A DNA stretch of 33,136 nt from positions 1 to 33,136 of the forward strand of contig CAOKHZ010000040.1 of assembly GCA_948468385.1 (NCBI GenBank), in the 5' to 3' direction. This document shows, piece after piece, positions 1-33,136 of this stretch. The notes beneath the pieces were generated by a model, which worked only from the letters and a program-made list of their open reading frames with translations, was not told the DNA's origin and searched no databases. How positions within the stretch are numbered: the first letter of the stretch is position 1; every line of letters begins with the position of its first letter. The DNA is from an uncultured Faecalicatena sp. (GTDB taxonomy: Bacteria; Bacillota; Clostridia; Lachnospirales; Lachnospiraceae). Made by a program: the position numbers and the translations under genes.

Positions 1-106
1 ATACGGCTTTATCTGTAATTCCCAATTTTTCCCCCAGTTGATTTTGTGTCCATCCCTTTGCCTTACGGCAATCAGAAATAAATGCACCTATCTTTATTTG
101 ATTCAT
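1..106 (-). CDS. XRE-family HTH regulator, N-terminal part (cut by left edge)
   Basis: The minus strand reads from an ATG at 106 through 35 codons to the window edge without a stop. A good GGAGG lies 7-8 bases before the ATG. The peptide has the first helices of a Cro/CI-type helix-turn-helix: an R-K-A-K-G-W-T-Q-N-Q-L-G-E-K-L-G segment, the usual start of an XRE DNA-binding domain. Only the N-terminus is in the window, so length, any second domain and target are unknown. It points the same way as the XRE regulator at 622-1038 but a terminator lies between them, so it is probably a separate unit. Confidence 0.75.
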   Translation of the reverse strand, partial: MNQIKIGAFISDCRKAKGWTQNQLGEKLGITDKAV

Positions 107-621
107 TACAAATCCTCCCTATTTAGTCAAGTGTTTTTTCCTTAAGATTTTTTACTAACCGCTCAAAGTCAGTAATCTTATTTTACTCTGAGGTATTCTC
201 TTTCTCAACCTTCTTTCCTGGAATTCCCTATATTTGTATTATACAAGAAGCTCCTTCCAACAATTTATTATACAAATTCAGCATAAAATGAACACCTACC
301 AACGGTAGAGAAGTATAAAAAAATGCTTTTTATAGGATTCTACCAAAAGTATAGCCTGTTGTAATCTGATAATTTCAAGCATTTGTCCAGAACTTGCCTT
401 TCCCCCAAGATTGCAAGCTACCTATGTATTAATTATAAATCTTCAAACAAACTCTATCAACTAAGCAAATTTAATAATAGTCTCCCGATAAAAAAGGTAG
501 CTGATTGTCTGTTAAGATAATCGCTACCTAAAGGTAAACAATATTCAATACTCATTTTATTTTTCTATCCCTCATCAGCGACAAACTTGAATTTTACTCA
601 TCTTGTTTCTAGGGGATAACC
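107..621. other. AT-rich gap between two XRE genes
   Basis: This 515-base stretch is clearly AT-rich and stops are frequent in all frames. The only clear element is the terminator at 490-528. The rest may hold the promoter of the left-edge XRE gene, but no convincing -35/-10 pair was found at a sensible distance. No gene or RNA is supported. Confidence 0.5.
490..528 (-). terminator. Rho-independent terminator after the XRE/membrane regulator
   Basis: On the minus strand a stem GGTAGC-GATTATC pairs with GACAATC-AGCTACC (one bulge and one wobble) around a short loop and is followed by six T residues. It lies about 95 bases after the stop of the 622-1038 gene and would end its transcript. Confidence 0.7.
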
Positions 622-1038
622 TTAGTTTTTTTGGCTCATATATGTTATAGCAAAAGCAACACCAATGCCTAACACTACCCATCTTATAGCAGCCTCACAA
701 AAGTCATAAAACGCACCACCCACGAAAGCGCTAATCGAATAAATTATTGCAACAGCAAATAACACAATTGCTGTTGTTAATATTAATCTCTTATTACCTT
801 TCGCAACCTTTACATCCCTCTCAATCCTTTCTTTCATTTTTGTGTCTCCTTTCAATAGTTCATCTAAACTAATTTGATAAAGGTCACTCAATTTCATAAT
901 GCTAACAATATCTGGCAAGGATTTTCCCCTTTCCCAATTTGATATGGTTTGTCTTGAAACTATAATTTTCTCAGCAACTTGTTCTTGCGTCAAACCAGCA
1001 TTTGCTCTTGCTTCTTTTAATTTCTTCTCAATTTCCAT
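622..1038 (-). CDS. XRE-family HTH regulator with C-terminal membrane segments
   Basis: The product is about 138 aa from the ATG at 1038, chosen because a GGAGG sits 8 bases upstream; a longer in-frame reading to 1107 has no such site. Residues about 1-62 are a classical XRE helix-turn-helix (L-T-Q-E-Q-V-A-E-K-I, then S-R-Q-T-I-S-N-W-E-R-G-K). After a charged linker (about 65-83) come two hydrophobic segments (about 84-104 and 115-134), so the protein is probably a membrane-anchored repressor. This form is common in Firmicutes, often next to transporters or stress genes. It lies downstream of the kinase operon on the same strand and ends at the terminator at 490-528. Target genes are unknown; autoregulation is possible given the dyad at 1100-1128. 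Confidence 0.85.
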   Translation of the reverse strand: MEIEKKLKEARANAGLTQEQVAEKIIVSRQTISNWERGKSLPDIVSIMKLSDLYQISLDELLKGDTKMKERIERDVKVAKGNKRLILTTAIVLFAVAIIYSISAFVGGAFYDFCEAAIRWVVLGIGVAFAITYMSQKN

Positions 1039-1073
1039 ATTTGTGACCTCCATCCGAAAGGATAATAACTCAT

Positions 1074-1346
1074 TTATAGAAAATCGTCTATCAATAGGCT
1101 TTGACACACCTTCGAAAACGCTGTCAAAAAACTTTTACATACCGTCAACTCCCGATTTGCCGAATTGTTCAACGTCACTATCTTACCACAATCATACATA
1201 CTCTTGCTGCGGATATATTTGTCTGTGGTGCTGTAATAGTCCAAAATCTGCTGTTCCTGCATTTTATTCATGGTCTTTGCCCTCTTGTGATATGGATTGA
1301 TTGATATGATTGCATGGCGGCTTCGCACGCTTGCCGCCGTGCACAT
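1074..1346 (-). CDS. Small ORF of unknown function, doubtful
   Basis: A 90-codon open frame on the minus strand lies between the PP2C gene and the XRE gene. The ATG at 1346 has a plausible GAGGTGG four to six bases upstream; an internal ATG at 1271 would give 65 aa. No family is recognised. The start region contains a GC-rich hairpin (GGCGGC / GCCGCC, about 1312-1334), unlike the AT-rich remainder, which suggests the frame runs from an intergenic repeat into a gene remnant. The product has no obvious membrane segment or repeat. It may be a real small protein co-transcribed with the XRE regulator or a degraded fragment. Confidence 0.25.
   Translation of the reverse strand: MCTAASVRSRHAIISINPYHKRAKTMNKMQEQQILDYYSTTDKYIRSKSMYDCGKIVTLNNSANRELTVCKSFLTAFSKVCQSLLIDDFL
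1100..1128. promoter_or_regulatory. Dyad upstream of the XRE gene, possible operator
   Basis: TTTGACA at 1100-1106 is mirrored by TGTCAAA at 1122-1128, with a TTCGAA palindrome between them. It sits about 60 bases upstream of the ATG of the XRE regulator. XRE repressors usually bind such dyads near their own promoter, so autoregulation is possible. No clear -10 box was found beside it, and it lies inside the doubtful small ORF. Confidence 0.3.
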
Positions 1347-1415
1347 AAACCCACCTCATATCTTTTCAAAGATTATTAAGTACCATTATAATCTCCTATG
1401 CGAAAAGTATATGTT

Positions 1416-2162
1416 TTATTCAATTTCTATCAAAACTGCCGTGCAATCGTCTTGAGATCCTTTTTTCGCAGCCATCCTTACCAATTCACTTACCTTCTCT
1501 GATGCATTCTTGTCATCGGAAATGATATCCTCAATTTCATCTAAATCCAGTGAATCATGAATTCCGTCCGATGTAAGCAATACGGCTCTAGGCAACCCTC
1601 GCTCAAAAATCTTTTTGACCATCAAATGCTCAACATACTTATGAGTCCCGCCCCCGAAAGCCCCGCGTATCTCGCTCCTATTACAATTCTCCGCCGCGTC
1701 CTTGTTTCCCGTCATTTTAAGCCATTGGTACGTCGTCTGGTCTTCCGTTATTTGCTTAAGGAAATTTCCCTGCAAAACATAGGCTCTCGTGTTCCCGCAT
1801 TGAGCCAGCAGCACGTCATTATCAGAAAAAAAGATTCCCGTAAACGTGGTCGCCATCCGCTCCTGGCCCACATGGCCAAACGCATACGTCACCAACTCCG
1901 TATTTATTTTGAGCAATTCCATTCTTAATGACTCCGGCGACATGACAGTACTTATATGTTTCACCTGCTCCAGCAGATAGCGAGAAGCTTTCTCTCCGCC
2001 GGCATTTCCACCGACCCCGTCCGTTATGCAGATACTCGCGGGAGTTGAAATTTCAATCGCACCATTTTCCCCACTTATAATCCGTTCACCCAACAATGCG
2101 GCATCCTCACACACGTTCTTATTTATCCCCATATTCACCGCATACGCCACGTCAAATTTCAC
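1416..2162 (-). CDS. PP2C-family (PPM) Ser/Thr protein phosphatase
   Basis: Removes phosphate from Ser/Thr residues of proteins in the cytoplasm, using two metal ions. The product is about 248 aa, a single PPM domain without membrane segments, like Stp/PrpC proteins. Visible motifs are the N-terminal N-x-C-E-D, the metal-binding D-G-V-G-G (about 48-52), a central G-N-T-R-A-Y, the late T-S-D-G-I-H-D, and the closing Q-D-D-C-T-A-V-L. A GTG start at 2162 is preferred because GGAGGT lies 7 bases before it; a TTG five codons upstream has no site. It is the last of seven genes, 59 bases after the membrane coiled-coil gene. Its natural partner is the kinase that opens the operon: the phosphatase would reset kinase or FHA-dependent phosphorylation. 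No terminator is evident directly after it. Confidence 0.92.
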   Translation of the reverse strand: MKFDVAYAVNMGINKNVCEDAALLGERIISGENGAIEISTPASICITDGVGGNAGGEKASRYLLEQVKHISTVMSPESLRMELLKINTELVTYAFGHVGQERMATTFTGIFFSDNDVLLAQCGNTRAYVLQGNFLKQITEDQTTYQWLKMTGNKDAAENCNRSEIRGAFGGGTHKYVEHLMVKKIFERGLPRAVLLTSDGIHDSLDLDEIEDIISDDKNASEKVSELVRMAAKKGSQDDCTAVLIEIE

Positions 2163-2221
2163 CCCGACCACCTCCAACCCACAACACTTCTTGTTTTCAT
2201 TTCCTTGCCTTATATAAAAAA

Positions 2222-2878
2222 CTATTTTACCTGCCTCTTAACATCCAGTTCCGATGTAAATCTTTCTACGTCCATTCTTTTCTTCTCTATGGTATCTGAC
2301 AGAGTCCTGATTTCGGCAAACGCCGGGTTCGCCTCAATTGCCGACGTATCTCCTCCGCATAAGCTAATTATTCTCACCACCTTCAATGCTTTCCTTCTAT
2401 CGTGGATGGAGGCCTCCATGGCTTCTATTTCATTATTGCACTGCTCTATTTTTTTCTCTAACCTCTTTATTTGCTCATATTTCAATTCACTCTTTCTATC
2501 ATCAATTTTATCCTCAATAAATAATCCTAGTGCCCCTATCGTAACAAGTGTCAGACAAATACAGAAAAACACAAATATAACATCCGTAAATCCTCCATCA
2601 TCCTGCTTTTCACTCAGTACATTTTCGGAGTACCATACACAAAATTCCATGGCATAAATCAGGGTTACTGTCCCCGCCACTCCAAACTTCGCCGCCAACC
2701 CCTTCAACAACGAGATTGCCGCCAAAGAAGCCACAATCCAGATTACATAAGACACTTTTATAAAGGTTGGTGTTTCCCAAAGTGAATATACGAGAGAAAC
2801 TATTGGTATAACCACAAACACGAAAACACCATAAAATATTGCTGAACATCCACCCCCGCCAGAACTATTATTTTCCAT
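2222..2878 (-). CDS. Four-TM membrane protein with C-terminal coiled coil, unknown function
   Basis: The product is 218 aa and matches no family that I recognise. The N-terminus is Gly/Ser-rich, followed by four hydrophobic segments at about 12-32, 42-61, 66-84 and 99-122. The remaining third is charged and heptad-like (about 123-168 and 185-218), predicted cytoplasmic coiled coil split by a short C-G-G-D segment. The ATG at 2878 has GAGG five bases upstream. It lies 44 bases after the AAA+ gene and 59 before the PP2C gene. It is the only clear membrane component of the operon and could anchor the system or be the object remodelled by the AAA+ protein; both are inference. Confidence 0.8.
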   Translation of the reverse strand: MENNSSGGGGCSAIFYGVFVFVVIPIVSLVYSLWETPTFIKVSYVIWIVASLAAISLLKGLAAKFGVAGTVTLIYAMEFCVWYSENVLSEKQDDGGFTDVIFVFFCICLTLVTIGALGLFIEDKIDDRKSELKYEQIKRLEKKIEQCNNEIEAMEASIHDRRKALKVVRIISLCGGDTSAIEANPAFAEIRTLSDTIEKKRMDVERFTSELDVKRQVK

Positions 2879-2922
2879 AATACCTCATTTCCTTTCCTAT
2901 TAATTTCTATTTTTCAACCATT

Positions 2923-4821
2923 CTAACTGACACCGTTTTCATTCTCTACGGCCTCGCACTCACATGTCAGCTTATACAGAACGTCGCTCACGTCAATGTC
3001 CACAATTGTTATTTTATGTCCGGAAAATATCTCATGATCAAACATGTATCGCGCAAGTGGATTTATAAGCAGGCTTTCAACAATATTGCTGATTCCCCGG
3101 CCGCCATTGTCCAAATTGTGAATCGCCTTGGTACGAAGCGTGTTCTTCGCGCCATCCGACAACGTAAGGATGATATTTTTATCCATCTTCAAATTGGTAG
3201 CGATTTTTTTAATCTGCGATTGCAATATCTCGTCGGCAACATTTTCTCTGATATAATCAAATACCACGATGTTTTCTCCGATTCGATTCAAAATCTCCGG
3301 TCTGCCCAACTGCAATTTAAAATAATCTTCTATCCCTCTCCTCACGTTTTCCTGCACTTGTTCATATGGCATGTCCGATGTCACGCTCGGATACCGTTCC
3401 CCTCTTTCATTCACACGATATATTCCCAAATTACTTGTGAATATAATAATGGTTTCCGAAAAATACACGGTATTCCCCTGGCCGTCCGTCATACGGCCGT
3501 CTTCCAGAATCTGTAGAAATTTATCCAAAATGGAAGGATGTGCTTTTTCAATTTCGTCAAACAACAATATGGAAAACGGGTTATTTCTAACCGCATTCGT
3601 CAACTGACCGCCCGCCTCATAACCGACATATCCGGGAGGCGCGCCCAACAGCCTTTGGTCACTATGAGACTGACCATATTCACTCATGTCAAACCGAATA
3701 CAACAAGTTTCGTCCCCAAACAATATCTCCGCCAAAGTCTTGGCAGTTTCGGTTTTACCAGTCCCCGTCGGTCCGGCGAAAAACAGAATGCCCTTGGGCT
3801 TGGAGTGCGAAGAAGACTGTAAACCGGCCGTCCTTGTAATTGCACGTTTTACAACATCCAACGTCTTGGTCAACGCGTAATCCTGTCCCTTTACCCGCTT
3901 GTGAAAATCTTCATAAGCATTTTTCATCTGCGCATAATCAAGTGTGTTCCATGGGTTTTCTTTAATGCCGAATTTATAAAGGTCTATCACGTCGCACATA
4001 TTCTTTATATGCATCCTCTGATTTTTGCACAATCTCCTCAGACCATTCAATTCCGTAAAGGAAAATCCTTCGGTCAAAGCGACGAACCGATCCTGAATCT
4101 TTTCTAACTCCTCTGGATGCTCCTCGTAATGCGGAAATTCTTCCCCATAAATATCTCCCGCAAAAAAGCTTGGAAAATTATCTCCCTTGACCAATTGCTC
4201 ACGCTCCTCCTTCACCGGAGTTCGCAGCATGATTGTTTTTACATTTGGATTGTCCAGATAAAACCAGGCCGGTAAATCATTTACCTTGTTTACCAGAATT
4301 ACAACCATGTTTTTCAATATTCCCCGCTCCGTTCTCACGTCACAGCTTTCCAGCGACGTTTGAAGCAATATCGTAAATCCGTCTATTTCCGATTGATCCA
4401 TGTTCGTGGGATCTGTTATGTATCTTGATGCAAAATCAAAAACAATCACGCTTGCCTGTTCCGATTGTGTCATGGCGGTTCTGGCATATGTAGTGGCACT
4501 ATTTGTTTTCCCCTTAAACTCCGCCTTTAGGGTGTCTGCATCAAGCCTTCCCCCCACGAGACTTGCAAATTGCTGAATATAGCTCCCCTCACAATGATTG
4601 TGAAAGCCCCGGATGCTGTCATAGAACACGATATTCTGATATCCCTGATCCTTGAAATAGTAATGCAAGTATTCGACAAGCCGCAAAATGCTTCCTTTGT
4701 CAACACTGCCGGAAACCGGATACTGGTAGCGGTCTAATACATTTCCCTCTAAAATGATAACCGGTTTGATTTTACTGAATATATCTAATTCTCTATGCCA
4801 TTTTGGAATAAACTCATCCAT
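2923..4821 (-). CDS. ClpB/ClpA-like AAA+ ATPase with degenerate first domain
   Basis: The product is about 632 aa from the ATG at 4821, which has GGAGG 7 bases upstream. The C-terminal half is a Clp-type AAA+ module: Walker A G-P-T-G-T-G-K-T (about 350-357), a G-Y-V-G pore loop (about 397-400), Walker B L-L-F-D-E-I-E-K (about 419-426), sensor-1 T-S-N (about 462-464), an R-P-E-I-L-N-R arginine-finger region and a C-terminal D2-small-like domain. The N-terminal half (about 15-275) looks like a second AAA-like domain that has lost its P-loop: E-G-N-V-L-D stands where Walker A would be, with a Walker-B-like S-V-I-V-F-D strand. No Clp N-domain, M-domain or IGF/L ClpP-docking loop was seen, so it is probably a remodeller rather than part of a protease. 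It begins 2 bases after the radical SAM stop codon, so translation is likely coupled. Confidence 0.9.
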   Translation of the reverse strand: MDEFIPKWHRELDIFSKIKPVIILEGNVLDRYQYPVSGSVDKGSILRLVEYLHYYFKDQGYQNIVFYDSIRGFHNHCEGSYIQQFASLVGGRLDADTLKAEFKGKTNSATTYARTAMTQSEQASVIVFDFASRYITDPTNMDQSEIDGFTILLQTSLESCDVRTERGILKNMVVILVNKVNDLPAWFYLDNPNVKTIMLRTPVKEEREQLVKGDNFPSFFAGDIYGEEFPHYEEHPEELEKIQDRFVALTEGFSFTELNGLRRLCKNQRMHIKNMCDVIDLYKFGIKENPWNTLDYAQMKNAYEDFHKRVKGQDYALTKTLDVVKRAITRTAGLQSSSHSKPKGILFFAGPTGTGKTETAKTLAEILFGDETCCIRFDMSEYGQSHSDQRLLGAPPGYVGYEAGGQLTNAVRNNPFSILLFDEIEKAHPSILDKFLQILEDGRMTDGQGNTVYFSETIIIFTSNLGIYRVNERGERYPSVTSDMPYEQVQENVRRGIEDYFKLQLGRPEILNRIGENIVVFDYIRENVADEILQSQIKKIATNLKMDKNIILTLSDGAKNTLRTKAIHNLDNGGRGISNIVESLLINPLARYMFDHEIFSGHKITIVDIDVSDVLYKLTCECEAVENENGVS

Positions 4822-4823
4822 TC

Positions 4824-5429
4824 TCAAACCTCCTCCAATCCTTTTCTTGACACAAGCTCTTTAATCCCCTCTTCATATCCGGGCAAATGGATTCCCACGG
4901 AAATCACGCCGTCTGCCGTGTGAAAATTCTGTATTTTGCTTGTCTTTTGTTCCAAATAAGCCTGATACTTTGTTCTGTATTCTTCATTCAGATAGTATAT
5001 GTTCTGATTATCCGAACCCCTTAGTACCGCACCCTTGTTTTTCTCTTCCTCATATTTTCCGTCAATCAATACCGCGATATATTTTAATAGGTCACCATAT
5101 TTCGCTTTAATGAAACCATATTCATATCCGGTATACACTAAAATATCTTTCTGAACGATATATAGGTAGGGCAGCAATTCTTTCAACGCCTCCGGCTGGT
5201 AAAAAGGGTCTCCCCCGGTCAATGTAAAGCCATCCACGTCATACTTCGAACAAATGGACTCTATCAGCTTTCCCATATTGCCCATTGATATATTATGCTT
5301 TTCATGTTGCCGCCATAATTCGGGATTGCTGCACCCTTTACACATATGCGCACAGCCCGACATCCATATTCCAATTCTTTTCCCTGGTCCCAGCACTTCC
5401 ACCGGATATAACACCCTGGCTATATACAT
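4824..5429 (-). CDS. NrdG-like radical SAM protein
   Basis: The product is 201 aa, close to NrdG-type activases. C26-x3-C30-x2-C33 would bind the [4Fe-4S] cluster that cleaves S-adenosylmethionine, and G-G-D-P-F at about 71-75 is the SAM-binding motif in the form used by glycyl-radical activases and related 4Fe-4S single-cluster proteins. No extra Cys cluster or SPASM domain follows. A C-terminal tail of about 60 aa (from about 140) is family-specific. NrdG normally activates the anaerobic ribonucleotide reductase NrdD, but no NrdD or other glycyl-radical enzyme is nearby. Instead the gene overlaps the FHA gene by 10 bases and ends 2 bases before the AAA+ gene, so it is firmly part of the signalling operon. 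Its substrate is unknown; a neighbouring protein is a candidate. Confidence 0.88.
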   Translation of the reverse strand: MYIARVLYPVEVLGPGKRIGIWMSGCAHMCKGCSNPELWRQHEKHNISMGNMGKLIESICSKYDVDGFTLTGGDPFYQPEALKELLPYLYIVQKDILVYTGYEYGFIKAKYGDLLKYIAVLIDGKYEEEKNKGAVLRGSDNQNIYYLNEEYRTKYQAYLEQKTSKIQNFHTADGVISVGIHLPGYEEGIKELVSRKGLEEV

Positions 5430-6049
5430 GAACCTATCCTCACTTGAAAATATGCCGCCTCCGTCTGTCTGCTGCCATTCTGAACATTCCCGCCCAGCCC
5501 GATTTCATCTCCGTCATGCAGCTCATGGTTTCCCTCGGGAATCTTTTTATTGTTCACATACGTGTAATTCGTCTGGCTTAAATTACGAACAAATAAATGT
5601 GTATCCTCCCGGCTAATTTCCGCATGCCTTCTACTCACATATAACTTTCCTGACAAATATTCATTCATCAAGCCTTCACGCCCAATCACCGCCGGTGTCT
5701 CTACGATTTCATAAGCATACGTCCCATCTAGCGCCGCCAATACATAATGCAAATTATCTTGCGCTTCTTCCATCACGGGTTCCGGTACAATATCTGAAAT
5801 ATCTTCCCCACACACCGCACATTTTCTGGCATTCACTGGATTATGAGCCCCGCAGTCACACGTTCTGACCATTTTCGGCTCTGACGATTCCGATGTTTCT
5901 GGCGCTTCTGCCTTTTCACTCATAGTTTTCTGCATGATTTCATCATCCACGACCCGAATATTGGACAAATCCGTCTCACATTGGACGCATTCTAACATTT
6001 TTGGCGGATTGTGCTTGCCGCAATATGGACAAATTTTATATTTTTCCAT
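5420..6049 (-). CDS. Double zinc-ribbon FHA-domain protein
   Basis: The product is 209 aa. Two CxxC-type zinc ribbons come first: C7-x2-C10...C21-x2-C24 and C64-x-C66...C77-x2-C80, joined by a Ser/Glu-rich linker. The C-terminal half (about 100-205) is an FHA domain, which binds phosphothreonine peptides: I-G-R-E (about 122-125), S-R-R-H-A-E (about 139-144), N-L-S-Q-T-N-Y-T-Y-V-N (about 156-166) and D-G-D-E-I-G-L-G (about 179-186) are all intact, including the Arg, Ser and Asn expected to contact the phosphate. Two bases separate it from the coiled-coil gene upstream, and GAGGG precedes its ATG. In this operon it is the likely reader of marks made by the kinase, whose N-terminus carries repeated Thr motifs. 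Confidence 0.92.
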   Translation of the reverse strand: MEKYKICPYCGKHNPPKMLECVQCETDLSNIRVVDDEIMQKTMSEKAEAPETSESSEPKMVRTCDCGAHNPVNARKCAVCGEDISDIVPEPVMEEAQDNLHYVLAALDGTYAYEIVETPAVIGREGLMNEYLSGKLYVSRRHAEISREDTHLFVRNLSQTNYTYVNNKKIPEGNHELHDGDEIGLGGNVQNGSRQTEAAYFQVRIGSCI

Positions 6050-6051
6050 CT

Positions 6052-7311
6052 CTAGCCCTCTTTATATAAATATTTTCCTCTCGTCATTTTCTTCTTTGCC
6101 TTTCCTTGTTTATAGACTTCTACCGGCTTCACAAGTTCATAATCAGAAGTATTGATAACTTGTGCATATTCCCCCGTCGGTGGCAAAAGCGTAAGCCGAT
6201 TTATTGAAATGCCTTTTTGTGACAGTCGTCTTTCCAACTCTTCATAATCCGCACAAAATGCTTCCATGTCACTGGTCAATTCCGACGCTTCCGTCTCCGT
6301 TGGCATGCGGTCAATCGTATCCAGAGCTCCCAATTCCATTGATATCTGCCCATTATCCGAAAAGGTGACATTGACCGCCGTCCCTTCCTCAAAAAGATAC
6401 AAGCCGTTTCTAAATCGTTTTCCGCTTCGCTTTTGTACGTTTCTTTCACCGACAAGCTCATACCCCATATCCCGCATTGCCTCGTCTATCGCCTCGCTTA
6501 TATATGCACTTTCCTTTTGTGCAAGCAATGCTTTCTCCAATCTGGCAATTTCAGACCGCAACATCCCCATTGCTTCTTCAGAAAAGGAAAACGTTTTCTT
6601 TTCTTCTCCACATTCTTTTGCCAGAAGCCCATACTGCATGGACAAATCCTCGAACTCCTCGACATGCTCTTGATAATATTCACATTTGTGCACAAACGGA
6701 TATACTTGCAAAGAACAAAAATTCTCCAGAAAATCCAAACTCTTTATTTCCATCGCCCGCTTTTGCAGTTGTTCAAATTCCAATCTTAGCTCTTGTGGCA
6801 GCTCTGCCCCTTCTATCTTTTTCAATGCTCCTTGTATCTTCTGGATATGGACATTATCCCTTTCCTTACGATTCGCCCCCAGTCCGGCAAAGGACAACTC
6901 AAAGCCTATAACCATCGCCTTATTTAATTCTTTTTTATACTCTGTTGTTACCCGTTTTTTTACTTCTTGTCCTTCCACTTGCAATTTTTGTACCATCGCG
7001 CAAAATGATTCCAAGTTGGAAATTTGCTTTTTTATTATCTCTATAGAATCTCTTTCATGATAATTACTAACTTTCCTAGCTACGCTCGACAACTCTTCAT
7101 ATCCTTTTTGAAACGCTTCCACGTCCGGCCGACTTTCACCGGCTTCAATGCATACATCGCATATGTCCTCAAAGATAGCCTTTATCTTTTTTAAATTCTC
7201 TACGCCCTTTTCCCTCAACAAGTCTCTCTCTTGTATGTTTTTTTGCCGCTCTTCCAGCTGTCTCCTCTGTTCCTCGGTCAGAACATAACTTGAAGTTTTT
7301 GGTCCGCTCAT
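6052..7311 (-). CDS. Coiled-coil protein of unknown function (M-S-G-P-K-T start)
   Basis: The product is 419 aa, charged and soluble, without membrane segments or a signal peptide. The N-terminus M-S-G-P-K-T-S-S-Y-V-L-T is followed by an E/Q/R-rich helix (about 13-60). Further heptad-like helices run through the middle, with an A-R-L-E-K-A-L-L-A-Q-K stretch near 255-270. The last 130 residues look globular, with a strand-rich segment (G-L-Y-L-F-E-E-G-T-A-V-N-V-T-F) and a Y-E-L-V-K-P-V tail. No enzymatic motif is visible. AGGAG lies 8 bases before the ATG at 7311. It sits between the kinase (34-base gap) and the FHA gene (2-base gap), so it may be a scaffold or kinase substrate; this is inference from position only. 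Confidence 0.82.
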   Translation of the reverse strand: MSGPKTSSYVLTEEQRRQLEERQKNIQERDLLREKGVENLKKIKAIFEDICDVCIEAGESRPDVEAFQKGYEELSSVARKVSNYHERDSIEIIKKQISNLESFCAMVQKLQVEGQEVKKRVTTEYKKELNKAMVIGFELSFAGLGANRKERDNVHIQKIQGALKKIEGAELPQELRLEFEQLQKRAMEIKSLDFLENFCSLQVYPFVHKCEYYQEHVEEFEDLSMQYGLLAKECGEEKKTFSFSEEAMGMLRSEIARLEKALLAQKESAYISEAIDEAMRDMGYELVGERNVQKRSGKRFRNGLYLFEEGTAVNVTFSDNGQISMELGALDTIDRMPTETEASELTSDMEAFCADYEELERRLSQKGISINRLTLLPPTGEYAQVINTSDYELVKPVEVYKQGKAKKKMTRGKYLYKEG

Positions 7312-7345
7312 ATCTCATAATTCTCCTGCTATTCCATCACGCACT

Positions 7346-9076
7346 TTATTCTTGTAAGCTGCTTTTCCACTGCTCAATCTCATTCGCTTTCCCCAACGTC
7401 AAAAGCCACCCTTCGAATTGCGCATCCAAATTATCATTATCATCCATCAACTCCTGGCATATTGTTTCAAAGGCATCATACGATTGTGCTAATTCTTTTT
7501 TCAAGTATTCTGTAAATTCTTGTATGGACTGAAACCGAATTCCATTTTTTAAAAACACTTTTTTCCCGGACAGCATGTAGGCAAGACGATAATAATTTGT
7601 AAATTTTTGCTTGACATCCCGCTTAAATGCCCGATGATTGGACTCTATCGCCCTTACCGCATCTGCCCTCCGCATATCATCGCCATCCATATAAGTGACA
7701 TATTGAGACAAAACGCCTTTCTTCAAAAGTTCATCCATCAGTGAATATACAGTAGAATCCCGCGTCCACAAACTTTCCAAAAACTTGTCCCCAAGCATTT
7801 CTATATTGTCAAATCGGTTCTCCTTCCACACAAAAGCCGTCATGGCCGCATCAATCTTATATAATGTCTTAAAGAAAATGAAATCCTCGTCCCCTTTGGC
7901 CACTTCATCCTCCGCATCCATGCAATAACCTGCAATCTCCGCATCAACATCTTTAAAATATGCCGACAAAAGCCCCCGGAACAATTGCTTTTTCCCGTCT
8001 TTCCAATGATTTGCCAATGCCTCTACCAGCTTCTGCTTATCCGTATAGGTCTGACCCAGAAATTTATACGGCTTGACATCTCCCGAAATCGTAGTCGCCC
8101 CTATTATTTCGCCTGGAATCGGTTGCTTTATGCCCACGCACCATTTAAGAATTTCCTCATAGCCCCAGCGCCTGTTTGGATTTGCCTTGTTCTTCCTGTT
8201 CGTGATATCCGGATAAGTCAAGGCATTAATCAAAACCTTCAGTTCCTCCTCCATTTCGGACGGCAATGGAAGCCTTTGGACGGACACGAATTGTTCAATT
8301 TCATCCTGGCTCATTCTCTCATAAGGCGTATGCCCACAGTATAACTCAAACAAGGTGATTCCCAATGAATAATAATCAGATTCACTCAAAAAAAGATTCT
8401 TAAACGTCTCTGGTGCCGAATACTCCGGAGTCATCCCCGTCCTTGTCACGATGACCGTGTTGCCATCCTCCCGAATCGAGCTGATGCCAAAGTCAATAAT
8501 CGCAACGTCTTGTCCATTGTCGGCAAGCATGATGTTTGAGGGTTTTAAGTCCTTATGTATGATTCCATTGTCATGCAACACCTTTAACCCTTCGTTCAAG
8601 GCCGGTATAATTCCGCCCTTTAATTCCTCATAAGAAAATGTTTTCCCTTCCAAACTTCCATTTCGATAATATGGCAGTATTTCATACGGAAACTCATTCC
8701 ATACATTTGTAGAAAACACTTGTGCGACATATGGAGAATCTATGGATTTTAATTTCTCCGTCACCTCTTCTTTGATGGCCATTTTTCTCCTATATATCTT
8801 TGCGACATATTCACCATTCCCATCAGAGCATATGTACAAATCCGCCTCACCAGTAGATACGTTCAATCTCGACGTGATTTTATACTTCCCCTCCAAAACT
8901 TCTCCGACCATGCTCATGCCACCATCTCTTACTTGCCCATTTACCACCGTGGCATTATCTTTACTTACTTCATTTAGTACTGTCACGTTCACCATTTCAT
9001 TTAACACCGTCACGTTCTCGGTCTCATTCAGAATTGTCGCATTCACGCTCTCGTTTAACACGGTTTTATCACTCAC
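7346..9076 (-). CDS. Ser/Thr protein kinase with N-terminal T-V-L-N-E repeats
   Basis: Transfers phosphate from ATP to Ser/Thr of proteins. The GTG at 9076 is the preferred start (AGGGG 7 bases upstream), giving about 576 aa; an ATG eight codons earlier has no ribosome site. Residues 4-46 hold tandem copies of a nine-residue unit ending T-V/I-L-N-E. The Hanks-type kinase domain spans about 60-290: V-A-K lysine (about 93), catalytic H-K-D-L-K-P-S-N (D about 176), D-F-G (about 195-197) and S-A-P-E (about 220-223). The Gly-rich loop is weak. The C-terminal half (about 315-576) is a helical region with no recognised domain and no membrane segment, unlike PASTA kinases such as PrkC. It is the first gene of a seven-gene operon with FHA and PP2C partners, behind the promoter at 9180-9208. 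Confidence 0.93.
   Translation of the reverse strand: MSDKTVLNESVNATILNETENVTVLNEMVNVTVLNEVSKDNATVVNGQVRDGGMSMVGEVLEGKYKITSRLNVSTGEADLYICSDGNGEYVAKIYRRKMAIKEEVTEKLKSIDSPYVAQVFSTNVWNEFPYEILPYYRNGSLEGKTFSYEELKGGIIPALNEGLKVLHDNGIIHKDLKPSNIMLADNGQDVAIIDFGISSIREDGNTVIVTRTGMTPEYSAPETFKNLFLSESDYYSLGITLFELYCGHTPYERMSQDEIEQFVSVQRLPLPSEMEEELKVLINALTYPDITNRKNKANPNRRWGYEEILKWCVGIKQPIPGEIIGATTISGDVKPYKFLGQTYTDKQKLVEALANHWKDGKKQLFRGLLSAYFKDVDAEIAGYCMDAEDEVAKGDEDFIFFKTLYKIDAAMTAFVWKENRFDNIEMLGDKFLESLWTRDSTVYSLMDELLKKGVLSQYVTYMDGDDMRRADAVRAIESNHRAFKRDVKQKFTNYYRLAYMLSGKKVFLKNGIRFQSIQEFTEYLKKELAQSYDAFETICQELMDDNDNLDAQFEGWLLTLGKANEIEQWKSSLQE
8938..9066 (-). repeat. Tandem 27-nt coding repeat (T-V-L-N-E units) in kinase N-terminus
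   Basis: Within the kinase gene a 27-base unit is repeated in frame, with Thr codons at residues 5, 14, 23 and 32 spaced exactly nine residues apart and a fifth, weaker unit (T-V-V-N-G) at 43. The copies differ at third-codon and some first-codon positions, so the peptide has been kept while the DNA has drifted. Confidence 0.85.
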
Positions 9077-9179
9077 GTTACCACCCCTTGCCTTTATCAT
9101 TCAATTATCCACGTTTTATTTAAAACTTCTTACTTTTACCATATCCTTTATGGCCAAAACCATTGTTTTATTCTTAATT

Positions 9180-9208
9180 AGTATACTCATTTTTACGAAA
9201 TTCGTCAA
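9180..9208 (-). promoter_or_regulatory. Sigma-A-type promoter of the kinase-FHA-AAA operon
   Basis: On the minus strand TTGACG (9203-9208) and TATACT (9180-9185) are separated by 17 bases, a near-consensus pair. Transcription would start near 9173, about 97 bases before the GTG of the kinase. It is the only strong promoter seen upstream of the seven-gene run. Confidence 0.75.
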
Positions 9209-9252
9209 CGTTTGCAAAATAAAATACAGATATACAAAGTGCATATGTACAC

Positions 9253-9291
9253 AAAAAAGACTGCCACAATTTCAATTCTCTTGCAACAGCC
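9253..9291 (-). terminator. Rho-independent terminator of the trmB-trx-bsh operon
   Basis: On the minus strand an 11-bp stem (GGCTGTTGCAA with TTGTGGCAGTC, with several G-T pairs) is followed by six T residues (9253-9258). It lies about 90 bases after the stop codon of the choloylglycine hydrolase gene and just before the kinase promoter, separating the two operons. Confidence 0.7.
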
Positions 9292-9380
9292 TTTATCTTG
9301 CCGTTCGTATTTCGTCTTTTTCGACACCACCACTCACGTCTCTTCTTTTTCGCCCTACCCTGGCCGGCCGTGAATAATAG

Positions 9381-10355
9381 CTAATTCTGCATCCAAACCT
9401 GCTCCCTTTGAATCGGCTCATACCTTGTCAGCCGAAACCCGTCCAAATCCACGTTGTACATATGAACCGCCGTAATCTGGTGATTTTCATACGTCGTATA
9501 ATAATAAATCCCTTTCTGCGTGTTGCAACACGACGTATAGTGCGTAATGTAATATTTTCCTTCCCCCATGCAACAACATCCCCGCAACTGCTCCACGCAA
9601 CCCAAAATATGGAAAAACTGGCTGACACTCTCCAACTCCGAATCCCCGGAAACCGAGTTCAGCTTCGCGAACGCCGCCTTGATAAAGCGCGACTGGGACG
9701 ACCAGTCACCCGGAAGCCCCATCGCCCCCATTCCGTTGCTATACGTCTTTAACGGCAGCTTGCTGCAAAAATTATTCTTCGGTTCCTCTATTGACAAATA
9801 CATATAATTATTGAGCTGGAACATTTGCTCGCCAAACGTCGGATTATTCGTCAATACCCCGACTTCGTTGTCAAACACCTGAACGCCGTTTTCGGTCGAT
9901 TCCAGGGTTATCACCTCGGTGCTGTCCGCAATCATCCAGTGAAGCTCGGAGGGTGGCAGTTCCCCATTGACGCAAATATTAACAAGGTTGAGATTTTTTA
10001 TCAGTTCCTTTGCCTCTCCTACCGTGGCGCAACGCCCCAAAAGCCATGGTATCAACTCAAAGGGGGCCACGTTGTATTTTCCCTCTTCCGCCTCGTTATA
10101 ATGCGCGTTTCCAATAAAATTCAAGCCGGCAATTCCCAGTCCCTTTTCATTCACCGCCTCGTAGTACAACGGCACGTCTTCGACCACGTGCGCCATGCCA
10201 ATCATCGCATAATGACTGTGCATCACGCCCATGTTGCGAAAACGAAAGCTAAAATTCCGGGGGGTGATTACCACCTCGTCCCCATAAGAAAAATCAAGAT
10301 CCAGCGTACGCCCAAAATAAAAATCTTTTGTCATATACGTCGCCGCCGTGCACAT
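9381..10355 (-). CDS. Choloylglycine hydrolase family protein (bile-salt-hydrolase-like)
   Basis: Ntn-type hydrolase that cleaves linear amides, here most likely the glycine/taurine amide of conjugated bile acids. The product is 324 aa, the usual length. After Met removal Cys2 would be the nucleophile (M-C-T-A-A). Other family residues are visible: G-R-T-L-D (R16, D19), the N-N-P-T-F segment in G-V-L-T-N-N-P-T-F, L-P-G-D-W-S-S-Q-S-R-F, and an L-R-G followed by H-Y-T-S-C. The C-terminal G-I-Y-Y-Y-T-T-Y-E-N stretch is typical of bile salt hydrolases, making penicillin V acylase less likely, though substrate cannot be settled from sequence. No signal peptide, so it is cytoplasmic. GGGAGG precedes the ATG. 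It is the last gene of the trmB-trx operon; the link to these genes is unclear. Confidence 0.9.
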   Translation of the reverse strand: MCTAATYMTKDFYFGRTLDLDFSYGDEVVITPRNFSFRFRNMGVMHSHYAMIGMAHVVEDVPLYYEAVNEKGLGIAGLNFIGNAHYNEAEEGKYNVAPFELIPWLLGRCATVGEAKELIKNLNLVNICVNGELPPSELHWMIADSTEVITLESTENGVQVFDNEVGVLTNNPTFGEQMFQLNNYMYLSIEEPKNNFCSKLPLKTYSNGMGAMGLPGDWSSQSRFIKAAFAKLNSVSGDSELESVSQFFHILGCVEQLRGCCCMGEGKYYITHYTSCCNTQKGIYYYTTYENHQITAVHMYNVDLDGFRLTRYEPIQREQVWMQN

Positions 10356-10389
10356 AGACTGCCTCCCTCACCTTGTCTTTTTTATATCT

Positions 10390-10445
10390 CCTATTTCGTT
10401 CACCCTATTTCATTCGTCTTGTTTCGTTCGTCCTATTCATCCACT
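10390..10445. repeat. Degenerate 14-nt tandem repeat in the trx-bsh spacer
   Basis: Three to four 14-base units on the plus strand start at 10390, 10404, 10418 and 10432, of the type CCTATTTCGTTCAC with one to four changes; the fourth is the weakest. They fill the spacer between the thioredoxin-like gene and the choloylglycine hydrolase gene and are purine-rich on the transcribed minus strand. Confidence 0.55.
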
Positions 10446-10476
10446 CACCCTGCTTTTCGCGTCCTGCCCTTTTCCC

Positions 10477-10839
10477 CTACTGCTCGTATCCAGTCTCTTT
10501 TGCCCCGCCTTGCCGTTCCTCCATTATCGCTTCTTTTACCATCTCTTCCAGAGCCTCTCTGTCGCGCACCCCGTTCGCCGCCGCGATGGGCTTCGCCTTC
10601 CAGAACACCACGTAGGTTGGCACGATTTCCACCTCGAACTTCTCGGATAAATCCTTCGATTCTTCCATGTCAATCTGGCAAACCTTCATCCAGAAATCGT
10701 TTTCCCTCGCCAATTCTTCTATCACGTCCTCCATCATCGCGCACTTTGCGCACCAGTCGGCATAAAATTCCACCAATACCGGCTTCGTCGCCATGAGCAC
10801 TTCGCGCGCGTAATTTGCCGAAGTCACTTTCTGTTTCAT
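10477..10839 (-). CDS. Thioredoxin-like protein with WCAKC active site
   Basis: The product is about 120 aa from the ATG at 10839, a single thioredoxin fold. The active site is W29-C30-A31-K32-C33 in place of the usual W-C-G-P-C, and the cis-proline is present in I-V-P74-T-Y. The K-P-V-L-V-E-F-Y-A-D strand before it is typical. A longer in-frame reading upstream is purine-rich spacer sequence and is not favoured. The changed CxxC dipeptide should alter redox potential or partner choice, so it is better called thioredoxin-like than TrxA. It acts in the cytoplasm (no signal peptide). It is the third gene of the trmB operon; no thioredoxin reductase is nearby. Confidence 0.85.
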   Translation of the reverse strand: MKQKVTSANYAREVLMATKPVLVEFYADWCAKCAMMEDVIEELARENDFWMKVCQIDMEESKDLSEKFEVEIVPTYVVFWKAKPIAAANGVRDREALEEMVKEAIMEERQGGAKETGYEQ

Positions 10840-10887
10840 ACCCTCGCACCTTCCTCTATTTTCTTCCTCTATTTCTTCCATTTCCTT

Positions 10888-11034
10888 CTATTTTCTTCCA
10901 CAATGTTCGTCCGGGTTGAGCGCCTGGTACACTTCGGCGAATATCTTCTGCAATTTGAGCAGCTTCCGGTTCAGCTCCGGCTTGCAGTACAGTGTCTCAC
11001 AAATGTAATTCTTCCATGTTTTCCGTCTTCTCAT
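10888..11034 (-). CDS. Small 48-aa protein of unknown function
   Basis: A short minus-strand frame fits the gap between trmB and the thioredoxin-like gene. It starts at an ATG at 11034 with GAGGGAAG about 6-8 bases upstream and stops at 10888, encoding 48 residues: a basic start (M-R-R-R-K-T-W-K), two Cys near the front (I-C-E-T-L-Y-C), then an amphipathic helix (L-N-R-K-L-L-K-L-Q-K-I-F-A-E-V-Y-Q-A-L) and a C-terminal H-C-G-R-K. Codon use is like its neighbours and the gap is otherwise unexplained. No family is recognised. A non-coding spacer cannot be excluded. Confidence 0.5.
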   Translation of the reverse strand: MRRRKTWKNYICETLYCKPELNRKLLKLQKIFAEVYQALNPDEHCGRK

Positions 11035-11122
11035 GCCAGTCTTCCCTCACACGTCCAGGTTCTCGTTCGCCGAAAATACGCCTCGAAAACACCCTTTCAC
11101 CCTTATCATATGCAGGTGGCAC

Positions 11123-11860
11123 TCATCTGGTTCCTATCTCAAAAATCCCCTTATGGATGGGGTTTCCCATCATGGAAAATTTTTCCTCGTACTCGGTCAT
11201 GACGTTCCCCCGGCTCATCACCTCATCATGGTGCAGGTCGCGGGTCACTGCCAAAACTTCCCATCCCGCCTCCTTTGCCTGCTGCAAGGAAAAATCAAAC
11301 AATCCCACGTTGTCCGTCTTAAATTCCACCGTCCCGCCTGATGCCAGCACCTTGGAAAATACTGTCAAAAATTCCTTTGACACCAACCGTCTCTTGGCAT
11401 GCTTGGCCTTCGGCCACGGATCGGAGAAATTCAGGTAAATTTTTTCGACTTCTCCCTTGGCAAATACGTCGGCCAGACAAGCCGCGTCCATGCATATCAG
11501 GCGAATGTTGTCAAGAGACTTCGCCGCACCTGAGACTTCCACTACCCGCGTCCCGCTCGAATCTTCGGTCGCGTCCGCCTTCCCCCGCATTTCTCCCGCC
11601 CCGGCCACGAGCGCGTCATACCGCTCCACCGCGCGTAAAAGTACACTTGAATACCGCTCTATGCCGACGTAATTGATCTCCGGGTGCGCTTCTGCCATTT
11701 TTGTCAAAAATTGTCCTTTTCCCATCCCGATTTCAATGTGGATGGGATGCTTGTTTCCAAACGCCTCGTTCCAATTCCCCTTCTGTTTCTCCGGGGCGTT
11801 TATCACCGCCGCATGAGCCGAAATCACGTCATTCGCCCTCGGTATGTTTCTTAATCTCAT
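11123..11860 (-). CDS. trmB: tRNA (guanine-N7-)-methyltransferase TrmB
   Basis: Methylates N7 of G46 in the variable loop of tRNA, using S-adenosylmethionine, in the cytoplasm. The product is about 245 aa from the ATG at 11860, chosen for the AGGAGA 7-8 bases upstream; the open frame continues to 12142 but that part is leader sequence. The SAM loop E-I-G-M-G-K-G (about 43-49), the V-G-I-E strand (about 65-68) and the N-F-S-D-P-W-P-K catalytic motif with the following K-R-R-L are all present. An insertion of roughly 30 residues (about 85-114, Gly/Ala/Glu-rich) separates the second and third strands, making it longer than usual TrmB proteins of about 215 aa. It opens the operon and is transcribed from the promoter at 11972-12000. 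Confidence 0.93.
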   Translation of the reverse strand: MRLRNIPRANDVISAHAAVINAPEKQKGNWNEAFGNKHPIHIEIGMGKGQFLTKMAEAHPEINYVGIERYSSVLLRAVERYDALVAGAGEMRGKADATEDSSGTRVVEVSGAAKSLDNIRLICMDAACLADVFAKGEVEKIYLNFSDPWPKAKHAKRRLVSKEFLTVFSKVLASGGTVEFKTDNVGLFDFSLQQAKEAGWEVLAVTRDLHHDEVMSRGNVMTEYEEKFSMMGNPIHKGIFEIGTR

Positions 11861-11971
11861 AAATATCTCCTTTTCACGTTTACTGACAAACTGCCCTGCG
11901 GCAGGTCTACTCTCCGCTTCGGTCGTTACTCGCGGGAATACTGCGTGGTAAACATTTCCGCCATGCAGTAT

Positions 11972-12000
11972 AGTATAGCCCATCACTTTCTTATTTTCAA
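11972..12000 (-). promoter_or_regulatory. Sigma-A-type promoter of the trmB operon
   Basis: On the minus strand TTGAAA (11995-12000) and TATACT (11972-11977) are 17 bases apart. Transcription would begin near 11965, giving a leader of about 105 bases before the trmB ATG. Confidence 0.65.
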
Positions 12001-12144
12001 TAGAACGCGGCCATATTTTGCCGCAGCCTTGGCATCCTTTGGGGACAATCGTTTGCATACCCGTAAATTCCATGCCACCATGCACAAAATAAGGTCGCAA
12101 AACGTAAAAACCTTGCAAAATTTGACGAGAATCATTTTTCAATC

Positions 12145-12172
12145 TTGCATTTTTCCGAAAAAGGTGTATGAT
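12145..12172 (+). promoter_or_regulatory. Probable promoter of the V-ATPase operon
   Basis: TTGCAT (12145-12150) and TATGAT (12167-12172) are separated by 16 bases, about 40 bases before the GTG start of the first V-ATPase gene. The match is moderate, but position and orientation fit and no better pair is nearby. Confidence 0.5.
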
Positions 12173-12210
12173 ATAGGTCGGTGAAAAAATACTAAGGGAG
12201 GGGTTAAATC

Positions 12211-12525
12211 GTGGACACTATTGTAAAGAAGCTGACCGAAATAGAATCTGCCGCGTCTGCCATCGTACGCCACGCCGAATCGCAAAAAGAAGTCCTTGAA
12301 CGCGAATACCAGGCGAAACGCAAGTCGTTTGACGAGGGCATGGAACGCCAGACCACGGCAAGCGTGGAAAAAATCCGCGGCGAACTGGATCAAAATTTGA
12401 AAAAGCTTTCCATCGGTCGGGAAAACTGCGGCGATGACTCAATCACGGCATTGCAAAAAGAGTTCGAGGAATCGCACACCCAGTACGCGCAGGACATATT
12501 AAAACGGATAACAGAGGTGTCATGA
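12211..12525 (+). CDS. ntpF: V-type ATPase peripheral-stalk subunit (G/H-like)
   Basis: The product is 104 aa, an almost continuous charged helix (Glu/Lys/Gln-rich), as in the NtpF/AhaH stalk subunits that pair with subunit E and hold the catalytic head against the membrane part. No membrane segment. It starts with GTG at 12211, preceded by GGGAGGGG at 7-8 bases. It opens the V-ATPase operon; its stop codon overlaps the ATG of subunit C (ATGA). The assignment rests on length, composition and position at the head of the operon, since these stalk proteins are poorly conserved. Confidence 0.78.
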   Translation: MDTIVKKLTEIESAASAIVRHAESQKEVLEREYQAKRKSFDEGMERQTTASVEKIRGELDQNLKKLSIGRENCGDDSITALQKEFEESHTQYAQDILKRITEVS

Positions 12526-13577
12526 TGGGAAATCTACTCACTTATGGCGGAATCGTGACCAAGATTCGCGCGATGGAATCCAAGCTGTTGACCCCGCGGG
12601 ATTTCGAAGAAATTGCCGGACTGCACGGCGTTCCCGCCGTCATCGCCTGGTTGCGTGATAACGGGTTTTACCCTTTCGTCCTCGACGATTTGACCGACGA
12701 ACACCTGCACCGCGGGGACATTGAAAAGCTACTGATCAACCAGCTTTATTACGATTATATGAAGATTTATCGTTTCTGCGGACTAGAGCAGAGGAAATTC
12801 CTTTCCTTATATATTATGCGTTATGAGACGGACCTGATTGACTACTGCCTGCGCATCGTCATCAACCATTACCAGGAACCGTTCGACTTAAACTACAAAA
12901 AAGACTTTTTCGACCAGTACTCGCAGATTTCCATTGAAAAGCTGATCACCTCGCGCACGACGGACCAGCTTATTGAAAACCTTAAGGATACCGAGTATTA
13001 CCAGCCTTTGAGCGCGCTCCGCGAAAAGACGGGCATCACCCTCTTTGATTATGACCTGGCGCTGGATCAGTACCGTTTTCACAAGTTATGGAAGAACCGT
13101 AAAAACGTCTTAAACAAGACCGAGCGGGACATTTACACCAGAAGTTACGGTTCCAAGATCGACCTCTTGAACCTCCAGTGGATTTACCGGGCCAAGAAGT
13201 ATTACAATATGGAACCGGTGGACATTTATAACCTGCTGATACCGGTACATTTCAAGATGTCCACGGAACTCGTAAAAGAACTCGTGGAAGCGCCCACGCC
13301 GGAGGATTTCTTAAACAGCATGCTCAAGGTTTCCTACATGAGGCATCCTGATTCCCTGCGGAACCTGACGCTGGAACAGATGTATCGGCAGTGCTTGAAG
13401 CAGCTTTATGTCGCCGACGCAAGGCGCAATCCTTATTCGATTGCCTCGATTTACTCTTACCTTTTCAAAAAGGAAGAGGAACTCGAACGGCTGACCGCCG
13501 CCATAGAATGCGTCCGCTACGGTTTGCCGCCAAACGAGACGCTTGCACATTGTGGACTCGCGGTACAAGGGATGTAG
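12522..13577 (+). CDS. ntpC: V-type ATPase subunit C (central-stalk socket)
   Basis: The product is 351 aa, the usual length for the archaeal/bacterial C (d-like) subunit, an all-helical funnel that connects the rotor stalk to the membrane c ring. The N-terminus G-G-I-V-T-K-I-R-A-M-E-S-K-L-L and repeated L-x-x-Y-x-x-x-E/R-x-D-L segments are typical. The start overlaps the previous stop codon, indicating translational coupling. A hairpin and a new ribosome site separate it from subunit I. Order in the operon is stalk-C-I-K-F-E-A-B-D, so subunit C comes earlier than in Enterococcus hirae. Confidence 0.9.
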   Translation: MMGNLLTYGGIVTKIRAMESKLLTPRDFEEIAGLHGVPAVIAWLRDNGFYPFVLDDLTDEHLHRGDIEKLLINQLYYDYMKIYRFCGLEQRKFLSLYIMRYETDLIDYCLRIVINHYQEPFDLNYKKDFFDQYSQISIEKLITSRTTDQLIENLKDTEYYQPLSALREKTGITLFDYDLALDQYRFHKLWKNRKNVLNKTERDIYTRSYGSKIDLLNLQWIYRAKKYYNMEPVDIYNLLIPVHFKMSTELVKELVEAPTPEDFLNSMLKVSYMRHPDSLRNLTLEQMYRQCLKQLYVADARRNPYSIASIYSYLFKKEEELERLTAAIECVRYGLPPNETLAHCGLAVQGM

Positions 13578-13584
13578 GATGAGA

Positions 13585-13616
13585 TTACTATCGCGGCCGT
13601 TGGCCGTGAATAGTAA
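13585..13616. repeat. Hairpin with GTGAATAGTAAC motif between ntpC and ntpI
   Basis: The left arm TTACTATCGCGGCC (13585-13598) pairs with GGCCGTGAATAGTAA (13602-13616), with one unpaired base and one G-T pair, around a 3-base loop. It fills the short gap between the C and I genes and ends just before the GGGAGG of ntpI. No T-run follows, so it is not a standard terminator; it could set the relative amount of I or stabilise the mRNA. Confidence 0.6.
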
Positions 13617-13638
13617 CACAGAACGGGAGGTAGATTTA

Positions 13639-15597
13639 ATGATTGTAAAAATGAAGTTCATCAATATTTCCGGGCCGCGCCAGGATATTGACCGCGTGAC
13701 GGACCGCTATCTGTCCAAGTATGAAATACAGCTTGAGTCGGCATTGTCCGAATTAAAGACGGTTGACAACCTGCGTCCGTTCGTGGAAACCAATCCTTAT
13801 CGGGACGCGCTTTCACAAGCGGAGCAGTTTGCGGGCTACGTGGAAAACCAGGACCAGGTCACGCCGGACAGCCGCTTGGCACTCAATGAAATGTTTGAGT
13901 TAATCCGCACCGTCTCGGAAGAGTACCAAAACCTGCAGGATAAAAAGGGGCGGCTGCAGGGCTCGATTGACGACATGCGCGCCCGCCAGCAAATTATCGC
14001 CCCGTTTCGTCCATTGGACTTTCACTTACAGGACGTTTTAAACTTTAAGTTTATCGCTTATCGGTTTGGAAAGCTGCCACTGGAATATTACCATAAGCTG
14101 CAAAAATATCTGGATGACAACCTCAACGCCATTTTCGTGGAAGGTGAACACGACGACAGCTTCGTCTACGGCGCATACTTTGTCTCCCCCGGCGAATCCG
14201 CCAGGATTGACACGATTTTCCGTTCCCTGCATTTTGAACGGATTTCGTTCGAGGGCGAATACCATGGCACCCCGACGGAAGCGTACTTAAAATTGGAGCG
14301 GGAAATCGGCAAGACCACGGCACGTATGGAGGAACTGGAAGAGGAAGTGGCCGCCCTGATAAACAAACGGGCCGCGCAGCTTATCGCCACGCGGAACCGC
14401 TTGGAAGAGCTGGCCAACAACTTCGACGTCCGCAAGATGGCCGCCCGCATGGGGGACAATCAGGAGGATTCCTACATCCTTTGCGGATGGATGGCTGAAG
14501 ACGACATCGCGAAGTTTCAGGAGGAAGCCAAGAACGACGACAACATTTTCATCATGGTGGAGGAAGACCGGGAATCCTACTTCGGCACGCCTCCCACCAA
14601 GCTGAAAAACCCGAAACTGTTCAAGCCATTTGAAATGTACGTGCAGATGTACGGCCTCCCCGCCCACGACGAGATGGATCCGACCATGCTGGTGGGACTT
14701 ACTTATTCCTTCATCTTCGGAGCGATGTTTGGCGACGTGGGACACGGGCTTTTGCTATTTTTAGGCGGAGGACTGCTATACTTGAAAAAGAAGATTCCCC
14801 TCGCGGGCATCATTTCCTGCGCAGGCATCTTCTCCACGATTTTTGGTTTCCTTTTCGGCAGTATCTTTGGATTTGAGGATATTTTGCAGCCCTTGTGGCT
14901 ACGCCCCATCGAACATATGACGACATTGCCTTTCATCGGCAAGCTAAACACCGTGTTCGTCGTCTCCGTCGCGTTCGGCATGGGCGTCATCTTGTTCGCG
15001 ATGATTTTGCATATTATCACGGCCGCCAAAAACCGCGACGTGGGCGCCACCTGGTTTGACTCCAACGGCGTGGCGGGACTTGTATTTTACGGCGCGATCG
15101 TGGCCACCATCATATTGTTCATGACCGGCCACAAGGTGCCGGCCGCCGGCGTCCTGGTCGTGATGTTCGTGCTTCCGTTGCTCGTAATATTGTTCAAGGA
15201 GCCGCTGACGAAAGCCGTCACCAAGAGCACGGAAAAAATGGAGGAAAGCAAGGTCATGTTCCTCGTCCAGGGCATTTTTGAACTGGTGGAAATACTGCTA
15301 AGCTACTTCTCCAACACGATTTCCTTCGTGCGTATCGGCGCGTTCGCCATCAGCCACGCCGCCATGATGGAAGTCGTGCTGCAGCTTTCCGGCGCGGAGA
15401 GCGGTAGTCCGAACTGGATCGTGGTCGTGCTTGGAAACATTTTCGTATGTGCCTTTGAAGGCCTTATCGTCGGCATTCAGGTACTGCGTTTGGAATATTA
15501 TGAATTGTTCAGCCGCTTCTACAAGGGCTCCGGACGGGCATTTGCCCCTTATAAGAATAAGAACGGCCAAAACAAAAAGGCCGCCGCAAAACACTAA
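13639..15597 (+). CDS. ntpI: V-type ATPase subunit I (membrane stator, a-subunit)
   Basis: The product is 652 aa from the ATG at 13639 (GGGAGG 8 bases upstream); the frame is open further upstream but overlaps the hairpin and ntpC. The N-terminal half (about 1-340) is soluble and coiled-coil rich, binding the peripheral stalks. The C-terminal half has about seven to eight membrane segments, beginning with the D-P-T-M-L-V-G-L-T-Y-S-F-I-F-G-A-M-F-G-D-V-G-H-G motif. The essential arginine facing the c ring is in S-F-V-R-I-G-A-F-A-I-S-H near the C-terminus. It forms the ion path with subunit K. Confidence 0.95.
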   Translation: MIVKMKFINISGPRQDIDRVTDRYLSKYEIQLESALSELKTVDNLRPFVETNPYRDALSQAEQFAGYVENQDQVTPDSRLALNEMFELIRTVSEEYQNLQDKKGRLQGSIDDMRARQQIIAPFRPLDFHLQDVLNFKFIAYRFGKLPLEYYHKLQKYLDDNLNAIFVEGEHDDSFVYGAYFVSPGESARIDTIFRSLHFERISFEGEYHGTPTEAYLKLEREIGKTTARMEELEEEVAALINKRAAQLIATRNRLEELANNFDVRKMAARMGDNQEDSYILCGWMAEDDIAKFQEEAKNDDNIFIMVEEDRESYFGTPPTKLKNPKLFKPFEMYVQMYGLPAHDEMDPTMLVGLTYSFIFGAMFGDVGHGLLLFLGGGLLYLKKKIPLAGIISCAGIFSTIFGFLFGSIFGFEDILQPLWLRPIEHMTTLPFIGKLNTVFVVSVAFGMGVILFAMILHIITAAKNRDVGATWFDSNGVAGLVFYGAIVATIILFMTGHKVPAAGVLVVMFVLPLLVILFKEPLTKAVTKSTEKMEESKVMFLVQGIFELVEILLSYFSNTISFVRIGAFAISHAAMMEVVLQLSGAESGSPNWIVVVLGNIFVCAFEGLIVGIQVLRLEYYELFSRFYKGSGRAFAPYKNKNGQNKKAAAKH

Positions 15598-15626
15598 AAA
15601 TATAATTTAGAAGGAGGAATTTTATC

Positions 15627-16058
15627 ATGACACTCGCAACAAAACTCATTCTTATCGCTGCTTTGGTATTAAGCATCATTATCCCGTTTGGGTATTTCCT
15701 GCTGGGGGAAAAGAACAAGAAACGTTATAAAAGGAGCATTGGCGTAAACGCCTTCTTTTTCTTCGGCGCGCTCGCCGTGGCCTCCATCATGATGCTCGGC
15801 GGACCTTCCGTAAAGGCGGCCGGTGAAGAAGCGGCGGCAAGCCTTTCCACCGGACTTGGTTACATCGCGGCCGCACTGGTTACCGGTTTATCCTGTGTCG
15901 GCGGCGGCATCGCCGTGGCAAGCGCGGCAAGCGCGGCTCTTGGCGCATTAAGCGAAGACGGCAGCATTTTCGGTAAGTCCATGATTTTCGTGGCCATGGC
16001 CGAGGGCGTGTGCTTGTACGGCCTGATTATCTCTTTCATGATTCTGGGACAATTATAA
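15627..16058 (+). CDS. ntpK: V-type ATPase subunit K (membrane rotor proteolipid)
   Basis: The product is 143 aa with four hydrophobic segments (about 4-26, 40-58, 73-105 and 116-140). The last two form the classical c-type hairpin, with G-G-G-I-A-V-A-S-A-A-S-A-A-L-G and the ion-binding carboxylate Glu126 in A-M-A-E-G-V-C-L-Y-G. The first two are less conserved, separated by a K-K-R-Y-K-R loop, and carry no carboxylate, so each subunit would bind one ion. Whether that is sodium or proton cannot be settled from the sequence. The start has AAGGAGG upstream. One base separates it from subunit F. Confidence 0.93.
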   Translation: MTLATKLILIAALVLSIIIPFGYFLLGEKNKKRYKRSIGVNAFFFFGALAVASIMMLGGPSVKAAGEEAAASLSTGLGYIAAALVTGLSCVGGGIAVASAASAALGALSEDGSIFGKSMIFVAMAEGVCLYGLIISFMILGQL

Positions 16059-16059
16059 G

Positions 16060-16368
16060 ATGAAAATGTACCTTATCAGTGATAATGTCGACACCTATAC
16101 GGGAATGCGCCTGGCCGGCGTGGACGGCGTGGTCGTCCACGAACGCGAGGAGCTTCGGGAGGAATTGGAAAAGGTGCTGCATGACAAGAGCATCGGCATC
16201 GTGCTTTTGACGGAAAAGTTCGGGCAGGAATTTCCCGACATCATTGACCGTTTCCGCCTTGAGCAAAGCATTCCCCTATTGATTGAAATTCCCGACAGGC
16301 ACGGAACCGGCCGTAAAAAGGACTTTATCACTTCTTATATCACGGAAGCAATAGGATTGAAACTATAA
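16060..16368 (+). CDS. ntpG: V-type ATPase subunit F (rotor)
   Basis: The product is 102 aa, the typical size. It has the Rossmann-like pattern of subunit F: Y-L-I-S-D-N-V-D-T-Y-T-G-M-R-L-A-G-V-D-G at the start, then I-G-I-V-L-L-T-E-K and a late S-I-P-L-L-I-E-I-P. It sits on the central rotor with subunit D. It starts one base after the K stop codon and is probably translated by coupling. E. hirae naming (ntpG) is used. Confidence 0.9.
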   Translation: MKMYLISDNVDTYTGMRLAGVDGVVVHEREELREELEKVLHDKSIGIVLLTEKFGQEFPDIIDRFRLEQSIPLLIEIPDRHGTGRKKDFITSYITEAIGLKL

Positions 16369-16396
16369 AATGCTCTCATAGCGAGGAGTGACTTTT

Positions 16397-16984
16397 ATGA
16401 CTCTGGATGAAAAAATAGCACATTTACAAGCCACCTCCATGGAGGAGGCACGCGCGGAAGGAAATTCCATCATAGATTCCTACCGTGACGCACTGGAAAG
16501 GGTTTTCCAGGAACACAAGGAAGAAATGACCAGGCAATCCGAACTGCGCATCAAATCGGAAAACATGAACGCCAGGCAGCAGCTCAGCCAGGCGGCGGCC
16601 AAGGCGCAGTTAGAATTGAAACGCCAATACAGCAAAATCGCGCAAGAGCTTAAGGACAAAGTCTTTGACGAGGCGGGCATACTGGTTCAGGAATACATGA
16701 AAACCGAAGAATACGTAAATTTCTTGGTGGCATGCATCCGCAAGGCACTTAGCTTTGCCAACGGGGAGCCGGTCACGATTTATATCAACCCGACGGACGA
16801 AGCCCGCAAAGATGCCCTTGAGGCGGAAACCGGCACCAGCCTAACTGTCAGCAAGGAAGACTTTATCGGCGGCACGAGATGTGTCATTCGCGGACGCAAC
16901 GTCCTGATTGACAACTCGTTCAAGACGCAGTTACGCAATGAATATGACAACTTTATGTTCCGGGGAGGTGAGGGCATTGTATAA
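16397..16984 (+). CDS. ntpE: V-type ATPase subunit E (peripheral stalk)
   Basis: The product is about 195 aa from the ATG at 16397, which has GAGGAG at 8 bases. A long charged helix (about 1-100) pairs with the small stalk subunit; the C-terminal part (about 100-195) is the globular head-binding domain ending in D-F-I-G-G-T-R-C-V-I-R-G-R-N-V-L-I-D-N-S-F. The gene overlaps the start of subunit A by 8 bases. Confidence 0.92.
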   Translation: MTLDEKIAHLQATSMEEARAEGNSIIDSYRDALERVFQEHKEEMTRQSELRIKSENMNARQQLSQAAAKAQLELKRQYSKIAQELKDKVFDEAGILVQEYMKTEEYVNFLVACIRKALSFANGEPVTIYINPTDEARKDALEAETGTSLTVSKEDFIGGTRCVIRGRNVLIDNSFKTQLRNEYDNFMFRGGEGIV

Positions 16985-18746
16985 TAATATCGGTACGATT
17001 TACGGTGTCAACGGCCCCGTCATCTACCTGAAAGGAAATACGGGATTTAAAATGTCGGAGATGGTTTACGTTGGCAAGGAAAGGCTGGTCGGCGAAGTCA
17101 TCGCGCTCGACAAGGACTTGACGACGATACAAGTCTATGAGGAAACATCCGGGTTACGGCCCGGCGAGGAGGTCATCGCGACGGGTGACGCCGTTTCCGT
17201 GACGCTTGCCCCCGGCATCCTGAACAATATCTTTGACGGAATCGAACGCCCTCTGGAGCGTATCGCCGAAACCGGCGGCGCGTTTATCACCAGGGGTGTC
17301 AGCGTGGATTCCCTTGACCGCGCCAAAAAATGGCCGACCCATCTCACCGTTTCCGTGGGGGACTACCTGCATGGCGGCACGATTATCGCCGAAGTGCCGG
17401 AGACCCGCGCCATCATGCACAAGTGCATGGTTCCGCCGGACGTGGAGGGAACCGTGACAAGCGTCGTTCCCGACGGGGAGTACACGATTGACGACGTGCT
17501 CGTCACCATCCGACTAAACACCGGCGAGACAAAGGAACTGACCATGACCCAGCGTTGGCCGATTCGCGTCGCCAGGCCGACCCAACACCGTTTTTCGGCA
17601 TCAATTCCCCTGGTCACGGGACAACGTATCATCGACACGATGTTCCCGATTGCCAAAGGCGGCACCGCCGCGATCCCAGGCGGATTTGGCACCGGAAAGA
17701 CGATGACGCAGCACCAGATTGCCAAATGGTCCGACGCGGACATCATCATTTACATCGGCTGCGGCGAACGTGGAAACGAGATGACGCAGGTTCTGGAAGA
17801 ATTCGGTGAATTGATTGATCCCAAGAGCGGCAACCCCCTGATGGATCGCACGACCTTGATTGCCAATACCTCCAACATGCCGGTGGCGGCCCGCGAGGCG
17901 AGCATTTACACCGGACTTACGTTGGCCGAATATTACCGCGACATGGGCTACGACGTGGCCATCATGGCCGACTCCACCTCCCGCTGGGCGGAAGCCTTGC
18001 GCGAGTTGTCCGGCCGTCTGGAGGAGATGCCGGCCGAGGAAGGCTTCCCGGCATATCTCGCCTCGAGGCTGTCCGCCTTTTACGAGAGGGCCGGCATGAT
18101 GCACAACTTAAACGGAACCGACGGTTCGGTCAGCATCATCGGAGCCGTGTCCCCGCAGGGAGGCGATTTCTCCGAACCGGTCACGCAAAATACCAAGCGC
18201 TTTGTCCGCTGTTTCTGGGGACTTGACAAGAGCCTTGCTTACTCGCGGCATTTTCCGGCCATTCATTGGCTGACTAGTTACAGTGAGTATCTAAGCGACC
18301 TTGCCCCATGGTATCAGGAGCACGTGTCCCCAAAATTCGTGGACTATCGAAACCGCATCATGGCCCTTTTGAACTCGGAGAGCAGCCTGATGGAAATCGT
18401 CAAGCTGATTGGCAGCGACGTATTGCCTGACGACCAGAAGCTGGTTCTGGAAATCGCCCGCGTCATCCGCCTGGGATTCCTGCAGCAAAACGCCTTCCAC
18501 AAGGACGACACCTGCGTTTCCATGGAAAAGCAATTTTTGATGATGGACACGATTTTATATCTTTATGAGCAATCGCGCGCGCTCGTGGCGATGGGACATC
18601 CGATGTCCGTCTTGCGGGCGGAAAATATTTTCGACAAAGTCATCGCGATTAAATACGACGTGCCAAATGACCGGCCGGAAATGTTCGCCCAATATCATCA
18701 GGATATCGACGCATTTTACCAGCGGGTACTGGAAAAGAACGCATAA
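16977..18746 (+). CDS. ntpA: V-type ATPase catalytic subunit A
   Basis: Catalytic subunit that couples ATP hydrolysis or synthesis to ion movement. About 589 aa from a TTG start at 16977, chosen because GGGGAGG lies 8 bases upstream and the protein then begins at the usual G-T-I-Y-G-V-N-G-P-V beta-barrel. The non-homologous insert is seen around 115-190. Walker A is G-G-F-G-T-G-K-T (about 235-242), followed by I-Y-I-G-C-G-E-R-G-N-E with the catalytic Glu. The M-A-D-S-T-S-R-W-A-E-A-L-R-E segment is also typical. The TTG start and the 8-base overlap with subunit E suggest coupled translation. Confidence 0.96.
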   Translation: MYNNIGTIYGVNGPVIYLKGNTGFKMSEMVYVGKERLVGEVIALDKDLTTIQVYEETSGLRPGEEVIATGDAVSVTLAPGILNNIFDGIERPLERIAETGGAFITRGVSVDSLDRAKKWPTHLTVSVGDYLHGGTIIAEVPETRAIMHKCMVPPDVEGTVTSVVPDGEYTIDDVLVTIRLNTGETKELTMTQRWPIRVARPTQHRFSASIPLVTGQRIIDTMFPIAKGGTAAIPGGFGTGKTMTQHQIAKWSDADIIIYIGCGERGNEMTQVLEEFGELIDPKSGNPLMDRTTLIANTSNMPVAAREASIYTGLTLAEYYRDMGYDVAIMADSTSRWAEALRELSGRLEEMPAEEGFPAYLASRLSAFYERAGMMHNLNGTDGSVSIIGAVSPQGGDFSEPVTQNTKRFVRCFWGLDKSLAYSRHFPAIHWLTSYSEYLSDLAPWYQEHVSPKFVDYRNRIMALLNSESSLMEIVKLIGSDVLPDDQKLVLEIARVIRLGFLQQNAFHKDDTCVSMEKQFLMMDTILYLYEQSRALVAMGHPMSVLRAENIFDKVIAIKYDVPNDRPEMFAQYHQDIDAFYQRVLEKNA

Positions 18747-18761
18747 GGAGGGAAATGTGCC

Positions 18762-20150
18762 ATGTCAATTGAATATTTAGGCTTAAGCAGTATCAACGGA
18801 CCCTTGATTGCAATTGAGGGCGTACAAGACGCTTTCTTTGACGAAATCGTGGAATTTGTCGTAAGCGGCAACGAGCGCAAGCTTGGCCGCATCGTGGAAA
18901 TATATGAGGACAAGGCGGTTATCCAGGTGTTCGAGGGAACGGACAACATGTCCCTTTTAAACACGCACACGCGCCTTACTGGGCATCCGATGGAGATTTC
19001 GCTCTCCCCCGACATACTCGGGCGTACCTTTAACGGTATCGGGCAGCCCATCGACGACATGGGGCCGATTACCTCCAACTTGAAGCGCGACGTGAACGGC
19101 CTGCCGCTAAATCCGGTGACGCGCGAATATCCGCGCAACTATATTCGCACCGGCATCTCGGCCATTGACGGCCTGACCACGCTGATTCGCGGCCAGAAAC
19201 TACCCATTTTCTCTGGAAATGGATTGCCGCACGACCAGCTTGCCGCGCAAATCGTAAAGCAGGCTTCCTTAGGGGATGATTCCGACGAAGAATTCGCCAT
19301 CGTCTTTGCCGCCATGGGCGTCAAGCATGACGTGGCCGACTTCTTCCGCCGTACCTTCGAGGAAAGCGGCGTGGCCGACCACGTGGCGATGTTTCTAAAC
19401 CTGGCCAACGACCCCGTCGTGGAACGGCTGATTACGCCCAAGGTAGCCCTGACCGCCGCCGAATATCTGGCTTTTGAACAAAACATGCATATACTGGTCA
19501 TCCTGACGGACATGACTTCGTTTGCCGAGGCCATGCGCGAGGTTTCCTCCTCAAAGGGAGAAATTCCCAGCCGAAAAGGATTTCCAGGTTATTTATATAG
19601 TGAATTGGCGACCATTTATGAGCGCGCCGGCATCGTGCAGGGCAAAAACGGCTCCGTGACGCAACTGCCCATTTTGACGATGCCAAACGACGACATCACG
19701 CACCCGATTCCTGACTTGACAGGATACATTACCGAGGGGCAAATCGTATTGGATCGCGGACTGCACAGCCAGTCCATTTACCCGCCGATTAACATCCTGC
19801 CCTCCTTGTCACGTCTGATGAAGGACGGCATCGGCGAAGGTTACACGAGGGATGACCATCAAGACCTTGCCAACCAGCTTTTCTCCGCTTATGCGAAAGT
19901 GGGGGAGGCCAGGAACTTGGCATCCGTCATCGGCGAGGACGAATTGTCGCCAATTGACAAGAAATACCTGGAATTCGGCAAGGAGTTTGAAGAACGCTAC
20001 ATCGGCCAAAGGCTCTTTGAAAACCGTAGCATTGAGACGACGCTGAATCTTGGCTGGGAGTTGCTTGGGAAGCTTCCGAGAGAAGAGCTTGACCGTGTCA
20101 ACACGAAGATACTGGATAAGTATTACGTGCCCGCGCCAGTGGAGGAATAA
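18762..20150 (+). CDS. ntpB: V-type ATPase regulatory subunit B
   Basis: Non-catalytic nucleotide-binding partner of subunit A in the A3B3 head. The product is 462 aa, the usual length. It begins with [12 protein letters not shown], lacks a Walker A loop ([11 protein letters not shown] in its place) as expected, and contains [20 protein letters not shown] and [16 protein letters not shown] lies about 10 bases before the ATG. Gene D follows 3 bases after the stop codon. Confidence 0.96.
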
Positions 20151-20153
20151 ACG

Positions 20154-20777
20154 ATGGATCCAAAAACATTTCCTACCAAGGGAAATCTTATGCTTGCGAA
20201 AAATTCGCTGGTCTTGGCCAAGCAGGGCTACGAACTGATGGACAAAAAACGGAATATTTTGATTCGCGAACTGATGGATTTGATTGACGAGGCACGCGGT
20301 ATCCAAGAGGAAATTGACGAGACGTTCACCTATGCGTACAAATGCCTCCAGAACGCCAATATCGAACACGGAATCAACATGGTGGCGCAGCTTGCCTACA
20401 CGGTTCCAATCGAAAATTCCATCACCATTCAGACCCGGAGTATCATGGGTACCGAAATTCCCCATGTGAAATACATTCCGGCGGGTGACTTCCCCACGTA
20501 CTCCTTTAGTGGGACGAACGAGACCATCGACATGGCCACCAAGGCTTTCCAACGGGTGAAAACTTTGACCATCAAACTGTCGATGGTGGAAAATGCGGCC
20601 TATCGGTTGGCGAACAACATCAAAAAGACGCAGAAACGCGCCAACGCCCTGCAAAATATCACGATTCCCATGTACACCGAACTGGTGCATAATATCACCA
20701 ACGCGCTGGAGGAAAAGGAGCGGGAAGAGTTTACCAGGCTGAAAGTCATCAAGCGGATGCAAGAAAAGAGACAATAG
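20154..20777 (+). CDS. ntpD: V-type ATPase subunit D (rotor shaft)
   Basis: The product is 207 aa, forming the two long antiparallel helices of the rotor that turn inside the A3B3 head. The start P-T-K-G-N-L-M-L-A-K-N-S-L-V-L-A-K-Q-G-Y-E-L-M-D-K-K-R-N-I-L and the C-terminal R-R/K-T-x-x-R-A-N-A-L-Q-N region are typical. Last of the nine ATPase genes; no clear terminator follows, and an acyltransferase gene begins 43 bases later. Confidence 0.95.
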   Translation: MDPKTFPTKGNLMLAKNSLVLAKQGYELMDKKRNILIRELMDLIDEARGIQEEIDETFTYAYKCLQNANIEHGINMVAQLAYTVPIENSITIQTRSIMGTEIPHVKYIPAGDFPTYSFSGTNETIDMATKAFQRVKTLTIKLSMVENAAYRLANNIKKTQKRANALQNITIPMYTELVHNITNALEEKEREEFTRLKVIKRMQEKRQ

Positions 20778-20820
20778 CGAAACACTCAAAGCGGCTCTGG
20801 CCGTGGAAAGGAACACGACC

Positions 20821-21738
20821 ATGGCAGATAACACAGTTACAACAAAACACTCCCATAACAAGAAGTCCCGTAATCCGGCACTCGACCGGATGAAGGGATT
20901 TCTTGTCATTGGGATGGTTCTTTCACATACGCTCAATTTTTTCCCGATCGGTACGCCTTTCTTTTGCGTCGTATTTTCCACCTATATTTCCACGATGACG
21001 TTCCCCGGCTTCCTATTCGTACTTGGCTATGTCTCGCAGTACGCTTATTTTTCCAAAGAAAGGGGCTATGCGGCCAAACGTATCATATCAGGCTTTTTTA
21101 AATCCTTGCTCGCCTTGTACGTGTGCGGAATATTTTTCACGCTCTTCATGCAAAGAGACTTCTCCTTGCAAGGCATCGTTGACAAGTTACTTCTTAGAGA
21201 ATTGCCATCCTATTCGGAATTCTTATTAAGCTTTGCCCTGCTTTACCTCCTGATGCTTTTGTTTTTCCCATTCATAAAAAACATGTCCGACCGGACAATC
21301 CTGCTTTTATGCGCATGCTCCGTCGTAATGACGTTTTTCCCTTATCGCCTCGTCACGCACCCGGTTCTGGCAAGCCTCGTCGGATGCGAAAATCTCTGCA
21401 CGTTCCCACTGGCACAGTATGGGATATACTTTCTGATGGGACTCTACCTTTGCCGTAAAAAAATCGTCTTCCATAAATGGATTTGCCCGCTCTCGCTCCT
21501 TTGCACCACGTGTTACCTCGCATACCATTTGATTTTGTGGAAAGGCCCCGTACTCTTTCCGGCAACCTTTGCCCGGGTGCTTGGTACGACCGGAATCGTT
21601 TATACCTATTATCTCATTTCACAAAAAAGCTTTGGGAAATATGGGGATATGCTGCTCACATTTATTGGAAAGCATACACTTGTCATACTGGTAGTGCATA
21701 ACATACTGCTCTTTACGAGTAACTTTTTACGGTCGTAG
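20821..21738 (+). CDS. Membrane acyltransferase, acyltransferase-3-like
   Basis: The product is about 305 aa from the ATG at 20821 (AAAGGA about 8 bases upstream). It has about nine to ten hydrophobic segments. The N-terminal L-D-R-M-K-G-F-L-V-I-G-M-V-L-S-H matches the D-x-x-R/K-G...H signature of acyltransferase-3 family proteins, which O-acylate cell-surface glycans or lipids, with His in the first membrane helix as the likely catalytic residue. Substrate unknown. It follows the V-ATPase genes on the same strand without a terminator, so it may be co-transcribed, but a functional link is not evident. Confidence 0.75.
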   Translation: MADNTVTTKHSHNKKSRNPALDRMKGFLVIGMVLSHTLNFFPIGTPFFCVVFSTYISTMTFPGFLFVLGYVSQYAYFSKERGYAAKRIISGFFKSLLALYVCGIFFTLFMQRDFSLQGIVDKLLLRELPSYSEFLLSFALLYLLMLLFFPFIKNMSDRTILLLCACSVVMTFFPYRLVTHPVLASLVGCENLCTFPLAQYGIYFLMGLYLCRKKIVFHKWICPLSLLCTTCYLAYHLILWKGPVLFPATFARVLGTTGIVYTYYLISQKSFGKYGDMLLTFIGKHTLVILVVHNILLFTSNFLRS

Positions 21739-21825
21739 GCCGTGCGGCGGTACTGTGTACTGATGGCACACGTTTAGCACGAACCGAAGCGGGAGCGTAG
21801 AAGTGCGCAGCCCATGAATAGTAAC
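21739..21825. repeat. Dispersed intergenic repeat-like segment ending in ATGAATAGTAAC
   Basis: The non-coding sequence after the acyltransferase gene contains a CCGAAGCGGGAGCGTAGAAG segment and ends in ATGAATAGTAAC (21814-21825). Related pieces occur in the trmB leader (CCGAAGCGGAG...GTAGA, about 11906-11925) and in the ntpC-ntpI hairpin (GTGAATAGTAAC). It looks like a degenerate member of a dispersed intergenic family. Confidence 0.45.
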
Positions 21826-21865
21826 AGAAAAGCAATAATTTTCCATTGAAATACTAACTACAAGG

Positions 21866-21894
21866 TTGTGATTTTAGGGAAAGCAAGTTATAAT
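21866..21894 (+). promoter_or_regulatory. Promoter upstream of the decayed AAA-like gene
   Basis: TTGTGA (21866-21871) and a perfect TATAAT (21889-21894) are separated by 17 bases. It lies about 25 bases before the AAAGGAGG of the pseudogene, so a transcript is probably still made. Confidence 0.6.
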
Positions 21895-21931
21895 GTGGGT
21901 AACATAGCACATTTCGAAAGGAGGCAGGGAC

Positions 21932-23175
21932 AACGCGGCGAAAATATTTAATTCAACCGGGGATTGTAAGCCAGAATGGCATTATATGGTTGATTTGACA
22001 ACACGGTTGCAGGAAATAAAGCGAATGGTAGACAACGTAATTGACTTGCCTGCAGGAATTGATGCAAAATTGAATGATTTTTCGGAAGGAGCATCTGGAA
22101 ATGGCACGCTTTCCGGCTTGTTCAGAACGTTAAAAGCTTGGTGCAAGACCTCTGAAAAGAAAATCGTTTTATTTATAGATGAAGTAGACAGTGCATCAAA
22201 CAACCAGATATTCTTGGATTTCTTAGCACAATTGCGGGGTTATTATCTTAAACGAGACACGACACCTACGTTCCAGTCCGTGATTTTAGCGGGTGTGTAT
22301 GATATAAAAAACATCAAAAGAAAATTACGACCAGAAGAGGAACACAAAAGAAACAGTCCTTGGAACGTCGCGGCTGATTTCCTCGTGGACATGAGCTTTT
22401 CCCCGAAGGACATTTCGGGAATGCTAGCGGATTATGAGAAGGATTACCATACGGGCATGGACATCGACGAAATGGCCAAGTTGCTCCATGACTACACCTC
22501 AGGATATCCGTTTTTGGTGTCACGCTTATGCAAGTTGATTGACGAACGAATTGTCAGAGCGGAAAATGACGCAGACAAAAAAAGCTCGTGGACAAAGGAC
22601 GGATTTTTAGAAGCATTAAAGCTATTGTTAGATGAGCGAAACACATTGTTCGAATCACTTGTCAACAAACTGGAGGATTATCCGGAACTCCGCAAATTTG
22701 TTTACGCATTATTGTTCGAAGGGCAAGGCATCCCTTACAGCCCGCTAAATCCGGCTATCGAAATGGCCGAAATGTTTGGATTCATCAAAAAGGGGAATGG
22801 ATACTCCGTGATTTCCAACCGCATTTTCGAAACGGTTCTTTATAATTATTTTATGTCGTTGGAAGACGCTACTTTCTTCTATATCTCAAGCCGATTATCA
22901 ATGGGGTTGGAAATTATTACGTGGAAGCCGAGACCCGGAACCGGGAACGCACGGATGTCATCGTGGACTACCGTGGGGAACAGTTCGTCGTGGAGTTGAA
23001 AATCTGGCGGGGCGAGGCCTATAATACAAGAGGTGAGAAACAACTGACGGATTACCTTGACTATTACCAGCTCAAGAAAGGGTATATGCTGAGTTTCAAT
23101 TTCAACCAGAAAAAGGAAATCGGAATTAGGGAAATCGTGATGGGAGACAAGGTGCTGGTGGAGGCGGTCGTATGA
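21932..23175 (+). pseudogene. Decayed AAA-like ATPase / PD-(D/E)XK nuclease gene
   Basis: The sequence after AAAGGAGG at about 21918 reads in frame as A-K-I-F-N-S-T-G-D-C-K-P-E-W-H-Y-M-V-D, the start of a multicopy AAA-like protein family of Lachnospiraceae, but no ATG is left at the expected place. The Walker A segment that should follow R-M-V-D is missing (apparent deletion of some 60-80 codons near 22035); the Walker B strand I-V-L-F-I-D-E-V-D (about 22165) remains. Near 22880-22895 a second deletion and a frameshift occur. After it another frame carries the C-terminal nuclease part: L-K-P-I-I-N-G-V-G-N-Y-Y, D-V-I-V-D-Y-R-G-E-Q-F-V-V-E-L-K, then Y-L-D-Y-Y. Without the P-loop it cannot be a normal ATPase, though the long frame 21986-22999 could still give a protein. 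Confidence 0.8.
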
Positions 23176-23238
23176 CCGCCCCTGCTCCTCAAGCCATTGC
23201 CCCCTTGAAACTAATGAGAACTTCTATGCAGGCATTGA

Positions 23239-23267
23239 TTGAAATTTATGGCGTGACATGTTATGGT
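23239..23267 (+). promoter_or_regulatory. Possible promoter of the AAA-ATPase-like/DUF1703 gene
   Basis: TTGAAA (23239-23244) and TATGGT (23262-23267) are 17 bases apart, about 43 bases before the ATG at 23310. The match is moderate. Confidence 0.35.
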
Positions 23268-23309
23268 ATTGACATGATGATATCAAAATGGCGAAGGGAG
23301 GCGTTTTGC

Positions 23310-24998
23310 ATGGCAAAGAGACCGCTTGGGATTGGTGTTGAAAATTATAAGAGACTGCTTGAAAAGCCGTACTATTATGTCGACAAGACGCTGATGGTAA
23401 AGGATTTACTGGACAAGGGCGGGAGCGTGAATCTTTTTACCCGCCCACGCCGGTTCGGGAAGACGCTTGCGCTTAGCATGATTAAGACGTTTTTTGAAAT
23501 GGAATTTGACGGGGGTGGAAATGTAATAGACAACCGTCATTACTTTGACGGGATGAAGATTATGGAGGCCGGGGACGAGTATTTACGGCACACGGGACGC
23601 TACCCAGTGATTTCCATGTCCTTGAAGTCCGCCAGGCAGGCAAACTATCATGCAGCCTACACCCTTTTGTGTCGGCAGATTGCCGGGGAATTCGACCGGC
23701 ATAAGTATGTGCTTCAAGGTAATGCCTTGTCCAAAGAAGAAAAACGACGATACCAGGCCATTCTTGATTTGAAAAAGGATGAGACGCTGTATCTGGACGC
23801 ATTGAAGTTTTTGTCCGACTGCTTGCAAAAATACCATGGGGAAAATGTGATTATTTTAATTGATGAATACGACGTGCCATTGGAGAACGCCTTTTTCAGG
23901 GGATTTTATGGACAGATGATTGATTTTGTACGCTCTTTGTTTGAATCTGCCCTTAAGACGAATGACTGCCTGCAATTTGCGGTTGTCACGGGATGTCTTC
24001 GTGTTAGTCGGGAAAGTATTTTTACTGGTTTAAATAATCTGAAAATTAACTCTATTTTAGATAATGGATTTGCGGAATATTTTGGTTTTACGCAGTTCGA
24101 GGTGGAGAACATGTTAGGTTATTATGGACTTTCTGAGAAGGTTCAGGAGGCAAAGACATGGTATGACGGGTACTTGTTCGGGGATACGGAAGTTTACAAT
24201 CCGTGGAGCGTCATTAATTATGTGGATACGGCGGTTGGAAATTCCAATGCATTTCCCCGCCCGTACTGGTCGAACACTTCTTCAAACGGCATTGTACGGG
24301 AATTGATAGAGCGAGCCGATGGTCTCGCGAAAGACGAGTTGGAGGAGTTGATTGCCGGAAGGACGATTGAGAAGCCCATCCATGAGGATATTACGTATGG
24401 TGAAATTTATGACAAGCAGGATAACTTGTGGAATTTCTTGTTTTTTACCGGCTATCTGAAAGCGGTGTCACAGCGTTTTGAGGGAAACAAGATTTACCTG
24501 ACCATGACGTTGCCCAATGAGGAGGTAAAATACGTTTACGAAAACAAGATTCAGGAGTGGTTCGATGAAAACGTGCGCAAGGCGGATTTTGCCCCGTTCT
24601 ATCAGGCGATGCGGGAGCAGGACACGCAGAAAATGGAAGAATTTATTAACGGACAATTGAATTTCAGTATTAGTTTTCATGACGAGGGAGAGCGGTTTTA
24701 CCATGGATATTTGTTGGGGATTTTAGGCGGGTTCGGTGGGTGCAAAATCCTTTCCAACCGCGAGCAGGGAACGGGACGGCCGGACATCATCCTGCGCCCG
24801 AACAATCCCCACCATCCGGCATTTGTGATTGAAATCAAGCGTGTGAAAAACTTCGCAAAGCAGGACAAGGCTTGTGACGAGGCGTTAAGACAGATTGAAA
24901 ACCGGGGCTACGCGACAGAACTGCTTCATGACGGGTATGACAAAGTGATTTGTTATGGGATTTGTTTTTGTGATAAGTATTGTGTGATAAAAACGTGA
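23310..24998 (+). CDS. AAA-ATPase-like protein with C-terminal PD-(D/E)XK (DUF1703) nuclease domain
   Basis: The product is about 562 aa from the ATG at 23310 (GGGAGG 8 bases upstream); the open frame upstream is not conserved sequence. The N-terminal part is the AAA-ATPase-like domain: G-I-x-x-Y-x-x-L near the start, Y-Y-V-D-K-T, the variant P-loop T-R-P-R-R-F-G-K-T (about 45-53) and the Walker B-like I-I-L-I-D-E-Y-D (about 188-195). The C-terminal part has the nuclease motif G-T-G-R-P-D-I-I-L followed by F-V-I-E-I-K-R. This family is often multicopy in gut Firmicutes and Bacteroides; its role is not established, with mobile-element or defence roles suggested. It directly follows a decayed member of a related family. 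A hairpin overlaps its stop codon. Confidence 0.9.
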   Translation: MAKRPLGIGVENYKRLLEKPYYYVDKTLMVKDLLDKGGSVNLFTRPRRFGKTLALSMIKTFFEMEFDGGGNVIDNRHYFDGMKIMEAGDEYLRHTGRYPVISMSLKSARQANYHAAYTLLCRQIAGEFDRHKYVLQGNALSKEEKRRYQAILDLKKDETLYLDALKFLSDCLQKYHGENVIILIDEYDVPLENAFFRGFYGQMIDFVRSLFESALKTNDCLQFAVVTGCLRVSRESIFTGLNNLKINSILDNGFAEYFGFTQFEVENMLGYYGLSEKVQEAKTWYDGYLFGDTEVYNPWSVINYVDTAVGNSNAFPRPYWSNTSSNGIVRELIERADGLAKDELEELIAGRTIEKPIHEDITYGEIYDKQDNLWNFLFFTGYLKAVSQRFEGNKIYLTMTLPNEEVKYVYENKIQEWFDENVRKADFAPFYQAMREQDTQKMEEFINGQLNFSISFHDEGERFYHGYLLGILGGFGGCKILSNREQGTGRPDIILRPNNPHHPAFVIEIKRVKNFAKQDKACDEALRQIENRGYATELLHDGYDKVICYGICFCDKYCVIKT

Positions 24999-25029
24999 GT
25001 GTTCCGATCCTTGTGAGGGTCGAAACACT
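24998..25029 (+). terminator. Terminator-like hairpin disrupted by group II intron insertion
   Basis: A 13-bp imperfect stem (AGTGTTCCGATCC with GGGTCGAAACACT, six-base loop) starts on the last base of the stop codon of the nuclease gene. The T-run expected after it is only T-T-A-C-T-A-T before the intron start at 25036. Group IIC introns insert just after such hairpins. Confidence 0.6.
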
Positions 25030-25035
25030 TACTAT

Positions 25036-25125
25036 GTGCGCCTGGCGGCGCACGTTTCCAACGGGTGAAAGTCCCGAATCCGCCCGGTAGCGGGAAGGAT
25101 ATAGCCGAAGGCAAGGATTTCATTC
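25036..25125 (+). mobile_element. Truncated group II intron, 5' end only
   Basis: The plus strand reads GTGCGCC at 25036, the conserved 5' end of bacterial group II introns, followed by domain I-like sequence: an A-C-G-G-G-T-G-A-A-A-G-T-C-C-C-G stem, a GCCCGGTAGCGGG stem, and AGCCGAAGGCAAGG. After about 25125 the similarity stops. There is no reverse transcriptase frame and no domain V here, so this is a dead remnant. The placement directly after a hairpin fits the group IIC habit. Confidence 0.75.
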
Positions 25126-25269
25126 GTTCCGTAATTTTCCGTTTATGTATTCCTTGATCACCTAGACGTCCTGACCCTGCGCAGGAACGTTTGGTGGGAT
25201 ATTCCCATGTTTCTGGCCGCCCCCCTCGCCGACACCAACAAGGCTATTTTACTATAGCATTATCACTGG
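25126..25269. other. Intergenic sequence after the intron fragment
   Basis: This stretch holds no supported gene. On the minus strand a short frame reads G-N-I-P-P-N-V-P-A-Q-G-Q-D-V, a stop, then V-I-K-E-Y-I-N-G-K-L-R-N-E and a stop, which could be the tail of a lost gene, but no family is recognised. Confidence 0.35.
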
Positions 25270-25301
25270 AAAAAAGAGGGTGAATCCATCGGATTCACCC
25301 T
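25270..25301 (-). terminator. glgB: Rho-independent terminator of glgB
   Basis: On the minus strand a perfect stem (AGGGTGAATCC / GGATTCACCCT, three-base loop) is followed within one to two bases by a run of T residues (25270-25275). It starts about 20 bases after the glgB stop codon. Confidence 0.9.
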
Positions 25302-25321
25302 TTCACCATTGCCGGCCGCCA

Positions 25322-27310
25322 TTAATACTCAAACACCGCCACCCCATATGGCTGCAGCGGGTACGCAAACGAGTATTTCTGCCCGTCGCATTCTTCCTTC
25401 ACGGGCTTGTACATCTGCGGACGTTCAATGCCCTTTCCTCCGTACCTCGCACTATCACTGTCCAGTATCAATTTGAACTGTTTCCGCTTGGGCACGCCCA
25501 CGCGATAATCCGGCCGTTCCACCGGCGTGAAGTTGCAGACGAATAGCAAATTCTTCTTATTGTCCTTCGAATGCCTTACAAAGCTGAAAATGCTGCGGAA
25601 CACGTCGTCCTTGTTAATCCACTCAAATCCCTTCTCGTCCGTGTCAAGTTCATACAACGCCTTGTTTTTACGGTACAAGTGCAACAAGTCCTGATACCAG
25701 TTCTGAATCTGGCAATGTGCGTCCTCCGCCAGCAAGAACCAGTCTATTTCACGCTCCTCGCTCCACTCCCGCAATTGTGCGAACTCTTGTCCCATGAACA
25801 AAAGCTTCTTGCCCGGATGCCCAATCATGAAAGCATATGCCACTTTCAGGTTGGCAAACTTGTCGAACCCAAGCCCCGGCATCTTATTGAGCATCGAACA
25901 TTTGAGATGCACGACTTCGTCATGCGAAAGTACCAGGACATAATTCTCGCTATAAGCATATTCCATGGAAAACGTCATCATATAATGGGCGTTCTTGCGG
26001 AATAGCGGGTCAAGCTTCATATATTCCGTAAAATCATGCATCCAGCCCATGTTCCACTTCAAAGAGAAGCCCAGCCCGTCGTCCTCCGGCTTTCCCGTCA
26101 CCTTCGGCCACGCCGTGGACTCCTCGGCAATCATCAGCGCGCCCGGGTTCCTGCCAAGTAACACGGAATTCAGATGTTTGAAAAACTCAATCGCGTCCAA
26201 ATTCTCCTTGCCGCCATATTTATTCGGCAACCACTGTCCTTCCTGCCTGCCGTAGTCCAAATACAACATGCTTGCCACCGCGTCAACACGGAGCCCGTCC
26301 ACATGGTAATGCTCCACCCAGAACAACGCGTTCCCTATCAAGAAGTTACGCACCTCCGGCTTGGAATAGTCAAAAATCTTCGTCCCCCAGTCCGGATGCT
26401 CACCCCTGCGCGGATCCGCATACTCAAACGTCGGCGTACCATCAAAGTCGGCCAATCCGTGCGCGTCACGCGGAAAATGCGCCGGCACCCAGTCCAGGAT
26501 GACCCCTATCTTGTTACGATGCAAATAATCCACCATAAAAACGAAGTCCTCGGGCGTTCCGTACCGCGACGTGGGCGCATAGTACCCGGTCACCTGATAC
26601 CCCCAGGAGCCGTCAAACGGATGTTCCAAAATGCCCATCAGCTCGACATGCGTATATCCCATCTTCTTCACATAATCCGTGATGGCCACCGCGAATTCGC
26701 GGTAATTATAAAACCCGTCCCACTCCGCGTCCGCCGCCAGCGAATCCGGCCTTGGATGACGCATCCATGAACCCGGGTGCACCTCATAAATGGCCATCGG
26801 GCTTTCCTTATGATTCCACTTGTCACGAGCCGCCATCCATGCCTTGTCCGTCCATGTAAAATGTTCGATGTCCGTCACCCGCGAGGCGTTTCCCGGCCTC
26901 TTCTCCGTGAAGTTGGCGAAAGGGTCTGCCTTGTCAAGGCGCTGTCCCTTCATCGTCTCGACGCTGAACTTGTACATCATCCCTTGTTCCACGCCTGGCA
27001 CGAAGCATGTATAAATGCCCATTGGCTCCTGACGCTCCATCGGTGTCGCCGAGAAATCCCAGTTGTTAAACTCGCCAATCACGGACACGCTCTTTGCATG
27101 GGGAGCCCACACTGCAAAGTAAACACCGTCCACGCCGCCAACCGTCACGTTGTGCGCGCCCATCTTTTTATAAATCTCATAATGGTTGCCCTTGCCGAAC
27201 AGATACTGGTCCAATTCTCCGACTTCATGGGGAAGGAGCGTCTTTTTCCCTTTCTTAGCCCTTCCCTTTGTCTTTTTTTCTACTTTTTTAGCAGGTTTCT
27301 TCTTTTCCAT
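25322..27310 (-). CDS. glgB: 1,4-alpha-glucan (glycogen) branching enzyme
   Basis: Makes alpha-1,6 branches in glycogen in the cytoplasm. The product is 662 aa, the usual length. A Lys-rich N-terminal extension (about 2-25) precedes the CBM48 domain (V-Y-F-A-V-W-A-P-H-A-K-S-V-S-V-I-G-E-F-N-N-W-D). The GH13 barrel has the nucleophile Asp in D-G-L-R-V-D-A-V-A-S-M-L, the acid Glu in M-I-A-E-E-S-T-A-W-P and the third Asp in L-S-H-D-E-V-V-H; a C-terminal beta domain follows. GGAGGG lies 7 bases before the ATG. No other glycogen gene is nearby; it appears to be a single-gene unit with its own promoter and terminator. Confidence 0.96.
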   Translation of the reverse strand: MEKKKPAKKVEKKTKGRAKKGKKTLLPHEVGELDQYLFGKGNHYEIYKKMGAHNVTVGGVDGVYFAVWAPHAKSVSVIGEFNNWDFSATPMERQEPMGIYTCFVPGVEQGMMYKFSVETMKGQRLDKADPFANFTEKRPGNASRVTDIEHFTWTDKAWMAARDKWNHKESPMAIYEVHPGSWMRHPRPDSLAADAEWDGFYNYREFAVAITDYVKKMGYTHVELMGILEHPFDGSWGYQVTGYYAPTSRYGTPEDFVFMVDYLHRNKIGVILDWVPAHFPRDAHGLADFDGTPTFEYADPRRGEHPDWGTKIFDYSKPEVRNFLIGNALFWVEHYHVDGLRVDAVASMLYLDYGRQEGQWLPNKYGGKENLDAIEFFKHLNSVLLGRNPGALMIAEESTAWPKVTGKPEDDGLGFSLKWNMGWMHDFTEYMKLDPLFRKNAHYMMTFSMEYAYSENYVLVLSHDEVVHLKCSMLNKMPGLGFDKFANLKVAYAFMIGHPGKKLLFMGQEFAQLREWSEEREIDWFLLAEDAHCQIQNWYQDLLHLYRKNKALYELDTDEKGFEWINKDDVFRSIFSFVRHSKDNKKNLLFVCNFTPVERPDYRVGVPKRKQFKLILDSDSARYGGKGIERPQMYKPVKEECDGQKYSFAYPLQPYGVAVFEY

Positions 27311-27338
27311 AAAGTTACCCTCCGCTCATGTATTTTCA

Positions 27339-27366
27339 ATTATATCCATTATACTGTAAATTCCAA
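27339..27366 (-). promoter_or_regulatory. Possible promoter of glgB
   Basis: On the minus strand TTGGAA (27361-27366) and TATAAT (27339-27344) are 16 bases apart, about 30 bases before the ATG. A second TATAAT at 27348-27353 overlaps and lacks a -35. Just upstream is a long A-rich tract (T-rich on the minus strand) at about 27367-27395. Confidence 0.45.
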
Positions 27367-27480
27367 GAAAAAAAAAGAGAAAACAAAAAATAAATCGAAA
27401 AGGCATGCAACTGGCACCGCCAAGCCCGATACCCCCGACACGCCCTCTCGTCTTATCTTTTGTTTCTCTTATAAAACCAT

Positions 27481-29115
27481 TTATCCTTTGTTCTGCTGTT
27501 CCACCAGCTTGTCCGCCCCATAAATTTTCCGAAGCAACGGCTTTTCAATCTTTCCGGTGGCATTTCTCGGAACCTCGGCAAAAATGATTTTTTTCGGCCG
27601 CTTGTAACGCGGCAGTCCCTTGCAGAATTCCTCGATTTCCTCCTGCGTGCACTCCATGCCCTCTTTAATAGAAATAATCGCGCCCGTAATCTCGCCCAAC
27701 CGCTTGTCCGGCAGACCGATCACCGCCACGTCCTTGACCTTGTCATGGGCACTCAAGAAATTCTCAATCTGCACCGGATAAATATTTTCACCGCCGCTGA
27801 CAATCACGTCTTTCTTTCTGTCCACGAGGAAAATGAAGCCATCCTCGTCCTGCATCGCCATGTCCCCGGTGTAAAGCCAGCCTCCCTTAAGCGTCTCCGC
27901 CGTCGCCGCCGGATCGTTATAATAACACGTCATAACGCCCGGCCCCTTGACGCAAAGCTCGCCAACGTCGCCTTGCCTTACTTCACCGTCATTTTCATCC
28001 ACGATTTTGCATTTCCAACGATAGCCCGGAACGCCAATCGCCCCCACCTTATGTATGTTTTCCACGCCCAGATGTACGCACCCTGGTCCTGTCGACTCCG
28101 ATAGGCCATAATTGGTGTCATACAGATGGTGCGGGAAATAATCCTTCCAATGCCGAATCAATGACGGCGGCACCGGCTGCGCGCCGATGTGCATCAGCCT
28201 CCACTGATCCAACTCATAGTCCGCAAGCTTCAAGTCACCGCGATCCAAAGTATCCAAAATGTCCTGCGCCCACGGCACCAACAACCAGACGATTGAACAG
28301 TGCTCCTTGGATACGGTGTCCAGAATAATTTCCGGCGTCGCCCCTTTTAACAGCACCGCCTTGCTGCCCGCGCAAAGGCTTCCCATCCAGTGAAACTTCG
28401 CACCAGTGTGGTAAAGCGGCGGGATGCATAGGAACACGTCGTTTCGATCCGTCAAATGATGCTTCTGCTCCATCTGTGCCGCCTGCATCAAGCTCTCGTG
28501 GTTGTGCAAAATCGCCTTGGGAAATCCCGTCGTCCCGGAGGAAAAATAAATCGCCGCGTCGTCTTCCTCCTCCAGCCGAATGAGTGGCGGCTGGCTCGAA
28601 CAATCCGCCACCAGCTCCCGATAGCTCTCGGCAAACGTGGGACATCCGTCCCCCACATATATAAGTAACCGCCCCTTGCAGAGCTCATCGGCAATCGACT
28701 CGATACGCCCGATAAACTCCGGCCCGAAAAACAGCATGTGCACTTGTGCCAAATCCGCACAATATTTAATCTCCTTCTCGTCGAATCGGAAATTAAACGG
28801 CACCGCTATCGCCCCGGTCTTCAGTATTCCAAAATAAATCGGCAGCCATTCCAAGCAGTTGAACATCAGAATCGCCACGCGGTCACCCTTCTGGATGCCT
28901 CTCGAGAGCAACATGTTCGCCACGCGGTTCGCCTTCTCGTCAAAAATGCTCCACGTAATCTCCCTCCGGTACGGAACCGCCGAAGTCTGCTGGACAAGAT
29001 CGTACTCCTTCCACGTCGTGCGTCTGGTGTCCTTCATGGTCGGATTTAACTCGACCAACGCCACCTCGTCCCCATACAATTTATGATTCCGCTCCAATAA
29101 ATCTGTAACCGGCAT
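27481..29115 (-). CDS. Acyl-CoA synthetase, AMP-forming (class I adenylate-forming)
   Basis: Activates a carboxylic acid with ATP to acyl-AMP and then acyl-CoA. The product is 544 aa. Motifs: P-loop-like Y-F-S-S-G-T-T-G-F-P-K (about 190-200), Y-G-L-S-E-S-T-G (A5), L-Y-T-G-D-M-A (A7), D-R-K-K-D-V-I-V-S-G-G-E-N-I-Y-P (A8) and the late Lys in R-N-A-T-G-K-I-E-K-P-L (A10), all intact. No acyl-carrier or membrane domain. The substrate is not determined by sequence; the operon with iorAB and a PaaK-like ligase suggests an aryl or other short acid. It is the last gene of that operon, 42 bases after paaK. Confidence 0.9.
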   Translation of the reverse strand: MPVTDLLERNHKLYGDEVALVELNPTMKDTRRTTWKEYDLVQQTSAVPYRREITWSIFDEKANRVANMLLSRGIQKGDRVAILMFNCLEWLPIYFGILKTGAIAVPFNFRFDEKEIKYCADLAQVHMLFFGPEFIGRIESIADELCKGRLLIYVGDGCPTFAESYRELVADCSSQPPLIRLEEEDDAAIYFSSGTTGFPKAILHNHESLMQAAQMEQKHHLTDRNDVFLCIPPLYHTGAKFHWMGSLCAGSKAVLLKGATPEIILDTVSKEHCSIVWLLVPWAQDILDTLDRGDLKLADYELDQWRLMHIGAQPVPPSLIRHWKDYFPHHLYDTNYGLSESTGPGCVHLGVENIHKVGAIGVPGYRWKCKIVDENDGEVRQGDVGELCVKGPGVMTCYYNDPAATAETLKGGWLYTGDMAMQDEDGFIFLVDRKKDVIVSGGENIYPVQIENFLSAHDKVKDVAVIGLPDKRLGEITGAIISIKEGMECTQEEIEEFCKGLPRYKRPKKIIFAEVPRNATGKIEKPLLRKIYGADKLVEQQNKG

Positions 29116-29157
29116 TCTTTATTTCCCTTGCTACTGTTCACAGTAACTTTCCCTTTC

Positions 29158-30459
29158 TTATTTATACAAGTGTCTCCTATCAATGACGCGCACCGCCTTG
29201 CCCTCGCTACGCACGATGCTCTTCGGTTCCAAGACCTTCACGTCCACCCGGATGCCGAGCATGGATTTTAAATCCTTGACAATTTTCTTCTCCCTCGCCT
29301 CGGCCGGCACGTCACTTGCGGCCATCTCCGGCGTCAGTTCCACTTGCACCTCGCAAATGTCACTGTTGCCGACACGGTCGACGATAATCTGGTAATTCGC
29401 CTGATAGCCAAGATTTAACAGCACCGTCTCAATCTGGGACGGGAACACGTTTACGCCCTTGATAATCAGCATGTCGTCACTGCGCCCGGTCGGCTTGTGC
29501 ATGCGGATGTGCGTGCGCCCGCAGGAACACGGCTTCCTTGTCAAGTAACAGAGGTCACGCGTACGATAACGAAGCAGCGGGAACGCCTTTTTCGTGATGC
29601 ATGTAAATACCAACTCGCCCACTTCGCCCTCCGGCAACACCTCGCCCGTGTCCGGGTTGATAATCTCTGGAATGAAATGATCCTCCTGAATGTGCATCCC
29701 GGCCTGCTCCTCGCACTCGAACGACACACCCGGACCGGAAATCTCCGTCAGCCCATAAATGTCATACGCCTTGATGCCAAGTGCTTCCTCGATATTGTGG
29801 CGCATCTCCTCCGTCCACGGTTCCGCGCCGAAAATGCCGGCCTTCAGCTTGATTTTGTCCTTTAATCCTCTCTCGGCGATGGCCTCCCCGAGATTCGCCG
29901 CATAGGACGGCGTACAACAAATGATGGTGGAACCCAGATCCGTCATAAACTGCAACTGTCTCTCGGTATTTCCCGAGGACATGGGAAGCGTAAGACAACC
30001 GACCTTGTGGGAACCGCCGTTTAATCCCGGGCCGCCTGTAAACAAGCCGTAGCCATAGCAGACATGGCACACGTCGTCCTTCGTGCCCCCCGCCGCCACG
30101 ATGGCCCTCGCGCAACACTCTTCCCAAACGTCGATATCCTCCTGAGTGTAAAATGCCACCACGCGCCGCCCCGTCGTGCCACTGGTAGACTGGATTCGCA
30201 CACAGTCTTTTAAGGGCACGCCCAGCAAGCCATACGGATACTGGTCGCGCAAATCATCCTTGGTAATGAACGGCAGCTTATGCAAATCTTCGATGCCTTT
30301 GACGTCCTCCGGCTTCACGCCCGCCTCGTCCATCCGGTTACGATAAAACCCAACATTGTCATAGACGAATTTCACCTGCGCCGCCAGTCTCTCGCTCTGC
30401 AATTTCTGCAGTTCTTCTACCTGCATCGTCTCGATTTCCGGCTGATAATAATTCCCCAT
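29158..30459 (-). CDS. paaK: Phenylacetate-CoA ligase family protein
   Basis: Activates phenylacetate or a related aryl acetate to its CoA ester, AMP-forming. The product is 433 aa, the typical length. The ATP-binding loop S-T-S-G-T-T-G-R-R, I-Y-G-L-T-E-I-S-G-P-G, R-Y-R-T-R-D-L, a C-S-C-G-R segment and G-R-S-D-D-M-L-I-I-K-G-V-N-V-F-P-S-Q are diagnostic. AAGGAG lies 9 bases before the ATG. Next to indolepyruvate oxidoreductase genes such ligases are thought to handle indoleacetate, phenylacetate or hydroxyphenylacetate. It lies 21 bases after iorB. Confidence 0.93.
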   Translation of the reverse strand: MGNYYQPEIETMQVEELQKLQSERLAAQVKFVYDNVGFYRNRMDEAGVKPEDVKGIEDLHKLPFITKDDLRDQYPYGLLGVPLKDCVRIQSTSGTTGRRVVAFYTQEDIDVWEECCARAIVAAGGTKDDVCHVCYGYGLFTGGPGLNGGSHKVGCLTLPMSSGNTERQLQFMTDLGSTIICCTPSYAANLGEAIAERGLKDKIKLKAGIFGAEPWTEEMRHNIEEALGIKAYDIYGLTEISGPGVSFECEEQAGMHIQEDHFIPEIINPDTGEVLPEGEVGELVFTCITKKAFPLLRYRTRDLCYLTRKPCSCGRTHIRMHKPTGRSDDMLIIKGVNVFPSQIETVLLNLGYQANYQIIVDRVGNSDICEVQVELTPEMAASDVPAEAREKKIVKDLKSMLGIRVDVKVLEPKSIVRSEGKAVRVIDRRHLYK

Positions 30460-30480
30460 TTTTTCTTTCTCCTTATCTTC

Positions 30481-31053
30481 TCATTCTCCTCTTCCCAGCC
30501 CGAACGCTTTCAAGTTGAGTTCCACGTATTTTTCCGGCACGCATTCCCGAATCGCCTGCTGCCACTTTTCTATCGGAATCTCGTCAAAATATTTCGACAG
30601 CCTGCCAATCAGCACGATATTGACCGCCTTGGCCGAGCCCGCTTCCTCCGCCAGGGACAAACAGTCCATGGCATCCACTTGTACTCCGGCACTCTTCATC
30701 TTCTCCACGAGGTCTTCCGGATATTTTGCCGCCCCGATAATGACCGGCATCGGGTCGATTTCCTGCGTGTTTACCACGACTCGCCCGTCTTTCTTCAAAT
30801 ACTCCACATAGCGGGCGGCCTCCAACTTCTCAAAAGAGACGATAAAGTCCGCCTCACCCTTGTCAATCACCGGCGAGTACACCTTTTCCCCGAACCGAAC
30901 GTATGTCACCACGCTTCCGCCGCGCTGGCTCATGCCGTGCACCTCGGACACTTTCACGTCATACCCTTGCGTCAAGAACAGATGCCCGAGCAACTTGCTC
31001 GCCAAAAGCGAACCTTGCCCGCCGACGCCGACAATCATTATATTCTTCGTCAT
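30481..31053 (-). CDS. iorB: Indolepyruvate:ferredoxin oxidoreductase subunit beta
   Basis: Small subunit that, with IorA, oxidatively decarboxylates aryl pyruvates to aryl-acetyl-CoA and reduces ferredoxin. The product is 190 aa, the usual size, with the pyruvate-oxidoreductase gamma-type fold: I-V-G-V-G-G-Q-G-S-L-L-A-S-K-L-L-G at the start, S-E-V-H-G-M-S-Q-R-G-G-S-V-V, and G-E-A-D-F-I-V-S-F-E. GGGAGG lies about 8 bases before the ATG. It begins 18 bases after iorA. Confidence 0.95.
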   Translation of the reverse strand: MTKNIMIVGVGGQGSLLASKLLGHLFLTQGYDVKVSEVHGMSQRGGSVVTYVRFGEKVYSPVIDKGEADFIVSFEKLEAARYVEYLKKDGRVVVNTQEIDPMPVIIGAAKYPEDLVEKMKSAGVQVDAMDCLSLAEEAGSAKAVNIVLIGRLSKYFDEIPIEKWQQAIRECVPEKYVELNLKAFGLGRGE

Positions 31054-31071
31054 CTTTATGTACCTCCCTCG

Positions 31072-32799
31072 TTACGCCTTAAGCGCGTCGAACTTACACA
31101 TCTGCTGACATACGCCACAACCCACGCACAACGTTGTGTCAATGACAGCCTTTCCGTCGCGTACGCTGATGGCCGGACAGCCGAGGCGCATGCACGACTT
31201 GCACCCCACGCATTTGTCTTTCTCCACCTTTAACGGTGGATTGTGCTTCACATATTTTAACAACGCGCACGGCCTTCTGCTGATAATGACGGAAGGCTCG
31301 TTCGCCGCCAGCTCTTCCTTGACCACGCGGTCACATTCTGCCAGGTCATATGGATCCACAACGACCACCCGTGAAAAGCCCATCGCCCTGCATAATGCCT
31401 CGAGGTCAATCTTTCCCGCCGGGTCGCCCTTGATGTTGTACCCTGTCGTCGGGTTCTGCTGGTGTCCGGTCATTCCCGTGATGGAATTGTCCAAAATGAT
31501 CACCGTGGAATTACTTTGGTTATATGCAATGTTGGCAAGCCCGGTCATTCCCGAATGCATGAACGTCGAATCGCCGATGACCGCCACCGTCCGACCCTCG
31601 CCCTCGGCTCCCAGCGCCTTGTTAAATCCATGCGTCGCGCTGATGGAAGCCCCCATGCAGAGCGTCATCTCCATCGCGGAAAGCGGCGCCACGGCGCCGA
31701 GCGTGTAACATCCGATGTCGCCAAGCACGGTACACTTATTTTTTGCCAACGTATAAAACAATCCTCTGTGCGGACATCCCGCGCACATCACCGGCGGTCT
31801 GCCCGGAATCACCTCGTCAAGCTTTTTTCCCGTCGGCACGGCCTGGCCAAGCTTCCTTGCAATCAAATTCTGGGAAAATTCTCCTTCGATTGGCAATACG
31901 TCCTTGCCCGTCACTTCAAGCCCCAACCGCCTGCAATGGTTCTCGATAATCGGGTCTAACTCTTCGACCACGACCAACCTTTCCACCTTGGCGGCAAAAT
32001 CAAGAATCAACTTTTCCGGCAACGGATTGACCATGCCTAGTTTCAAAACGGAAGCCTTGTCGCCAAACACTTCCTTCACGTACTGGTAACTCGTGGAAGA
32101 GGTGACGATGCCAAGCGCGGTATCGCCCATCTCCACGCGATTGAGCTTGCCAGTCTCGGCATATTCCGTCAGCTTGCGCATGCGCTCCTCGACGATAGGA
32201 TGACGACGGATGGCATTGCCCGGCATCATCACGTATTTCGCGATATTTTTCTGATAAGGAATCGTCTCCGGAACGACGCGTTCCTCCGTCTCCACCACGC
32301 TCTGCGAATGCGCCACGCGTGTGCACATCTTGATGATGACCGGCGTGTCAAACTCTTCCGAAATCTCGAACGCCAGCCTGGCAAACTGATATGCCTCCGA
32401 AGAGTCCGAAGGTTCCAGCATCGGAACCTTTGACGCGATGGCATGGTGGCGCGAGTCCTGCTCGTTCTGGGAGGAATGCATCCCCGCGTCATCCGCCACG
32501 CAGATGACCATCCCCGCATTGACCCCCGTGTAGGAACAAGTATATAGTGGGTCGGCCGCCACATTGAGCCCGACGTGCTTCATGCCGCAAAAGCTGCGCT
32601 TCCCCGCCAATGACGCGCCAAAAGCCACCTCCATGGCCACTTTCTCGTTCGGCGCCCACTCGCAATACATCTCGTCATATTTCGCGGCCTCCTCGGTCAC
32701 CTCGGTACTAGGAGTACCCGGATAACTGGATACCACGCTGCAACCGGCCTCGTACAATCCTCTGGCAAGTGCCTTATTGCCTAACATTAATTGTCTCAT
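31072..32799 (-). CDS. iorA: Indolepyruvate:ferredoxin oxidoreductase subunit alpha
   Basis: Large, thiamine-diphosphate-binding subunit of the aryl-pyruvate oxidoreductase. About 575 aa from the ATG at 32799; the open frame upstream is not conserved. An N-terminal pyrimidine-binding-type domain (S-S-Y-P-G-T-P-S-T-E-V) is followed by the central domain, then the TPP-binding region (G-D-I-G-C-Y-T-L-G, I-G-D-S-T-F-M-H-S-G). Two [4Fe-4S] ferredoxin motifs close the protein: C-V-G-C-K-S-C-x4-C-P and C-V-G-C-G-V-C-x3-C. Oxygen-sensitive, so the host is an anaerobe. Leads the iorA-iorB-paaK-synthetase operon. Confidence 0.96.
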   Translation of the reverse strand: MRQLMLGNKALARGLYEAGCSVVSSYPGTPSTEVTEEAAKYDEMYCEWAPNEKVAMEVAFGASLAGKRSFCGMKHVGLNVAADPLYTCSYTGVNAGMVICVADDAGMHSSQNEQDSRHHAIASKVPMLEPSDSSEAYQFARLAFEISEEFDTPVIIKMCTRVAHSQSVVETEERVVPETIPYQKNIAKYVMMPGNAIRRHPIVEERMRKLTEYAETGKLNRVEMGDTALGIVTSSTSYQYVKEVFGDKASVLKLGMVNPLPEKLILDFAAKVERLVVVEELDPIIENHCRRLGLEVTGKDVLPIEGEFSQNLIARKLGQAVPTGKKLDEVIPGRPPVMCAGCPHRGLFYTLAKNKCTVLGDIGCYTLGAVAPLSAMEMTLCMGASISATHGFNKALGAEGEGRTVAVIGDSTFMHSGMTGLANIAYNQSNSTVIILDNSITGMTGHQQNPTTGYNIKGDPAGKIDLEALCRAMGFSRVVVVDPYDLAECDRVVKEELAANEPSVIISRRPCALLKYVKHNPPLKVEKDKCVGCKSCMRLGCPAISVRDGKAVIDTTLCVGCGVCQQMCKFDALKA

Positions 32800-32863
32800 A
32801 ACCCCAAAATCCTTTCTTACGTAAAATGCGTCTTGTACCATTAGCGGTAACTGCACTTTTCCT

Positions 32864-32892
32864 ATCATACCATTTTTTTAATAGGAAGTAAA
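32864..32892 (-). promoter_or_regulatory. Probable promoter of the iorAB operon
   Basis: On the minus strand TTTACT (32887-32892) and TATGAT (32864-32869) are 17 bases apart. Transcription would start near 32857, about 58 bases before the iorA ATG. The -35 match is moderate, the -10 good. Confidence 0.5.
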
Positions 32893-33005
32893 TGAAAAAT
32901 TTTAGCAATTTAACAATTTAAAGCAAAAAAGGGATTCTTCTCTATCATGGCATTCCTCGTGTCGGAATTGTCTAATGACTTGGCACATTCTAATGCTTTT
33001 GTGAT
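32893..33005. other. Intergenic sequence between iorA promoter and intron debris
   Basis: The minus strand has an open frame through most of 32902-33132, but it runs through the palindrome and the intron tail, so it is unlikely to be a gene. No other element was recognised between the promoter and the hairpin at 33006. Confidence 0.4.
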
Positions 33006-33035
33006 CGAGTAGAGAAGATTTATCTTCCCTACTCG
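33006..33035. repeat. Hairpin with a CTACTCGAT tail, resembling a second group II intron 3' end
   Basis: CGAGTAG-GAAGAT pairs with ATCTTC-CTACTCG around a 2-base loop, with one A/C mismatch. On the minus strand the hairpin is followed by A-T, so that the end reads CTACTCGAT, the same nine bases that end the intron at 33083. The right-hand stem could be a domain VI-like remnant of another intron copy; no domain V is next to it. Confidence 0.45.
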
Positions 33036-33040
33036 CGCGC

Positions 33041-33074
33041 CGGGCATCCGTCAGCTCTAGCTGACGGATGCCCG
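33041..33074. repeat. Perfect 16-bp palindrome
   Basis: CGGGCATCCGTCAGCT (33041-33056) is followed after two bases by its exact reverse complement (33059-33074). There is no T-run on either side, so it is not a standard terminator, though it could be one whose T-run was displaced. It lies 8 bases beyond the intron end, between the two CTACTCGAT tails. Confidence 0.8.
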
Positions 33075-33082
33075 TGTGCATA

Positions 33083-33136
33083 ATCGAGTAGGAGGCGGTG
33101 ACTAGCCGCCGTCCTCTCACAGCACCGGACATACGG
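33083..33136 (-). mobile_element. Group II intron, 3' end (cut by right edge)
   Basis: The minus strand from the edge reads CCGTATGTCCGGTGC, part of a domain V 3' strand, then GTGAGAGGAC, a domain VI-like stem (GGCGG / CCGCC) and the end CTCCTACTCGAT. The A seven bases from the end is at the usual place for the branch-point. The body, with any reverse transcriptase gene, lies outside the window to the right, transcribed leftwards toward iorA. Confidence 0.7.

Follow-up and report, generated by a model that had tools for sequence, protein, structure and literature searches.

The seven-gene locus and its parts

The window, that is the whole stretch of 33,136 nucleotides analysed, carries seven open reading frames on the minus strand between positions 1416 and 9100 (Table 1). 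All those named in the preliminary description are present, and its family calls are backed by Pfam and NCBIfam (PP2C-like, AAA_2 with ClpB_D2-small, Fer4_12/radical SAM, FHA with a zinc ribbon, and Pkinase). The tight packing it reported is found, with gaps of 2, 34, 44, and 44 bases and an overlap of 10, but a second overlap of 4 bases exists when the longest reading frames are taken. The cassette is also AT-richer, as noted earlier, with a GC content of 0.424 vs 0.508 on its right. A sigma-70-like match lies upstream of the kinase gene, where a single promoter had been proposed, but such matches occur only somewhat above chance (28 found vs 19.9 expected, both strands); four of the same score lie on the minus strand within 1000–9500, TTGACG-17-TATACT being the sole one upstream of the kinase. 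Judged from the sequence, the kinase more likely starts at GTG 9076, which is preceded by AGGGGTGG, than at ATG 9100.

Table 1. Genes and other features of the cassette, with the evidence for each.
Feature	Position	Strand	Basis
PP2C-type Ser/Thr phosphatase (eraser), 253 aa	1416..2177	-	NF033484, E 9.5e-31, under cut-off
Multi-TM and coiled-coil protein, 218 aa, accessory, in the slot between AAA and PP2C	2222..2878	-	hydrophobic segments
Two-ring Clp/Hsp100-type AAA+, 634 aa, no N-domain	2923..4827	-	AAA_2 and ClpB_D2-small
NrdG-like radical SAM protein (rSAM), 201 aa, 4-base overlap with AAA	4824..5429	-	PF13353, E 2.4e-31
Zinc ribbons and FHA (phosphothreonine reader), 209 aa, 10-base overlap with rSAM	5420..6049	-	PF00498, E 5.8e-14
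Coiled-coil protein (CC), 419 aa	6052..7311	-	alignments A5 (36 rows) and A7 (32 rows), model
Ser/Thr kinase (KIN; writer), reading frame reaching 9100, start set at GTG 9076	7346..9076	-	PF00069, E 1.3e-29
Five T-x-[ILV]-N motifs at the kinase N-terminus, putative FHA docking sites	8939..9064	-	motif count
Sigma-70-like match TTGACG-17-TATACT, 10/12	9180..9208	-	consensus match alone

The first ring (D1) of the AAA+ protein is degenerate and lacks the Walker A motif, and the second (D2) is ClpB-like and retains its motifs; in the predicted model both rings show the ClpB/ClpC Hsp100 D1+D2 fold. The start of this protein may be an ATG two codons further in. An identity as ClpB was rejected (267.6 bits, cut-off 1232.1), and with D1 lacking Walker A these are not two functional nucleotide-binding rings; ClpV was rejected as well (227.5 bits, cut-off 884.95). 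The radical SAM motif CxxxCxxC is found in 67 of 67 members of the rSAM family, including that of the window. The nearest family is NrdG, an activase, but the protein scores below the NrdG cut-off (TIGR02491, 116.2 bits vs 126.1), and a separate NrdG is encoded elsewhere in the genome of the window (186.5 bits).

Neither CC nor the TM protein matches a Pfam or NCBIfam family above cut-off. CC has a conserved MSGPK N-terminus and, in the model, a C-terminal alpha/beta domain with the invariant Cys353. The TM protein had been described as having four transmembrane segments; a simple scan gives three hydrophobic segments. A comparison with 1404 called proteins gave it a single weak homologue at E <= 1 (27.1 bits, at L062), and at L053, L054, and L056 the same slot holds a TM protein without recognisable kinship to that of the window. 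The TM gene is therefore not core and occupies a variable slot, and the unit of seven genes proposed earlier reduces to six.

The kinase could not be identified as PknB, its score being below the curated cut-off. Its PADLOC matches (PD-T4-6, mad6, and MkoA) were rejected as system assignments because the matched stretches fall in the kinase domain. T-x-[ILVMF]-N repeats occur 112 times in the N-termini of 43 kinases vs 7.9 in shuffled sequences, each related sequence being counted singly, with a pattern that was fixed after inspecting the sequences (an earlier, looser pattern gave 81 vs 11.8); three kinases were left out for want of a readable N-terminus or HRD motif. The repeats look like phosphothreonine docking sites for an FHA partner. 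Eight of the 43 kinases, the more distant ones, are repeat-less. The phosphatase falls under the thresholds of its families (NF033484, 107 bits vs 230; Pfam PP2C, 18.9 vs 20.3).

Conservation, types and neighbourhoods of the cassette

The expectation that the genes stay together in other genomes is borne out for the core six (KIN, CC, the zinc-ribbon/FHA protein, the NrdG-like rSAM, the two-ring Clp-type AAA+, and PP2C), the order of which is repeated in many bacteria. They lie on one strand at 22 of the 28 assessable related loci, assessable meaning 6.5 kb of sequence upstream and 1.5 kb downstream, a rule that was set after the layouts were known; two of the 28, L057 and L058, closely resemble each other, and L050 and L038 were dropped from the counts as they share contigs with L061 and L098, respectively. 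Across loci the cassette genes diverge coherently with one another, in a comparison made without the near-duplicates L046, L048, and L058 and without loci having short or missing members. The distribution is sporadic and partly plasmid-borne, and the cassette is mobile, in agreement with the transfer suggested earlier. Weak HMM matches with E about 1e-3 were obtained in G379, G655, and G395; at L049, one of these three, no cassette gene was matched on inspection.

Three types of locus can be distinguished. In type I, a DUF4011–helicase–endonuclease gene lies ahead of the kinase at 14 of the 28 assessable loci. DUF4011 is present in the relatives L057 and L133, and it has no match in the genome of the window (94% complete), the subtype of which is without this helicase. 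Type II has AAA and rSAM without kinase, FHA, and PP2C, in an operon helicase–PIN–coiled-coil–AAA–rSAM, the order of which is identical on plasmids of five proteobacterial genera, conjugative plasmids among them. A complete type II operon is found on a Polaromonas plasmid. At L136 the helicase of the type II operon is a match to MkoA (E 7e-102). Homology between CC and its type II counterpart CC2 is not demonstrated (hhalign E 0.017, probability 2.7%). CC and CC2 each have an invariant cysteine late in the C-terminal domain. None of the 1479 E. coli records with DNA similarity to type II covers 80% of the query, and the best 15 of the 1479 are Clp-type genes spanning 12–13% of it; none of the 149 matches among phage records covers 80% of the query, and the ten listed begin at residue 244 or later. 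At the 21 loci of type III, recognised by a VTC-like neighbour, the AAA is accompanied by neither rSAM nor kinase and lies in a different conserved setting, in which SNF2, CotH, DUF4956, VTC, and CapA were read by eye. These loci were excluded from the co-occurrence count. At the 59 loci not of type III, many of them on cut contigs, the AAA–rSAM pair is found at 46, a kinase at 34, and, in the scan, a PP2C homologue at 35.

PADLOC was run on 114 of the 382 proteins flanking type I loci and on 99 of the 145 that served as controls and came from type III loci, both sets being hand-picked. Among the former 96 models were matched vs 15 among the controls, many of them redundant for one protein, and every model but one in the flanks was matched by a single protein; ten large flank proteins that were re-examined gave PADLOC matches in just two. 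With hand-picked sets and redundant models, no enrichment is claimed. The sole clear case is L061 (on the contig shared with L050), where PglZ and GmrSD directly follow the cassette and a restriction-like helicase is also present. Defence genes in the sampled flanks are otherwise few and scattered. Matches to DpdF, PDC-S01, PDC-S02, and PsyrT lie somewhere in the pooled flank set, and the Cas10/Csm1 match is taken to belong to L045, the sole locus in the set with csm-like neighbours by eye.

A proposed mechanism and its alternatives

The explanation that we favour, with a confidence that stops a little short of even, is that the cassette spreads horizontally and encodes a system for protein remodelling that is switched by phosphorylation and the likely purpose of which is conflict with phages or plasmids. 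It starts from what is directly observed, namely the parts, their co-occurrence, the conserved catalytic motifs, the mobility, and the repeats. The constant core would comprise the Clp-type motor with its degenerate D1 ring, the small NrdG-like rSAM, and a coiled-coil partner. The kinase would phosphorylate threonines within the T-x-[IL]-N repeats of its own N-terminus, and the zinc-ribbon/FHA protein would dock on them, bringing in the coiled-coil/AAA+/rSAM machine, while PP2C would hold the switch off in healthy cells. A trigger shifting the balance of kinase and phosphatase would then, in the order that we envisage, cause the motor to unfold or open a client, which the rSAM could reach and modify. 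In the relatives the client or output may be the helicase-nuclease (type I) or the helicase-PIN RNase (type II), and it is from these partners that we infer a role in defence. As a guess, the substrate of the rSAM could be the C-terminal domain of CC around Cys353. Several observations count against this explanation, namely the scattered defence content of the flanks, the repeat-less kinases, the loci linked to His-Xaa-Ser genes (see below), the type III AAA, the undemonstrated CC/CC2 homology, and the missing helicase in the subtype and genome of the window.

An unlikely alternative is the regulated maturation or assembly of a surface or peptide product, with kinase, FHA, and PP2C timing an AAA+/rSAM machine that matures a peptide or envelope protein. 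At L013 and L098 (Mitsuokella multacida) the cassette runs on, on one strand, into HxsB-, HxsC-, and HxsA-like genes of a His-Xaa-Ser maturation cluster; HxsA3, HxsB, HxsC, and HxsD each score above cut-off at L013, six non-cassette neighbour proteins are common to both loci (those of L098 being named by similarity to those of L013), and further radical SAM genes adjoin the cassette at L044. However, of the 45 loci at which the cassette kinase is clustered, 2 showed this link when the layouts were read, and elsewhere the core keeps company with helicase-nuclease genes.

It is rather improbable that the cassette is a stress or checkpoint module acting on the nucleic acids of the cell itself (DNA damage or RNA quality control). 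Eukaryotic checkpoint kinases use a phospho-cluster docking platform, to which the kinase repeats would be a parallel, and SF1 helicases partnered by a nuclease or a PIN protein would suit such a module, but the sporadic, partly plasmid-borne spread is unlike housekeeping repair, and the subtype of the window has no helicase. Toxin and antitoxin action by phosphorylation, in which the kinase activity is the toxin, PP2C the antitoxin, and AAA+/rSAM accessory, appears improbable: kinase and PP2C do share one cassette, L133 has two kinases, and KKP, as reported in PMC11341870, offers a precedent, but AAA–rSAM is commoner than the kinase in the counts given above and also exists without it. A viperin-like synthesis of a small antiviral nucleotide by the rSAM is very improbable, as the weak pVip match of one type II rSAM (24 bits) spans residues 27–103 alone and the family is nearest to an activase.

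Returning to a phosphorylation-switched remodelling system, we put forward as a tentative possibility a new class of bacterial immune machine. Its interchangeable core would consist of a Clp-type AAA+ whose first ring is degenerate and an rSAM dedicated to it, and would be coupled either to a switch made of phosphothreonine kinase, FHA, and PP2C together with a helicase-nuclease acting on DNA, or to an RNase of the helicase-PIN kind, the T-x-[IL]-N repeats being a phospho-cluster docking platform for FHA. That the output module can be exchanged between two kinds, one of which is carried by plasmids, including conjugative ones, points to a mobile conflict system not described before. If the motor and the rSAM cooperate, unfolding of a client to expose a site for radical modification would represent a novel way of controlling proteins, and the repeats make the link between FHA and kinase directly testable with synthetic phosphopeptides.

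Comparison with known systems

The preliminary description called the set undescribed, and no system in the defence and family libraries searched contains it. To our knowledge, no known system combines a motor of the Hsp100 type with a radical SAM enzyme, and the pairing had no match among the systems searched here. The AAA differs from ClpB/ClpC Hsp100 proteins in its missing N-domain and in a D1 without Walker A; the rSAM resembles NrdG as its nearest family but stays below its cut-off. Type VI secretion has a kinase/FHA/phosphatase/ClpV set, and the cassette is alike in having a phosphothreonine writer, reader, and eraser with a Clp ATPase; an identity as this regulatory set was rejected (TagH, 22 vs a cut-off of 120.25; ClpV, with the scores given above).

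In Mokosh, MkoA is a kinase fused to an SF1 helicase, and the theme of kinase and helicase is a shared feature. The window kinase, however, matches MkoA over residues 68–305 alone, with no helicase domain or fusion, and the cassette adds CC, AAA+, rSAM, FHA, and PP2C. Hhe / PDC-S37 is catalogued as a single-gene entry. The helicase ahead of the cassette at L133 scores 1308 bits against PDC-S37 and 545 bits against Hhe, but there the helicase-nuclease is followed by the six genes of a phospho/AAA/rSAM cassette, and the subtype of the window lacks it.

A description of the cassette was not found in the literature searched, from which preprints and most subscription journals were absent. The one paper that matched on most of the parts is PMC7159879, but this set is absent from the portion of it that was available, and likewise from the available portions of PMC13092281 and PMC10250203. 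The MoxR-vWA ternary conflict systems discussed in that portion of PMC7159879 contain a remodeller of the AAA+ class, which certain variants combine with a kinase, FHA, or radical SAM component, whereas the AAA+ here is of the Clp/Hsp100 type with D1 and D2 and the cassette is without vWA; as stated earlier, no vWA family occurs among the seven proteins and the AAA is of the AAA_2/ClpB_D2 type, not MoxR. KKP, according to the part of PMC11341870 available, consists of two kinases and one phosphatase; the balance of writer and eraser as a possible trigger is the feature in common, while the cassette of the window has one kinase and that of L133 has two.

Layout and conservation of the cassette

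The cassette forms a single tight operon on the minus strand, read from the window as seven ORFs (table below). The close packing given in the preliminary description is retained, but its one overlap of 10 bases becomes two overlaps: with the longest ORFs, the gene of the NrdG-like radical SAM protein (rSAM) overlaps both the FHA gene (10 bases) and the AAA+ gene (AAA, 4 bases). The one promoter proposed there corresponds to a sigma-70-like match that is one of four equally good matches on the minus strand and the sole one ahead of the kinase. The kinase (KIN) most likely starts, judging from the sequence, at a GTG preceded by a good ribosome-binding site. None of the seven proteins reaches an NCBIfam cut-off. 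The cassette AAA is present as a single copy in the window's genome, the three other matches being paralogues that align only to its D2 part or edge. An XRE-type regulator-like gene lies to the left of the cassette, and the contig ends at base 1.

Coordinates of features in the window and in related loci (L numbers)
Feature	Sequence	Position	Strand
Operon: KIN, coiled-coil protein (CC), Zn-ribbon/FHA, NrdG-like rSAM, AAA+, multi-TM coiled-coil protein, PP2C	window	1416-9100	minus
Sigma-70-like match	window	9208-9180	minus
Most likely KIN start (GTG)	window	9076	minus
XRE-type regulator-like gene	window	622-1107	
Second kinase of Aristaeella lactis plasmid cassette	L133	16180-19038	
His-Xaa-Ser genes running on from cassette	L013	7887-15230	
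His-Xaa-Ser genes running on from cassette	L098	2-5607	
Extra radical SAM gene(s) beside type II operon	L137	15242-16228	
Extra radical SAM gene(s) beside type II operon	L144	1452-3520	
Extra radical SAM gene(s) beside type II operon (partly by eye)	L044	12721-15730	

A scan of 84,980 species gave 274 relatives, and the analysis continued with the best 80. After 21 type III loci (AAA without rSAM or kinase) had been set aside, the same-strand genes among the remaining 59 loci were rSAM (46), FHA (45), CC (39), PP2C (35), KIN (34) and a helicase (20), counts in which genes may fall off the ends of the many cut contigs. Where at least 6.5 kb upstream and at least 1.5 kb downstream of AAA were available (28 assessable loci), the full set surrounds AAA in 22, with KIN, CC, FHA and rSAM upstream and PP2C downstream; the six others are L060, L085, L097, L102, L110 and L123. 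The expectation that the genes stay together across genomes is thus borne out for six core genes. In the 31 cassettes that are complete, pairwise distances are correlated for each of the 15 protein pairs (0.845-0.951); host relatedness inflates this level, which was attained in 0/500 permutations. The distant loci L013, L014, L042 and L045-L048 carry the same genes in different orders. The operon is almost certainly a genuine unit, and our literature searches found no description of it.

The TM gene between AAA and PP2C, counted earlier as the seventh member, lies outside the core: among 1404 called proteins its product has one homologue, in L062 (27.1 bits), and in Cuneatibacter (L053), L054 and L056 the slot holds a different TM protein with no recognisable relation to the window's. 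Other inserts are BspA-type leucine-rich repeats (L066, L102), an SMC/AbiEii-like ATPase (L066), DUF5050 proteins (L082) and, in other loci, proteins without a Pfam family; in L057 a DUF4236 protein follows PP2C. Such variable slots may be homes for sensors or outputs.

Distribution and mobility

The N-terminal region of AAA is specific to this AAA family and rare, with matches in 4/150 genomes of the family, 5/295 of the order (including one broken copy and one type II AAA) and 16/398 of the phylum (three weak), the window's genome counted each time. Within the genus, the cassette AAA occurs in 2/12 genomes, the window's included, the other ten having only paralogues that match the D2 part. 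This N-terminal part is 73% identical to the window's in Mediterraneibacter agrestimuris (L057), and closer in Cuneatibacter (83%) and three Lachnospiraceae MAGs (81-85%). In the congener G833 the right flank of the window is conserved (70-98% protein identity), and the expected cassette site holds other genes, with no match to cassette proteins. The GC content is 0.424 in the cassette vs 0.508 to its right, in agreement with the AT-richness remarked on previously. The cassette is mobile.

In L015 (genome G172) a decayed AAA gene with an internal TAG is next to a kinase gene that is intact and whose product shares 45% identity with the window's kinase. By eye, a large DUF4011-type helicase-like gene precedes this kinase, and tubulin-like and vWA-like genes are near.

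The kinase tail, the radical SAM enzyme and CC

In 43 readable kinases of 46, the N-terminal extensions hold 112 T-x-[ILVMF]-N motifs vs 7.9 in composition-preserving shuffles, a description rather than a test, since the pattern was set after inspecting the sequences and related kinases were each counted singly. The density is 4.18 per 100 aa in the extensions vs 0.06 in the remaining kinase sequence. Each of the 35 kinases with any motif has at least two, and eight distant kinases have none. Two motifs inside 60 residues occur in 14 non-kinases among the 1404 proteins, in none of them within the first 60. As FHA domains read phosphothreonine in short sequence contexts, the simplest reading, towards which we lean, is that the FHA partner would dock on the kinase tail once this is phosphorylated. 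Three such motifs are likewise present at the N-terminus of the second kinase in the cassette on the Aristaeella lactis plasmid. The kinase N-termini of L013, L014 and L043 lack the pattern and show other short Thr motifs (TRKIAPP, TRKLAMP, PTAKMGG, TAIMGG), perhaps fitted to their own partners.

The window rSAM scores 116.2 bits on the NrdG model, below the cut-off, whereas a distinct NrdG encoded in the same genome reaches 186.5 bits; by these scores the cassette protein is a separate activase-like enzyme. By alignment and predicted model, CC has a strand with MSGPK at its N-terminus, long helices and, at its C-terminus, an alpha/beta domain in which Cys353 is invariant across 36 alignment rows. 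Our choice of rSAM substrate, the CC C-terminal domain around this cysteine, is a low-confidence guess. CC has no clear match in the PDB; homology to the coiled-coil protein of type II operons (helicase–PIN–coiled-coil–AAA–rSAM) is hinted at, below significance. Extra radical SAM genes recur beside type II operons.

Genomic context and relation to defence systems

L061 (same contig as L050) carries PglZ and GmrSD genes shortly after PP2C, and it also has a restriction-like helicase. In a hand-picked sample, flank proteins gave single matches to Cas10, DpdF and others, and among control proteins from type III loci the matches were a Zorya-like pair and a small number of others; the defence genes in the flanks are a suggestive pointer only. 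In L013 and L098 (Mitsuokella multacida) the cassette is fused to a His-Xaa-Ser cluster, which counts against a purely defensive role. For defence as the role of the cassette, we see the chances as even.

The His-Xaa-Ser stretches of these two distant genomes comprise HxsB, HxsC and an HxsA-like protein (in L013 also HxsD), together with MORN, DUF5050 and unknown proteins; six non-cassette proteins are common to both. The type III loci (21 with a VTC-like neighbour, L105-L132) carry the same AAA family, at the end of a conserved run of SNF2 helicase, CotH/lamin-tail, DUF4956-like membrane, VTC-like and CapA-like genes (by eye), and within the best 80 of 274 relatives come mainly from Clostridia MAGs of ruminant origin.

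In type I loci (KIN/CC/FHA/rSAM/AAA/PP2C) with a helicase, the gene preceding KIN encodes a large SF1 helicase. The window cassette belongs to a helicase-less subtype, because DUF4011 has zero matches in its genome and the gene was not found near the nearest cassettes, L053-L056. Both scanned helicases (L057, L133) have the domain order DUF4011-AAA_11-AAA_12-MTES_1575 endonuclease, with DUF3320 slightly below its cut-off. Compared with PADLOC defence models, the L133 helicase matches PDC-S37 (1308 bits) and Hhe (545 bits); for the helicase of the type II locus L136 the match is to MkoA (E 7e-102).
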